Below, piece after piece: positions 1 through 56,379 of a stretch of 56,379 bases of DNA. The notes beneath the pieces were generated by a model. The model searched no databases. It was not told the origin of the DNA and saw nothing but the letters and a program-made list of their open reading frames with translations. The stretch lies in assembly GCA_029012085.1 (NCBI GenBank), contig JAQXLK010000117.1, forward strand, positions 1 through 56,379, written 5' to 3'. A program made the translations under genes and the position numbers. The DNA comes from Clostridiales bacterium (GTDB lineage Bacteria; Bacillota; Clostridia; Lachnospirales; Lachnospiraceae). Positions within the stretch are counted from its first letter, which is position 1. Each line of letters opens with the position of its first letter.

Positions 1-702
1 CATACACTGCCAAAAACCTTTATGCATATAAGACATTAATTGACCTTTCTTTGCCAAATTTTCAAGTGGCTCCTTTTCTAAAATTGTTTGATCTCCCTCA
101 ATATAATCAAAAATCTGCGGTTCGAAAACCATATATCCCGCATTGATTGGAGCCCTATCTGATAACTCTTTTTCCCTAAAAGACTTGACTGCATTATCAC
201 CACCAATATCTAACACACCTTTGGACTGATCTTGCAAAACAGCTGTCAATGTTGCAATCTTTCCATGTGCCTTATGGAATTCAACCAGTTTACCAATATC
301 CACATCACAAACACCATCACCATATGTCATAAGAAATGTTTCATCTCCAACATATTTTTGTATTCGCTTTATTCGACCACCAGTCATTGTATTCAATCCC
401 GTATCAACAACTGTAACCTTCCAGGGTTCAATATGTGATTCATGTACAATCATCTGATTGCCATCTGTGAAATCAAACGTAATATCACTATTCCTTAAAA
501 AATAGTCTGCAAACCACTTTTTAATAATGTGTTGTTTGTACCCAGCACAAATAATAAATTCGTTATACCCATAGTATGAATATTCTTTCATAATATGCCA
601 TAGTATTGGCTGCCCCCCAATATCTGCCATAGGTTTTGGTTTAAATTGTGATTCTTCTGTGATTCTAGTTCCAAAACCTCCCGCTAAAAGAATTACTTTC
701 AT
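1..702 (-). CDS. rfbF: Glucose-1-phosphate cytidylyltransferase, 3' end missing
   Basis: This enzyme joins glucose-1-phosphate and CTP to make CDP-glucose, the entry point to CDP-3,6-dideoxyhexoses and related branched sugars. The first 234 residues are visible and the frame is open at the left edge. About 25 residues should be missing, since family members are about 257-260 aa. The protein begins MKVILLAGGFGTRI, the nucleotide-binding signature of sugar nucleotidyltransferases. It continues with KPKPMADIGGQPILWHIMK and EYSYYGYNEFIICAGYKQ, which are diagnostic of RfbF rather than RmlA or GalU. A good ribosome site (GGAGAGG) lies about 7 bases before the ATG. It is the last visible gene of the glycan operon. 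A CDP-glucose 4,6-dehydratase would be expected just beyond the edge, which is an inference. Confidence 0.93.
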   Translation of the reverse strand, partial: MKVILLAGGFGTRITEESQFKPKPMADIGGQPILWHIMKEYSYYGYNEFIICAGYKQHIIKKWFADYFLRNSDITFDFTDGNQMIVHESHIEPWKVTVVDTGLNTMTGGRIKRIQKYVGDETFLMTYGDGVCDVDIGKLVEFHKAHGKIATLTAVLQDQSKGVLDIGGDNAVKSFREKELSDRAPINAGYMVFEPQIFDYIEGDQTILEKEPLENLAKKGQLMSYMHKGFWQCM

Positions 703-750
703 AGCAACACCTCTCCACATAAATTATTAATACACATCTATATATCGCTA

Positions 751-2148
751 CTAAAATAAAACTTGTGGCATATAATCTCTCAATTCCACCAAACCCTTTT
801 TGTTCAGTTCGTCAGATATTATTTTTTCTGCATTTGCTGCTGCCACAATTATATAATTTTCTTTTGACTCAAAATCGTATTCATCTGCCTTATATACCGG
901 CAATCCATCTTTTTCTCCAGATTTAAATGAATCAATATATCCTACACATTTCTTATTCAAAAAAGCATCCATAACCCTTTTAACATTTTCTCCTCCATTT
1001 CCAGTACCCCAAATAACATATTTATCAAATCTTTGGTCTTGTAAATATTTTAACTTATAATAATTTTTCTCTATTACCTGTTGTAACCCAATTATTGTAT
1101 CATCACTTTGATATTGTTTCATAATTTCATAATAACTACGTAAATCTATTTGTGAATCAAATATTTTTTTATATATTCTCTCCGCGATTTCTTTTCTCTC
1201 TTCCTCTAGCCTTTTTGTCTTTTCCAGTTTTATTTGATAATAATTTTCATATTCATTCCAATACGGTTTATCCTTATATTGTTGCATAACAGCATCCTTC
1301 AAATTCTCTGTTTGCGAAAATTGAAAATCATCCTTTTGTAATTCCCATTTAATACACCATTCCGAAAAAAAGCAAAACAATAAATCTTTCTCCAAATACT
1401 CTCTATCATCCATACTTAATGATTTATTATTAAAATATGGGGAAAGAAGTGTAAAATAATTTTGATAGAACACCTTATACAATCCATAACTAATATTTTT
1501 CTTTTCTACCGCTTGTCCTCTTGTAAGAACTTTATTACAAATAAGAATATTCTTTTTTCTATATGCTAACTCTAATATCTTTCTTACTTGCCATAATTGT
1601 AATTCACAACCATCACTATCATTTTCTATATCTTCACACTCATCTTCCCAAATACTAAAAGTTAAAATAGATGTCATTCCATAACTAACATCCTGAACAA
1701 AATTTCGAAAATTGACTTTTTTTGATTCATCTGAACTTTTGCCTGCTCCCCCCGACCAAAAAATTACCGGTCTCTCTTTCTTGTTTTCTTCAATTATATT
1801 ACAAATATATTTTAGGGAATTCTTTTTATACAGAACTGTATCATTGCTCAATCTTCTTAATACACCATTTGCTTCACTTAATACGATGGGAAAATTTTTA
1901 TCTCTCACATTATCCTTATTTCTATGATAATGGATATTCTCATATTTTTCAGAAAATTCCATACCAATTTTTTGAGTATCGTCCTCTGATGCATTATCTG
2001 AAATCACAATCTCAACCATACCGTTGGAAAATTCTTCCTGAGAAATAATCGATTCTATACTTTTTCTCAAATATTTGCTTCTATTGTATGTAGGAATACA
2101 TATACTTAATAATGGTTGTTTCGTCAACTTATCCCACGCTCCAATCAT
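751..2148 (-). CDS. Family 2 glycosyltransferase with C-terminal Rossmann-like module
   Basis: This is a cytoplasmic GT-A glycosyltransferase, 465 aa. Residues about 10-120 carry the GT2 start LLSICIPTYNRSKYL and the VEIVISDNASEDDT strand expected for nucleotide-sugar binding. The middle (about 150-365) is lysine- and glutamate-rich and poorly recognisable. Residues about 372-465 form a separate module beginning YVIWGTGNGGENVKRVMDA and ending in a YIDS strand, the same kind of module found in four other proteins of this island. The gene lies 14 bases after the acetyltransferase gene. The region before the annotated ATG has no good ribosome site, so the start is uncertain; a TTG seven codons in follows GGAGCGTGGG. 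The base composition is strikingly AT-rich. Donor and acceptor cannot be told from sequence. Confidence 0.85.
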   Translation of the reverse strand: MIGAWDKLTKQPLLSICIPTYNRSKYLRKSIESIISQEEFSNGMVEIVISDNASEDDTQKIGMEFSEKYENIHYHRNKDNVRDKNFPIVLSEANGVLRRLSNDTVLYKKNSLKYICNIIEENKKERPVIFWSGGAGKSSDESKKVNFRNFVQDVSYGMTSILTFSIWEDECEDIENDSDGCELQLWQVRKILELAYRKKNILICNKVLTRGQAVEKKNISYGLYKVFYQNYFTLLSPYFNNKSLSMDDREYLEKDLLFCFFSEWCIKWELQKDDFQFSQTENLKDAVMQQYKDKPYWNEYENYYQIKLEKTKRLEEERKEIAERIYKKIFDSQIDLRSYYEIMKQYQSDDTIIGLQQVIEKNYYKLKYLQDQRFDKYVIWGTGNGGENVKRVMDAFLNKKCVGYIDSFKSGEKDGLPVYKADEYDFESKENYIIVAAANAEKIISDELNKKGLVELRDYMPQVLF

Positions 2149-2162
2149 ATAAATAATATAGT

Positions 2163-3089
2163 TTAAAATTTATTCAGAAATTCTTGTGGATTATAAAATA
2201 ATTCAATATTTTCCTCAATTTTTTCAATTGACCAATCCCACCATTTAATTTCCAACATTTTTTGAATATCTTCTTCACTGAATCTCTTTTTTATGAGTTT
2301 TGCAGGTACCCCACCTACAATTGCGTACGGCTCTACATCTTTTGTTACCACTGCTCCTGCTGCAATAACAGCTCCATCTCCAATTGTAACTCCTGGTAAA
2401 ATCACAACATTCGCTCCAATCCAGACATCATTACCTATAACTATTGGACGATTGTCACGCAATGGACTATTCTCGAATTCAACATTCTGAAAATGTTTCC
2501 CATATTTTTTGCAATATTCATCTCTCTCTTCTTGTTTTTCATAAGAATAAAACCATCTATAATCCAATATAGGATGGGTTGTTACATAACCTAATGGATG
2601 ATTATTCCAAATTCTGGCTGTGCCATTTATAGAGCAATACCTTCCAATCGAAGTAGCAAGTGGGTAATATTCCATTAAATCTTCATACCCATATGTATAT
2701 CTCCCAACTTTGCACCCTCTATATTCTATATCTTCTTTGTTATATCCCTCATTATCATATACATACCTAAAATCCTTATGCGTATATCCCATTGCTTCAA
2801 TATTCTCTTCCAACTCATATATAAATGACATAATTGCAATAACTACATAATGTTTTGATACCGAAAGATTATTCAATGATTTTACTGGCAACTCTAAAAA
2901 AACATTTTTTGTTGCATATTGTTTATCTACAAAAAAACTTACCTGGATATCTAAATTTTCTAATACACTTTTTGCTATTTCTCCTCCTTTTGATGCTCCC
3001 CATATGACCACTTCTCGACCTTTTATATCATTTTTTATCTCCGATAATTTTTCATAACATATTTTTTCAAAATATTTTTCCTTTTCCAT
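2163..3089 (-). CDS. Rossmann-like module fused to hexapeptide acyltransferase
   Basis: This 308-aa protein has two parts. Residues about 20-120 hold the module starting [18 protein letters not shown], resembling the N-terminal sugar-binding domain of PglD-type acetyltransferases. Residues about 130-290 form a left-handed beta helix of the Vat/CatB type: IGRYCSING, then [20 protein letters not shown], then [15 protein letters not shown], then a PAKLIKKRF tail. The conserved histidine of the family is probably in the [12 protein letters not shown] segment. The likely role is acetyl transfer from acetyl-CoA to a sugar or amino sugar of the surface glycan. The ribosome site is GGGGTG, spaced rather far from the ATG. 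The gene lies within the same minus-strand operon as the flanking glycosyltransferases. Confidence 0.85.
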
Positions 3090-3134
3090 TTGTTAATTTC
3101 ACCCCTTTTATACTATAATTGAAAATTTTGACAT

Positions 3135-4085
3135 TTATTTCCAAAGAAAGAAAGCTTTCCCCACTTTTTCCCCAAAACGTTTTCTGCACATAGTTCTTAT
3201 TTCATCCAAATAGTCAAGTTGCATTTCCTCTGCTTGTTTGAGTATCGTTTTTAATGCGTTGTACAAACTATTTACCTCCGCTATATTCTCAAGAGTTCCT
3301 TCTTCTGCAAATGCCAAATTTAATATTTGTAATTCATCTTCTGTAAGAGAAAATCCATTTTTCTCCAAAGCATCCTTATGAATATTTGCAATTACTTTCT
3401 TTCTCTCTAATACACTCTCCTGCAAAACACGACCAGTTTCATTTCCATGCCCCGTTCGCCAATGCAACAATACTTCATTAATATTTGCCAAATTACCATA
3501 CAATGAAGCTTCCATCCAAAATCGATAATCTTCTGCCCCATACTGATTGTCTTTAAACTGAAGATTGTGTTTTTCTATAAATTCTCTTCTTGCCATTACA
3601 CTTCCACTGGCAAAAACATTTCCCAACAATATAAAAGCCTTAATATATTTATAATTTAGTAGTGGTGTCCATAAAAAATTCATATCTTTACCATTTTCAT
3701 CTATTTTTCTCATTGCACCGCCAACCAAATCAATCTCATCGTGTTCATTCAAATAGTCTACCTCACATTGAAGACGGTATTCCGGTGAAATATCATCATG
3801 ATCCATAAACGCAATATACTTTCCCTTGGCTAAAGACATTGCACGATTTCTAGTATATGCTATTCCTTGATTTTCTTCATTTTGGAATACTTTAATTCTA
3901 TTATCCTCAATGGAAGATATCACATCATAACTACCATCCGTAGATGCATCGTCCACACAAATAATTTCAAAATCCTGAAGTGTTTGATTCAATAAACTTT
4001 CAATTGTTAATTTTATATATTTTTCTCCATTGTAAACTGGTATTACCACACTTACTAATGGGGTAGCATTCTCATAATTTTTCAT
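3135..4085 (-). CDS. Family 2 glycosyltransferase
   Basis: This is a 316-aa GT-A glycosyltransferase with a complete GT2 domain. It shows PLVSVVIPVYNGEKYIKLTI at residues 9-28, IICVDDASTDGSYDV at about 41-55, and GKYIAFMDHDDISP at about 88-101, which supplies the DxD-like metal site. It also has an EDYRFWMEASLYG segment at about 185-197, typical of the acceptor side. It probably adds one sugar to the flagellin or surface glycan on the cytoplasmic side. The start is supported by GAGGACTAACA before the ATG. About 128 AT-rich bases separate it from the upstream fusion gene, and these contain no obvious terminator or promoter. The donor is unknown. Confidence 0.9.
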   Translation of the reverse strand: MKNYENATPLVSVVIPVYNGEKYIKLTIESLLNQTLQDFEIICVDDASTDGSYDVISSIEDNRIKVFQNEENQGIAYTRNRAMSLAKGKYIAFMDHDDISPEYRLQCEVDYLNEHDEIDLVGGAMRKIDENGKDMNFLWTPLLNYKYIKAFILLGNVFASGSVMARREFIEKHNLQFKDNQYGAEDYRFWMEASLYGNLANINEVLLHWRTGHGNETGRVLQESVLERKKVIANIHKDALEKNGFSLTEDELQILNLAFAEEGTLENIAEVNSLYNALKTILKQAEEMQLDYLDEIRTMCRKRFGEKVGKAFFLWK

Positions 4086-4213
4086 TGTTAGTCCTCACAT
4101 GCTATTTTATATTCTTTCTTACAAAATAATATTGTAAAAGTATTACTTTAAATAAAATATTGACTATAGTTTTTTCCTATTATGTATCTCATAATCTAAT
4201 CAATAACCCCCCC

Positions 4214-6028
4214 TTATATATTCATCAGCTCCTCTAATAATATTTGATTATCTTTCTCATTCCTTACGGCAATACGAATATACTGTTTACCATTATGAAT
4301 CTTATGTGATAAATCTTTAATTAATATATCTTTTTCTAAAAGCTTACAGCATATTTCCCTACTACTTTTTCCATCTAACTCACACATCACAAAATTAGCT
4401 TGCGACGGAAAAACATTAATATAGGATATTCGAGATAGTCCTTCCACCAAAATCTTTCTACTATGCTTAATCCTCTCAAGTGACTTCACATAATCTTTAC
4501 TATACTTCTCCATAACTTGCATAAAGAACTCTCCAAAGGAGTTAATATTCCATATTGCAACATCTCTTTTTATACGGGCAATCACAGTTTCATTACTACT
4601 TGCTAAGATTCCTAATCGAAATCCTGGTACACCATAAGACTTTGAAATACTCTTAATTACATATAAATCTTCGTACATATTAAGAATCTCTTCTTTAATT
4701 AAAGATAAATCTTCTACTGATTCATATTCTTTTGTTTCTGCAAAGTCTACAAAACTCTCATCCAAAATGAGTTTTATGCCACTCTCCTTACACCATATAA
4801 TCAATCTTAACAAATCTTCTTTCCCAATATAATTACCTGATGGATTATCAGGATTAATCAAAACAATTGCTGACACTTCCTTATCAGCATAAAATTCCAT
4901 TAAATCATCCACTCCATATTGAAAATCTTCTCTTGATGGCTGAAATATCACTTTTTCATTATTGTATCGATTCGGATATTCTTCAAAAGTTGGATAAATA
5001 AATCCTATCTTCCCTTCGATTCTTTCCATAAGACTTTTAATCAATTCTGCTGCACCATTTCCAACTACAATATGTTGTTGTTTCACACCAAAATTATTAG
5101 CTACTAACAGAGAATTCACATTCATTCCTGAAGGATACTGTGTCATAAGTATTTCAAAATTTGATTTTAACTCTTCAACCATCTTCTTCGGTGGATAATA
5201 TGGATTAACAAGGTAAAAAAAATCCAACATATGGGTATATCTCCAATAACCACCAAAGCTACTAACAATTTTATCAAAATGTTCTTCCTCAGTTTCTGCA
5301 AATAACGACTCTGCGATGTTTAAATCCTGAATATTATCTATTTCATACCATATTTGTCCAGATAGGCGTTTTGCACGAATCTCCTTTGTTTCCAATAATG
5401 CAATTAACTTAATGACAGACTCATAGTACTCATTTTCTCCCATCGCTTTCTCATATGCATTTAAAAACGGAACATATGTATTTTTTGAGAAATGTTGACT
5501 AAATTTATAAATATTAACTGTTTTATAATAATTTTCCTTTTCCTCAAATTTAAGACACTTACCTGGAATAAAATTAACAATACAATCTTCTTCATCTAAT
5601 TCCATACAAGTTCCGTCCATCCAACTTTCAAATTTATCAACTAATGCAAGTGTTTCTCTTTGGTCTTCAAGCAATGCATCAATTAAACTTTCTTCGAAAA
5701 TCAAATCAGACTCCAAAAGCAAAGTATCTTCCATACACAAATATTCACTTGCTAATGCTAATGAATAGATATTATTCGTCTTATCATAAATCGGATTCTC
5801 AATATAAATAATTGGCGTTACAATATAAAGTGTTGCGATATATTCAATTAATTTCTTTCCTTCATATCCTACCACAATTACAATACGTGATAATTTCTTT
5901 TTATCTAAAATACGAAGAGCACGTTCAATCATTGTCATTCCATTTACTTTAACCATACACTTTGTGTTATCACGTGTTAAATCTTTTAAACGTTTTCCCA
6001 TTCCTGCTGCTAAAATAACCGCCTGCAT
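4214..6028 (-). CDS. LicC-like nucleotidyltransferase fused to a CobD/HisC-like PLP enzyme
   Basis: This 604-aa fusion has an N-terminal domain (about 1-235) that looks like LicC/PntC-type cytidylyltransferases. Markers are MQAVILAAGMGKRLKDLT, a TKCMVKVNG loop, NPIYDKTNNIYSL and a terminal WYEIDNIQDL. The C-terminal domain (about 245-604) is a class I/II PLP enzyme like histidinol-phosphate aminotransferase or CobD. It has VGNGAAELI, INPDNPSGNYI, LDESFVDF, and SISKSYGVPGFRLG holding the PLP lysine. LicC relatives make CDP-choline or CDP-ethanolamine. CobD relatives include L-threonine- and L-serine-phosphate decarboxylases. A single polypeptide making a phospho-amine and activating it with CTP is therefore plausible, but this is inference; a simple aminotransferase/PntC-like pairing is the alternative. 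The ribosome site GAGGAG supports the start. Confidence 0.88.
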   Translation of the reverse strand: MQAVILAAGMGKRLKDLTRDNTKCMVKVNGMTMIERALRILDKKKLSRIVIVVGYEGKKLIEYIATLYIVTPIIYIENPIYDKTNNIYSLALASEYLCMEDTLLLESDLIFEESLIDALLEDQRETLALVDKFESWMDGTCMELDEEDCIVNFIPGKCLKFEEKENYYKTVNIYKFSQHFSKNTYVPFLNAYEKAMGENEYYESVIKLIALLETKEIRAKRLSGQIWYEIDNIQDLNIAESLFAETEEEHFDKIVSSFGGYWRYTHMLDFFYLVNPYYPPKKMVEELKSNFEILMTQYPSGMNVNSLLVANNFGVKQQHIVVGNGAAELIKSLMERIEGKIGFIYPTFEEYPNRYNNEKVIFQPSREDFQYGVDDLMEFYADKEVSAIVLINPDNPSGNYIGKEDLLRLIIWCKESGIKLILDESFVDFAETKEYESVEDLSLIKEEILNMYEDLYVIKSISKSYGVPGFRLGILASSNETVIARIKRDVAIWNINSFGEFFMQVMEKYSKDYVKSLERIKHSRKILVEGLSRISYINVFPSQANFVMCELDGKSSREICCKLLEKDILIKDLSHKIHNGKQYIRIAVRNEKDNQILLEELMNI

Positions 6029-6060
6029 AATCTCCTCTTCCCTATCAACAATTTAGTATA

Positions 6061-7842
6061 TTACTCATGCGTTTCAAATTTTTTCCGGAAAAATGCTAAT
6101 TCCTCTTCATATTTTCTTGGATTATCAAAATAATCTCCAGCCAATTTATCTAATTCTTTAACTCTATGCCTATATTTTTCCTCACAAACATGATTTGTTT
6201 CCTCGTCTGGCAAAATATAATAATACTGCGTTCCTGAAGATAATTTGACATACAATTCTGTTTGTGTACGAACCGCACGAAAAGCATATCCACATTCTTC
6301 AACACCATTCTCAATATAATAACATATTGTTGCATTATTAAAGATATTAGTTTCTTGCAATAAACAATAATCCTTACAAAGATAATCCTCTTCAAACCTA
6401 TTTTCAACAATAGCCTGTAAAAGAATCTTGTAATCATAAATACTAAACATTTTCCTTAATCTTTTGGAAGGAACATCTTTTCCTAATACAAAAAAGACTA
6501 AATGCGTTGTATCATTCTTATAAATCGGTTGTATATTAAATCTTTTCCCATGATCACTCATGTATATCCTAACTGCATTGTCAGAAAGAAAATTCATAAA
6601 ATAATTTAACTGTTTATCCCAGTATACTAATGATTTCTTCATCTGCTTCATAGCTGTTTCCTCTGTATCACCCATAAATCGAGGCCAATCATACCATTTT
6701 GCACTATCAAGTTCACCGCTCAGATATGGGTTATGAGTTTCCACTAAGGAATGTAATATTGCACATACCGGTCTTTCTTCATCAATTAGTACTTGTAACA
6801 AATCAACACAACGAATACATGTGCTATTATAGGTATAACTTCCTCTTGCATACTCTTCAGAAAATAGTCTTGCATCTGCTTCATCACCAACGTATACAAA
6901 CTTATATCCTTCTTTTGTGATATACTCTATCAATTCTGAATTAGTTGAATCAAATACCGGAAATTGCTTATGATAAATTCCATCATCTAATGATTTCAAC
7001 CCTTGAAACATTTCAAAAAATGTTGGAACCGTAAACGGTGTCATTGTATATGCATTTTCAAAAAACAGACTCTCCTCACTTGCTTTATTCATATATGGCG
7101 CAAACTTTAATTCACTATATCCCAACTGATCATTCCATATTGTTATAATATCTTTCTGTTTTCGTGCTGAAACAACTTTCTTTATTCCGTCTAGCATATT
7201 CTGCATTTCAATCATTGCACTGTTAATGATTTCCCAATCAATAAACCCTTTTTTAATATATTCCTTTGAATATTTTATATAATTTATAAAATCGCATATA
7301 TGGAGATATGCTACTATTAAGTTCTTTAAGTTCGTTGCATTACTGTTCTTATTGTATTCTTTCCGATAATACAGAACATTTTCGTATGTATCTTCTGCAT
7401 TTCTGTAAAACGGAGCATTTACTTCCAATCCATCTTTTAATAACTCATCATAAATATCTATTATCTGAAATTGGTTGCTATACTTTTTCAAATCTTGCTC
7501 CATCTCTCTTCTGTGCGCATATGAAGAAACAATCATAACATCCAAATTCACCTTATCTATATAACTATCTGGATATATAGTGTAGGTTTTGCCATCAATC
7601 TGACTACTCTCAACTATTTTATTTCGTTTATTAAATATATATTGCGGAGAAAAAGCTCCTTCTGATAGCGACAACAACTGCGATGTATGCTCACCAGCAC
7701 CCTTAATTCCAACTATTTTATTCTTCGGAATATTATTAAGAATTTGCCTTACAGATTGCTTAATTTTATTTTCATAGGTTAACCCGCATATTCTTAAATT
7801 ATATTTATTACTAATTTCATTTATTGTTTCTCTAATATTCAT
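6061..7842 (-). CDS. Sulfatase/alkaline phosphatase superfamily protein with N-terminal Rossmann-like module
   Basis: This 593-aa protein has no membrane segment. Residues about 35-135 form the shared module (KIVGIKGAGEHTSQLL, then VMIVSSYAHRREMEQDL). Residues about 230-500 look like a sulfatase or phosphoethanolamine-transferase fold. There is an early IITIWND strand, a YTMTPFTVPTFFEMFQG segment that probably supplies the nucleophilic Thr, HSLVETHNPYLSG in the middle, and YMSDHGKRF with the metal-binding Asp-His. Classic EptA and LtaS enzymes have membrane segments and work outside the cell; their absence here suggests a cytoplasmic phospho-transfer or hydrolysis on a glycan intermediate. 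It follows the nucleotidyltransferase/PLP fusion gene's promoter side by 32 bases, so the two may act in one pathway. Substrate unknown. Confidence 0.75.
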   Translation of the reverse strand: MNIRETINEISNKYNLRICGLTYENKIKQSVRQILNNIPKNKIVGIKGAGEHTSQLLSLSEGAFSPQYIFNKRNKIVESSQIDGKTYTIYPDSYIDKVNLDVMIVSSYAHRREMEQDLKKYSNQFQIIDIYDELLKDGLEVNAPFYRNAEDTYENVLYYRKEYNKNSNATNLKNLIVAYLHICDFINYIKYSKEYIKKGFIDWEIINSAMIEMQNMLDGIKKVVSARKQKDIITIWNDQLGYSELKFAPYMNKASEESLFFENAYTMTPFTVPTFFEMFQGLKSLDDGIYHKQFPVFDSTNSELIEYITKEGYKFVYVGDEADARLFSEEYARGSYTYNSTCIRCVDLLQVLIDEERPVCAILHSLVETHNPYLSGELDSAKWYDWPRFMGDTEETAMKQMKKSLVYWDKQLNYFMNFLSDNAVRIYMSDHGKRFNIQPIYKNDTTHLVFFVLGKDVPSKRLRKMFSIYDYKILLQAIVENRFEEDYLCKDYCLLQETNIFNNATICYYIENGVEECGYAFRAVRTQTELYVKLSSGTQYYYILPDEETNHVCEEKYRHRVKELDKLAGDYFDNPRKYEEELAFFRKKFETHE

Positions 7843-7967
7843 TTATCACACCATTTTTCTAATCTCTTCAACCTTTTATGATCTCAACACTCTGCTTTTC
7901 ATACTCTTCATCATTATATTTATTCCTAACTGCCATTCCCCATATGTCTAATTAGCGTACTTATTCT

Positions 7968-9398
7968 TCACAGCATCTTTTTCTTTTGCCTCGTTCCTAT
8001 TCTCTTTAAGAAATTATAATAATTATCATCTATACATTTTTCTTTTACTATATTAAGAGAATTTTTTCGAAACTGATTCATCTTCTTTTTATTTTTTTCT
8101 ATTTGCTTAATTTTTGATACAATACTATCAATATCCCCAAAACCAACTACATAACCATTATAATCATCAACAACAAATTCTCTAATTCCTGCCGTATCTG
8201 TTACAATCGGCATTACTCCACAAGCCATTGCTTCTAGTATAGATAATCCCATTCCTTCAGAGTCAGATAGACTTAAAACAATTTCCTTATTTGTCCAAAA
8301 TTCAAACATCTTTTCAGATTTTATCTTTCCCAAAAGAAATATTTTATCAGATAAATTATGCTCTAAAACATATTTTTGTATAATTGAAAAATATCCACCA
8401 TCTCCAGCAATATAAAAACGATAATTAACTCCATTTTGCTCTAATTTACTTATTAATGGAATAATATAGTCTGCTCGTTTTTGCGCCTTTTCAAGTCTTG
8501 CTCCAAAACATATATTTAAAGGTTCCTCGACTCCTTGTTCTACGAAATCATCTATTTTCATATGTTTCAATGGTACTGGAATATAATATACTTTAGAAGA
8601 ATTTACTTCAAATTCCTCTAACATTCTTTTCTTACTTCCACTGCTCACACATAAAAATGCATCAACACAATCTTCGATATACTTATTTCTTCTATAATAC
8701 GCCAACATATCATGGTGTACACCAGCAATAATTTTAACTTGATCAGGGTACAACAATTTTAATATATACGCAGCATAAAAATTCTGAGTCATCCAATTTG
8801 CAACCATTGTGAACGGCATTCTTAAAACTAACTCATCAATAATATTTATAATAGATTTTAAATACGAATCATATGTAATATCAATTTGTAATACATCATC
8901 TACCAAATCAGTTGGTGCTTCATCTGTTGTAACCTTAGAAAACGCAAAACATTTTTCTTCTCTTTCTTTTAAAATTCTCATAAAATTAAAAGACCACGAT
9001 TCAATCCCACCAATCTGCATTCCCTCAGCCAAATCAAAAATATAAAAAGAATTACTATGATTACTTATTTTTTTACTGCAAATATACTTTTCAAATTCTT
9101 TTAAGTGACTTTTAATATAATTTAAAATATACATCTCTTTAGGAACGATTCTATCCAAAGAGATTCCCATATCATACAGTTGTTTTTCTATTTCCTCTTG
9201 ATAAATACTTGCAATAACAATTTTGCTTGTATTCTCAGTTAAATACATTGGACTATTAATTTTTTTATTAAAAATCTGTTCTCCCCATTTTTTTTCATTA
9301 TTATCAACGAAACATTCAAATTCAATTCCTAAATCATTAAACGTTTGTGCAACTTTTATCGCACCACCAGACGCACCAAAAATCACAATATTATCCAT
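7968..9398 (-). CDS. Family 4 glycosyltransferase with N-terminal Rossmann-like module
   Basis: This 476-aa protein starts with the shared module at residues 1-100 (MDNIVIFGASGGAIKVAQTF, then ECFVDNNEKKWGE). It continues as a GT-B glycosyltransferase. Markers are GGIESWSFNFMRIL near 135, FGARLEKAQKRADYIIPLI near 300, and the GT4 donor-binding block MGLSILEAMACGVMPIVTDT near 400, whose ESEG-type element is written as SDSEGMG. It probably transfers an activated sugar to the growing surface glycan. The ribosome site is weak (AAGATGG), so the start depends mainly on the module beginning at once. It is very AT-rich, and base composition changes visibly between this gene and the next one upstream. 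Confidence 0.88.
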   Translation of the reverse strand: MDNIVIFGASGGAIKVAQTFNDLGIEFECFVDNNEKKWGEQIFNKKINSPMYLTENTSKIVIASIYQEEIEKQLYDMGISLDRIVPKEMYILNYIKSHLKEFEKYICSKKISNHSNSFYIFDLAEGMQIGGIESWSFNFMRILKEREEKCFAFSKVTTDEAPTDLVDDVLQIDITYDSYLKSIINIIDELVLRMPFTMVANWMTQNFYAAYILKLLYPDQVKIIAGVHHDMLAYYRRNKYIEDCVDAFLCVSSGSKKRMLEEFEVNSSKVYYIPVPLKHMKIDDFVEQGVEEPLNICFGARLEKAQKRADYIIPLISKLEQNGVNYRFYIAGDGGYFSIIQKYVLEHNLSDKIFLLGKIKSEKMFEFWTNKEIVLSLSDSEGMGLSILEAMACGVMPIVTDTAGIREFVVDDYNGYVVGFGDIDSIVSKIKQIEKNKKKMNQFRKNSLNIVKEKCIDDNYYNFLKRIGTRQKKKML

Positions 9399-9431
9399 AC
9401 CATCTTCACACCCATCTTACCCAAAATATTT

Positions 9432-11747
9432 CTACACACAATAAATTTGAGCTTTTTCTCCTCTTTGAGTAAACCTCTCATTAATCGTATCACTAATCTC
9501 ACTAATAGAAAACAACGACGTCACAATAAAAATATCATTTCCTCTTCTCATTGCTTCATCCAGTCCCATTACTTCCACACCCTCTTTAAAGGTACCCCAG
9601 ATAGATTCCTTTCGGTCTATAAAGCATTTTACACCAATATTATACAGCTGACAAAGGAAATAAAATTGTCTTCCATTCTCACCTGCACCATATAGAGCCA
9701 CTTCCTGTACACCATCCGCCTGAACCTGTTCCACAACTTCCTGCATGGATTTGATAATCTCGTTTTGTGAACCATTCTTCAATGCCCTTCTTACATAATA
9801 AAACTCATCTATGAGTGTTACAGTTCCTTTCGGCCAGGTAATATTACTGTTCTGATAAGTGTAACTTACATTGCATTTATCAACAAAATCAACACCCTTT
9901 TCTTTTGCCAGAGCCAGATGCTCCTTTGTAATGATTCCTTTTTTGTAGTTTGTTCCAAAATTCGTATCTGCTTCAAATCCTGCCAGCATCCTAGCCTCGC
10001 ACCGTCTTGGCATATCAATCAACCGATGCAGAATCTCTAAGAGTCCTCTTCGATCCTCTAAACAAGTCTTTGCAATCTCTGGTTTATCCTTACGGAATTG
10101 CAGCCACCATTTCTGAAAATCAAATACTCCCTGAAATGCGATTGCCGTTAACCGGTCGTTATCTACACCTTCTGCCTGCAGTGGACTGATTCTTCCATTC
10201 TGTTCACAATACCCAATCGTACTTCCTTCTGTGACAGATATCAGTTTTTCCAAAACATCCGTTGTACGGTGAATGGTCGGAATCAGATCTCTATTCTCTG
10301 CAAATGTTCCAAACATTCCCTCAAAGTCCAGACCATTATACAATCGGTCTTCCGTCACCCCTACTGCCAGAAAATGTTTCATCTTATGGGGAACCCCTTC
10401 AAGATCGAGACATTTCTCCATCCACATCTGGATTCTTCCAAAGAAACCGATATCAATTGTTGCCACATTATTAAAATCTCCGATTTCCTGTTGAAGATAA
10501 GCAACCAGCTTTCGTCGTTCTTCCCTGATATAGTTCTCAATAATCTGAACATTCTCCAGCTCCAGAAATCTGCCAATCAAATATTCCTTTAATGTACTGT
10601 CACCATATGGTATCTTATGCGTCTCTTTATGCTTAACATCAAAATATTCTTCGATTTCCAAAAATTGCTTTTCGTCCAGTCCCATTAAATGCAAAGATTC
10701 CCGAATCGTCAGATTCCGGGCACCTATCATATTCTCGATTTCCTCCCGGTTCACCTCAACAATGGAAGGAATATAGGTCACTTTTCTTGAAACATAGATT
10801 GGATGGACTTCTAATTCCCATCCCACATATGCTGCTTCCTTCTTTAATAACTCACCTAGCAGATATCCTTCTCTCATTAATGGATAAATTCTATGAATAC
10901 CAAGCTTTTTCATACGCTGACATACCCAGGAAACATATAGAGAAAGCACAGGTCCGGTTACCGCACTTCCTAACTCATAAGCCGTCTTTTCATCGCCTTC
11001 CTGCACAGCACCTGCCATACACATCTTTCGTAAAGATAAGATACCTGGTTGCGGAACATTATGGCGGATCTTCTCATAATCAAATATGCTATACAATTGC
11101 TCCGGTATCGCATTATAATGAAATGCATGCATGCCTTTTTTTATCGACTGCTCATAATCCGCATTTTTATTGTCTCCTATGTGCAGCATATTGGACGGTT
11201 TAATATCCGGATATTTGTCAAATAGAACATCAAACAATTCACCATTCTGCTTGTTACACTGATATTCATTTGACACAATCAAATCATCAAATAATTGGAT
11301 ATCAATCTGATTATATAACAAAATTTCCTCAATTACTTTTCTGCTCAAATACATATCCGATACCAATACCAGCTTGCAGCCCTGACTTTTAGCATTCTTA
11401 AGCCACTCATACACGAGATAATTCGGATAACAATACTCTTTTTCCAGTTCAATCTCCAATTCCATCAGTTGATTGAGGTCGTTGGCAATATAATCCGGAT
11501 ATTGGTCATAAATATCCTTTAAAGTCACTTCGCGATTTTTCTGCCCTATTCTGGCACGCCGTTCCATCTCTACACGGAATTTCATATATTCCTTAGGATA
11601 CATGCTTATCTTTGCAATCCCTCTATTCTCCGCCTCTATCCATACCTTTTCAAACAAATCAATCGGCTTTGCCACGGCACGCAATAACAGTGTATCAAAT
11701 ATGTCAATGCTAATTAACTTGTAATTCTCTATCTTTGGTAATTCCAT
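9432..11747 (-). CDS. Large HAD-superfamily protein with C-terminal Rossmann-like module
   Basis: This protein of about 771 aa begins with a HAD hydrolase domain. SIDIFDTLLLRA carries the nucleophile Asp, LVSDMYLS is motif II, and MLHIGDNKNADYEQS holds the acidic motif. A long middle part (about 240-670) has no family I can name, although such proteins are common in Firmicute polysaccharide loci. The last 85 residues are the shared module (VALYGAGENGRQFYFL, then CFIDRKESIWG). The likely role is a phosphatase or phosphotransferase step on a glycan precursor. I chose the ATG at 11747 because GGTGGG lies about 9 bases upstream; an ATG three codons earlier lacks room for a ribosome site. The start overlaps the end of the upstream gene by 38 bases. 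Confidence 0.82.
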   Translation of the reverse strand: MELPKIENYKLISIDIFDTLLLRAVAKPIDLFEKVWIEAENRGIAKISMYPKEYMKFRVEMERRARIGQKNREVTLKDIYDQYPDYIANDLNQLMELEIELEKEYCYPNYLVYEWLKNAKSQGCKLVLVSDMYLSRKVIEEILLYNQIDIQLFDDLIVSNEYQCNKQNGELFDVLFDKYPDIKPSNMLHIGDNKNADYEQSIKKGMHAFHYNAIPEQLYSIFDYEKIRHNVPQPGILSLRKMCMAGAVQEGDEKTAYELGSAVTGPVLSLYVSWVCQRMKKLGIHRIYPLMREGYLLGELLKKEAAYVGWELEVHPIYVSRKVTYIPSIVEVNREEIENMIGARNLTIRESLHLMGLDEKQFLEIEEYFDVKHKETHKIPYGDSTLKEYLIGRFLELENVQIIENYIREERRKLVAYLQQEIGDFNNVATIDIGFFGRIQMWMEKCLDLEGVPHKMKHFLAVGVTEDRLYNGLDFEGMFGTFAENRDLIPTIHRTTDVLEKLISVTEGSTIGYCEQNGRISPLQAEGVDNDRLTAIAFQGVFDFQKWWLQFRKDKPEIAKTCLEDRRGLLEILHRLIDMPRRCEARMLAGFEADTNFGTNYKKGIITKEHLALAKEKGVDFVDKCNVSYTYQNSNITWPKGTVTLIDEFYYVRRALKNGSQNEIIKSMQEVVEQVQADGVQEVALYGAGENGRQFYFLCQLYNIGVKCFIDRKESIWGTFKEGVEVMGLDEAMRRGNDIFIVTSLFSISEISDTINERFTQRGEKAQIYCV

Positions 11748-13041
11748 TTCTCTCATCCCACCAATTCTTCACTAATCTTCCACAAGCTCTACCATCCACA
11801 TCTTTATAAATCTTACTTCTGAACTTCTGTCTGTCCTCTAATGCCTCATCCCGCTGCAACACTGTAAGAATCGCATCCTCCAGCTCTCTTTGACTATACG
11901 CCCTTAACTCCGGCATATATTCATCCCAGTCAAAATAGGCATCCCTTGTATCACTTGCATATTCCTTGTAATCATAATGAAATGCCACCACTGGTCGGTC
12001 TAACAACATATAATCACTGTATACAGAAGAATAATCTGCAATTAATAAATCAATCTTCCCCAAGAAAGCATTCACATCTACCTCAGAAGGAACAATATAA
12101 ATATTCGAGTAATTCATTTTCTCAAATTCTTCTTTACAAGCTGACTTTGGATGGAGTTTACATACAAGCTGCATCTGATTTTCCTGAAGATATCTATTGA
12201 ACACTTCCAAATCACACACCTCGAAAAACTTCCGTTCCGATGACCGGAAAGTCGGAAGATATCCAAGTATGATTCTTCCCTCACTCTTCCATTGTTCCAT
12301 ATAATCCATCAGCTTTTGCTCTGTCGGCAGATATAGATTCTTCACACCTGCATCTTCAAACAAAATATCATTCCTCGGATATCCTGCCTCTATCACATGC
12401 TCCTTTGGCACCTGAAATGCCCTGGCAAATATCTCACCCATCATTGGCGAAGTAGCAAGAATATAATGACTTGGTTTCTCATCGGATAAACGCCTTGGAA
12501 AATATTTGAACTTCTCCCATGTGTTCTTAGGGTGTCTTACCTTATCATGCTTATTATCATAATTAATACATTTGTTCCCAACTCCATGCCAGAGGTTCAT
12601 CTTCACAGCCCCACCACTCAACCAGAAGCTGATATCCTTAGAATAATTATCAAAGAAATACATCTTCCCTCTCAGACAATACCAGATTCCCTTCAAGGAA
12701 TGATAATAATATGCCTCATACCCATTCTGATTCAGAAATTCCACAATTCCTTTATCATGGCTAATCCATATGGGGCGGATATCCTTACAACCTTCATCTT
12801 CCACATAGGCATGTCCCACTGCTCCCCATTCGGAAACACTATTTCTTATTTGTTTGGAACTTCTGTCACTATGCTGACTCACATACAGATACAGATATCT
12901 CGGATTATCTGCAAACCTTCTTCCAAAAGTAGAACCAAACAGCCAGATTCTCTTATCTCTTGGAAATAAAAAAGATAACCAATAGATTGGAAGGAACAAC
13001 AGCTGTCCCCAATATTTGATACCATTGATTATCTGTTTCAT
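11710..13041 (-). CDS. CDP-glycerol glycerophosphotransferase (TagB/TagF-like)
   Basis: This protein of about 443 aa belongs to the family that moves a phospho-polyol from a CDP carrier to a glycan, as in teichoic acid synthesis. The sequence shows RIWLFGSTFGRRFADNPRYL near the N-terminus, MNLWHGVGNKCINYD with the family WHG motif, AGYPRNDILF, LGYLPTFRSSE, VCKLHPKS, and ADYSSVYSDYMLLDRPV with the SS/D pair near the end. The start at 13041 is chosen because GGAGGAGG stands 7 bases before it; an in-frame ATG 19 codons earlier has no ribosome site. It is the first gene of the glycan operon, 48 bases from the -10 of a SigD-type promoter. It could use CDP-glycerol or another CDP-phospho group made in this locus (inference). 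Confidence 0.87.
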   Translation of the reverse strand: MKQIINGIKYWGQLLFLPIYWLSFLFPRDKRIWLFGSTFGRRFADNPRYLYLYVSQHSDRSSKQIRNSVSEWGAVGHAYVEDEGCKDIRPIWISHDKGIVEFLNQNGYEAYYYHSLKGIWYCLRGKMYFFDNYSKDISFWLSGGAVKMNLWHGVGNKCINYDNKHDKVRHPKNTWEKFKYFPRRLSDEKPSHYILATSPMMGEIFARAFQVPKEHVIEAGYPRNDILFEDAGVKNLYLPTEQKLMDYMEQWKSEGRIILGYLPTFRSSERKFFEVCDLEVFNRYLQENQMQLVCKLHPKSACKEEFEKMNYSNIYIVPSEVDVNAFLGKIDLLIADYSSVYSDYMLLDRPVVAFHYDYKEYASDTRDAYFDWDEYMPELRAYSQRELEDAILTVLQRDEALEDRQKFRSKIYKDVDGRACGRLVKNWWDERNGITKDRELQVN

Positions 13042-13088
13042 TCTATATTGCCTCCTCCGTGAGTATATTACTTTGTCTACACTAATAT

Positions 13089-13116
13089 ATATCGGCAAAT
13101 GATGATATATTATTTA
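13089..13116 (-). promoter_or_regulatory. SigD (sigma-28) promoter of the glycan operon
   Basis: On the minus strand the sequence reads TAAA, 16 bases, GCCGATAT, a full match to the motility sigma consensus. The first gene of the glycan operon starts about 48 bases downstream. It ties synthesis of this glycan to flagellar expression. Confidence 0.85.
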
Positions 13117-13123
13117 GATATAA

Positions 13124-13152
13124 TTGTAATTTAAACAGGATTCGTTTATAAT
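13124..13152 (+). promoter_or_regulatory. Vegetative sigma-A promoter of the AAA ATPase pair
   Basis: TTGTAA and a perfect TATAAT are separated by 17 bases, about 58 bases before the TTG start codon. This promoter is back to back with the SigD promoter of the glycan operon, only 8 bases apart. Confidence 0.75.
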
Positions 13153-13210
13153 AGAGAAATACAAGTAATAATAAAAAAGGTATCCGTTAAAAGATCGAGA
13201 GGGCACAGCA

Positions 13211-14317
13211 TTGAATATTGAAAAGCTTATAATTAACAATTACAAAGCGATAGAGAGAATGGAAATTGATTTACAGCCGGGAATCAATCTACTTGTTGGA
13301 GATAATGGTGTTGGTAAAACCTCTATTCTTGAAGCTACCGTTGTTGCCTTAGGTGGATTATTTACAAACGTAACAGGAGTTGCTCAAAAAAACATTGCGA
13401 AGGATGATATCCGTATTTCAATAGATACTCTTGGGGATGCTGCAACAGGAATCACATACCATACACCAGTTTCTATCGAATGTCAGATGAACATAGATAA
13501 TACAGTGTACCATTGGAGTCGCAGCAGAATGGATCCAGACAATTCCCATACCAAAATTGATAATCGGGAGATTTGCAAGTGGATGAATACAGTAACTAAT
13601 CAAAGTGACAGTATATTGCCATTATTAAGTTTTCAAAGTGCGGCACGTGTTTGGAGAGTAAAACGTGGTGATTTTGGGAAGGAAATAAAGAAAAAGTTAA
13701 ATGACCGTCGTTGTGGATATATTGGTTGCCTTGATTATTCAATGGATGTAAAAGTAATCCAAGAATGGTGTCTCAAGATGGAATTGGCTGCATTTCAAAA
13801 GAGAAAGTTGATTACAGAGTATGAACTGTTTAAGTGCATGATAAGTACTTTTATGCAAAGCATAAACGAATCTGAAACACCCTCTGAAATATATTTTTCA
13901 TCTCAATTAAATGAGATGGTTTATATCGAAAATGATAATGAAATGCCAATTTCTAAATTAAGTGCCGGTTATCAGTCACTATTGTGGATGATTATGGATT
14001 TGGCATACCGAACTGCGATACTCAATCCTCAGGGAATTAACAATTTGGAACAGATTAGCGGAATCGTTATTATTGATGAGATTGATATGCATTTACATCC
14101 TAAGTGGCAATGGAACATATTGAACGCCTTAAAAGTAACATTTCCTAATGTACAATTTATCATTGCTACACATTCCCCAATTGTCATTTCATCTTGTAAA
14201 GACGGAAATTTAATCAGTGTTGGAGATAATCAGGAAGTTAATTATCAACCTGATGCATATGGATATTCGGTAGAAAATGTATTGGAATTACGTCAGGGAA
14301 GTACTTCAAAAATATGA
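13211..14317 (+). CDS. AAA/ABC-type ATPase (RecF/SMC-like, COG3950 style)
   Basis: This 368-aa soluble ATPase has a complete set of ABC-type motifs. Walker A is GDNGVGKTS at about 32-40, the signature is LSAGYQSL at about 255, Walker B is GIVIIDEIDMHLHPKWQW at about 283-300, and the switch histidine is in ATHSP near 325. The start is a TTG preceded by GAGAGGG. Such single-domain overcoming-lysogenization-like ATPases often act in anti-phage or toxin-like systems with a small partner, and a small gene overlaps its stop by 4 bases (ATGA). It is one of three plus-strand genes in the window and has its own promoter and terminator, which suggests an inserted cassette. No nuclease or reverse transcriptase is present, so the function stays open. 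Confidence 0.85.
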   Translation: MNIEKLIINNYKAIERMEIDLQPGINLLVGDNGVGKTSILEATVVALGGLFTNVTGVAQKNIAKDDIRISIDTLGDAATGITYHTPVSIECQMNIDNTVYHWSRSRMDPDNSHTKIDNREICKWMNTVTNQSDSILPLLSFQSAARVWRVKRGDFGKEIKKKLNDRRCGYIGCLDYSMDVKVIQEWCLKMELAAFQKRKLITEYELFKCMISTFMQSINESETPSEIYFSSQLNEMVYIENDNEMPISKLSAGYQSLLWMIMDLAYRTAILNPQGINNLEQISGIVIIDEIDMHLHPKWQWNILNALKVTFPNVQFIIATHSPIVISSCKDGNLISVGDNQEVNYQPDAYGYSVENVLELRQGSTSKI

Positions 14318-14661
14318 TGGATAAAATTTGTTATATGTCAGACGGAACGATATATACACAGCCACACGATGAACAACTAGAAAATGATATTAACAAAGTA
14401 CTGTGTTTAAATGGAAAATTGGACAGAAACGGAAACAGAATTGCTGATACTTCTACAGAAATTGTTCGTGGGCGTAGGGAAGCATATAGATGGTGTCGTA
14501 ATTTTCTTTCAGAATTGAATCGAAAGAATAAATGTACATCTGCTATAGTCAAGAAAATGATGGATGAGATAAAGAATGCCGAAGAACGAAAAGAATATGC
14601 AGGAGTTATATTGTTTTACTTAAACAAAAAATATAACCAACTAGTAAAACAGGGCGTATAG
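14314..14661 (+). CDS. Small partner protein of the AAA ATPase, unknown family
   Basis: This 115-aa protein is charged, mostly helical-looking, and without membrane segments or a signal peptide. It overlaps the ATPase stop by 4 bases, so translation is coupled and the two products probably work together. Residues about 50-75 (EIVRGRREAYRWCRNFL) are rich in Arg and aromatics, as in a nucleic-acid-binding helix. No HNH, PD-(D/E)XK or toxin motif could be recognised. Its base composition matches the ATPase and differs from the glycan genes at 14.8-20 kb. I do not recognise the family. Confidence 0.75.
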   Translation: MMDKICYMSDGTIYTQPHDEQLENDINKVLCLNGKLDRNGNRIADTSTEIVRGRREAYRWCRNFLSELNRKNKCTSAIVKKMMDEIKNAEERKEYAGVILFYLNKKYNQLVKQGV

Positions 14662-14681
14662 TATTATGGAATATTTTGGGA

Positions 14682-14713
14682 GAGGGTGAAAAATAATTAT
14701 TTTTCACACCCTC
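14682..14713. terminator. Bidirectional terminator between convergent genes
   Basis: GAGGGTG and an A-rich arm pair with a T-rich arm and CACCCTC, with a 2-base bulge and an AATT loop. It lies between the plus-strand ATPase pair and the minus-strand NeuB-like gene, where both need to stop. Confidence 0.8.
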
Positions 14714-14804
14714 TTCTCCATTTTACAGCTTTCCCGAACCTCCCATTTTCAAAAGGCAACGAGACAGCTCTCAATTTTTTCATCCTAAAAATCAAACAAA
14801 CAAC

Positions 14805-16298
14805 CTACCACTTCTTCAAAATAGTCTTTCTCTCCATCGGATCCATCCTCCGAATCTGAGGGTCATCATAGTAAGAATCACTCTTCACATGGGTAGTAGA
14901 CACCTCTTCGAAAATAGCACCGGTCTGGGAAGTAAATGCATGCTTTTCTCCACGAAGCACCGTCTGGATATCCCCTGGCTTCATTTTTCGTTCCTTACCT
15001 TCTATTGTAACAGTCAAATCTCCATACAGTAGCTGGAAAGTCTCCTCTTTTACCTTGTGCGCATGCATCGGATGCTTCTGTCCCGGCAGCACGATCAAGA
15101 GCTTCTTACAGTACTCCCGATTGATGATATTGATAATAATAGCACCGGTCTGACGGAAATGTTTCATTCCATAGTGATGAGAAAGTTCCACTTCAAAATC
15201 ATCCCCAAGAGCAATTCCTGCCTCATACAGCATACCCTTTGCATCATGGATAACACTTCTTGCCAAATTGATATCGGTTAGCTTTTTCTTCTCGTGCAAC
15301 TCCTCATTTACCTTATAGTCTCTATGGGCTTTCACCCCATCATAAAACTCACCGGAAGTCATCTGCTTCTCATGACATGGCATTGCAAAGAATACATCCT
15401 CTCTAGTAAGCTCCTCTCCTTCCTTCACATCACGTTTCACATATACACCACGCATCAGTGAATTCAAGGAATCCAGCTCCTCCTGGGAAATATACTTCTC
15501 TCCTTCCTTCTTCATACCGCACATGGTCTTTGCCTGTAATGCTGCAGCAACCCACTTATCTGCCTGTTCCGGATTCATGGAATATGCATTGAGTGTAATG
15601 GTTTCTGTTGGAAGACCCACATGGCGTTCTAATATCTTAGCCCCCTTTGCAACAGCAAGCATCGGAACGGTATTGTCATCCGGATTCTCATGTCCGGAAT
15701 AACCAATGGTAATATCCGGATATCTCCGGTTCATTTTATCAATAAAGTCTAACTGTAATCGTTCAAATGGTGCAGGATATTCTGCCACACAATGTAAAAA
15801 TGCAAATTCACAATCCCTGTGAGTAAAGAAGTTATATAATTTATCAATGTCAGATAAAGTCTTACCACCGGTAGAGATAATAAGTGGCTTATTCGCCTGC
15901 GCTGCCTTCTCCAAAAGCGGCCAATCTAGTGCTGAGCAGCTTGCAATCTTAATAATATCCACACCCATATCCATACACCAGTCCACGCCATCCTCATCAA
16001 ACGGAGTGCTCATGGCAATCAAACCTTCTTCATGAATCGCATCCACCAATTGCTCGAACTGGTCATAATTAAGTCTCGTACTCTCAAATCTTGGAATATG
16101 CTTTACATCTTGTCTTCCCTTGTAATCCGGATGAATAAAATTATCCAGATTCCGAAACTGCAGCTTCACTGCTGCCTTCACATTATGCTTTCTGGCAATC
16201 TTACTCATAGCATGAATAATATCCGTCCCATGCTCCACACTCCCCTGATGGGAATTTGCCATCTCAAAAATAAATAAATCATCAAATAATTCGCTCAT
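14805..16298 (-). CDS. NeuB-family nonulosonic acid synthase with SAF and cupin domains
   Basis: This enzyme of about 497 aa should condense phosphoenolpyruvate with a six-carbon amino sugar to make a sialic-, legionaminic- or pseudaminic-type acid. The TIM barrel occupies about 1-270: FIFEMANSHQGSVEHG, AVKLQFRNLDNF, ALIISTGGK-like LIISTGGKTL, and the metal/substrate residues in YSGHENPD. A SAF/antifreeze-like domain follows (about 280-345, RGVYVKRDVKEGEELT). A cupin ends the protein (about 395-490, HPMHAHKVKEETFQLLYGD and GEKHAF), which is uncommon on NeuB enzymes. Start 16298 is chosen because GGGAGG lies 9 bases upstream; the ATG two codons earlier is too close. It has its own SigD-type promoter. 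The exact sugar is not readable from sequence. Confidence 0.9.
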   Translation of the reverse strand: MSELFDDLFIFEMANSHQGSVEHGTDIIHAMSKIARKHNVKAAVKLQFRNLDNFIHPDYKGRQDVKHIPRFESTRLNYDQFEQLVDAIHEEGLIAMSTPFDEDGVDWCMDMGVDIIKIASCSALDWPLLEKAAQANKPLIISTGGKTLSDIDKLYNFFTHRDCEFAFLHCVAEYPAPFERLQLDFIDKMNRRYPDITIGYSGHENPDDNTVPMLAVAKGAKILERHVGLPTETITLNAYSMNPEQADKWVAAALQAKTMCGMKKEGEKYISQEELDSLNSLMRGVYVKRDVKEGEELTREDVFFAMPCHEKQMTSGEFYDGVKAHRDYKVNEELHEKKKLTDINLARSVIHDAKGMLYEAGIALGDDFEVELSHHYGMKHFRQTGAIIINIINREYCKKLLIVLPGQKHPMHAHKVKEETFQLLYGDLTVTIEGKERKMKPGDIQTVLRGEKHAFTSQTGAIFEEVSTTHVKSDSYYDDPQIRRMDPMERKTILKKW

Positions 16299-16341
16299 AC
16301 GCATAACCCTCCCTACCTGCTGTCTATAAATGGTTATTTTT

Positions 16342-16372
16342 CAAATAATTTTATCGAAGTCAGAGCGTCCGT
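16342..16372. repeat. Solo right end of the inverted-repeat element (copy R1)
   Basis: About 30 bases (AAATAATTTTATCGAA then GTCAGAGCGTCCG) match the right terminus of the complete copies at 25.9 and 44.2 kb. It lies in the 5' leader of the NeuB-like gene and about 50 bases downstream of the methyltransferase stop. Confidence 0.7.
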
Positions 16373-16399
16373 CCAGCTAAAAAAGTACATCTAATACAT

Positions 16400-16425
16400 A
16401 TATCGGCTTTTTTCGCCTGAATTTA
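16400..16425 (-). promoter_or_regulatory. SigD promoter of the NeuB-like gene
   Basis: TAAA, 14 bases, GCCGATAT on the minus strand. The -35 overlaps the stop codon of the methyltransferase gene. Transcription would run into the NeuB-like gene after a leader of about 95 bases that contains repeat copy R1. Confidence 0.75.
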
Positions 16426-17319
16426 CACCCATATCTTAGCAAATAATGTATCCGTCTGCTTACTTTTCTTCAATGCCTTTATATACTCATCATTTACAGT
16501 TGTTCCTAGAACATCCTGGTATTTTCCCTTTCCACCCGGAAGACCTGTTCCCAGCCAGTATAAATGATTGGACAGGTCATACCGCTGGATAAAATCCATT
16601 TCATACTGAAATCCGGCATGTTCAAATACATAAGACAGACCCTTTTCATTAAAATTATATAAATGTGCCTTTTTATAGTAATAATTTTTGAACGCATCAC
16701 ATTGATATGTTTTTACTAAAACATCATCCACATTCGGAACTTCAATATAGATTTTTCCTCCCGGTTTTAAAAGCTTCTTTAGATTTTCCAAAAAAGAAAT
16801 TGGTTTTTCAATATGCTCTAGTACATGGAACATAAAAATCTTGTCAAATTGTTTTTGAAACTCTTCCGGATTACTGCCAACAAACATATTAGGACAATCT
16901 ATTTTTTCCCGTATATACTGCTGTGCCTTCTGATCCCATTCTGTGCCATAGACAGCCTTTACTTTCTCTGCTGCCACACTCATAAAGTATCCTACCGAAC
17001 ATCCAATCTCCAAGATTTCATCTTCCGGTTTCAGTTCATCGCTTACCCGCTCCAGCCGTATCTTTGCCTCCGGCAGGAATCTTTCAAACACCCCATGCAG
17101 ATATTCATAATCATAGTAGCACATTGAATGAACCTCTTCCCGGAATTTTCCATCATAATATTCCTGCAGCTGCTCATTTTCCGGTCTGGGATATAAAAAA
17201 TGGGTTTCACACTGCCCGCACCGGTACATTTTATATTTTCCCTCTGCATCATTTCTTATTCGATTTGGTATGAAAGTCACATCTTTGCTTTCACACAATG
17301 TACATCGTATCTCTTCCAT
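16423..17319 (-). CDS. SAM-dependent methyltransferase with N-terminal zinc ribbon
   Basis: This protein of about 298 aa starts with a four-cysteine zinc ribbon (CTLCESKD and RCGQCETHF). It continues as a class I methyltransferase: ILEIGCSVGYFMSVAAEKV is the SAM-binding glycine-rich loop, FDKIFMFHVLEHIEKP is motif II-III, and LKPGGKIYIEVPNV is the post-III strand. This layout is common for sugar methyltransferases in glycan loci. Start 17319 follows GGAGGG by about 6 bases and lies one base past the stop of the upstream CMP-sugar synthetase gene, so the two are translationally coupled. A longer frame beginning inside that gene has no ribosome site. It probably methylates the nonulosonic acid or another sugar of the flagellin glycan (inference). 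Confidence 0.87.
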   Translation of the reverse strand: MEEIRCTLCESKDVTFIPNRIRNDAEGKYKMYRCGQCETHFLYPRPENEQLQEYYDGKFREEVHSMCYYDYEYLHGVFERFLPEAKIRLERVSDELKPEDEILEIGCSVGYFMSVAAEKVKAVYGTEWDQKAQQYIREKIDCPNMFVGSNPEEFQKQFDKIFMFHVLEHIEKPISFLENLKKLLKPGGKIYIEVPNVDDVLVKTYQCDAFKNYYYKKAHLYNFNEKGLSYVFEHAGFQYEMDFIQRYDLSNHLYWLGTGLPGGKGKYQDVLGTTVNDEYIKALKKSKQTDTLFAKIWV

Positions 17320-17320
17320 T

Positions 17321-18064
17321 TCATCCCTCCAGACGCTGCATCGCCTTTTGAAAATCTTCCTCTGTATCAATGTCATAATTCTCTTTCATCTCATATCCAA
17401 GAATATAATCTCCTGACATCGAATGCTTCTGTAACACAACCGATGCCCGAAAGACATCAATACACGCATTCTGATAATATACTGTAGGCAGCTGCTGACG
17501 TGGCATATTATAGCATTCCGGTATTTCACGGATTAATGGAACGATTCTGTTATCATCCCCTCCTGAAACATCCATCGTTTCTGTATCTGCCTTCAGCCAC
17601 ATTTTATAAGGAATCTCCGTTGCCTTGACCATGCTACGAACAGAATCTGCCTCAGGATGTTCCAGTAATAATTGAACCATATAATCAATATCCTTTACAT
17701 CCCGAATCGGATACGTGGGACGCAGCTGTACCACAATATCCGGCACATATCCTTCTTTTTCCTGCAACCATGATAATGCATGATAAAATACATCGTAGTC
17801 TAATGCCGTATCGGTTGCATACTCTGCCGGTCTTAAAAACGGTACCTCTGCGCCATAACTTCTGGCAATCTTCGCATACTCCTCACTATCTGTACTTACA
17901 ATAATACGGTTAATATACTTTGATTGTTGTCCATGTGCGATAGAATGTGCCAGCATCGGTTTCCCACCAATCATTCGGATATTCTTATGGGGCACGGATT
18001 TGGAACCCGCTCTTGCCGGAATTACCGCCAAAACCTTCTTTTCTTCTCCCCTCACATTTACCAT
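17321..18064 (-). CDS. CMP-nonulosonic acid synthetase (acylneuraminate cytidylyltransferase family)
   Basis: This 247-aa enzyme activates a nonulosonic acid with CTP. It has the family N-terminus VLAVIPARAGSKSVPHKNI with the CTP-binding Arg and Lys, IIVSTDSEEYAKIA, the LRPAEYATD loop, and VVQLRPTYPIRDVKDID. It is paired with the NeuB-like synthase 1 kb downstream and the Maf transferase directly upstream (3 bases away), giving synthesis, activation and transfer in one cluster. The start is uncertain. The ATG at 18064 directly abuts GGAG, while a GTG at 18055 stands 9 bases after it and may be used instead, which would shorten the protein by three residues. Confidence 0.9.
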   Translation of the reverse strand: MVNVRGEEKKVLAVIPARAGSKSVPHKNIRMIGGKPMLAHSIAHGQQSKYINRIIVSTDSEEYAKIARSYGAEVPFLRPAEYATDTALDYDVFYHALSWLQEKEGYVPDIVVQLRPTYPIRDVKDIDYMVQLLLEHPEADSVRSMVKATEIPYKMWLKADTETMDVSGGDDNRIVPLIREIPECYNMPRQQLPTVYYQNACIDVFRASVVLQKHSMSGDYILGYEMKENYDIDTEEDFQKAMQRLEG

Positions 18065-18067
18065 CTC

Positions 18068-19927
18068 CTACTGCTTAATCTGATACTCATCTTTTACATC
18101 CTCAAGCATCCCATTATATTGCTCAATTAATTCGTCCATATTTTCGTAGATAATATTGTAATCATGTTCCAACTTTTCATATAGTCTTAACATTTCCTTC
18201 TCATTATCATCCTCAGTTACATATAAATCCAAGTCTTTTTGAATCAACAGGTGCTCCATATATCTGTCCACCAGATTAGCAGCCACACCCTCATCAAACA
18301 TCTTCGCTATTCTCGACAATTCCTTATTTTCTTTCTTAAATTCCTTGCCTAAATCACTTCGCTCTGTTAACGTCTTACATCTTCCCGCTGACCGGGCTGC
18401 ATCTTTCGCCATCTTTTTTAATTTGTTTAGTTCTTTTCCCATTTTTTTCAACAAATTATAAACCTCAGGTATGTCGTTCTCCGAAAAGATGGGCTGTACT
18501 TCTTCAAATATATCTGCAATAGAATACTCTTTCTGACAATACACATCTACTGCTTCCTGCAGTGTCATAATTTTCGTTCCCTCAATCTTTGCACCGGCTT
18601 CCGTAGCATTGATGACCTCCATTTTACCTTCAGCCTCTCTCACAGCCTGATTAAACCATATCAAATAAATATAAAAATCGCCTCTGGTCTCAACCATCTC
18701 TTCTACGTTCCCTGGTACCATCAGCCGATCCATTTTTTCTGCATCAGGTCTTGCATTTTTTAATCCACCCGCATACGTTTTTCCTCCGGTAAGGGCAAGA
18801 TCCTGTCCTACTAAAATAAGCCGTTTTGCGCCTATATATCTTGCGAAGGAAAATGCAAAAGTAGCCACAGAGCCCCCAAACGGAATCTCTGGTTTTTTCT
18901 TTCCGTATTGATGAATCAGCCATTCATACAGCTTATAATCTCCACCGCCATAAATTAACTGTCTTCCATCTACAAGCTGCAGTACACTATGACTCAAATC
19001 CGGTATATAAAGAAACGGAATATCTCTTAATCGCTCATCCCGGAATAATTCAATATTCTTTGCATAATCCAATGAACAGAACAAGTCCGGTGTAATTCCT
19101 CTGTCCAGCAAAAATCTGGCAGTTCTATCCATTGCAATAATCAATGCCTTTCCTTTCGCCTGATGAAGAACTTCATAGTTTTTATCAAGGGATGGACCAC
19201 CCGCCACCAAAATCACCGGCATATCCTTCGGAAATCTGTCAACAAAATCACTGGCAACTTTAGAACGCAACAGATACTTTACATTTGCTATGGCGTTCTT
19301 GGTCATAAACTCACTTCTATTTATGATTGTGTGCAGATTCGTCAATGCACTTTCCCTGCATTCCTGAAATACTTGTTTGAATTTTTCACATTGTTCCGGA
19401 AACAGCTCTCTATACTTTGGATGATACTCTAATACGGTGACTCCGATATTTATATTGGTCAGAAAGAAGCTCAAATCATTACTTAACAAACCTTCATTCA
19501 TACCCTCAACATAAAATGTAACCCGCTCATCCTTCAACAGTTTTGTCATATCAAAGTGTTCTAAAACAAAACAGAACAACTCTGCTGACGGCTCATATAC
19601 CAGTAAGCTTGCCTCTTTATTTAATTTTTTTCCTATCTCTGTCAGGATGATTCCATTTCCCATTCCCATAAATACCGTGATAGAATTCTCTGTCAGACAG
19701 ATTTTCCCGGCATACTTCTTTGCCTCTTCCTCCGGTCGATAGGTACTGTTTAACATAATCTTTCTGCCATCCCGGATAATTCCGATTATATTTGTTGCAT
19801 CCTTTGCCTGCTCTACAACAAAACTATCTTTTATGTCGCCAGGGGACTGCATATAATCCGTTATTTTTTTATGTAAATAAGGGTGCTCCTCCTCTAAAGC
19901 AACCAGATTATTTTCTAAAAAAGACAT
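18068..19927 (-). CDS. Motility accessory factor Maf (DUF115/MptE-like flagellin nonulosonyltransferase)
   Basis: This 619-aa protein matches Maf-type glycosyltransferases that attach nonulosonic acids to Ser/Thr of flagellin. The core DUF115 domain lies about residues 195-430 and contains DMPVILVAGGPSLDKNYEVL, ALIIAMDRTARFLLDRGI, PDLFCSLD, IPFGGSVATFAFSFARYIG and LILVGQDLALTGGKTYAGG. The N-terminal region (about 60-130, ITVFMGMGNGIILTEIG) is the usual Maf flanking domain, and a charged helical region ends the protein. It sits between the flagellin genes and the CMP-sugar synthetase, the expected context. The ribosome site TAGGAG overlaps the end of the 87-aa gene, so the two are coupled. Confidence 0.92.
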   Translation of the reverse strand: MSFLENNLVALEEEHPYLHKKITDYMQSPGDIKDSFVVEQAKDATNIIGIIRDGRKIMLNSTYRPEEEAKKYAGKICLTENSITVFMGMGNGIILTEIGKKLNKEASLLVYEPSAELFCFVLEHFDMTKLLKDERVTFYVEGMNEGLLSNDLSFFLTNINIGVTVLEYHPKYRELFPEQCEKFKQVFQECRESALTNLHTIINRSEFMTKNAIANVKYLLRSKVASDFVDRFPKDMPVILVAGGPSLDKNYEVLHQAKGKALIIAMDRTARFLLDRGITPDLFCSLDYAKNIELFRDERLRDIPFLYIPDLSHSVLQLVDGRQLIYGGGDYKLYEWLIHQYGKKKPEIPFGGSVATFAFSFARYIGAKRLILVGQDLALTGGKTYAGGLKNARPDAEKMDRLMVPGNVEEMVETRGDFYIYLIWFNQAVREAEGKMEVINATEAGAKIEGTKIMTLQEAVDVYCQKEYSIADIFEEVQPIFSENDIPEVYNLLKKMGKELNKLKKMAKDAARSAGRCKTLTERSDLGKEFKKENKELSRIAKMFDEGVAANLVDRYMEHLLIQKDLDLYVTEDDNEKEMLRLYEKLEHDYNIIYENMDELIEQYNGMLEDVKDEYQIKQ

Positions 19928-19928
19928 G

Positions 19929-20192
19929 CTATTCTTCTCCTATCTGTTCCAATTTTTCAATCAAATCATACTGCATGATATCTGCAAGCAAAGTGTAATC
20001 ATTGTTTTCCATAGCTGTCACTGCCTCTTCTAATGAGCCCATAATTTCCTTTTGCAAATCCTGATCTTCCATATCACTAATATAACCGGACATGATTGGA
20101 AGGCATCGAATCAAAAAGTTATATGCCGTCTTCACTTCTTCCTGATACAGCAATTCTATTATTTTATTAAGCACTTCTATCAGATCCTTCAT
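19929..20192 (-). CDS. Small helical protein between flagellin and Maf, unknown family
   Basis: This 87-aa acidic protein appears all-helical, with no signal peptide and no cysteine pairs beyond one Cys. The sequence runs from MKDLIEVLNKIIELLYQEEV to LADIMQYDLIEKLEQIGEE. It has a strong ribosome site (AAAGGAG) and its stop overlaps the Maf ribosome site. Its position right after flagellin A and before Maf suggests a flagellin chaperone or a Maf partner, but this is inference. It is not FliS or FlaG by sequence as far as I can see. Confidence 0.75.
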   Translation of the reverse strand: MKDLIEVLNKIIELLYQEEVKTAYNFLIRCLPIMSGYISDMEDQDLQKEIMGSLEEAVTAMENNDYTLLADIMQYDLIEKLEQIGEE

Positions 20193-20218
20193 ATTCTCTC
20201 CTTTTCCATTAACGCAAG

Positions 20219-20245
20219 AATAGGCTGACCAATGGTCAGCCTATT
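20219..20245 (-). terminator. Hairpin after flagellin A
   Basis: A perfect 12-base-pair stem (AATAGGCTGACC and its complement) with a 3-base loop stands just after the flagellin A stop. It lacks a clear U-run, so it may be a partial terminator or a 3' mRNA-stabilising hairpin that lets some transcription pass into the Maf operon. Confidence 0.7.
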
Positions 20246-20261
20246 CATATTATATATTACT

Positions 20262-21098
20262 TTACTGTAATAAGTTAAGTACACCCTGAGTAGACTGGTT
20301 AGCCTGTGTAAGCATGGACTGTGCAGCCTGCTGTAAAATATTATTCTTACTGTAGTTAACCATCTCTGTTGCCATATCGGTATCACGGATACTTGATTCA
20401 GCAGATGTCAGGTTCTCTGAATAATTCTCTAAGTTATTAATTGTATATTCTAATCGGTTCTGAATCGCACCAAGTAATGATCTCTGTGCAGATACATGCT
20501 TGATAGCAGACTGAATCTTACTAATTGCAATAGAAGCATTCTTTCCAACATTCGTTGTTCCCTTTGCTGCTGTAACCTTAACAGATGCAAGACCAAGCTT
20601 TTTAAGAGAAGTTCCACTAATGGTAATCTTCAATATCTGACCTGCATTAGCACCTACCTGTAACTTCTTACCGGATGCCATAGAACCATCTAACAACTGG
20701 GTTCCGTTAAATGCTGCTTTTTTCGTAATGGAACAAATCTCCTGCTTTAACTGCTGAATCTCATCATCAATGGTTTTACGATCTTCAGATGCATTAATAT
20801 CATTACGAGCCTTAATTGCCAATTCACCCATTCTCTGTAAAATAGAATGTATCTCATTCATATTACCTTCTGCTGTCTGAATAAGAGAAATACCATCCTC
20901 TGCGTTCTTCACTGCCTGATTCAGACCTCGAATCTGATTTCTCATCTTCTCGGAAATAGAAAGTCCTGCCGCATCATCTGCTGCACGGTTTACCTGATAA
21001 CCAGAAGATAACTTCTCAGTTGACTTCGCTACTGCCTTTACGTTCTGTCCTAATACTCTGTTTGTATTTGCCGCCTGCATGTTGTGTCTTACTATCAT
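20262..21098 (-). CDS. Flagellin A (short type)
   Basis: This 278-aa flagellin has only the D0/D1 parts that build the filament core. The N-terminal helix region (MIVRHNMQAANTNR, KSTEKLSSGYQVNRAADDAA, GISLIQTAEGNMNEIHSILQ) and the C-terminal region (SLLGAIQNRLEYTINNLENY, ending STQGVLNLLQ) are complete. They are joined by only about 60 variable residues (about 140-200). No D2/D3 outer domains are present. It is nearly identical to flagellin B over both ends, so the pair is a recent duplication or kept alike by gene conversion. It has a strong SD, a SigD promoter and a leader with CsrA-like hairpins. Ser/Thr-rich stretches in the middle are candidate glycosylation sites for Maf. Confidence 0.97.
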   Translation of the reverse strand: MIVRHNMQAANTNRVLGQNVKAVAKSTEKLSSGYQVNRAADDAAGLSISEKMRNQIRGLNQAVKNAEDGISLIQTAEGNMNEIHSILQRMGELAIKARNDINASEDRKTIDDEIQQLKQEICSITKKAAFNGTQLLDGSMASGKKLQVGANAGQILKITISGTSLKKLGLASVKVTAAKGTTNVGKNASIAISKIQSAIKHVSAQRSLLGAIQNRLEYTINNLENYSENLTSAESSIRDTDMATEMVNYSKNNILQQAAQSMLTQANQSTQGVLNLLQ

Positions 21099-21115
21099 AA
21101 TAATTCCTCCTTGAC

Positions 21116-21131
21116 ATCAAATCCGTTTGAT
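21116..21131 (-). promoter_or_regulatory. Candidate CsrA-binding hairpin in flagellin A leader
   Basis: On the minus strand ATCAAA and TTTGAT form a 6-base-pair stem with the loop CGGA. A GGA in a hairpin loop close upstream of an AAGGAGG ribosome site is the standard CsrA target arrangement. A further AAGGA lies about 10 bases upstream. Confidence 0.6.
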
Positions 21132-21194
21132 ATATTATCCTTTTAATTTATTGTCATCGGAACTCAAATCCATTTTTATTCCTTTATGTTATAT

Positions 21195-21221
21195 TTATCG
21201 GCACCCTTTTTCAGAACTTTA
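21195..21221 (-). promoter_or_regulatory. SigD promoter of flagellin A
   Basis: TAAA, 15 bases, GCCGATAA on the minus strand, a perfect consensus match. It gives a leader of about 90 bases before the flagellin A start. Confidence 0.9.
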
Positions 21222-21273
21222 TAGCAATTTATAAAAAAATTTAATTTTTTATGCATTCTTTCTGCAACGCAAA

Positions 21274-21297
21274 AAGAACCGGCATAAACCGGTTCTT
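21274..21297 (-). terminator. Terminator after flagellin B
   Basis: A 9-base-pair GC-containing stem (AAGAACCGG and complement) with a 6-base loop is followed by a short T-run on the minus strand. It lies 28 bases after the flagellin B stop. Confidence 0.85.
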
Positions 21298-21324
21298 CTT
21301 GTCAATAATCCTAAAACTTTAAGA

Positions 21325-22173
21325 TTACTGAAGTAATGATAATACACTCTGGTTAGACTGGTTAGCTTGTGCAAGCATTGACTGAGCAGCCTGCTGCAGA
21401 ATATTGTTCTTGCTGTAGTTAACCATCTCTGTTGCCATATCAGTATCTCTGATATTAGACTCAGCAGATGTTAAGTTCTCAGAGTAGTTCTCCAGGTTGT
21501 TAATTGTGTACTCAAGACGATTCTGAATTGCACCAAGTAATGAACGCTGTGCAGATACATTCTTGATTGCAGACTGGATACGTCTAATGGCAACAGATGC
21601 ATTCTTACCAATATTGTTTCCAGTAGCTTTCTTAACAGTAACATCCTTTAAGTTCAATTTGCTTAATGATGTACCACTGATTGCAATATTCATAGTCTCG
21701 CCTGCCATAGCACCTACCTGCAGTTTCTTTCCAGAAGAAGTTGCAGTCTTAGCCATATCACCATTTAACAACTTGGTACCATTGAATGCAGCTTTTTTTG
21801 TAATAGAGCAAATCTCGTTCTTCAACTGCTGAATCTCGTCATCAATTGTCGTACGATCTTCTGAAGCATTGATATCATTACGAGCCTTGATTGCCAATTC
21901 ACCCATTCTCTGAAGAATAGAATGAATCTCATTCATGTTACCTTCTGCTGTCTGGATAAGAGAAATACCATCCTCAGCATTCTTAACTGCCTGGTTAAGA
22001 CCACGAATCTGGTTTCTCATCTTCTCGGAAATAGAAAGACCTGCTGCATCATCTGCTGCACGGTTTACCTTGTATCCGGAAGATAACTTCTCTGTTGACT
22101 TAGATACAGCCTTCACATTCATACCTAACATTCTGTTTGTGTTTGCTGCTTGCATGTTGTGTTGTACTACCAT
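21325..22173 (-). CDS. Flagellin B (short type)
   Basis: This 282-aa flagellin is the upstream member of the tandem pair. The N-terminus (MVVQHNMQAANTNR, STEKLSSGYKVNRAADDA) and C-terminus (RSLLGAIQNRLEYTINNLEN, ending QSVLSLLQ) are almost the same as in flagellin A. Differences concentrate at about residues 138-190, where four extra residues and a different Lys/Thr-rich stretch occur. It has a strong SD inside a small hairpin, a second GGA hairpin upstream, and a SigD-like promoter about 150 bases before the start. It is secreted with FliS as chaperone and is probably glycosylated. Confidence 0.97.
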   Translation of the reverse strand: MVVQHNMQAANTNRMLGMNVKAVSKSTEKLSSGYKVNRAADDAAGLSISEKMRNQIRGLNQAVKNAEDGISLIQTAEGNMNEIHSILQRMGELAIKARNDINASEDRTTIDDEIQQLKNEICSITKKAAFNGTKLLNGDMAKTATSSGKKLQVGAMAGETMNIAISGTSLSKLNLKDVTVKKATGNNIGKNASVAIRRIQSAIKNVSAQRSLLGAIQNRLEYTINNLENYSENLTSAESNIRDTDMATEMVNYSKNNILQQAAQSMLAQANQSNQSVLSLLQ

Positions 22174-22177
22174 AATA

Positions 22178-22214
22178 ATTCCTCCTTGAATATAATGTCA
22201 CATCCTTGCGACAT
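22178..22214 (-). promoter_or_regulatory. Dual CsrA-binding site in flagellin B leader
   Basis: Two hairpins stand side by side on the minus strand. The distal one (22195-22214) has a 5-base-pair ATGTC/GACAT stem with loop GCAAGGATGT, close to the CsrA consensus ACARGGAUGU. The proximal one (22178-22191) has an ATTC/GAAT stem with loop AAGGAG, which is the ribosome site itself. This mirrors the two-site hag leader of Bacillus, and csrA and fliW are encoded 4 kb away. Confidence 0.75.
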
Positions 22215-22323
22215 GTACTAGCGGTTACCCGCCGTTATTGGTTTTTATAATATCTCCTTACGGAGCTACTATCGTACATTGCATATCATTATGTAATTGT
22301 ATGTGTTAAGTTCTTTCACTTTA

Positions 22324-22350
22324 TATATCGTCAAAAACCCTGATAACTTA
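22324..22350 (-). promoter_or_regulatory. Degenerate SigD promoter of flagellin B
   Basis: TAAG, 14 bases, GACGATAT on the minus strand. It is weaker than the other SigD sites (one mismatch in each box) but very like the flagellin C promoter over the whole stretch. Confidence 0.6.
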
Positions 22351-22414
22351 ACACTTTTATGATTAAAAAATATAATATTTCCAAAGATTATTTTCCATTC
22401 ATATATCTTGTAGA

Positions 22415-22897
22415 TTATTGCTTTTTGTCCACAAAATATGCATCTAAAATCTTCGTATTATTCATTGTCCGTAAATAATTTTGTGCAACATTTGCCTTCG
22501 TCCGGGACACGGAATAATCCTTTTTCGACTTTGCAAACAGGGCGGAAAATTGATTACGGTTGCGTTCCTCTAAAACCATAATTTCATTCCCCAATTCCGT
22601 ACACTGCCGAATCAGTTCCTGTAACCTGGCAATCTCGTCCTTATATAACTCCTGGTTCCGCTTTACTTCAGACCGAATTCGGTCAAATACAGACTGAAAA
22701 CCTTCATCCAGTGTATTTACCCTGGAAAGCTCAACTTCCTTTGCATTCAGCGTCTTTTCCATTGCCTCTTCCTGATAGGTCTCTGCCTTTGCAAGCTCTG
22801 CCTGTTCCTGGGTAATCTGAAGTATATTTTGCAAAGCATCCTTCTTCTTTTCCAAGGCATCCACTAATACAGCAAGATAATTCTTATTCTGCTCCAT
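22415..22897 (-). CDS. FliT-like flagellar protein
   Basis: This 160-aa protein is almost entirely helical and likely coiled-coil, with no membrane segment. It follows fliS by 15 bases, the place of fliT in many bacteria, so a FliT-type chaperone for the cap protein FliD is the best guess. FliT sequences diverge strongly and a FlgN-like fold would look the same. Residues about 80-125 (DEIARLQELIRQCTELGNE, MVLEERNRNQFSALF) form a heptad-like helix. The ribosome site is AGAGGG. Function is inferred from context. Confidence 0.72.
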   Translation of the reverse strand: MEQNKNYLAVLVDALEKKKDALQNILQITQEQAELAKAETYQEEAMEKTLNAKEVELSRVNTLDEGFQSVFDRIRSEVKRNQELYKDEIARLQELIRQCTELGNEIMVLEERNRNQFSALFAKSKKDYSVSRTKANVAQNYLRTMNNTKILDAYFVDKKQ

Positions 22898-22912
22898 ATC
22901 ACGCCCTCTTTC

Positions 22913-23293
22913 CTATATTCTAGGATCCTTCGCACTTTTCATAACCTGTCTCCAAATATCCCGTAATTCCCGAAGCTGTATTAATATCTCATCCACAATT
23001 GCCGGATCCTTACTCACATTCGCCGCTGTCATCCGTTCAAAGATAAAAGAATATATAACATCAAAATCCTTTGCTACCGGATAATCAAAATTAAGTGTAG
23101 TCTGAAGTTCCACGATAATATTACGCGCCTTCTGTATATTCAGATTCGCCTTCTCATAGTCCTTCTTCTCCATTGCCATTTGGGCAATGTTACAAAACTT
23201 AATGGCGCCTTCATATAACATAAGTGTAAGTTCTGCCGGCGTTGCCGTTGTTACCTTATTCGTACCATATGCTGCCATTGGATTATATGCCAT
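22913..23293 (-). CDS. fliS: Flagellar export chaperone FliS
   Basis: FliS binds the flagellin C-terminus in the cytoplasm and delivers it to the export gate. The 126-aa sequence has the family signature: YGTNKVTTATPAELTLMLYE near the N-terminus, AIKFCNIAQMAMEKKDYEKA, then IQKARNIIVELQTTLNFDYP. It has a normal length and a strong ribosome site (AGAGGTG). It follows fliD by 27 bases, the usual order. A second, divergent FliS is encoded with flagellin C at 48.3 kb. Confidence 0.96.
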   Translation of the reverse strand: MAYNPMAAYGTNKVTTATPAELTLMLYEGAIKFCNIAQMAMEKKDYEKANLNIQKARNIIVELQTTLNFDYPVAKDFDVIYSFIFERMTAANVSKDPAIVDEILIQLRELRDIWRQVMKSAKDPRI

Positions 23294-23320
23294 CTCTTCA
23301 CCTCTATCATCGTACTTTCA

Positions 23321-25282
23321 TTATGCCCCAAACAACTGAGAAATATATGTCTGCTGGGACTGAAGCTTTGCCATTGCAGATTCCATTGCAGCAAACTGCT
23401 TGTAATACTTGTCCTCTTCTGCCGTCATCTTATCCTGCATGTTGCTTACTTTCTCTTTGTAATCAGCAATCTCATCATCCATGTACTTATCATTGTAGAA
23501 AGTCAGTGCACTACTCATACCTTCTACACTTCCCATGGCCTTTTGCAGATTACTGTATATTTCTGAACCCAAAGTGGACAAAGTCTTCTCAACCGCGTTT
23601 GGATTATTCATAATCGCCTTCATCAGTTTGTCATCCAGATCTGCAAAATCTGCATCATCCTTATCTCCATCTATATGAAGTTTACCTTTCTCAGTATAAG
23701 TACTTGTATTAATACCAAAGGATGCTAACGAAAAACTTTTTGTATTGCCGTCAGCATCTGTAACCTGAACAGCTTTACTAAGTGTAGTCCGCATACTCGT
23801 TAATAACGAACTGATGGTATCATCTCTTCTTAGCAAGGATGCTTTTATTGTGCTCTCCCACTTTTCCACATCTTTTTCATCCATTGCAGACTTTTCTTTA
23901 TCCGTAAGCGGCTCGTAATCTTTCAGACGTTCCGCACTATACAGGGTGTTCATCTCTCCAATCAGCGTGTTATAAGACTTCACAAACTCTTTTACCTTGT
24001 CATAGATACCCTGAGCATCTGTTCCCACTGTAAAGGTCTGCACGTCTCCCTTCTCTGTTGCATCAATCGTAAGTCCATTGATGTTAAAGCTGTTGGTAGC
24101 TTGTGTATATTTCACACCATTATACTCAATTTCCGCATCCTTAGCCTCTATCTTGGCAGGATCTCCATCGGCAAGGTCAAGACCAAGCTTTGCAAGTGTA
24201 TCATCATCTGCTTCCACCGTAAAACCATTGGCTGTACCGGTATTCTTTGCATTCAGATAAAACCTACCCTGGCCTTCATCATAATTCGCTTCAATTCCCA
24301 TCTTTGCCATCTGATTTGCAAGCTGATCTAAAGTCATTGTATTACTAACGGTAATTGCTTTCCCATTCAACTTAATCTCAGTACCTGCTGCAATCCCCAA
24401 ATCGGTAAGCTTTGAAGAACCCTTTATCGATGCATCTTCCTTCTCAACCGTTATGTTGAACCTCTGAGAACCGCCAATTACATTTACCACATCTGTATCA
24501 TTCTGTGCTGCACTGGCCGGCTGAATGGTTGTTCCCTCATCTCCTGCCTTTATACCAAAAATGGCTGCGGTCTCTTCACTAGCGCCATTAATGGTAATTG
24601 CATAACCGCCTTCCATCTTATTAATCGTCTTCCCATCCGCATCCGTTTCCGTTGTTGCAGTTGACGAATTATTTGAAAGACGGAAATTGCCACCGGCAAA
24701 CTCCACAGTTAATCCGGAATCCTTTAACTGGTCATTGATGTTTTGTACCACATCATCAATGGTTGCATCACCACCAACATTCACTTTCACGTCGTAAGAC
24801 TTACCATTTGCAGATACCTTAAATGCCACATCCTGTAATCTGCTGCCAATATAATTGCCACTATCATCCCTAAGCTCAGAAAGCTTTTTCGTTCCATCAA
24901 CAGCCGGGGTATACGAAGTAGCTGTATATGTCTTGTTATTAATCTGCTTTCCTGTCCACATCTGCGCTGCCGCAGTTTCCTTAACCTGTACTCTATGGGT
25001 ACCATTTACCGCAGTATTACTTGCCGTAACCTTAACACCCTTTAAATCACCAGTGGCAGCCTTCGCTCTATAGCTGGAAACACTCTTGAATGTAGAAAGT
25101 GCTCCCTTGTAAAAATCCATAATCTTTGTATTAAGAGACGCCCATGCTTCTTTCTTCCACTCTGCCTTCGTCTGTTCCTTCTTGATATTATCAACCTTTG
25201 TCTGATATGCCTCTGACAACTGACCTACAATCGACTCTGTATCCAGACCGGAAACAAGACCTGTCATTCTTACTCCTGCCAT
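23321..25282 (-). CDS. fliD: Flagellar cap (filament-capping) protein FliD
   Basis: FliD forms the cap under which flagellin subunits fold. The 653-aa protein has the FliD N-terminal domain (about 1-105, MAGVRMTGLVSGLDTESIVG) and the C-terminal domain (about 430-640, with FVKSYNTLIGEMNTLYSA). The last 70 residues are coiled coil ending TYISQLFGA. The middle (about 110-420) is a set of variable beta domains rich in Asp, Thr and Asn, as in hook-associated proteins. It is longer than the roughly 500 aa of Bacillus FliD, mainly in this middle part. It is in an operon with flaG, fliS and the FliT-like gene, driven by a SigD promoter. Confidence 0.96.
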   Translation of the reverse strand: MAGVRMTGLVSGLDTESIVGQLSEAYQTKVDNIKKEQTKAEWKKEAWASLNTKIMDFYKGALSTFKSVSSYRAKAATGDLKGVKVTASNTAVNGTHRVQVKETAAAQMWTGKQINNKTYTATSYTPAVDGTKKLSELRDDSGNYIGSRLQDVAFKVSANGKSYDVKVNVGGDATIDDVVQNINDQLKDSGLTVEFAGGNFRLSNNSSTATTETDADGKTINKMEGGYAITINGASEETAAIFGIKAGDEGTTIQPASAAQNDTDVVNVIGGSQRFNITVEKEDASIKGSSKLTDLGIAAGTEIKLNGKAITVSNTMTLDQLANQMAKMGIEANYDEGQGRFYLNAKNTGTANGFTVEADDDTLAKLGLDLADGDPAKIEAKDAEIEYNGVKYTQATNSFNINGLTIDATEKGDVQTFTVGTDAQGIYDKVKEFVKSYNTLIGEMNTLYSAERLKDYEPLTDKEKSAMDEKDVEKWESTIKASLLRRDDTISSLLTSMRTTLSKAVQVTDADGNTKSFSLASFGINTSTYTEKGKLHIDGDKDDADFADLDDKLMKAIMNNPNAVEKTLSTLGSEIYSNLQKAMGSVEGMSSALTFYNDKYMDDEIADYKEKVSNMQDKMTAEEDKYYKQFAAMESAMAKLQSQQTYISQLFGA

Positions 25283-25303
25283 ATTAACCGCTCCTTCCTA
25301 ATA

Positions 25304-25741
25304 CTAACGCTTCTCATCCACTAAAAGCCCCGCAAGCTCTAATGTCTTTGCAATCATATCCAGCGTCTTCTCTGGCGGAATCTCCTTGATTACCTCTTTT
25401 GTATCTGAATCTCTGACTGTAATCGAGATTCTCTTGGTCTTCTCATGATAGCTAAACTCACACTGTGTATGAGTTGGTTTAATCTTCTTGTTAATGTCTG
25501 CAAGAGCACTCTTCACTTTCTCCGGTGAAACTTCCTGGATATTCTTCGGATCTTCTTTTCCATCCTTATCTTTATTCTGTCCTTTCTGGTTCGCACTTCC
25601 CTGTGTCTCCACCACCGGACTAAACTCCTGTACCTGAGCAGGCTGCTGCTCAGTCACTTCAATCTTCTCAACAGGTGCGGTCTTCTCAACCTTTGGCATC
25701 TGCTGCGTTACAACATTACTACTAATTGCCTCAATTGCCAT
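25304..25741 (-). CDS. flaG: FlaG family protein
   Basis: This 145-aa protein has the FlaG domain in its last 80 residues (PTHTQCEFSYHEKTKRISIT, VRDSDTKEVIKEIPPEKTL, ending ELAGLLVDEKR). It is preceded by a Pro/Gln/Glu-rich disordered N-terminus of about 65 residues. FlaG influences filament length and lies upstream of fliD in many species, as here (21-base gap). The ribosome site GGAGGTGGAG is strong. Confidence 0.94.
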   Translation of the reverse strand: MAIEAISSNVVTQQMPKVEKTAPVEKIEVTEQQPAQVQEFSPVVETQGSANQKGQNKDKDGKEDPKNIQEVSPEKVKSALADINKKIKPTHTQCEFSYHEKTKRISITVRDSDTKEVIKEIPPEKTLDMIAKTLELAGLLVDEKR

Positions 25742-25789
25742 ATTACTCCACCTCCGTGTGTAAAATCAAAAATTTACTCTTCTATTACC

Positions 25790-25817
25790 TTATCGGCCTA
25801 CTCATCCTAAAATTTTA
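25790..25817 (-). promoter_or_regulatory. SigD promoter of flaG-fliD-fliS
   Basis: TAAA, 16 bases, GCCGATAA on the minus strand, a perfect match. It is about 49 bases before the flaG start. Confidence 0.85.
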
Positions 25818-25842
25818 TATCTTTTACACATTTTTTTCAACA

Positions 25843-25864
25843 AAAGGGAGCATCCGCCCCCTTT
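25843..25864 (-). terminator. Terminator of the flgM-csrA transcript
   Basis: A 9-base-pair stem (AAAGGGGGC with GCTCCCTTT, one G-U pair) and a 4-base loop, followed by TTG on the minus strand. It lies between the csrA-side repeat and the flaG promoter. Confidence 0.7.
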
Positions 25865-25897
25865 ATTATATCTATTTGTTTACTCGTATCAATTCAC

Positions 25898-26073
25898 AGC
25901 TTCAGGTTCGAAAAAATTGTTTTCCACGAGGGCTATTTGCGTCCGTTGGTACTTAGGCTGCGTCCTTTGCAGCCTTACGTACCATTACGCACGCAACTAA
26001 GCGAAAGCGAGCCCGGCTGGAAAACAATTTTATCGAATCTGGAGCGTCCGCTTGAACAACGTGTGAAAAGAAC
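25898..26073. repeat. Inverted-repeat element, complete short copy (R2)
   Basis: The element fills most of the 332-base gene-free stretch. It has terminal inverted repeats of about 26 bases (left TTCGAAAAAATTGTTTTCC, right its near-complement ending TATCGAA). Inside is a nested hairpin: AGGCTGC and GCAGCCT pair around GTCCTTT, framed by GGTAC and GTACC. The right end runs to the csrA stop codon. There is no coding capacity. A longer copy is at 44174 and partial copies at 16342 and 48771. Confidence 0.85.
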
Positions 26074-26292
26074 CTACTTAAACAAATTCTTAAGATTCTC
26101 CTGTACTGCATCGGAAGCAGCCTCTTTATTTGCCTCTTTAATCTGCTCATATACTTCTTCTCTATAAACAGGAACAGACTTTGGTGCATTTATTCCAATC
26201 TTGACCTGCTCTCCCTTTACCTCAAGAATCGTAATCTCGATATCATTACCGATTATAATGGACTCATTTGCTTTTCTGGATAATGCTAACAT
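26074..26292 (-). CDS. csrA: Carbon storage regulator CsrA
   Basis: CsrA binds GGA hairpins in mRNA leaders and blocks translation; in Bacillus-type flagellar systems its main target is flagellin mRNA. The 72-aa protein begins [20 protein letters not shown] and has the conserved [18 protein letters not shown], complete for the family with a short acidic/amide C-terminal tail. I chose the ATG at 26292; an in-frame GTG three codons earlier is possible but gives an atypical MNN extension. It starts one base after the fliW stop. The 3' end abuts repeat copy R2. Confidence 0.96.
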
Positions 26293-26293
26293 A

Positions 26294-26758
26294 TTATTCA
26301 CCCGCCTTTTCTTTCATTTTCTGTACGGATTCATATACATTAAACTTAACCGGATAATCCGCATTGTCAACTATAATCTGTGCACCCTTGCAGGTTACTG
26401 CATTGATAATAAATGGAGCCTTCATATTGGCAGTTACCTTTGTCATATCAGAAGGAACCGTCATGGCAAGAAGCACCAGCAAATCCTCATCCGCCGGATC
26501 CCCCAATGGTTTTAACAGTTCATCTTCTATCATCGGTGTATATTCTGACACAATTGCAAGAGGATCAATCACAGGCAACGCAAGTTTTGGCTCTTCTAAT
26601 GACTGCAGCCAGCTGATTCTTTTTTCCTCCTCATTCTCCTCATCATACAAAATTGCATATTTTTTAAAGTCCTCAAATCCAATAATACCATTTGGGAATT
26701 CCAGAACCTTCTTATCATCTAATTCCACTTCACCAAAAAATTTTGTTAATACTTTCAT
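26294..26758 (-). CDS. fliW: Flagellar assembly factor FliW
   Basis: FliW binds flagellin or CsrA and so ties flagellin synthesis to export: free flagellin takes FliW away and CsrA then represses flagellin mRNA. The 154-aa sequence has the family blocks [54 protein letters not shown] and [15 protein letters not shown]. It has the usual length and lies directly before csrA, as in Bacillus. Confidence 0.96.
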
Positions 26759-26785
26759 GTCATTTCTCCTTTCGTAAATTATTGA

Positions 26786-28303
26786 CTAAAGATAATCCAA
26801 CAATGTCTTCTTAATTACATTACTGGTGGTTGCAAGCGCAGATTCATACACCAGCTCTGACTGATAAAGTTCCAATGCCGCTTCTTCCGTCTCAATATCT
26901 TCGTTAGAAGATTTGAGTTCCTGAAAATTCTCTAACTGCTCAATCACACGAGTCTCTATCAATTCAAGCTTGGAATAATTCGTACCAACTTTTGCCTGCT
27001 CTGCACTGACCTTATCCATAAAATTCTGAAAATTGGTCATATTATTACCAAAGAGTTTTTGCATATCCTCTCTTTTCATTGCCAGCTCTATATCTGCATC
27101 TTCTAACATTTTGTTAATCTGCTTCATCGAAGCCTCATTATCCTTATACTGTGGGTCTGTCAGATATCCCTTCAGCTTCTTGATGGTATTCTCAATATCC
27201 AGCACATCCTGCACTGCTTTTGCCATATCATCAATACAATTCCCTATATCATGGGTGATAATATTCCGCCCTTCCACATTCACAGCAAGATACTGGTTAA
27301 AATTAACCTCGTAACGGATTGGCTGACCCTCATCTGTCACCGTATAATCTGTTGTCTTAATTGTTCCATCCTGCTGCTTTGCAAACTGCGTACAGTTAAA
27401 ATACATCTCCGGACGCAAATCACCAACTGCAAAGTTAGATTTGTTGTAATTTACCGTTATGCTTTCTGCATCTTTAATAGACTTATAAATTGCATCACCG
27501 AATACGATTTCCCCTGTCTCCGGAATGAAATGCACATCTCCGGAACTAACATTATAATAATCTGCAGAATCTGCAGCGGACAATACCGTTATGGCAAGTG
27601 TAATTGTACTTCCATCCGAAGCCTTCACATTAACAGACATATTATTGCCATTCAATGCTCCACTATCCAGATTGTCATATGCAAGCTGCAAAGTATATGC
27701 ATTTTCTCTCTCTGGTGATGTATAGGTAGTTTTACCTGCCAGAATACTATCTAAACTGTCAGCATTCACTTCATTAATTACCACACTCTTGTTTGTAATC
27801 TTATCTAAAGAAAGCTTTTCTGTTATATTGTAAGCCAGTCCTTCCTTAGCGGCTTCATTCTGAAACAAAAGATTCGTTTCCGTCTTATAACCGGAAAACA
27901 AATATCTTCCTGCGTAAGTAGTCCCACCTTCGCTATAAATACCTTCCTTATACGACCGAAGCTCATTAATAATCTTACTTCTATCATCCGTACTGAACGT
28001 ATCATTCGCTCCCTGCTCTGCATAATAATATACACTTTGCATACGGGTTAATATATTCTCTATAGAGCTTTGTGTCGTATCCATCCAGGACATTGCATCT
28101 TTAATATTCTTATTCTTATACTGATCTAACTGATCACAGGTTGTACGGAGCTTAAGTGCTCTGATTGCAATAACAGGATCATCTGAAGGTGCAGATATTT
28201 TCTTACCTGTCGTTACCTGCTCATTCAACGTATTCACCCTCTGCATGGACTTTTGCATATTACGCAGCGAACTGCTTGTTACCATATGATTCGTTACTCG
28301 CAT
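26786..28303 (-). CDS. flgL: Hook-filament junction protein FlgL
   Basis: This 505-aa hook-associated protein 3 joins hook and filament together with FlgK. The N-terminal helix region is flagellin-like (MRVTNHMVTSSSLRNMQKSM, TTGKKISAPSDDPVIAIRAL) and the C-terminal helix (QSELVYESALATTSNVIKKT, ending LLDYL) completes the D0/D1 pair. The centre (about 170-340) is a variable beta region. It is larger than the roughly 300-aa Bacillus protein because of this insert. It has its own SigD-like promoter inside the end of the upstream flgK, then reads into fliW and csrA. Confidence 0.95.
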   Translation of the reverse strand: MRVTNHMVTSSSLRNMQKSMQRVNTLNEQVTTGKKISAPSDDPVIAIRALKLRTTCDQLDQYKNKNIKDAMSWMDTTQSSIENILTRMQSVYYYAEQGANDTFSTDDRSKIINELRSYKEGIYSEGGTTYAGRYLFSGYKTETNLLFQNEAAKEGLAYNITEKLSLDKITNKSVVINEVNADSLDSILAGKTTYTSPERENAYTLQLAYDNLDSGALNGNNMSVNVKASDGSTITLAITVLSAADSADYYNVSSGDVHFIPETGEIVFGDAIYKSIKDAESITVNYNKSNFAVGDLRPEMYFNCTQFAKQQDGTIKTTDYTVTDEGQPIRYEVNFNQYLAVNVEGRNIITHDIGNCIDDMAKAVQDVLDIENTIKKLKGYLTDPQYKDNEASMKQINKMLEDADIELAMKREDMQKLFGNNMTNFQNFMDKVSAEQAKVGTNYSKLELIETRVIEQLENFQELKSSNEDIETEEAALELYQSELVYESALATTSNVIKKTLLDYL

Positions 28304-28376
28304 AACCTTGCTCCTATCCGGTTACTCCTTTAACCTCACGTAATTGCTGTTCCTTCCTTGAACAGATATATCTAAT

Positions 28377-28403
28377 ATATCGGCTCATCAGCCCGTTTGG
28401 TTA
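28377..28403 (-). promoter_or_regulatory. SigD promoter of flgL-fliW-csrA
   Basis: TAAC, 15 bases, GCCGATAT on the minus strand, one mismatch in the -35. The -10 follows the flgK stop and the -35 lies within the last flgK codons. The leader is about 70 bases. Confidence 0.65.
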
Positions 28404-30277
28404 ATAAGCTTATCATAAACTTCATTCATAATCGAAATCACTTTACAAGCTAAATTATATCCATTTTGATACATCACAAGACTTGCGGCTTCCTCATTGG
28501 TATCAACAGAAGACACCGAAAGCCTTTGATTCTCAATTATATTCGCAACTTCATCCATATTATTTGCAAAGGAACTGTACTTTTGAATATCCACTGCTAA
28601 TGAAGTGGTAATGGACTGCAAAAATTGTGATACCGTACCTTGAGAATACATACTTCTGTCATCAAATCCGGCAATAATTTTTTCCAATACGCCCTTTGCA
28701 TCCAAATTGCCTTGTGTAATATCTTCCTTATAGGATACAACTACCTTTGTCTGGTCTGCCTTCACACTCTGGTTAATCGCCCAGTTAAGCGCTGTCAGAC
28801 GATAATAGCTGGAATCATTTGACATTACCTTTGTTGGGGCAGGTGTTCCCGGTTTTGCAGTTAACACATAATCATTACCTGCTATATCTGCTGCCGTGAA
28901 GAAATCAAGTCCTCTGTCTCCATTGGCATCTGCACCGGATGTAAAGATATCATTCATATAATTGGACAACGTTCTGACAAACTCATTCAACTCTGTCATA
29001 TAGTAAGGGATTCCCTTACAGTCAATTGCCTGACCCATAGTCGCTTCTCTTCCCACATCCATTCCTGCATTTAAAGCTGCCGGCTCTCTTCTTCCGGTTT
29101 CCGAAGTGATTGTAAGATTCTTAAATACAAAATTATTTAATTTTCCATCTGCATCATACTCTGCTTCCCAGCCTTCGTAATAATACTCCTTACAATTCAG
29201 GGTAATCACACCCTCCATCGGCAGATTCAGTTTGTCCATTTCAATTCCTTCATCCAAAGAAATCTTTACAATGGAGCCATCTGCTGTTCCAGTCTTCATC
29301 TCTGCAATAGTGCCGGAAAATGGATTGAAATTATTACCATCTCTCGCCGCAAGCAAGCCCTTCATGAGTCCTGTGATGTTATTGGAATTAAAATTTACTC
29401 TCTCTCCCAGAGCCCCATTCAGACCAACCCAGTAAACATCATACAAACCATCAATATCGCTCTGGTTCACTTTTTCTTCTCTCGCTGCTACTTTAAGCTG
29501 CTTACACTCCATATCATCCACAAGCAGCATTCCACCAATACGCACTTCATAAGTCGTAGCACCGGAGTCCTCTGCATCCGGACCTTCACCATATTTAACC
29601 GGTGTTTCCACAACCGAAACATTAATCAGTTCTGATAACTGGTCAACCAAAAGTTCTCTCTGGTCACGCAAATCATTGGCATTTCCGAATCTTGTTTCAA
29701 TGTTGCGAATCTGCTGATTCAGTGTGAAAATCTGGGCAGCAATTGAATTAATGGTATCCACATGAATTGCAACTTCATTATTAATATCTTCCTGGGTATT
29801 CTGATAGTTCGTTGCCACTTCGTTAATCAAATCCGTAAAATTACCTGCTGCCTGTGTAAATGCCGTACGGTATGTGGCATTTGCCGGACTGGATGCAAGA
29901 TTCTGCATTGCTGCACCCAATTGTGATAATACTTTCGTATAACCGGTCTCGGATTTCTGTTCATTCAGATAATTTTGCAGCTGTGTCAGCTGCTCATTTA
30001 TTCCACTATACTCACTAAATTTTGAAGTAGCTGCACGGTACTTTGTGTCATAATAAACATTACGAAGCTGTTCCACTCCTGCAGCCTGCACACCGGTACC
30101 CATCATACCATAAGAGCTTCTCACCCGAAGTGCCGGAGCCGCTTTTGCCAGCACCTGCTGTCTGGAATATCCTGACACATCTGCATTCGAAATATTATGT
30201 GAAGTTGTGTTAAGTGTTGCCTGAAAATAATTCAGTCCAGACAAACCTGTATTTAATCCTAAAAATGTTGATGGCAT
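28388..30277 (-). CDS. flgK: Flagellar hook-associated protein FlgK, second paralogue
   Basis: This 629-aa protein has the FlgK N-terminus (GLNTGLSGLNYFQATLNTTS, HNISNADVSGYSRQQVLA), a helical part at about 90-210, a long beta region, and the C-terminal pattern NEEAASLVMYQNGYNLACKV. It lies 16 bases after another flgK and is clearly different from it outside the ends. Both look intact. Two HAP1 proteins suggest either a two-layer junction or alternative junctions for different flagellins (inference). Confidence 0.93.
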   Translation of the reverse strand: MPSTFLGLNTGLSGLNYFQATLNTTSHNISNADVSGYSRQQVLAKAAPALRVRSSYGMMGTGVQAAGVEQLRNVYYDTKYRAATSKFSEYSGINEQLTQLQNYLNEQKSETGYTKVLSQLGAAMQNLASSPANATYRTAFTQAAGNFTDLINEVATNYQNTQEDINNEVAIHVDTINSIAAQIFTLNQQIRNIETRFGNANDLRDQRELLVDQLSELINVSVVETPVKYGEGPDAEDSGATTYEVRIGGMLLVDDMECKQLKVAAREEKVNQSDIDGLYDVYWVGLNGALGERVNFNSNNITGLMKGLLAARDGNNFNPFSGTIAEMKTGTADGSIVKISLDEGIEMDKLNLPMEGVITLNCKEYYYEGWEAEYDADGKLNNFVFKNLTITSETGRREPAALNAGMDVGREATMGQAIDCKGIPYYMTELNEFVRTLSNYMNDIFTSGADANGDRGLDFFTAADIAGNDYVLTAKPGTPAPTKVMSNDSSYYRLTALNWAINQSVKADQTKVVVSYKEDITQGNLDAKGVLEKIIAGFDDRSMYSQGTVSQFLQSITTSLAVDIQKYSSFANNMDEVANIIENQRLSVSSVDTNEEAASLVMYQNGYNLACKVISIMNEVYDKLINQTG

Positions 30278-30293
30278 CTACTCACACCTTCTT

Positions 30294-32114
30294 TCATCCG
30301 CCCAGCTTGCTAATCAAATGCTCCACCATCTCTGATACTACTGTGAAGTATCTGGAAGATGCATTGTATCCCTGCTGAAATTTAATCAAATTTGATAATT
30401 CCTCATCCGTTGACACACCAACTACGGTCTGTCTCTGGTTATTAATCTCCTGCACTGCCTGATTCTGGGATTCTGCAATTCCTGAATATGTCTTTCCCTT
30501 ATTTGCAAAATCTGCAACAAATTCCTTATAATATCCCATAAAATTGTTGGTTACCAGACTATTCGGTCCAAGGGTTCCAAATTCATCATTCCAAACCTGA
30601 ATCAGCTGGTCTGCCACATCCTGCAGCTCCTCCTGCTGTAAATTTGTAAGAGGCAGCAGACTCGGATTCTTAATCAGTTCATCATTCACCTCTAAATTTC
30701 CCAGTGAATAAAGAGATAAAACATTATTCTCATCCTCCTCGTTATACACTTTGACGGTAGCTGTCGTTCCATCTGCCAGCGTCACCGTCTGCTCCGTATA
30801 CCGAGGACAATTGCTGCGTATGAACAATTCCGTTCCCTGAACCATATTACTCTCGCCCATACCATAACCGGCTTTTTCTTCATCTAATACATAAATCGTA
30901 CTTCCATTTTCCAAAGTAACCTCTTTATTCGGACAGAGGATATCATTAATCTTCGTCACAACACCATGAATCAGCTGGTCAAACTGTGCAATAATGTTAC
31001 TTACGGTATATGGTTCCAAATACGTATTATAATATTCTCTATCCTTTACAAACTGTTCGTAGTCTGTCTGATACTGTGTATAATCTGCCTCATACTGTAC
31101 AAGTGCCTGATTGTACTGCGCATCTGTTTCATAATCCGAACGCACCGGTTTTATTGGTGTCTGTGGTGCAATAGGAATATCCGTATAATCCGGGATCCAG
31201 TCACCTCTCGACATAATAATTCCCTTAAGAGAACCTACATCATTACCATTGTCCGAATTTGGAACTCTGTCCAAAGAAAATACATCGTCCTGGTCATCTG
31301 CCCAGATTGGTTTTAAATATTCACAGGATTCACTAACCTGCGCCGTATCCATCTTGTACACACGGTCCATGCTGACTAATGTTCTATGCTCTGCATACAC
31401 GTCCACCTGGCCTGTGTTATTCTCTTTATAAGAAATGGAAATGATTCCACCCAGTTCATCCAATGCAGCATCCCGCATATCTCTATAATCATTTGCGCTT
31501 TCAATTCCCGCTGCCTCAACCATTGTAATCTTATAATTCAATTCATAAATTGTATTCGCCAGTTCATTCACCCGGTTTACCTGATCCGAAATCTCTTTGT
31601 TCAGGTTCATCTGGTACGTGGTAAGCTGACTATAAATCTGATTTGCCTGCTCCACAAAAGTCACGGCATTGGCGATATAAGTACTTCTTGTAACAATACT
31701 ATTGGACTCCTTTTGCAGCTCCTGTGCTGCCGTCCACAAATTCTTCATGTATTTACGAAAACTACTGGTATCATCTTCGCTAAACTGTTCTCCAAAATAA
31801 TTCTGAACTTCCCTTACCACATCATACTTGGTCTGGTAAAATTGTTCCCTTCCCAGTTCTTCTCTGTATGCGATATCTAAAAAACGATCCCTTACCAGAC
31901 GGACATCCTGTATTTTTGTTCCCAGGCCTGCCTGATTTACTCCAAGGGCAGTAGTACCAAGTCTCGTATATGCAATATCCGAAAGGAGAACCTGCTGTCT
32001 AGAATAACCGTCCGTTCCTGCATTCGTAATATTATGTGCTGTTGTATTAAGCGCATATTGATGCGACTGCATGCCGGATACACCGACATAGAAATTACCC
32101 ATCGTTCCTGACAT
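30294..32114 (-). CDS. flgK: Flagellar hook-associated protein FlgK, first paralogue
   Basis: This 606-aa HAP1 protein starts with GNFYVGVSGMQSHQYALNTT and AHNITNAGTDGYSRQQVLLS and ends with LSNLIKFQQGYNASSRYFTV. Residues about 305-355 form a Pro- and Tyr/Gln-rich low-complexity stretch (QTPIKPVRSDYETDAQ, then QTDYEQFVKDREYYN) not seen in the second paralogue. It is in the flgM-flgN-flgK-flgK-flgL order. The ribosome site GGAAAGGAGG is strong. Confidence 0.94.
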   Translation of the reverse strand: MSGTMGNFYVGVSGMQSHQYALNTTAHNITNAGTDGYSRQQVLLSDIAYTRLGTTALGVNQAGLGTKIQDVRLVRDRFLDIAYREELGREQFYQTKYDVVREVQNYFGEQFSEDDTSSFRKYMKNLWTAAQELQKESNSIVTRSTYIANAVTFVEQANQIYSQLTTYQMNLNKEISDQVNRVNELANTIYELNYKITMVEAAGIESANDYRDMRDAALDELGGIISISYKENNTGQVDVYAEHRTLVSMDRVYKMDTAQVSESCEYLKPIWADDQDDVFSLDRVPNSDNGNDVGSLKGIIMSRGDWIPDYTDIPIAPQTPIKPVRSDYETDAQYNQALVQYEADYTQYQTDYEQFVKDREYYNTYLEPYTVSNIIAQFDQLIHGVVTKINDILCPNKEVTLENGSTIYVLDEEKAGYGMGESNMVQGTELFIRSNCPRYTEQTVTLADGTTATVKVYNEEDENNVLSLYSLGNLEVNDELIKNPSLLPLTNLQQEELQDVADQLIQVWNDEFGTLGPNSLVTNNFMGYYKEFVADFANKGKTYSGIAESQNQAVQEINNQRQTVVGVSTDEELSNLIKFQQGYNASSRYFTVVSEMVEHLISKLGG

Positions 32115-32137
32115 ATTGTTCCTCCTTTCCTATCTCG

Positions 32138-32653
32138 TTACTGTTTTGCATCAAAGGAAGAATAGTTTCCTCCAAGTGCTGCACCACTATAAGAATTTTT
32201 ATTATAATTCGCTGTTTCCGGAGCCTGATTCATAGATTGAATCAGGTTAATGGAATATTCTGTCATCTCAAGAGACTGCTGCAAAAGATCCCGGTTATGG
32301 GCACTGACCTGTTTCAGTTCCTCCACCTGTTTTAGCATCTTATCTCTAACAATAATTAAAGGATGCTGAAACTCCGGCTGCTTCTCCATCAACATAATGA
32401 CTTCCGAAACAGTAATCGTCTTCGCATCCTTGCCCAATACTGCTGCAATCTCAGATAGTACCTGGTCTCTTCTATGTGACACCGCTGTAATCCGGTCTAC
32501 AATGTTCTGCTCTTTTGTGTTTGCCTCTTGCAATCTCGCCAAATCATTCGCTACGATTACCGGTGTCTTTGCCATCGACTCCTTCGTAAGGTCTGCATAC
32601 AGACTGCTTTCCTCCTCTAAAGTCGTAATTAAATTCTCAATTAAGCTAGCCAT
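32138..32653 (-). CDS. flgN: FlgN-type flagellar chaperone
   Basis: This 171-aa helical protein is a FlgN-like export chaperone for the hook-associated proteins FlgK and FlgL. It has the pattern LIENLITTLEEESSLYADLT, then KEQNIVDRITAVSHRRDQVL, and a disordered Asn/Ser/Gly-rich tail (about 145-171). Its place between flgM and flgK is that of flgN/yvyG in Bacillus. Weak family conservation is normal for FlgN. Confidence 0.9.
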   Translation of the reverse strand: MASLIENLITTLEEESSLYADLTKESMAKTPVIVANDLARLQEANTKEQNIVDRITAVSHRRDQVLSEIAAVLGKDAKTITVSEVIMLMEKQPEFQHPLIIVRDKMLKQVEELKQVSAHNRDLLQQSLEMTEYSINLIQSMNQAPETANYNKNSYSGAALGGNYSSFDAKQ

Positions 32654-32711
32654 CTGATTCTCCTTTGCTAATCAAATGCCCTTTAGTTTCGGAAGCAATA
32701 CGCTTCCGAAA

Positions 32712-32999
32712 TTAAAGGAATTTTTCATCAAATGCAGCCAAAAGCTTATCTGCAAAGCTTTCTGCACTCACCTGATAGGTACCATTGGCAATGCTTGCAC
32801 GAAGCTCATTCACTCTGTCCTGTCTTATATCCGGTACAGAATTCAGTGCATTCTTTGCAATCTGCATGTCTTTTCCTACCGTGGAAAAAGATACCTGATC
32901 TAATGTCGATGTAGCGCCAACCTGACTGGAGTTATAATTTTTCTTAACCGACTGGTTGCCATAAACCTGTGCAACCTGATTATATGCACCAATTCTCAT
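32712..32999 (-). CDS. flgM: Anti-sigma-28 factor FlgM
   Basis: FlgM holds SigD inactive until the hook is finished. The 95-aa protein has the FlgM C-terminal region (DRVNELRASIANGTYQVSAE, SFADKLLAAFDE), which contains the sigma-binding helices, and the usual disordered N-terminus (MRIGAYNQVAQVYG). It has a SigD-type promoter upstream, giving the standard feedback loop, and the ribosome site AAGGAGG. Confidence 0.95.
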   Translation of the reverse strand: MRIGAYNQVAQVYGNQSVKKNYNSSQVGATSTLDQVSFSTVGKDMQIAKNALNSVPDIRQDRVNELRASIANGTYQVSAESFADKLLAAFDEKFL

Positions 33000-33084
33000 C
33001 GCTCATCATCCTCCTTGTTGTGCCGCCCGGATGACCCATCCATAGCGGCCTGTTAGAGCCCATTCATTAATGGATTCAATAATT

Positions 33085-33111
33085 ATATCGGCGTCTTTTC
33101 CCAAAACATTA
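33085..33111 (-). promoter_or_regulatory. SigD promoter of flgM-flgN-flgK
   Basis: TAAT, 15 bases, GCCGATAT on the minus strand, one mismatch in the -35. It is about 86 bases before flgM, in the gap after yvyF. Confidence 0.7.
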
Positions 33112-33130
33112 TAGATAATTTTAATTTTTT

Positions 33131-33532
33131 CTATCGATCCACAAATCTCATTCTGGCAGCCTCTCTATGTTTCTTTGCCACAATAGAATCATCCGGCTTG
33201 TACATATCATCCACAGCACCCATAAGCTTTTCCTTACACTCCATACAGAGACGTCCACTCTTAATCAGCTTTCCGCAGCTCTCACAGTCAAGACCTACAT
33301 TAGACGCATCCGAAAATGCAAGACGTTCTTCACGAATCCAACGACGAATCTGATTGGCACTTACATCATTTGCTGCCGCAACTTCGTTAATTCCATCTGC
33401 CGGATGTTCTCTAACATATTCCTTTACCTCAGCGAACTTTTTCTCCAACACTTCCTTACAGGAACCACAAATAGATGGTCCGGCTAAATAATTGAATAAT
33501 CTCTTACATTGCTTACATGTTCTTACTTCCAT
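33131..33532 (-). CDS. yvyF: Flagellar operon protein YvyF (TIGR03826-like)
   Basis: This protein of about 133 aa has an N-terminal zinc ribbon (RTCKQCKRLF, CGSCKEVL), a winged or helix-turn-helix-like centre (INEVAAANDVSANQIRRWI) and a second zinc ribbon (CESCGKLIKSGRLCMECKE). The layout and place between comF and flgM match YvyF of Bacillus, a proposed regulator of late flagellar genes. Start 33532 follows AAGGAGG; a longer frame to 33613 overlaps comF and lacks a ribosome site. Confidence 0.9.
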   Translation of the reverse strand: MEVRTCKQCKRLFNYLAGPSICGSCKEVLEKKFAEVKEYVREHPADGINEVAAANDVSANQIRRWIREERLAFSDASNVGLDCESCGKLIKSGRLCMECKEKLMGAVDDMYKPDDSIVAKKHREAARMRFVDR

Positions 33533-33551
33533 AATCTTCTTCCTCCTTGTA

Positions 33552-34268
33552 TTACCCCGAATATCCTTTTCCAATTGCCACACTGGTATAGAATACCTCT
33601 TGTGTTCCGGCACTCAATAATACTTTTGTACAGGCCTCAATCGTTGCCCCCGATGTATAAATATCATCCACCAGCAACACTTTCTTTAATTTTATCGCAT
33701 TCTGGTTTAATTTAAAAGCATTTTTTAAATTTCCCAATCGGGCTTTATCATTTAATTCTTTTTGGGGACTGGTATCCACTATCCGCTCCAGATAATCTTT
33801 ATAAACAGGTACCCCAATTCTTTTCGAAAGTTCTTCAGCTAAAAGCTGGGCTTGGTTATATCCTCTTACTTTCCGTTTGTGCGGGTGTACCGGAACAGGC
33901 ACAATCCCTTCCGGCTTTTGCTCTTTTAATTCTCTCCCATAATGCAAGTCCATACATTCTGCAAAAAACACTGCATACTCTCTCTGATTTTTATATTTAA
34001 AATCATATAGCGCAGACTTTAAAGGTTCCTCATAAAAAAACACCGGGTATCCTCTTACATAACTCTTTGGAATGGCAGTGCAATCCCTGCAATACTCCTC
34101 TTCTTCATCCTCCAGTGTCTTTCCACACTTCATACAATATGGTGCCGTAACCTTCTTAAGCTTCTTAAAACAGATTTCACATACCTGTTTCCCCTGATAA
34201 GCCTGCACCTCCCCACAAAACGGACATCGTTTCGGATACAGCAAATCCAACAAAATATCTTTTTTCAC
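33552..34268 (-). CDS. comF: ComF family protein (amidophosphoribosyltransferase-like)
   Basis: This 238-aa protein has a zinc ribbon at the N-terminus (CPFCGEVQ, CEICFKK, CMKCGKTLE, CRDCTA) and a PRTase-type C-terminal domain with the PRPP motif VLLVDDIYTSGATIEACTKV. RGYNQAQLLAEEL is the other conserved ComF block. ComFC-type proteins help in DNA uptake in Bacillus and lie beside yvyF, as here. It starts with GTG after GGGGTG. Only comFC is visible, so competence is not proven. Confidence 0.93.
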   Translation of the reverse strand: MKKDILLDLLYPKRCPFCGEVQAYQGKQVCEICFKKLKKVTAPYCMKCGKTLEDEEEEYCRDCTAIPKSYVRGYPVFFYEEPLKSALYDFKYKNQREYAVFFAECMDLHYGRELKEQKPEGIVPVPVHPHKRKVRGYNQAQLLAEELSKRIGVPVYKDYLERIVDTSPQKELNDKARLGNLKNAFKLNQNAIKLKKVLLVDDIYTSGATIEACTKVLLSAGTQEVFYTSVAIGKGYSG

Positions 34269-34290
34269 TTTTTACACCCCATTTTTTATT

Positions 34291-36582
34291 TTATGGATGA
34301 ACTTCTAACAGTTCCTGCATTCTTTCTGACAGAGAAGAATATCTCTTTTGCTCGTCATTATTCTGAATCATATTCTCCACTAAATGTCCATTTCCCACAA
34401 TCACAACACACTGCTTTGCCCTGGTTACTGCCGTATAGAGCAGATTTCTTGTCAACAGCACGCGCGGACCACTAAGCAGCGGCATAACCACTGCCGGATA
34501 TTCACTTCCTTGAGACTTATGTATGGTAATTGCATAGGAAAGCTCCAGTTCATCCAGCAGATTATACGGATACCGTACTTCTTTATCATCATCAAAGAGC
34601 ACAACAATTTCTTCATTGTAATCATCAATCTCTTTAATTACCCCCATATCACCATTAAAGACACCGACGCCCTCTTCCACCTTGAACCGCCCTTTTTCAC
34701 TATAAATGCACCACTCAAGCTTATAATTATTTCGAATCTGCATCACCTTATCGCCTTCGCGGAAAATGGTACCATTGTTCTGTTCCTTTTCCTTCTTCCT
34801 TACATTTGGTGGATTTAGCACCTTCTGAAGTTCCACGTTCAAATTCCCTACACCCAGTTCTCCATTACGCATAGGTGTCAGCACCTGAATCTCTTTCCCT
34901 TCACATTCCACATAAGGTGGCAGCTTCCTTGTCAAAAGCTTTCCAAGCTCTTCAATAATGTCCTTTGTGCTTTGTCTTGGCAGATAAAAGAAATCCTTAT
35001 TCTTATTATCCATATGAATCGGTTCACCTTTATTAATTTTATGTGCATTTTCAACGATACTGCTGCCTGCCTCCTGCCGGAAAATTTTATTAAGAGCTAC
35101 TACCGGCACACACCCGGAACGAATCATGTCCTTTAACACATTACCTGCACCCACACTTGGAAGCTGATTCTCATCCCCCACCAAAATGAGATGTGTGCCC
35201 GGAACAATTGCCTGCAGCAGGGCATGCATGAGCGACAAATCCACCATAGACATCTCATCAATAATTACAACATCTGTATCCAGTGGATTTGACGCATTTC
35301 GCTCAAACCGAACCTGGCTGTTTCCGGTCTCTTCCGACACCCCGCCGCTTAACTCTAACAGGCGGTGAATCGTCTGTGCTTTGTACCCCGTCGTCTCGGT
35401 CATTCGTTTCGCTGCCCGTCCGGTAGGTGCAGCAAGCATCATTTCAATTCCTTCCATCTCGAAATACTTTATAATTGCATTAATGGTGGTGGTCTTTCCC
35501 GTTCCCGGTCCACCTGTAATTACCAAAAGTCCCTGTCTTGCAGCCTGTCTCACAGCTTCCCTCTGTTCCTCTGCCAAAACAATATGTTCTGCTTTTTCAA
35601 TAGAATCAATTGTCTTATCAAGAGAAACGTCTTCTATTTTCATTGTGGACTTATTTTCCAGCAGCATTCTTGCCACATCCAGTTCTCTATGGTAATGCCC
35701 GGAAGTATATACAATTGTATCCCCATCTTTTTCCCGAAATACAACCTTTCCCTCTACCTGCAGATTGGTAAGCTGTATTTCAATCATCTCATCCTCTACT
35801 GTATATACATTTCCCGATGAATATGCTTCCTGCTCCCCATTTACACCGCTCTTTGCAAGGAGCTGCCTTGTCCAGCTAATCAGCAGTTGCTTTGGCAGAT
35901 AGATATGACCAAGTCCCGTTGCCTGATTCAGAGTATAAATAATGGCAGCCCTTACACGAAACTCCGACTGCATGCCAATACCCGCTTTTACCGCAATTGC
36001 ATCCGCCATCTTAAACCCGACACCACTAATGTCTTCCGCTATCTGGTATGGATTTTTCTTTACGATGCTATACATCCTCTGTCCATACTCTGTAAAAATC
36101 TTCACTGCAAGATTTGGTGAAATTCCAAAGTCCGAAAGAAACATCAGTGCTTCTCTCATTGCCTGCTTTTCAATAAACTGGACACCAATCTCATTTGCCT
36201 TACGCTCAGAAATTCCCTTTATCTCCGCTAAACGTTCCGGTTCTTCCTCAATGATGCGAAAGGTATCTACCCCGAATTTTTTAATAATCCGCTTTGCCAT
36301 GATTTCTCCAATACCCTTAATAGCACCGGAACCAAGGTATCGTTCCATACTGACCAAATCATCCGGCATTTTTACTTCATATTCAGACACTTTAAACTGG
36401 AGGCTGTAATTAGGGTGCTCTACATACTCTCCTTTTGCCAGAATATACATTCCTTCCTCAATTCCTGACAGGTATCCTACGAAAGTTTCGTCTTCACCAT
36501 CGTCTGTTTCCACAGCAAATACAACATACTGGTTACCTTCATTTTTATATATAATTTTTGAAACGATTCCTTCTCTTTCCAT
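34291..36582 (-). CDS. recD2: ATP-dependent RecD-like DNA helicase RecD2
   Basis: This 763-aa SF1B helicase unwinds DNA 5' to 3' and works without RecBC. The N-terminal part (about 1-190) has an OB region and helix-hairpin-helix units (LGSGAIKGIGEIMAKRIIK, LAEIKGISERKANEIG). The helicase core shows Walker A LVITGGPGTGKTTTINAI at about 350-370, VVIIDEMSMVDLSLMHALL (Walker B), LVGDENQLPSVGAG, and the final SYAITIHKSQGSEYPAVVMP. It is the usual length for RecD2. It is the first gene upstream of comF, replacing the comFA helicase position of Bacillus. Confidence 0.95.
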   Translation of the reverse strand: MEREGIVSKIIYKNEGNQYVVFAVETDDGEDETFVGYLSGIEEGMYILAKGEYVEHPNYSLQFKVSEYEVKMPDDLVSMERYLGSGAIKGIGEIMAKRIIKKFGVDTFRIIEEEPERLAEIKGISERKANEIGVQFIEKQAMREALMFLSDFGISPNLAVKIFTEYGQRMYSIVKKNPYQIAEDISGVGFKMADAIAVKAGIGMQSEFRVRAAIIYTLNQATGLGHIYLPKQLLISWTRQLLAKSGVNGEQEAYSSGNVYTVEDEMIEIQLTNLQVEGKVVFREKDGDTIVYTSGHYHRELDVARMLLENKSTMKIEDVSLDKTIDSIEKAEHIVLAEEQREAVRQAARQGLLVITGGPGTGKTTTINAIIKYFEMEGIEMMLAAPTGRAAKRMTETTGYKAQTIHRLLELSGGVSEETGNSQVRFERNASNPLDTDVVIIDEMSMVDLSLMHALLQAIVPGTHLILVGDENQLPSVGAGNVLKDMIRSGCVPVVALNKIFRQEAGSSIVENAHKINKGEPIHMDNKNKDFFYLPRQSTKDIIEELGKLLTRKLPPYVECEGKEIQVLTPMRNGELGVGNLNVELQKVLNPPNVRKKEKEQNNGTIFREGDKVMQIRNNYKLEWCIYSEKGRFKVEEGVGVFNGDMGVIKEIDDYNEEIVVLFDDDKEVRYPYNLLDELELSYAITIHKSQGSEYPAVVMPLLSGPRVLLTRNLLYTAVTRAKQCVVIVGNGHLVENMIQNNDEQKRYSSLSERMQELLEVHP

Positions 36583-36624
36583 TGCAAATCTTCACTTTCT
36601 ACACGTTGCAAATCATGTAACAGG

Positions 36625-36680
36625 AAATAAAAGCGCCCCAGAACACAGACGGCAACGTCTACATGTATTCCAAGGCACTT
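36625..36680 (-). terminator. Long terminator after the basal-body operon
   Basis: On the minus strand a stem of about 21 pairs, many of them G-U, closes on a TTGC loop (inner stem AGACG/CGTCT) and is followed by TTTTATTT. It ends the mbl-flgF-flgG-flgJ transcript before recD2. Confidence 0.75.
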
Positions 36681-36707
36681 CATCTTTATTCCTATTTTCC
36701 AATCATC

Positions 36708-37067
36708 CTAAAGACCATAATTCCGCTTCATCTGCTCAAAGAGCTGCTTTGCAAGACCAATTCCATCCCCTTGATCTGTGGCTTTTTTCGCATATGCCTC
36801 TATCTGCATATCACCAAAATAATCCATATACTGACTGGCTTCACCAGACTCATCATCATCTGCCTTCATAATGGTCTTTTCCATTCCCTTGTAAATCTGT
36901 TCAATAAAATATGCTTCAAACTCTTTGCAGGCTGACATTAATTCTTCTTCTGTTGTATCCTTGTCTACTTTGCCAAGAGTCTTCTCTAAAGCATTTGCTG
37001 ATGCATCAGAAGCCTTCTTGTAATAATCACTATAATAACTACTTGTATCTATCCCTGTTATTGCCAT
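36708..37067 (-). CDS. Rod-binding protein (FlgJ N-terminal domain only)
   Basis: This 119-aa protein has the rod-binding domain of FlgJ: LMSACKEFEAYFIEQIYKGM at about 45-64 and MDYFGDMQIEAYAKKAT at about 82-98. It lacks the muramidase half present in Gram-negative FlgJ, as is usual in clostridia where another enzyme cuts the wall. It follows flgG by 12 bases. The likely role is a rod scaffold or cap. Confidence 0.9.
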   Translation of the reverse strand: MAITGIDTSSYYSDYYKKASDASANALEKTLGKVDKDTTEEELMSACKEFEAYFIEQIYKGMEKTIMKADDDESGEASQYMDYFGDMQIEAYAKKATDQGDGIGLAKQLFEQMKRNYGL

Positions 37068-37079
37068 AGTTATCCTCCA

Positions 37080-37922
37080 TTATCCACGTAGGTTATTAGC
37101 CTGTTGAAGCATCTCATCGGAAGCCTGAATTGCTTTTGAATTCATCTCATAGGCACGCTGTGCCACAATCATATTCACCATCTCATCTGCAACCTGTACA
37201 TTTGACATCTCAATATAACCCTGATGAATCTTGCTTGCAGCAATACCCTGGGTTGTACTCTCCTCTAATGGATCACCGGATGCCACGGTTGCCTGATACA
37301 TATTCCCTCCTATGCTGGAAAGGCCTGCCGGATTGTTAAACTGTACCAACCCAATCTTCTGATTATATGGCTGACCATCCACTGTCTGTGTAAGAGGTAC
37401 CTGTTTACCGTCTCCTCCCTCCACAAACAGATTTCCTTCCTGATCCACAATTAATCCATCCGTCTTATATCCGTTCGGAATTACAATGGTATTATTATTC
37501 TGGTCAAGAACCGGTGAACCGTCGGAAGCACAAAGCATAACTCCGCCTTCTACCGGCTGCACATTAAAACTTCCATCCCGGGTATAACAAATCTCTCCAT
37601 CCTGATTTCGTACCTTGAAAAATCCGTTTCCTTCGATGGCCAAATATGTATTACTATCCACATCCTGAAGATTTCCCTGTGTAAATACGGTTGTAATGGA
37701 AGCCACCCTTGTTCCTAAACCAACCTGCGCCGGCACCGGTTTATTTTCACCCGCATTATTTGTGGACGGAGACTGCAAGGTCTGATAAAGCAAAGACTTG
37801 AATTCTACCGTATCCTTTTTATATCCTGCTGTATTTACATTGGATAAATTATTTGCAATATTATCTAAATTTGTCTGCTGGGCAAGCATTCCTGATGCAG
37901 CAGACCATAACGAACGCATCAT
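37080..37922 (-). CDS. flgG: Flagellar rod/hook-basal body protein FlgG
   Basis: This 280-aa distal rod protein shows the N-terminal MRSLWSAASGMLAQQTNLDN and IANNLSNVNTAGYKKDTVEF. It also has LAIEGNGFFKV and YTRDGSFNVQ of the FlgE/F/G fold, and the C-terminal DEMVNMIVAQRAYEMNSKAI. Two adjacent ATG codons make the start uncertain by one residue. The gene corresponds to flhP next to mbl in Bacillus. Confidence 0.94.
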   Translation of the reverse strand: MMRSLWSAASGMLAQQTNLDNIANNLSNVNTAGYKKDTVEFKSLLYQTLQSPSTNNAGENKPVPAQVGLGTRVASITTVFTQGNLQDVDSNTYLAIEGNGFFKVRNQDGEICYTRDGSFNVQPVEGGVMLCASDGSPVLDQNNNTIVIPNGYKTDGLIVDQEGNLFVEGGDGKQVPLTQTVDGQPYNQKIGLVQFNNPAGLSSIGGNMYQATVASGDPLEESTTQGIAASKIHQGYIEMSNVQVADEMVNMIVAQRAYEMNSKAIQASDEMLQQANNLRG

Positions 37923-37935
37923 ATCCTGTTACCTC

Positions 37936-38721
37936 CTATACTTTTCCGATTTCATTCACGGCTTTTTGCAGTGTACCGTCTACCGTCTGTATCATCTTTT
38001 GTCCTGCCTCATAAGCCCTTGTAATGGTAATCATATCAACCATTTCTTCAATTACATTGGTATTGGACATCTCCAGATATCCCTGATTCACGGTTGCCGT
38101 ACTAGCCTGTAATCCTGCTGCATCTGTGGCTTCGTACATATTCTCTCCATAAAGCAGCAACGCCTGGGGATTCGCAAAGCTGGCAATTCCTAATGTTGCC
38201 ACCTGCTGACCGTCTACAAGCACATTGCCATTCGAATCAAATGCTACATTTCCTGCTGTCTGTGCACCCGGAATCTGGATTCTGTTGCCATTCGTATCCA
38301 AAACATAATCTCCATCCTTTGTAACAAGATAACCATCCGTGGTTACAGTGAAAGAACCATCTCTTGTATATTTGGTACTGGTTACTCCCTGCTTGTCAGT
38401 TGTCTGAATCGTAAAAAATCCATCTCCACTAAGCGCCAAATCATAAGTATTACCGGTTTCTCGAAGGCTTCCCTGTGAAAAATCATGATAGGTTTCTCCA
38501 ATCTTAACACCGAGATTCATGTTACCAATCGGTATTTTCGTGCGGTTATACTGGTTATTATCATGAATCCGAATGGTCAGTTCGTCATCAAAGGATTGGG
38601 AGGTTACTCCCTGCTTTTTAAAACCAGTAGTATCCGCATTCGCCATGTTGTTGGAGATTACATCCAGCCTTTTTTGTTCATTTACCATACCGGTCCACGC
38701 TGTGTAAAGACCTCTTACCAT
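37936..38721 (-). CDS. Flagellar basal-body rod protein FlgF/FlhO-like
   Basis: This 261-aa paralogue of FlgG has MVRGLYTAWTGMVNEQKRLD, VISNNMANADTTGFKKQGVT, LALSGDGFFTIQ and the end IEEMVDMITITRAYEAGQKM. It is the first rod gene after mbl, the position of flhO in Bacillus. FlgF versus FlgG naming is uncertain since the two share the same fold; the pair here is FlhO-FlhP-like. Ribosome site AAGGAG. Confidence 0.92.
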   Translation of the reverse strand: MVRGLYTAWTGMVNEQKRLDVISNNMANADTTGFKKQGVTSQSFDDELTIRIHDNNQYNRTKIPIGNMNLGVKIGETYHDFSQGSLRETGNTYDLALSGDGFFTIQTTDKQGVTSTKYTRDGSFTVTTDGYLVTKDGDYVLDTNGNRIQIPGAQTAGNVAFDSNGNVLVDGQQVATLGIASFANPQALLLYGENMYEATDAAGLQASTATVNQGYLEMSNTNVIEEMVDMITITRAYEAGQKMIQTVDGTLQKAVNEIGKV

Positions 38722-38741
38722 CTTGTCAACTCCTTACTTTG

Positions 38742-39740
38742 TTACTCTTCCTCACCTACACCACTTAAAAATTCTATATATTTACCGGTCCCGATTGCCA
38801 CACAGGTAAGTGGATCCTCTGCGGTCATCGTTGTAATACCGGTTTCTTCCTCAATTAATTCCTCCAGACCATGAAGCAATGCACCACCACCGGTTAACAC
38901 AATACCTCGATCTGCTATATCCGCAGCAAGCTCCGGCGGAGTCTTCTCTAATACAGAATGAACCGCTTCAATAATCTGTTCCGTTACTTCCTCTAACGCC
39001 TCTACTGTCTCGTCTGATGTTACCGTTACTGTTCTTGGAAGTCCAGTCACAAGGTTACGTCCACGAATATCCAATGTCAGATTCTCCGGACGCCGGTAAC
39101 AGGTACCAATCTTAATCTTAATCTCTTCTGCTGTCCGCTCGCCAATTAACAGATTATGTTTCTTTCTCATATAGCGGACAATTGCCTCATCAAAATCATC
39201 ACCTGCTGTCTTGATGGATGTGCTGACTACGGTTCCACCTAAAGAGATAACCGCAATATCTGCTGTTCCACCACCAATATCTACAATCATGTTACCACAC
39301 GGTCTTGCAATATCAATTCCGGCTCCGATTGCCGCAGCCACCGGCTCCTCAATAATCGATACATCACGTGCTCCTGCCTGATAAGTTGCATCCTCAACGG
39401 CTTTCTTTTCAACCTCAGTGACACCGCTTGGTACACAAACAGAAATTCTAGGTCTTCTTCCAAAGAAGCTTTTTCCTACCGCCTTCTGAATAAAATACTT
39501 CAGCATCTTTTCTGTAATACGGTAATCCGAAATAACACCCTGACGAAGTGGTCTTACCGCCACAATATTGCCCGGTGTTCTGCCAAGCATCAATCTCGCT
39601 TCCTCACCAATTGCCTTGATACGATTCGTATCCCTGTCAAATGCCACAACGGAAGGCTCTTTTAAAACAACCCCCTTCCCTTTCACATACACAAGAATAC
39701 TTGCTGTACCCAAATCAATTCCTATATCTGAACTTGCCAT
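38742..39740 (-). CDS. MreB/Mbl family actin-like protein
   Basis: This 332-aa bacterial actin guides sidewall synthesis. It shows GIDLGTASILVYVKGKGVVL (phosphate 1), NMIVDIGGGTADIAVISLGG (phosphate 2), FDEAIVRYMRKKHNLLIGER, GLPRTVTVTSDE, and IVLTGGGALLHGLEELI (adenosine site). The complete set of ATPase motifs indicates a functional MreB. It heads an operon with the rod proteins, as mbl does with flhO-flhP in Bacillus, and has a SigD-type promoter 20 bases upstream. Confidence 0.94.
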   Translation of the reverse strand: MASSDIGIDLGTASILVYVKGKGVVLKEPSVVAFDRDTNRIKAIGEEARLMLGRTPGNIVAVRPLRQGVISDYRITEKMLKYFIQKAVGKSFFGRRPRISVCVPSGVTEVEKKAVEDATYQAGARDVSIIEEPVAAAIGAGIDIARPCGNMIVDIGGGTADIAVISLGGTVVSTSIKTAGDDFDEAIVRYMRKKHNLLIGERTAEEIKIKIGTCYRRPENLTLDIRGRNLVTGLPRTVTVTSDETVEALEEVTEQIIEAVHSVLEKTPPELAADIADRGIVLTGGGALLHGLEELIEEETGITTMTAEDPLTCVAIGTGKYIEFLSGVGEEE

Positions 39741-39760
39741 ATTCGTACTCCTTTCTAACT

Positions 39761-39787
39761 ATATCGGCATATTTTTATATATCTTAA
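39761..39787 (-). promoter_or_regulatory. SigD promoter of mbl-flgF-flgG-flgJ
   Basis: GCCGATAT is perfect; 15 bases upstream is TTAA (or TAAG at 14). The start codon is only about 20 bases from the -10, so the leader is very short (about 12-15 bases) but still holds AAAGGAG. Confidence 0.65.
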
Positions 39788-39796
39788 CCTGATGTT

Positions 39797-42313
39797 CTAA
39801 GACCTTTTTTCATTACCTTTATTCTTATTATTTTTACTCTTCTTAAGAATAAATAAGCTGTAATCTCCACCAAAAGCATCCATACGGACTTCCACAACAT
39901 CCATAATCTGATCCAGCTCCTTCAAATAGCTTTGCCATTTTTTCACCTTTTTATTATTGATGAATTGCTTCCGAATGCCACCTATTGCTTTATAATGTTC
40001 GATCTCATCATAAACAATATCCTTTGCTTCCATTCCTACTACATCATATCCAAACAACTTGCCCATAGCTTTGTTGGCATAAATGATATCACCGGAGCGG
40101 TTATCCTTCATAAATACAGCATCCCGGACATACTCATACGCCTCAAAAAAGCTGTCTTTTGACACTCCTTTGTCCCGGTTCTTTTTCCCTGCAAATGCTA
40201 TTTCCGTAAAAAGATTGCTTATCATGGAGCCAAATTCCATGTCCCTTTCTTCAAACACATGCTTTTTACCGATGTCTGCAAATACCATGTAACCTTTTTC
40301 TTTTTCTCCTGCCATCAAAAGTACAATCATCATAGATTCTACTCCTGTGCAATAAAGCAGTTCCTTTAAAAATACATTTTGGGTTCCCGCATCCGCTACT
40401 AATACCCTATGCTCTCCCATCTGCTCTTTTAAACTCCGGTATTCCGCCGCAGACAGTATCAGTTTATCAAAAGATTCCGGTTCCTCTCCTGCATTATTCC
40501 ATGTATAGTATTTTTCCGCATTTCCATTGTCTTTATTCTTAATATAGATACCAATGTTGGCAACATCCAAATAAAGAGCAGTTTTTTGACAAATCTCAGC
40601 AAGTGCAGCCTCACCCTTTGCCACCATCATCTCCATCAGCTCTTTCATAAGCTGTCTTCCCTGCTGCTCTTTATCAAGCTGCATTTCGGAAAGCTTCCGG
40701 AGTCTGCATTCTTTATCTGCCAACTCATCTACATAAAAACTCTTTGCAACCACATTTGCCAGTTTACACTGTCGACCAGCCACATCTCCTAATAAAGAAA
40801 TCTCTTTATTATTAAAATCCGTAAGAACCCAATATGCCACCACAGCATCTGCAACTATAATCGGTGCAAATACCATATGTACTTCTAATGCATCTACCAT
40901 GAAAATGCTGCTAATCGGTATAATCTGATCTCTCACTCGTTCAGAAGCCTCTGCAAACTGCTCTTTGAACTGTGGCCGCTCGAACAAATCATAAAACTGC
41001 CCCATATCCTTCATCGGTCCCACCGGTTTCGTAAGCAGCTGCCCCTTTGCATCTAACACAACATTATAATAATCAGCCTGTCCATTTAATGCCTCTGTTA
41101 TGTCCTGAAGCTGACCTAACATCTCCGTATCTGTATTATCAATAGCCGGCATTCCTGAAACAACACTCTCCGTCACCGACACATTTTCCGAAAGACCTTC
41201 TCTGACAGCAGCTAACTCCTGCTCCATCATTTTCTGTTCTGTAATATCCGTTAGTAAGAAAGAAACCTGTGCCTCTCCATCATCACTCCGGTTCACAGTA
41301 AGTTCACTGAGCACCCATATCTGTTTGCCGTCATCCCTCACCAGCCGATAAGTATGTGCATAATCTGTCACTCCACTTGCAATCGCCTGATAAATGGTGT
41401 CAATCACCTGCGCTCTGTCGCCCGGGTGGATATAATCCTCTGTCAGCTTATAACCTTTTTGCAATGCTTCCACATTCATGCCAATCACTCCGGCATTTGG
41501 CGAAATATAAGTAAGCTCCCGACTACCCGGCTTATAAGTCTTAACGATTACCACACTTTTCATTTTATCAATGGCATGATTCAAATAATCGTTTTCTCTC
41601 TTTTGATATATCTCTTCTCTTAAATCAAACAGCAACAGCTCTATTGCACTAAAATTCCCATATTCATTATACACATAATGAACATGAACACGCACCGGCA
41701 CAAGTTCTCTTGCCTCCGTAAACACACGACACTCTAACACCAGCTCTTCCGCGTGCCTTGCAGCTTCTTGTTTTACCATGCTGTCCACCCGTTCCCAATC
41801 CTGTTCACACACAAGATCCTGCAAGGTAATCTTATTCTCATACAGCTGCTCACTGGTATATCCATACACATTAATATTTTTCGAAGCAAACTCTATTCTG
41901 TAATCCTGTCCATGCTTTGCCATATATATAGAGACAATGCCTGCTTGAGAAAGCACACGCTCAAGCACCAGACTTCCAAGTCTCATCTGTGCCTCAAACA
42001 TCACTGTATAAATGAGAACGCCATCCGATTCCATCTCATTCACCCAGCCACTCACAGCATGCTCATGCCCATCTGCCATAAGCCGCAGCCGATGCCACAT
42101 AATACTTTTTTTACTATGAAGCATCTCCCAAAAATCCTTCTTCACCATTGTTCTTCCAGATTCCACCTGCAGACACGCAACCTGCTTTCCAAGCACCAGT
42201 TCTGCTTCATAATTCATGTGAAGGACTTTACCTGTCTCTGCTTCAAACATAACCATTGGATATTCAATATTATTTGCAAAATGTTTATAGCTATCCATAC
42301 GTTCTTTACTCAT
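39797..42313 (-). CDS. Multi-PAS/GAF sensor protein without output domain
   Basis: This 838-aa protein is built of sensory domains: PAS near 10-110, PAS near 130-235 (with SIYMAKHGQDYRIEFAS), PAS near 245-365 (ELTYISPNAGVIGM, a PAC end VSFLLTDITEQKMMEQ), a PocR-like or GAF-like domain near 400-510, a GAF-like domain near 580-720, and a last PAS near 735-815 (AVFMKDNRSGDIIYANKAMG). No GGDEF, EAL, HD-GYP, kinase or methyl-accepting region is visible, and no membrane segments. It may act by binding a partner. Regulatory repeats lie upstream of it (42354-42422). It ends in a lysine-rich tail. Confidence 0.83.
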   Translation of the reverse strand: MSKERMDSYKHFANNIEYPMVMFEAETGKVLHMNYEAELVLGKQVACLQVESGRTMVKKDFWEMLHSKKSIMWHRLRLMADGHEHAVSGWVNEMESDGVLIYTVMFEAQMRLGSLVLERVLSQAGIVSIYMAKHGQDYRIEFASKNINVYGYTSEQLYENKITLQDLVCEQDWERVDSMVKQEAARHAEELVLECRVFTEARELVPVRVHVHYVYNEYGNFSAIELLLFDLREEIYQKRENDYLNHAIDKMKSVVIVKTYKPGSRELTYISPNAGVIGMNVEALQKGYKLTEDYIHPGDRAQVIDTIYQAIASGVTDYAHTYRLVRDDGKQIWVLSELTVNRSDDGEAQVSFLLTDITEQKMMEQELAAVREGLSENVSVTESVVSGMPAIDNTDTEMLGQLQDITEALNGQADYYNVVLDAKGQLLTKPVGPMKDMGQFYDLFERPQFKEQFAEASERVRDQIIPISSIFMVDALEVHMVFAPIIVADAVVAYWVLTDFNNKEISLLGDVAGRQCKLANVVAKSFYVDELADKECRLRKLSEMQLDKEQQGRQLMKELMEMMVAKGEAALAEICQKTALYLDVANIGIYIKNKDNGNAEKYYTWNNAGEEPESFDKLILSAAEYRSLKEQMGEHRVLVADAGTQNVFLKELLYCTGVESMMIVLLMAGEKEKGYMVFADIGKKHVFEERDMEFGSMISNLFTEIAFAGKKNRDKGVSKDSFFEAYEYVRDAVFMKDNRSGDIIYANKAMGKLFGYDVVGMEAKDIVYDEIEHYKAIGGIRKQFINNKKVKKWQSYLKELDQIMDVVEVRMDAFGGDYSLFILKKSKNNKNKGNEKRS

Positions 42314-42353
42314 GTTTTATCTCCTGCCTGGTATAACGAATATGAATTATTCA

Positions 42354-42422
42354 CTATACTAGTATATCCATTTCTAATTAACCACTATACTAGTGTAGCG
42401 ATTTTTAATTAATTAGACTTTA
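42354..42422. repeat. Two direct repeats upstream of the PAS gene
   Basis: CTATACTAGT recurs 31 bases apart (42354 and 42385), each followed by an A/T stretch with TAATTAA. A related copy stands upstream of the DivIVA-like gene (43217-43253). They are likely operators or promoter elements rather than mobile DNA. Confidence 0.65.
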
Positions 42423-42463
42423 TTAAGAAACCGCTACATAAGCGAACTTCTTTGGAATCTTCC

Positions 42464-43189
42464 CTACTTCTGGAACTTAATCTGTGGAATCTCCTCTTCC
42501 TCACTATCCACAGCTGCCTTATCTGCCGGCTGTTTACTGATACTACCAAATACTTTGTCCGAAATCACCTTTGTTTCATTACAAGCCTTCACAATGCCGT
42601 CTGCTGCTTCCATAAGACTTGCCATATATTTGCTTACACTTTCACATTCCCGCTTTATGGAATCACGAGTAGAAGACACTTTTTCTCTTGCCTCCGAAAG
42701 CAACTTTTCTTTTTCTTCCTTTGCCTCTTCTAACATCTTTTGGCATTCTGCCTCTGTCTTTTCTAAAGACTGCTGATACTCTTCCTGTGCAAGAGCACGA
42801 AGCTTTTCGCTTTCTTCTTCTGCTTCCCTTTTCATTGCTGCACAACGCTCATTTGTCTCTACCAGCGTCTTGGAAATGGCCTCCATCTTGCTGGAATAAT
42901 CCTTTGACTGTTCCTCCTGTTCAGCAAGCTTGCGATTTGCCTTTTCTAACTCCTGCTGCAACGACTCGTTATATTTTTGCATATTCTCTATCGCCTGATT
43001 GTTCTCTGAATTCATACTGTCCTTCACAAGCTGCAGGCTTTTTACCGTCTCGGAAAGCTTACTGATTGTCTGCTTCAAATCCTGAATATCCTGCATATGT
43101 TTTTTCCTTAAATCATCAATATACTGATCTACCGCTACCTTATCATATCCACCAAAAGATACTGTTTTAAAATTTTCCTCTCTTGCCAT
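42464..43189 (-). CDS. DivIVA-like coiled-coil protein
   Basis: This 241-aa protein begins with a DivIVA-type N-terminus (FKTVSFGGYDKVAVDQYIDD) that senses membrane curvature or binds a partner. It continues as one long coiled coil to about residue 200, with an acidic tail. DivIVA-family proteins place other proteins at poles or septa. The gene precedes the multi-PAS gene, and the two share upstream repeats, so they may form a polarity or signalling unit (inference). Ribosome site GAAGGAG. Confidence 0.85.
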   Translation of the reverse strand: MAREENFKTVSFGGYDKVAVDQYIDDLRKKHMQDIQDLKQTISKLSETVKSLQLVKDSMNSENNQAIENMQKYNESLQQELEKANRKLAEQEEQSKDYSSKMEAISKTLVETNERCAAMKREAEEESEKLRALAQEEYQQSLEKTEAECQKMLEEAKEEKEKLLSEAREKVSSTRDSIKRECESVSKYMASLMEAADGIVKACNETKVISDKVFGSISKQPADKAAVDSEEEEIPQIKFQK

Positions 43190-43216
43190 AACTTTTTTCT
43201 CCTTCCGTAACCTTAT

Positions 43217-43253
43217 CTATATTAGTACATTGGTTTTAATTAACTAGACATTA
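43217..43253. repeat. Third copy of the PAS/DivIVA upstream repeat
   Basis: CTATATTAGTAC, then TTTTAATTAACTAGACATTA, aligns over about 37 bases with the copy at 42385. It lies 28 bases before the DivIVA-like gene start, where a regulator or RNA polymerase would bind. Confidence 0.6.
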
Positions 43254-43355
43254 TTACTTGTTATTATATCAATTTTTTCCTATAAATGCTACCACTTTTG
43301 GAGTTTTTGTGTGAAAGGTGGAAAGACTGCGAAAAGGCTGACTGTTACAAAATGA

Positions 43356-43384
43356 TTGTCTAAATCTTTATCCTCTGTTATACT
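43356..43384 (+). promoter_or_regulatory. Sigma-A promoter of the TraX-family gene
   Basis: TTGTCT and TATACT are 17 bases apart. The transcription start would be about 30 bases before the start codon. Confidence 0.65.
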
Positions 43385-43422
43385 TTATGAAGTTATGCTT
43401 TTTCAAGAAGGGAGACAACGTT

Positions 43423-44106
43423 ATGGACAACGTTATAGATAACAAATCAAGGGGAATTTTTGACAGCTTCACCCTTAAAATGATTGCAATTATTACAATG
43501 GTAATAGACCATATTGGATATATTTTTTTAAACCCGCAAACCAGCCAGTACGCAATTTTCCGTGGAGTCGGCCGGATTGCCTTTCCTATCTTTTGTTTTT
43601 TAATTGTAGAAGGATTTCATCACACGAGAAGCCATGTGAATTATCTGATTCGATTATGCATTTTTGCACTGATATCCGAAATACCTTTTGATTTGGCATT
43701 TCGAGGCACATTGTTTGACTGGTCACACCAGAATGTATTCCTCACACTGGCTTTGGGACTTGCTTCTATTTTTTGCTTAGAAGAAATAAACAACCGCCGC
43801 ATTTTTGTCATTCCATTTGTACTTATCCTTGGAACATCCTATGTCATTCACTGCGACTACGGCATCGGTGGTGTTCTCCTGATTATCATGTTCTATCTGA
43901 CACAAAACAGTACCTGGATGCGTATGATATTAACCGCTCTTATCCTATATGTATTTTGGGGAACATCAGAACTTTACGGACTAATCGCCCTGCCACTGAT
44001 TCTCCTATACAACGGAAAACGAGGTCCCTCAGCAAAGATGGTATTTTATTGGTTCTATCCGGTACATCTGATAATACTTTATCTCTTATCTACCCTTATA
44101 CATTAA
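43423..44106 (+). CDS. TraX family membrane protein
   Basis: This protein of about 227 aa is an integral membrane protein with about seven hydrophobic segments. TraX-family features are FTLKMIAIITMVIDHIGYIF at the start, RGVGRIAFPIFCFLIVEGFH, EIPFDLAFRG, and the C-terminal FYWFYPVHLIILYL. In F plasmid TraX acetylates pilin; chromosomal relatives in Firmicutes have unknown acyltransferase-like roles. Start 43423 follows GGGAG by 8 bases; a further ATG 12 codons earlier overlaps the ribosome site and is unlikely. It is one of only three plus-strand genes. Confidence 0.87.
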   Translation: MDNVIDNKSRGIFDSFTLKMIAIITMVIDHIGYIFLNPQTSQYAIFRGVGRIAFPIFCFLIVEGFHHTRSHVNYLIRLCIFALISEIPFDLAFRGTLFDWSHQNVFLTLALGLASIFCLEEINNRRIFVIPFVLILGTSYVIHCDYGIGGVLLIIMFYLTQNSTWMRMILTALILYVFWGTSELYGLIALPLILLYNGKRGPSAKMVFYWFYPVHLIILYLLSTLIH

Positions 44107-44113
44107 ACACTAC

Positions 44114-44148
44114 AAAAAGCTCCGCAAATATTTATGCGAAGCTTTTTT
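44114..44148 (+). terminator. Terminator of the TraX-family gene
   Basis: AAAAAGCTCCGCA pairs with TGCGAAGCTTTTT (one mismatch) and ends in a run of T, 8 bases after the stop codon. Confidence 0.85.
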
Positions 44149-44173
44149 ACTTTTTTTATATCCTTTTCAATTT

Positions 44174-44417
44174 ACAGCTCTGGCTTCGAAAAAATTGTTT
44201 CCATAAGGGCTATTTGCGCGAAATAATGAGCCGAGCGGAAGGGCTTGCACTTCCATTCGGCGAATATCGCGTTCATCGTAGATGCGTCCGTTGGTACTTA
44301 GGCTGCGTCCTTTGCAGCCTTACGTACCACTACGCACGCAACTAAGCGCAAGCGGGCCCGGTTGGAAATAATTTTTTCGAAGCCAGAGCGTCCGCTTAAC
44401 CAACGTGTAAAAACTAA
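44174..44417. repeat. Inverted-repeat element, long copy (R3)
   Basis: This copy fills the gene-free stretch after the TraX terminator. Terminal inverted repeats (GCTCTGGCTTCGAAAAAATT and its complement, about 26 bases) match almost perfectly. The inner GGTAC...AGGCTGC hairpin is the same as in R2. A 68-base extra piece (44219-44286) with its own GCCGA/TCGGC stem is present. The right end reaches the stop of the ZnuB-like gene. Confidence 0.85.
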
Positions 44418-45212
44418 CTATTTGCGTTTCACCACCATCAAAGGAATCAGGATTACAACACCCGTCAATACAATGGTTCCTCCCGGTTTCAAATTCCAAT
44501 AATAAGACAAAAACAATCCAACAACCGTGAAAAGTACAGCAAAGCACACCGAATATAACACGGTTTTCTTATAACTGTTGGCAAGCTGCATGGCGCATGC
44601 TACAGGAATCACCATAAGCGAAGATACAATAAGCGCTCCTACACTTCTTGCAGCCACCGATACCGTAATCGCTGTCAATAATGTAATCAGAAAATTAATC
44701 TTCTTAACCGGCACTCCGGCAAGCTCTGCTCCCTGTTCATCAAAAGTAATAAACATAAGCTCCTTGTAAAGCATGATAAATGCTGCCACAACAATAATTG
44801 TCACAATCACCACCAGGATTACTTCTGTATCCGTAATTGCCACAATACTTCCAAACAGGAAAGAATTGAATGCTGCACCATCCTCTATAAACCCGGAAAG
44901 CACACTGGCAAGTCCAATACCCACTGACATAATAATTGAGATGGAAATCTCGGCGTATTTAGGCAGGGACTTTCGGATTGCCTCAATACTAAATGCCGCC
45001 ATGACACAAACCACTACAGCACCAATGATTGGATTAATACCAAGAATCAGTCCAATTGCCACTCCGGCAAGAGAGGTATGGGACAAGGCATCTCCCATCA
45101 TAGAAAGCCTCTTTAATACGACAATCACACCAATTAGTGGAATAATGACTGCAAGAAGAATTCCTACCAGAAATGCTTTCTGCATAAATGCATACTGAAA
45201 AATGTCTAGCAT
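44418..45212 (-). CDS. znuB: Metal ABC transporter permease (ZnuB-like)
   Basis: This 264-aa permease of the ABC-3 family has about eight membrane segments. Family markers are RLSMMGDALSHTSLAGVAIG, the CAMQLANSYK segment, and KELMFITFDEQGAELAGVPV in a cytoplasmic loop. It takes zinc or manganese into the cell with the ATPase upstream, whose gene overlaps it by 7 bases. No solute-binding protein gene is present nearby, so it must be elsewhere. Metal specificity is not readable. Confidence 0.92.
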   Translation of the reverse strand: MLDIFQYAFMQKAFLVGILLAVIIPLIGVIVVLKRLSMMGDALSHTSLAGVAIGLILGINPIIGAVVVCVMAAFSIEAIRKSLPKYAEISISIIMSVGIGLASVLSGFIEDGAAFNSFLFGSIVAITDTEVILVVIVTIIVVAAFIMLYKELMFITFDEQGAELAGVPVKKINFLITLLTAITVSVAARSVGALIVSSLMVIPVACAMQLANSYKKTVLYSVCFAVLFTVVGLFLSYYWNLKPGGTIVLTGVVILIPLMVVKRK

Positions 45213-46066
45213 GTTGTATCCTCCTTCTTCTTTTGAGCATCTTCCCCATTATTTTCCACAGAATCTTCTGTCATTTTTTTATGACGTTTTCCTCTATATG
45301 ACGCATCATAGGGCTGTTCTTTTTTTGTGCCATTTTCCTTTGAAGTATTATATTTTGTATAACGCTTAGGCTTTGCAATAATCATCTTATCCTTTAACAC
45401 TTCATCACAAAGAATCGAAGACTTGTCAAGATGCACACTTCCATTGCTGACATGATAAAAACGATTCGTATACTTCGCCACCTGTTCCATGTTATGGGTC
45501 ACCATCACAATGGTCATTCCATACTCACTGTTGATTTTTGCAAGAAGGTCATAAAGCAGTTGTCCGGCTTCCTTATCAATTCCGGTAAGCGGCTCATCCA
45601 ACACTAACAGTTCCGGGTTGCTGATTAATGCTCTTGCAATCATCACCCGCTGCTGCTGTCCACCGGAAAGTTCTGAAAGCATGCGTTTTCTATATTCCTG
45701 CATCCCTACCAGTTCCAGAGTATCTGCAACCTTTTTCTTATGTTTCTTCTGAGGCAGATGAAACATTCCAATCTCTCTGTGCAGACCGGTCATCACAATC
45801 TCTTCAACATTAGCAGGGAAATTTGCTACTTTCGAAAAACCCACCTGTGGCACATAACCAATTCGATTCGCATTCACTGTAATCTCACCGCTGTCCGGCG
45901 TAAGCTGCCCTAAAATCAATTTCATCAGTGTGCTTTTACCTGCACCATTTGCACCGATAATCCCAACATACTCCTGTCGGTTCACTATAAAATTGACATC
46001 ATGAAGAATGTTGTCCTTTCCATATCCAAAGCTCACATTCTTCATTTCGATTATTCTGTCACCCAT
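45206..46066 (-). CDS. znuC: Metal ABC transporter ATP-binding protein (ZnuC-like)
   Basis: This 286-aa ATPase carries Walker A GIIGANGAGKSTLMKLILG, signature ELSGGQQQRVMIARAL, Walker B LLVLDEPLTGID and the switch MVTHNMEQV. It pairs with the ABC-3 permease downstream. The last 60 residues form a Lys/Glu-rich extension (KRYTKYNTSKENGTKKEQ) that is not part of the ATPase fold and has no clear role. The ribosome site is only GAGAGAG. Confidence 0.93.
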   Translation of the reverse strand: MGDRIIEMKNVSFGYGKDNILHDVNFIVNRQEYVGIIGANGAGKSTLMKLILGQLTPDSGEITVNANRIGYVPQVGFSKVANFPANVEEIVMTGLHREIGMFHLPQKKHKKKVADTLELVGMQEYRKRMLSELSGGQQQRVMIARALISNPELLVLDEPLTGIDKEAGQLLYDLLAKINSEYGMTIVMVTHNMEQVAKYTNRFYHVSNGSVHLDKSSILCDEVLKDKMIIAKPKRYTKYNTSKENGTKKEQPYDASYRGKRHKKMTEDSVENNGEDAQKKKEDTTC

Positions 46067-46108
46067 ATCTTATCTCTCTCTTCCGGCTTGTTGTCAAAGA
46101 TGATTCCT

Positions 46109-46525
46109 CTAAATCGCTTTTTTTACTGCCTTCGCAAGCTCTGCCAGCTCTACCTGATTTGCTTCTCCCGGAACCCATCCTATATTCACAGTATCGCCAG
46201 TATATCTTGGAATTAAATGCAGATGAAAATGAAATACGGTCTGACCTGCAATTAATCCATTATTCTGCACAATATTCATACCCTCACAATTGAGCTCCTT
46301 TTTCAGTGCCCGGGCAACTGCTGTTGCCAAAGAAAACAATTTTCCACCGGTTTCTGCATCCATATCAAAAATATCATTATAATGCTGCTTCGGAATAATT
46401 AAAGCATGACCCTTACTAGCTGGTGCAATGTCAAAAATCACCCGAAAATCATTATTCTCATAAATGGTAGTAGATGGAATTTCACCATTCGCTATCTTAC
46501 AAAACAAACAATCATCCTTCTTCAT
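46109..46525 (-). CDS. HIT family nucleotide hydrolase
   Basis: This 138-aa protein has the histidine-triad motif as HFHLHLIPRY, with N-terminal CLFCKIANGEIPSTTIYEND and ALIIPKQHYNDIF. HIT proteins split nucleoside phosphoramidates or AMP conjugates. The first CxxC may bind zinc. It is transcribed toward znuC's side but ends 42 bases before its start, so co-transcription with znuC-znuB is likely. Ribosome site AGAGGAG. Confidence 0.93.
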   Translation of the reverse strand: MKKDDCLFCKIANGEIPSTTIYENNDFRVIFDIAPASKGHALIIPKQHYNDIFDMDAETGGKLFSLATAVARALKKELNCEGMNIVQNNGLIAGQTVFHFHLHLIPRYTGDTVNIGWVPGEANQVELAELAKAVKKAI

Positions 46526-46618
46526 TCTAATCTCCTCTCTGTTTTCCAGTTTGAAAACATTACATTCGTTTTTTCAAATATGTGTTTTTACATACAAAAT
46601 ACAGTATACCATTTTTAC

Positions 46619-46644
46619 AAAAAAAAGCAAAGAACACATCTTTG
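46619..46644 (-). terminator. Terminator of the DUF4143 ATPase gene
   Basis: CAAAGA and TCTTTG pair around TGTGT and are followed by CTTTTTTTT on the minus strand, about 30 bases after the stop. Confidence 0.8.
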
Positions 46645-46672
46645 TGCCCTTAATTCCTCATCACTTGGCATA

Positions 46673-48013
46673 CTATAGGAACATCGCCATATATAATGGT
46701 AAATGCACAATTCCATCTTTTATCATTACGTCTTTCGGATATAAGATATAAGAAGTCCCGATTTTAGATGAGAACTTTTTGTTGAATTTGTTCAAAGAGG
46801 AATGTGAACGGTAATTTGCCGACTTTACCTCTATCGGTGAAATCTTTTTCTGTTCGGTAATCAGAAAATCAATCTCCATATGATTTTCCCTATGTTCATT
46901 GTCATTACGCGAATAAAAATATAGTTTATGACCATTACATCTAAGCATTTGTGCAACCACATTTTCCATAATCATGCCTTCATTGATATCCAGCTTATCA
47001 AACAGAATTGCTTTGTAAAGCTCATTATCTGTAAATGTTTTGTCCATAAATGTTTGGGTTACGAGCAACCCGGTATCTGCCATGTAACATTTTTCAGTAG
47101 AATAATCAGCACTGAGAGCAAGACCTACAGTTGGATCAGTAGAATTAAAGCAGGCATTTACAATCATAGCATCATTCAGCCATATAAAGGAATCTTCATA
47201 TGAGCGAAAACGAGCATTTTTATTAATGGATGACAAGGTGTATTTCTTCTCCTTTTTGGATAGCTGTCCCGGAATACCATCAAATACCGCATATACTTTT
47301 TCTTCATAACCAGCTGCAAATTTGGCAACATCATCACGATAAAGGCGCAGAATACGTCGTTTTGCTTCGTCGGATGCGGCAAAATCTTTTCCATTCTGAT
47401 AGGCAAGCACCGACTGCGGCATACCACCTACAAGAACATATTGTCGGAAATCATTCATAATTTTGCGATGAAGCGTTTGCCCTAAAGGAATCCTTTGTTC
47501 AAAGCATTTTCGAATCAACGGAACCGTAACTTCATCTCCCATTGCCCAGAGGAATTCTTCAAAATCCATTGGAAACATTTCAAGATGTTCTTCTTCAGAC
47601 GGAATAATGATATGTTCTGTATTCTTTTTCAGACGGATTAAAGAGCCTGTTTCCAGAAAATCATACCGTCCATCTGCAACAAAATATTTAATTAACTGGC
47701 GTGCTCTCGGAAACTGTTGAATTTCATCAAAAACGATTAAAGATTGACGCTTGTGTAGAATCGTGGAGTAGTAAGCAGCTAATTTGGCAAAAAATAAATC
47801 TAGGTCGGAGCTTTCATTTGTAAAGAGATCCAAAATCTCCCGTGGGGCATTACCAAAGTCTATCATGATGTAACTTTTATATTCCTGCATTGCAAACCGC
47901 TCGACAATATAACTTTTTCCAACACGGCGTGCACCATCAATCAGCAATGCAGTACGTCCATTACTATTTTGTTTCCAGTCACAAAGCTGTTTATATATTT
48001 TTCTTCTCAGCAT
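46673..48013 (-). CDS. AAA ATPase with DUF4143 domain
   Basis: This 446-aa protein has an AAA_14 ATPase domain: ALLIDGARRVGKSYIVERFA is Walker A and SLIVFDEIQQFPRARQLIKY is Walker B. DYRFLETGSLIR-type sensor is written YDFLETGSLIRLKK. A DUF4143 domain follows (about 215-400), with IEVKSANYRSHSSLNKF near the end, a PD-(D/E)XK-like nuclease pattern (E..D then IEVK). These are common in bacteroides and clostridia, often in variable islands, and their function is unknown. Three direct repeats spaced 33 bases lie before the start. Its composition does not differ much from its neighbours. Confidence 0.9.
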   Translation of the reverse strand: MLRRKIYKQLCDWKQNSNGRTALLIDGARRVGKSYIVERFAMQEYKSYIMIDFGNAPREILDLFTNESSDLDLFFAKLAAYYSTILHKRQSLIVFDEIQQFPRARQLIKYFVADGRYDFLETGSLIRLKKNTEHIIIPSEEEHLEMFPMDFEEFLWAMGDEVTVPLIRKCFEQRIPLGQTLHRKIMNDFRQYVLVGGMPQSVLAYQNGKDFAASDEAKRRILRLYRDDVAKFAAGYEEKVYAVFDGIPGQLSKKEKKYTLSSINKNARFRSYEDSFIWLNDAMIVNACFNSTDPTVGLALSADYSTEKCYMADTGLLVTQTFMDKTFTDNELYKAILFDKLDINEGMIMENVVAQMLRCNGHKLYFYSRNDNEHRENHMEIDFLITEQKKISPIEVKSANYRSHSSLNKFNKKFSSKIGTSYILYPKDVMIKDGIVHLPLYMAMFL

Positions 48014-48075
48014 ATACTAAAACCCCCTTCTATATAATTAATATATCTAATTTTATGCTTATTATACCATTACAT

Positions 48076-48153
48076 CACGAAAAAGCAATAATTTGTCCTG
48101 CTTAAATGCACGAAAAAGCAAGTTTGTTTTTTCTTTAATTGCACGAAAAAGCG
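48076..48153. repeat. Three direct repeats spaced 33 bases
   Basis: CACGAAAAAGCRA occurs at 48076, 48109 and 48142, exactly 33 bases apart, in the region 63-140 bases upstream of the DUF4143 ATPase start. On that gene's strand it reads TGCTTTTTCGTG. Three helical turns of spacing puts all copies on one face of DNA, as for an operator array. Confidence 0.75.
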
Positions 48154-48208
48154 AGTTAAAAGAAACTTTATGTAGCAGTCAAGAAATGTAATCAAATCCT
48201 ATTACTGT

Positions 48209-48251
48209 AAAAGAGTCCAAACCTTCATTTCTGTCAGATTTGAACTCTTTT
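48209..48251 (-). terminator. Terminator of the flagellin C-FliS2 operon
   Basis: AAAAGAGTTCAAA pairs with TTTGGACTCTTTT around a 16-base loop, followed by T-rich bases on the minus strand, 36 bases after the FliS2 stop. Confidence 0.8.
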
Positions 48252-48286
48252 TATGTATGGAAATATTATTGTTTATCTCTTTGATA

Positions 48287-48754
48287 TTACACCGAATAGT
48301 CATGTCCTCCCATGCTGCTTTCCACAAGACCATGAGTACCATAGGTAAGTCCGGCATATACCTTCTCACTTTGTTCCATGACCGGTCCTGCCTTGTCGGT
48401 GTCCGCAATTTTCTGAAAGCTCTCATGAAACTTTCCAAGCATTTCCCTGCATCTTGAAAGCTCCTGTGGCTCTCGCTTTATCTTTGACTGAATTAACAGC
48501 TTATTAATATATGCAAATACAGAAAACATATCTACCGCAACCGGATTCTCCATATTAAGAACATTCATCAATTCTACCTGTGTACCTTGAGCCTTGCTGA
48601 CACAATCAAGGAATTCCTCTGTATTGCCTGCATCGTAAGAAGAAACCGCCTCTTGTATCCATTGCATTTCCATCTCTAACATAATTACTGTCAGCTCTGC
48701 AATTCCAGCCTGGGTAATTCGTAGCTTATATCCATTCATTTCTTCCGTTGTCAT
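48287..48754 (-). CDS. Divergent FliS-like chaperone (FliS2)
   Basis: This 155-aa protein aligns by pattern with FliS though identity is low. ITQAGIAELTVIMLEMEMQW matches the ATPEELTLMLYEGAIKF block. DAGNTEEFLDCVSKAQGTQV, then ELMNVLNMENPVAVDMFSVF, matches the KAQNII.ELQ.TLNFD block. A Gly/Ser/His-rich tail of about 40 residues (GLTYGTHGLVESSMGGHDYS) is added. It follows flagellin C with repeat copy R4 between, and one operon ends at 48.2 kb. It is probably the private export chaperone of flagellin C. Confidence 0.8.
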   Translation of the reverse strand: MTTEEMNGYKLRITQAGIAELTVIMLEMEMQWIQEAVSSYDAGNTEEFLDCVSKAQGTQVELMNVLNMENPVAVDMFSVFAYINKLLIQSKIKREPQELSRCREMLGKFHESFQKIADTDKAGPVMEQSEKVYAGLTYGTHGLVESSMGGHDYSV

Positions 48755-48770
48755 CGTTTTCTCCTCCTAT

Positions 48771-48844
48771 ACGCAAGCGAGCCCGGTTGGAAATAATTTT
48801 ATCGAATCTGGAGCGTCCGCTTGACCATCCTGTGAACAGCAACC
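48771..48844. repeat. Half copy of the inverted-repeat element (R4)
   Basis: Only the right half is present (GCAAGCGAGCCCGG to GAGCGTCCGCTTGA). It fills the gap between the flagellin C stop and the FliS2 ribosome site, with the right end next to the flagellin stop, as in R2 and R3. Confidence 0.8.
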
Positions 48845-48847
48845 TTC

Positions 48848-50239
48848 CTACCTCTGGAACAACTGCAGCAATCCTTCCGGTCTGGCATTCGATTTTGTAA
48901 GCATCTGCAGCGCACTCTGACTTAATACATTCTGCTGTGTATATTCAGTAATTTCATCTGCCATGTCTGTATCCATAATACGGGAAACCGCACTTGTCAG
49001 ATTCTCATTTGCAGTTTCCAAATTGGTTACTGTATATTCCAAACGGTTCTGAAAAGCACCAAGTGAAGATCGGATAGTGGAAATCCGGTCAATGGCTTCA
49101 TCTAAACGTTCAAGCGCCTCTGAAGCGTATCCATTTGTATACAAATTAATCTTTTCAATATTAAGGGAATCTGCTGTTGTTTTTCCAATGTTAACATTTA
49201 ACGTCTGTCCCTCGTTATCACCAATCTGAAATACCATCGGACCTGCCGAAAGCACAGTAATATTTACATTTCCCGCTGCTGCTCCCTCAGCGATATCATA
49301 TACCATCTTAAATCCATTCTTATCCGTTACCGTCACACGGTTTCCCTGGGTCTCAATTGTAGCAGTATCCTGAAAACCAATCTTTTTACCAGTCTTTGCA
49401 TCCGTTGAAAATTCAACGTTTGCATTACGCCCATATTTTATCATATCTGTCACACCAAGCAGATTCTTCAAATTATCATTATCGGATTTAATTGCAATAT
49501 GCTGCTGGGTTCCGTATTCCTGTGTGACAAGTTCCTTTGTAGTACTATCATAATCAATCCCGATTTTACAGATAGCATCACGAATCGCAGCACCTACTTG
49601 AGTTCCCGTCATTCCTGCCGAAATTTTAATTTCAAAATCATTGATTACTAAAGTGCCTGCCTGTGCCTCTGTAACAACCTCTCCGTCTGCCGGCATGCTT
49701 ATTGACTTTCGTGCCGGTGCTCCAATCGTCTTAATCGTAATACCATACTCACCCGGTGAAATATCTCCACCAATCTCTGCAATTTTCAAATCATCGTTAT
49801 CCGTATACCCCTTCTTATTCAGCTCACCATTTAAAAGACTTCTTCCGTTGAAATCCGTGGTCTCCGAAATACGGTCTAATTCATCCTTTAACTGCTCAAT
49901 CTCCGCCTGCATGGCATTCCGGTCTGTCACATCATAGGTTTCATTTGCAGCCTGTACTGCCAGTTCACGCATTCTCTGCAAAATAGAATGAATTTCATTC
50001 AATGCTCCCTCTGCCGTCTGAATCAGAGAAATACCATCATTTGCATTCAGCTCTGCCCGTTCCAATCCTCTAATCTGTGTCTGCATCGTTCTGGAAATCG
50101 CTTTACCAGCCGGATCATCAGAAGACTTATTGATTTTATATCCTGATGATAAACGCTGCATGGATTTCGTCAAATTGTTATTGATAGTATTCAGATTATT
50201 CTTAGCTGCATAAGCCATTGTATTGTGGTTTAATCTCAT
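48848..50239 (-). CDS. Flagellin C (long type)
   Basis: This flagellin of about 463 aa has canonical ends (MRLNHNTMAYAAKNNLNTIN, QRLSSGYKINKSSDDPAGKA and QSALQMLTKSNARPEGLLQL). It also has an outer domain of about 180 residues (about 165-345), so it must build a thicker filament surface than flagellins A and B. The start at 50239 is chosen because GGAG stands 8 bases before it; a GTG three codons earlier has no site. It has its own SigD promoter and its own FliS-like partner. It is not a simple duplicate of A or B; ends differ at many positions. Confidence 0.95.
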   Translation of the reverse strand: MRLNHNTMAYAAKNNLNTINNNLTKSMQRLSSGYKINKSSDDPAGKAISRTMQTQIRGLERAELNANDGISLIQTAEGALNEIHSILQRMRELAVQAANETYDVTDRNAMQAEIEQLKDELDRISETTDFNGRSLLNGELNKKGYTDNDDLKIAEIGGDISPGEYGITIKTIGAPARKSISMPADGEVVTEAQAGTLVINDFEIKISAGMTGTQVGAAIRDAICKIGIDYDSTTKELVTQEYGTQQHIAIKSDNDNLKNLLGVTDMIKYGRNANVEFSTDAKTGKKIGFQDTATIETQGNRVTVTDKNGFKMVYDIAEGAAAGNVNITVLSAGPMVFQIGDNEGQTLNVNIGKTTADSLNIEKINLYTNGYASEALERLDEAIDRISTIRSSLGAFQNRLEYTVTNLETANENLTSAVSRIMDTDMADEITEYTQQNVLSQSALQMLTKSNARPEGLLQLFQR

Positions 50240-50359
50240 AATCGTCACTCCAATCCTGCTGTTTCTTTATCTGAACTCCCTTTCCATGAAAAACAGCTTC
50301 TGTTCCTAGTGACGGAACTCCTTTTCCAAGCTCACTTATTTCTCAAGTTTTTCTCTACC

Positions 50360-52927
50360 TTAATTATCGGCTGCAACCCCTGTTAACTTAATAGCTGTCA
50401 GTAGTTGTTTTGCAACTCTGTACAATTTAGAAACCGGCATTTCCTCCTCAGACGCATCTCCATAAAGCATCGGTTTTGTACCATCTAAACGCAAATCTCT
50501 CACTTCTAATCCCCCTTTTGCGAAAACGGAGCGAAGGGTTAATTCATTTCTTTCTAATACGAGCTGACCGCTCTCTTCCTCTGTGGTAATATATCCTTCA
50601 ATCTGATTTCCTTCCACTCTCACAAAAGCTTCTAACCGTCCGTGCTTCGGAGTCTGCATCGTTGCAGTAATCTCCCCTGCATTACTGCCATCCTTTACCA
50701 CGGAAACCTTCATGATACTTACATTCCCATCTACCACTAACGGAATCCGGAACTCATCCTGCTCTACCGCCCGCATGGCAACCGGCATACCGGCATTCAA
50801 ATACTTAAGCGCCTGAATGTCCATGGCAGTTATTGTACCATCCTTTTCCTTGTCATGTACCGCCTCAGACAGTGCGGAGCGAAGATTTTCCATGGAATAA
50901 ACTACATCTGCCTTGCTTTCTAAATTTTCAAGCATACTCTCTTCCTGCTTTGTAATCTTTTCCCGCCACGGTTCAGACAGCTTCTGCTTAATCCCTCTCA
51001 CCATACCATAAATGCCATCCTCACCATACATCACCTGGTGAACAGCAATCATGTTGGTAGCCGTCTTTTGTAATTCACTTGCATCTAACATTGTTGCCAC
51101 CTCTTCCTCATAAGAAAGAGCTTTTTGCAACGTCTGATTAATATCCTCGAACAGTTCAGCCTGGCCCATATCATTGTCACCAGCCTTCATCCATGCATTC
51201 AGTTCTTCAAAAGACATATTCTGATAATCCGCACCTTCTAAACTCTTTAACGTTTCCGGTCTTATATGGCGCAAAATGCTGCCTGTCAGAGTCTGATTAT
51301 AAGCCGTATTAATCTGATTTAAGATTCCCCTTTCCGAAGAATCTACATTTACACGTTCACCAAAACTGTCATCCACACCCACATTGATTCCCCGTGCCTT
51401 CCGGCTCTTATCTGCCGCAAACAGATTATTCAGGGTTATTTCCTGACCATTGCGCACTACGGCACCTATATCCTTTCCGTGGGATTTTTGTACCTTGTCA
51501 AGCAGACGGTAAATACCAATGAAGCTGGTTCTCTCTTCCTCCGTGATGGCATTATTTCGGTCCATTTGATAAAGAAATTCCGAAAATTTCTGCTCATCCG
51601 TAATACCACGTATCTCCCGTTGCTGCATAATCTCTTCATTCAGTCCATCCACTGTCATGTTAAGAGGATTCTTATTCTCCCGAATCAGGTTTAATACAAT
51701 CTGCGGTGTCAGCGTTTCAAACATCTGCTGTACTTTTGCATCTGCCTCCTTTATACTGGCAATGTTTTTTCCGGTCAGTTCCATCTCATTGTATGCCAGA
51801 ATACGGACCGCCCGCTGATTTTCTGCATTACGGTCCAAATCCATCTCCTCTAAAATTGCATCCACATTCTGAAATGCTTCCGTCATGGAGTCACCCATAT
51901 CCTGGCGTGGTTTTGTCATCATGGTTTCATAGGCATTTCCTACAAGCACTGCTTTCATACGACTTGCCGAAGTATGCAGTTCTCCAACTGTGATGGACGG
52001 ACGTTTTACCATTTCCCCAAGGGCAAAAGCCGGTAAATTCTTTAACTCATCGGTTTCCTTTAATGTCTCCTTTAGCAGGTCTACATTCTCCGGAATATCA
52101 TGAAGGTCATGACTCGACACCACATTTTCATAGTAATCATTCTCCTGTTGCCGCAGAAAATCCACAATATCCGATAATGGCTTTGCATCAATATTAAAGT
52201 CTTTTCTTACCAGCCGTACTGCTGCTTCTAATGTCATGGAAAGACGTATTTCCTCTAACTGACGTCTGCCTGCAACAGCTGCCGGATGCATGGATAAAGG
52301 AACACCATTTTTTCCCGTTGAATCACCATTTTGTACAGCACCACTTAAGGATAGACTTGCACCTTCCACACCAGTATTCACCGGTCCACGAAGTCTTCCC
52401 ACATCTATACTGCGAAGTGCATGGTTATACAAACAGGAAATTGTAAGTGGTTTTCCCTGTGCCACTGCACTATCCACTGTCCGGTCAGAAATCCCCTTCA
52501 CTTTCTCCAGTAACTGCCGCGCACGTTCCTGCATGGTACTGCCACTGATACGTGCCTGCTCCGGCGGATTGTCACAGGCAATCTGTTCTTCAATATTCTC
52601 TCTTGCCTGAGCCTCCGAAAAACCTCTTTGGTTTAAGGCATTTACCGACATATACAATCTCAAGGAATCCACCGTTATGGGCAGTTCATGTGTCAGCATA
52701 AATTTTGCTCCATTTATGCTTTGGTCTCCCACTGTAATTCCTGCTGCTTCAATAATTCCAGTTACCTGTGGATATATATCATTCCATACCTGCTCGCTAA
52801 ACGGCAGAATCTGGGAAGGACTTGATTCATTAACACTGTTCTTCGCTGTACAGATGTTTTCAATTGTTAAATCCATTCCATTCTTAATCAGATATATCAT
52901 CTGCTCTTCACTGATATCCACAGGCAA
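50360..52927 (-). CDS. FliK-like protein, C-terminal part of a split gene
   Basis: This 855-aa reading frame continues in the same frame as the gene upstream (52979-53839), separated only by a TAA and 17 sense codons. A TTG is the only nearby start and has no ribosome site. The protein carries recurring short units of the form x-(L/I)-T-(I/V)-x-x-(L/I): MDLTIENI near 17, LPITVDSL near 82, KPLTISCL near 159, PSITVGEL, QEITLNNL. The last 150 residues (VDGNVSIMKVSVVKDG, ATMQTPKHGRLEAFVRVEGN, ITTEEESGQLVLERNELTLR) look like the FliK hook-length-control C-terminal domain. It may match the family I recall as DUF6240 (unsure). Confidence 0.7.
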   Translation of the reverse strand: MPVDISEEQMIYLIKNGMDLTIENICTAKNSVNESSPSQILPFSEQVWNDIYPQVTGIIEAAGITVGDQSINGAKFMLTHELPITVDSLRLYMSVNALNQRGFSEAQARENIEEQIACDNPPEQARISGSTMQERARQLLEKVKGISDRTVDSAVAQGKPLTISCLYNHALRSIDVGRLRGPVNTGVEGASLSLSGAVQNGDSTGKNGVPLSMHPAAVAGRRQLEEIRLSMTLEAAVRLVRKDFNIDAKPLSDIVDFLRQQENDYYENVVSSHDLHDIPENVDLLKETLKETDELKNLPAFALGEMVKRPSITVGELHTSASRMKAVLVGNAYETMMTKPRQDMGDSMTEAFQNVDAILEEMDLDRNAENQRAVRILAYNEMELTGKNIASIKEADAKVQQMFETLTPQIVLNLIRENKNPLNMTVDGLNEEIMQQREIRGITDEQKFSEFLYQMDRNNAITEEERTSFIGIYRLLDKVQKSHGKDIGAVVRNGQEITLNNLFAADKSRKARGINVGVDDSFGERVNVDSSERGILNQINTAYNQTLTGSILRHIRPETLKSLEGADYQNMSFEELNAWMKAGDNDMGQAELFEDINQTLQKALSYEEEVATMLDASELQKTATNMIAVHQVMYGEDGIYGMVRGIKQKLSEPWREKITKQEESMLENLESKADVVYSMENLRSALSEAVHDKEKDGTITAMDIQALKYLNAGMPVAMRAVEQDEFRIPLVVDGNVSIMKVSVVKDGSNAGEITATMQTPKHGRLEAFVRVEGNQIEGYITTEEESGQLVLERNELTLRSVFAKGGLEVRDLRLDGTKPMLYGDASEEEMPVSKLYRVAKQLLTAIKLTGVAADN
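50364..50390 (-). promoter_or_regulatory. SigD promoter of flagellin C
   Basis: TAAG, 15 bases, GCCGATAA on the minus strand. The -10 is part of the last codons (Ala-Asp-Asn) of the upstream gene. The leader of about 115 bases contains six or more GGA motifs. Confidence 0.75.
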
Positions 52928-52978
52928 ATTCTGTTTGCCATTCTTGTCCAGATTGCCCGCGTCAGATGCTACACCTTT

Positions 52979-53839
52979 TTATCCATTTTCTGCTACCACA
53001 CTATTCCCGTATCCAGACATTCCTTTTTTGGTTTGAGCATCAGCCTGTTTTACCGGCCTGGTCACCACATAACCCTCACTATTCAAATTACTGGTCATTA
53101 CCGCCGGTTCTTCCCCTTCTAACACCTCCGGCACATCCGGTTCTTCAAACTTGCCTGTATCCGGCGCAACTGCTTCTTTTATTTTACTGAGGGTAGACTC
53201 CACAATATCACTTAACACTTCATTCATCTCATCCTGATGCTCATTGGATCGGATGGTAATCACCATTCCCAGCAAATCAGAAAGTGTTGCATTCGTAACA
53301 TCAATCTGCATCATCCGAAGCTTCGCAATCTCTTCCGGTGAAATACTTCTAAGAATCTCCTTCTGATTTTCCTTCGCTTCTTCCTCATCCATGGCACCAT
53401 CCAAATTTTCTTTCAGCATATCTGAAAACTGCTCTGTACTTTGCATAATCTGAGCTGCGGAAGCTGCCTCAAGAGGTGCAGCATCCGTATCTAACATACC
53501 CGAAATATCTCCATCCTCTTTTTCCAGACTTCCCACTCCCACAATCTTAAGAGACACCTGATTCTTGTCTGCCTTCTGAATCTTTAAATAAACCGTATCC
53601 CCTTCTTTTGCATTTTCAAGGCTCTTCTCTGCTCTGGTCTTTAACTGAATACCATTGATATCCAGCACCGGCTCCTTCCCGCCCTTTACAAGCTTACAGG
53701 CAAGCAAATCCCCTACACTATTCCGGCTCAATATACTGCTGCCCGACTGACTGCCATTTTTTGCTGCACCGACACCGATACTACCTGTGCTGCCAAACAT
53801 CCCATTATTCTGATTATTACCACCTACCTGATAATTCAT
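52979..53839 (-). CDS. FliK-like protein, N-terminal part of a split gene
   Basis: This 286-aa part holds a Gly/Asn/Ser-rich start, then a beta domain at about 42-105 (DLLACKLVKGGKEPVLDING, LENAKEGDTVYLKIQ). It resembles the N-terminal domain of clostridial FliK proteins. A helical part follows, with one unit (IDVTNATLSDLL near 180) of the repeat type found in the next reading frame. The last 50 residues look like a flexible linker, so the frame ends without a domain boundary. Ribosome site GGGGTGG is acceptable. It should be read together with the downstream frame. Confidence 0.75.
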   Translation of the reverse strand: MNYQVGGNNQNNGMFGSTGSIGVGAAKNGSQSGSSILSRNSVGDLLACKLVKGGKEPVLDINGIQLKTRAEKSLENAKEGDTVYLKIQKADKNQVSLKIVGVGSLEKEDGDISGMLDTDAAPLEAASAAQIMQSTEQFSDMLKENLDGAMDEEEAKENQKEILRSISPEEIAKLRMMQIDVTNATLSDLLGMVITIRSNEHQDEMNEVLSDIVESTLSKIKEAVAPDTGKFEEPDVPEVLEGEEPAVMTSNLNSEGYVVTRPVKQADAQTKKGMSGYGNSVVAENG

Positions 53840-53885
53840 GGTGCCACCCCGCTTCTTTCTATAATTATATTAACAATCAATATCA

Positions 53886-53912
53886 CTAATTAATATGTCG
53901 GAAAATGCATAG
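53886..53912 (-). promoter_or_regulatory. Weak SigD-like site before the FliK-like gene
   Basis: TAGA, 14 bases, TCCGACAT on the minus strand, about 50 bases before the start. It has two mismatches in the -10 and one in the -35, so the call is tentative. Confidence 0.35.
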
Positions 53913-53937
53913 CTTTTCTAAAGATTAGAATAAGAAA

Positions 53938-53972
53938 CGGCACTCCAAATACAATCTTTATTCAGAGTACCG
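53938..53972 (-). terminator. Terminator after the membrane-anchored basic protein
   Basis: CGGTACTC pairs with GAGTGCCG (one G-U) around an 18-base loop and is followed by TTTCTT on the minus strand, 26 bases after the stop. Confidence 0.75.
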
Positions 53973-53997
53973 CTGTTATCCATATAAATATATATCA

Positions 53998-54555
53998 CTA
54001 CTGTGTAATCTTCTTTGCCTTTTCTTTTTCTGCCTTTTTCTTTGCTTTGTCCGCCTTCTCCGTAGCTTTAAGCTTCTCTTCCTGCTCATATTCCGCCTGA
54101 AGCTGTCTCTGCTTTGCACGAAGTTTTGCCCCAAAGCTCTTCTTCACCGGCTCTTCCTGTGCATTTTTCTTCTTTCCACGAACACTCTTAACTTCCACAA
54201 TGTAGATTCCGCTTACCATGGCTTTTACCTCTCCCTTTGTTGGAAGGTCATCAAAAATACCATCGTCGCAGATTAAATTCACAATCTGCGGACCAACCTT
54301 CGCCTTGACAATTGGGAGTTTTGCATTCATCATACGCTTCGGTGTCTGCTCAACAACCGACTTTGGCATGCCGGCATCCTTAAACTTCATAATCTTCTTG
54401 TCAATAATAAGCATAGACACCTGCTGTGCTGCTGCTGCAATCTGCTCCTTTTGCGCCATCTGCTTCTTCTGCATCTTATTACCTACAAAATAAAGAGCAA
54501 CAAAAATGCCGATAATTACGGCAAGAATAATTCCTGAAACCACAATTGGACTCAT
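53998..54555 (-). CDS. Membrane-anchored basic protein, unknown family
   Basis: This 185-aa protein has one N-terminal membrane segment (VVSGIILAVIIGIFVALYFV, residues about 5-24). A conserved-looking central part follows (MLIIDKKIMKFKDAGMPKSV, LPIVKAKVGPQIVNLICDDG). The end is a Lys/Glu-rich tail of about 55 residues. The C-terminal side should be cytoplasmic. The start codon overlaps the plsC stop by 4 bases (ATGA). I do not recognise the family; a role at the membrane with nucleic acid or ribosomes is possible because of the basic tail, but this is a guess. Confidence 0.8.
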   Translation of the reverse strand: MSPIVVSGIILAVIIGIFVALYFVGNKMQKKQMAQKEQIAAAAQQVSMLIIDKKIMKFKDAGMPKSVVEQTPKRMMNAKLPIVKAKVGPQIVNLICDDGIFDDLPTKGEVKAMVSGIYIVEVKSVRGKKKNAQEEPVKKSFGAKLRAKQRQLQAEYEQEEKLKATEKADKAKKKAEKEKAKKITQ

Positions 54556-55274
54556 CTTTTTTCCTCCTTCAACGTCTTCGCAATAATATTCTGTACATAA
54601 GCGCCTGCCTTTTTCTTATCTTCCTTTGAAAGCTCATTCAGATAAATCGGCTCTCCGTAAATGACTTTCACATGCGCTTTTCGGATATCAAATCCCGGTC
54701 TTGCCTCAAGCAGCTGGTCCGTATCTACCAGTGTAACCGGAACAACCGCACAACCTGCTTTTTCTGCCATTTTAAGACTTCCCTCTTTAAACGGAAGCAT
54801 TTCTTCCTTCTGATTCCTTGTGCCCTCCGGGCAGATTACCATGGAGTGACCATTCTTAATCAGCTCTGCGCCATCTTTAATCATCTCAATACCGGAACGC
54901 AAATCCTTACGGTCTAAAAACAAACAACATATATCTTTCATCCACCAGTTAAGAAGTGGAAATGATTCCATCTCCTTCTTTGCCACAAACCCCGGTCGCT
55001 TTGTACTGGTAGTATGTATCACTAGAATATCAAAATAGCTCCTATGGTTTGACACAAACAATACCGGCTCTTCCGGAATGTTTTCAATACCTTTTACCTC
55101 AATCTTTGCCTGCGCCTGAAAAAGCTCCCAGCGAAACGCCCAATAGACAATAGCATTGCCCAGCTTATAACGCAGTTCCGGATTAAACTTACCAATCAAC
55201 AAAAGAATTAGGTGAACTGGTATCATTACCACAAGAAACAGGAATAAAAACCCTACTACTAATACACTTCGCAT
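54552..55274 (-). CDS. plsC: 1-acyl-sn-glycerol-3-phosphate acyltransferase
   Basis: This 240-aa enzyme puts the second acyl chain on lysophosphatidic acid in phospholipid synthesis. It has an N-terminal membrane segment, the catalytic NHRSYFDIL motif near 77 (NHx4D), a LDRKDLRSGIEMI block, and VICPEGTRNQ with the substrate-binding EGTR motif near 145. Length and layout are typical. Ribosome site AGGAGGA. Confidence 0.95.
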   Translation of the reverse strand: MRSVLVVGFLFLFLVVMIPVHLILLLIGKFNPELRYKLGNAIVYWAFRWELFQAQAKIEVKGIENIPEEPVLFVSNHRSYFDILVIHTTSTKRPGFVAKKEMESFPLLNWWMKDICCLFLDRKDLRSGIEMIKDGAELIKNGHSMVICPEGTRNQKEEMLPFKEGSLKMAEKAGCAVVPVTLVDTDQLLEARPGFDIRKAHVKVIYGEPIYLNELSKEDKKKAGAYVQNIIAKTLKEEKR

Positions 55275-55396
55275 CTGGTTCCTCCTACCTTCTATACATA
55301 TACCGTGCAGTCTGTAAAGACTGTCCGCAAAACACTATTATAGCGTGGAATCCTTGAAAAAACAAGGAAAATCCACAATATTTCATGGAAATATAC

Positions 55397-55439
55397 AAAA
55401 ACCGGCCAAAACATTCCGTTCAGAATATTTCAGCCGGTC
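55397..55439 (-). terminator. Terminator of the repeat-rich surface protein gene
   Basis: A long stem (ACCGGC/GCCGGT outer, AAATATTC/GAATGTTT inner) is followed by TTTTTG on the minus strand, 12 bases after the stop. Confidence 0.85.
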
Positions 55440-55450
55440 TATCACTTTTG

Positions 55451-56379
55451 TTATTTCTTAATTGTTGCCTTTGTGCTGACGCCTTTTTTCTTTAAGAGTT
55501 TTTTGTACTGTGACAATTTATTCTTTGGAACTTTAATAGTTGCTTTTGGTGAAATTCCCTTAAATGCATTACTTCCAACTTTTTTGTCTGTCAGCTTGTT
55601 TGTTTGAATTGTAATATTCTTCAAATTCTTACAGCCATAAAATGCCTGTTTTCCAATCTTGTTTACATTAGAAGGTATCTTAACCGAGGTCAAACTGGTA
55701 CATTTATAAAATGCCTTATCTCCAATAGATGTAAGCTTTCCATTCACAGATACCTTTTTGAGATTTTTACAGCCACTAAATGCATTGTCATCCACATTCT
55801 TAACATTTTTTCCAAGAACAACCTTTTCCAATGTTTTTTTGTTCTTAAATGCATTCTTTGCAACGGATGTTACCTTATATTCCTCATTGTTAATCAGTAC
55901 CTTATCCGGAACCGTTACCTCTTTTTCTTTGCTGCCTGCAACAATACACGCTACCGTCTTTGTGGAGCTATTAGAATTTGTAATCCGGTATGTGGTTTCT
56001 GCTGCCTGATCCTTCACCACATCACCTTTTTCAACAGTTCCTCCCTGAGTGACAATCACTCCCGGTACTTCTAGCGCTGGTTCTTCAGGCTTCTTACCGG
56101 TTACAGGAATGGTTTCTACTCTGGTTTCAGAACAAGCGGTACAGGTGTATGTCTTTTCACCCGGAGTTGTTTCTGTCGGTTCCTTCGTTACTGCTCCCTG
56201 ATTCCAAATATGAGTATGTGCTTTCTTCGGAATGGTTTCCGTTTTTGTCTTTTTACAGATTTCGCAGGTGTACGTCTTTACACCTTCTTCTGCCTCTGTC
56301 GGCTCTTTTGTGATTACTCCTTCACCCCAGCCGTTCTTATGCTCACAAGGCTTCATCGGCAGTTTAATAATCATGGTAG
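55451..56379 (-). CDS. Repeat-rich surface protein with leucine-rich repeats, 5' end missing
   Basis: The frame is open at the right edge, so the N-terminus and any signal peptide are missing; the visible part is about 309 aa. Two copies of a Cys-pair module stand first: CEHKNGWGEGVITKEPTEAE with YTCEICKKTKTETIP, then HIWNQGAVTKEPTETTPGEK with YTCTACSETRVETIP. A BspA-type LRR_5 block follows (VDDNAFSGCKNLKKVSV, IGDKAFYKCTSLTSVKIP, IGKQAFYGCKNLKNITI). It ends with a Lys-rich tail. Such proteins are secreted or cell-wall bound in gut Lachnospiraceae. There is no sortase motif at the C-terminus. Confidence 0.88.
   Translation of the reverse strand, partial: TMIIKLPMKPCEHKNGWGEGVITKEPTEAEEGVKTYTCEICKKTKTETIPKKAHTHIWNQGAVTKEPTETTPGEKTYTCTACSETRVETIPVTGKKPEEPALEVPGVIVTQGGTVEKGDVVKDQAAETTYRITNSNSSTKTVACIVAGSKEKEVTVPDKVLINNEEYKVTSVAKNAFKNKKTLEKVVLGKNVKNVDDNAFSGCKNLKKVSVNGKLTSIGDKAFYKCTSLTSVKIPSNVNKIGKQAFYGCKNLKNITIQTNKLTDKKVGSNAFKGISPKATIKVPKNKLSQYKKLLKKKGVSTKATIKK

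Follow-up and report, generated by a model that had tools for sequence, protein, structure and literature searches.

A private stop codon in a DUF6240 gene with a FliK-like C-terminus, upstream of flagellin in a draft clostridial genome

The split frame and its neighbours

The window (the whole stretch of DNA analysed, 56,379 nucleotides) is all of contig C117 of a draft Lachnospiraceae genome. On its minus strand one frame runs from 53839 to 50360: 286 codons, a TAA at 52981-52979, then 872 codons and a second TAA. A flagellin gene and a gene for the FliS chaperone follow. The features discussed below are:

53895..53920, minus strand: putative sigma-28-like promoter, TAGA-N15-CCGACAT; CCGACAT recurs upstream of the gene in relatives
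53845..53850, minus strand: ribosome site of the gene, GGGGTG (GAGGTG in relatives)
52979..53839, minus strand: the split gene's first part, of 286 codons, with a beta domain at the N-terminus and helices (secondary structure as modelled for an intact relative), ending at the TAA
52979..52981, minus strand: the in-frame TAA, found in this genome alone
52910..53107, minus strand: hypervariable linker holding the TAA, limits approximate, drawn from the congener alignment and the model of the intact sister protein
50360..52978, minus strand: second part of the split gene, open for 872 codons in the frame of the first part, then TAA
51422..52258, minus strand: DUF6240 domain (PF19753)
50492..50695, minus strand: Flg_hook-like (FliK C-terminal, substrate-specificity-switch) domain, a PF02120 match under the curated cut-off, with Foldseek matches to 2rrl and 5cuk
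48848..50248, minus strand: flagellin gene, 466 aa, directly downstream of the split gene (PF00669 and PF00700)
48287..48754, minus strand: FliS chaperone gene (PF02561, E 2.1e-14)

Two shorter flagellin genes (278 and 282 aa) lie in tandem at 20262-22173 of the window, apart from the 466-aa gene.

A sequence-only reading of the window had described a FliK-like gene split by a single in-frame TAA, with a whole protein of about 1160 aa. The split is where that reading placed it, and the frame comes to 1160 codons in all. The same reading saw a recurrent x-L-T-I-x-x-L unit in both halves; this holds for one of them. In its strict form, [LIVM]T[ILV]xx[LI], the unit occurs six times in the second part, against 0.4 expected by shuffling, and never in the first.

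In the alignment of congeners the stop falls after the N-terminal domain and before the first of the conserved helical units, in a stretch of variable length and letters. Conservation resumes a few residues past this linker and continues through the second part; at the other end, the start of the first part, M[ND]YQ, is kept across congeners. When the intact sister protein is modelled with AlphaFold, pLDDT stays below 50 over residues 258-327, and the linker around the stop is probably disordered. Mean pLDDT of that model is 55.6, so the full-length model was used for disorder and layout only.

A DUF6240 protein with a FliK/PscP-like C-terminus

The second part matches DUF6240 over 275 of 276 profile positions (E 9.3e-97; 324.1 bits against a cut-off of 26.6). 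Pfam gives no function for this domain, and its name was not met in the literature searched; a search on FliK and hook length in Lachnospiraceae returned nothing on topic, as judged by the listing. NCBIfam gave nothing useful for the split gene.

The FliK-like C-terminus proposed by the sequence-only reading is supported by several lines. The Flg_hook match of the window copy itself is weak (PF02120, E 6.8e-4; 19.8 bits, curated cut-off 29.8); among intact relatives, all 17 scanned match this profile at E <= 0.1, the best at 4e-7, and 6 of the 22 congener copies exceed the curated cut-off. For a C-terminal model, Foldseek ranks 2rrl, the C-terminal domain of FliK, first (probability 0.99, E 0.03) and 5cuk, the substrate-specificity domain of PscP, second (probability 0.93, E 0.04). 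Neither this model nor the full-length model of the intact sister gave a fold match at E <= 0.001. A profile search of solved structures returned nothing but a pair of designed TIM barrels, matched over 26 residues, which were taken as chance. When intact, the gene encodes a DUF6240 protein whose C-terminal domain is FliK/PscP-like.

The gene is a single frame in relatives

Among the other genomes of the genus, 22 of 25 have the gene (G003, G006 and G008 lack it), and in all 22 it is one open frame of 1124-1187 codons with zero internal stops. In the rest of the order it is present in 26 of 34 genomes: 23 copies are single frames of 908-1203 codons, and three (G026, G040 and G059) lie at contig ends, the frame being seen to run off the contig in the first two and inferred to do so from position in the third. 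In 196 genomes sampled from the class, five further members turned up, all within the same taxonomic family and with frames of 974-1077 codons, bringing the non-congener copies from the order to 31, of which 28 are single frames and the other three are those at contig ends. Outside the order, the same sample yielded weak, mostly partial matches in 23 genomes (best E 5.2e-12; 13 over the cut-off). Stops in other tblastn matches do not mark gene breaks, as each fell upstream of the start of the window frame or on an antisense frame.

As every complete copy in the relatives searched is a single frame, the TAA is seen in this assembly only: it is private among these relatives. What relatives share is an uninterrupted frame of about 900-1200 codons (a description drawn from them, not Pfam's); the window gene departs from this, and is a broken copy of a DUF6240 member. 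The sequence-only reading had left open whether homologues elsewhere are one gene or two. No two-gene arrangement occurs in the 22 congeners, which points to mutation or error.

Expression signals and translation past the stop

Decay of the gene's expression signals was considered and rejected: the promoter-like element is present, and the energy of the ribosome site lies within the range of relatives. CCGACAT occurs in 18 of 23 upstream regions, that of the window included (18 of the 21 in which 250 nt are present), where single-base shuffles predict 0.11; in nine of these 18 it is preceded by TAGA at N15. The combined element agrees at 9 of 11 positions, with two mismatches, with the sigma-28 consensus TAAA-N15-CCGATAT as quoted in PMC3720852. 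It also differs from TAAA-N16-CCGATAA, which stands before the flagellin gene at 20262-21098. The ribosome site, GGGGTG, is one base off the GAGGTG of 22 relatives, and its pairing (-13.6) falls between their extremes of -12.9 and -15.5. Both signals look usable, and the gene is perhaps expressed late, from a sigma-28-like promoter.

The ribosome that reaches the TAA is a different matter. Seventeen sense codons separate the stop from the first ATG, GTG or TTG, a TTG at 52927; the first ATG, at 52900, is in frame, 27 codons downstream of the stop. Pairing energies were computed with an assumed 16S tail sequence. The TTG pairs at -4.1 kcal/mol, a strength equalled by 44% of random sites, and the ATG at -4.7 kcal/mol, equalled by 38%; the median of random sites is -3.6 kcal/mol. 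Sixteen start sites in the window taken as genuine, the split gene's own among them, span -7.3 to -13.5 kcal/mol. The earlier remark that the TTG has no ribosome site is thus borne out, and extends to the ATG.

These energies bear on the idea that reinitiation, or an unseen internal start, yields the second part as a protein in its own right, the gene having become two working genes in this species. The second part is indeed as constrained as in the intact sister, the break lies in a flexible linker, where splitting would cost least, and the in-frame ATG lies 27 codons on. Against this, both candidate starts pair close to background and well below the genuine-type starts, and the relatives searched offer no split copy. 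Moreover, the second part would be without an N-terminus, which is the site of the export signal in Salmonella FliK (PMC6972891). We give this idea little chance.

Readthrough to a full-length protein has even less to recommend it. It would explain why the second part is intact, with conservation from shortly after the linker, and a programmed event would be expected to leave a conserved stop; 0 of 22 congeners has a stop at this place. TAA is generally the least leaky of the stop codons. Bypass by frameshift fares no better, as a stop comes after 3 codons in one of the alternative frames and after 6 in the other. That the stop is read through is exceedingly improbable. Overall, readthrough, frameshift bypass and reinitiation, the alternatives raised by the sequence-only reading, find no positive support in the neighbouring frames, the ribosome-site energies or stop conservation.

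Taken as written, the sequence would yield an N-terminal fragment of 286 residues. With no usable start soon after the stop, the cell would not produce the part that carries the DUF6240 and switch-like domains. The fragment would presumably be non-functional, and the interruption would amount to loss of function.

Age and origin of the stop

Identity to the nearest intact relative, the sister genome G020, is 84% for the second part and 72% for the first. An outgroup allows the changes since the two diverged to be assigned, and the counts vary with the outgroup chosen. With L003, 847 columns of the second part show 45 changes in the window copy and 47 in the sister, and 232 columns of the first part show 15 and 17; columns in which all three differ were left out (47 and 25, respectively). 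With four outgroups the corresponding counts are 16 and 18, and 3 and 5; with 21 outgroups, 5 and 3, and 1 and 1. Both parts are evolving no faster than in the intact sister. Between window and sister, the second part has dN 0.10 and dS 1.5, a ratio of about 0.07 (NG86, with dS close to saturation), and contains no further stop.

Lack of acceleration in either part leaves three accounts: a very young stop, an erroneous one, or continued production of the second part. If the second part has been unselected since the stop arose, rough arithmetic would date the stop to within roughly the last hundredth of the period since the sister split off. Continued translation would fit the clean sequence, which is equally expected in that case, yet we hold it unlikely because there is no start signal.

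It is plausible, if the less favoured of the two forms that the preferred reading can take, that the stop is a consensus or assembly error. (This form lies within the preferred reading, and its likelihood overlaps with that of the whole.) The assembly is a draft of 407 contigs, 91.6% complete and slightly contaminated (7.99%), and neither part of the gene has decayed. On the other side, the TAA sits 3.4 kb away from the contig end, and no other break was seen among the genes compared with the sister genome. When 466 kb of the sister genome were compared with 408 kb of this one, taking genes comparable at at least 60% identity, one of 55 genes (18,989 aligned residues) was interrupted, and it was this gene; the reverse comparison gave 0 of 55. 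Stretches of four other relatives gave 57 comparisons and four interruptions, all four being this gene. Breaks are therefore not widespread in the sampled part of the assembly, a mild point in favour of a real mutation, although one event cannot decide; a real nonsense mutation is somewhat more likely than an assembly error.

Not the hook ruler

One proposal of the sequence-only reading was that a nonsense mutation of recent date, or a sequencing error, had struck the hook ruler. The first half of this proposal stands, since the gene is one frame in all 22 congeners; the second does not, as an intact fliK lies elsewhere. Two other Flg_hook proteins of the same genome score over the cut-off. 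One is the product of this fliK (490 aa, on C285), which precedes flgD and flgE in a flagellar operon that we read as fliF-fliG-fliH-fliI-fliJ-x-fliK-flgD-x-flgE-motA-motB; Pfam was run on fliK, flgD, the small frame between them and flgE, and the remaining names are our own, assigned from sequence. The other is a FliK-like protein of 599 aa (L052:6663-8462, on G000:C290). It adjoins a short frame (G000:C290:6399-6614) that matches only the C-terminal part of FlhB, an arrangement that we take to be of the YlqG/FlhX type. A congener protein that resembles the 599-aa type by size and score (G010:C83, a 613-codon frame) has a weak DUF6240 match (E 3.2e-4).

This is not peculiar to one genome: all 23 genus genomes with a DUF6240 gene, this one included, also have a much better-scoring Flg_hook protein (E 6.1e-17 or better), the neighbours of which were examined in our own genome only.

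That the split gene is the hook ruler FliK, broken, would agree with its FliK-like C-terminal domain and with its order of N-domain, linker and C-domain. It is very unlikely nonetheless, given the intact FliK in the flagellar operon and the better Flg_hook protein in 23 of 23 genomes with the gene. The place expected of a ruler gene, in the hook-basal-body operon near flgD and flgE, is held by that other FliK. The split gene instead adjoins flagellin and has a late-type promoter element, whereas FliK acts prior to hook completion (PMC6972891). For reasons of place, length and the presence of another FliK, the split gene is not the hook ruler; the DUF6240 protein is a third FliK-type protein of the cell.

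Linkage to flagellin and a possible role

The gene keeps close company with flagellin. In all 22 congeners a flagellin start lies 33-188 nt downstream of it. In the wider order a flagellin adjoins the gene in 22 of 26 holders, by our reading, lying upstream in a few and, in G026, across two contig ends; of the others, three carry the gene at the end of a contig (G031, G040 and G059), and G052 has no adjoining flagellin among the matches listed. The association also holds genome by genome. DUF6240 is found in 48 of 59 relatives (own genome excluded), and all 48 have flagellin; of the 11 relatives without it, two have clear flagellins (G003 and G051) and one a weak match (G008). Fisher's test on these counts, own genome included (49/0/2/9), gives p 4e-9, ignoring kinship.

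Taken together, it is very probable that the locus holds a private interruption, by real mutation or assembly error, of an otherwise one-frame DUF6240 gene that lies upstream of flagellin and is not the hook ruler. A further suggestion, which we put forward as doubtful but worth stating, is that the intact protein is a late-expressed, filament-stage switch protein, resetting or tuning flagellar export once the hook is complete. If so, this genome would represent a naturally occurring loss of it, with changed export of the filament. A private stop in a draft genome is ordinary as such; the interest lies with the intact family to which the gene belongs. A FliK-like switch-domain protein beside flagellin across an order of Clostridia points to a putative step in flagellar export.

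Comparison with known systems

As a member of DUF6240 (PF19753), the window gene has the total length and layout of its relatives; it differs in being interrupted, as no other copy was seen to be. The family's C-terminus is like the FliK C-terminal (Flg_hook) domain and the substrate-specificity domain of PscP, matching PF02120, 2rrl and 5cuk. The 599-aa protein of C290 shares the Flg_hook domain with the DUF6240 protein, but has no strong DUF6240 domain and, by sight, no flagellin among its neighbours. In Salmonella FliK (PMC6972891) a flexible linker stands between an N-terminal ruler, which includes the export signal, and an FlhB-binding C-terminal domain; the DUF6240 protein resembles it in this succession of N-domain, linker and C-domain. 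It differs in length, at nearly three times the 405 residues of Salmonella FliK.
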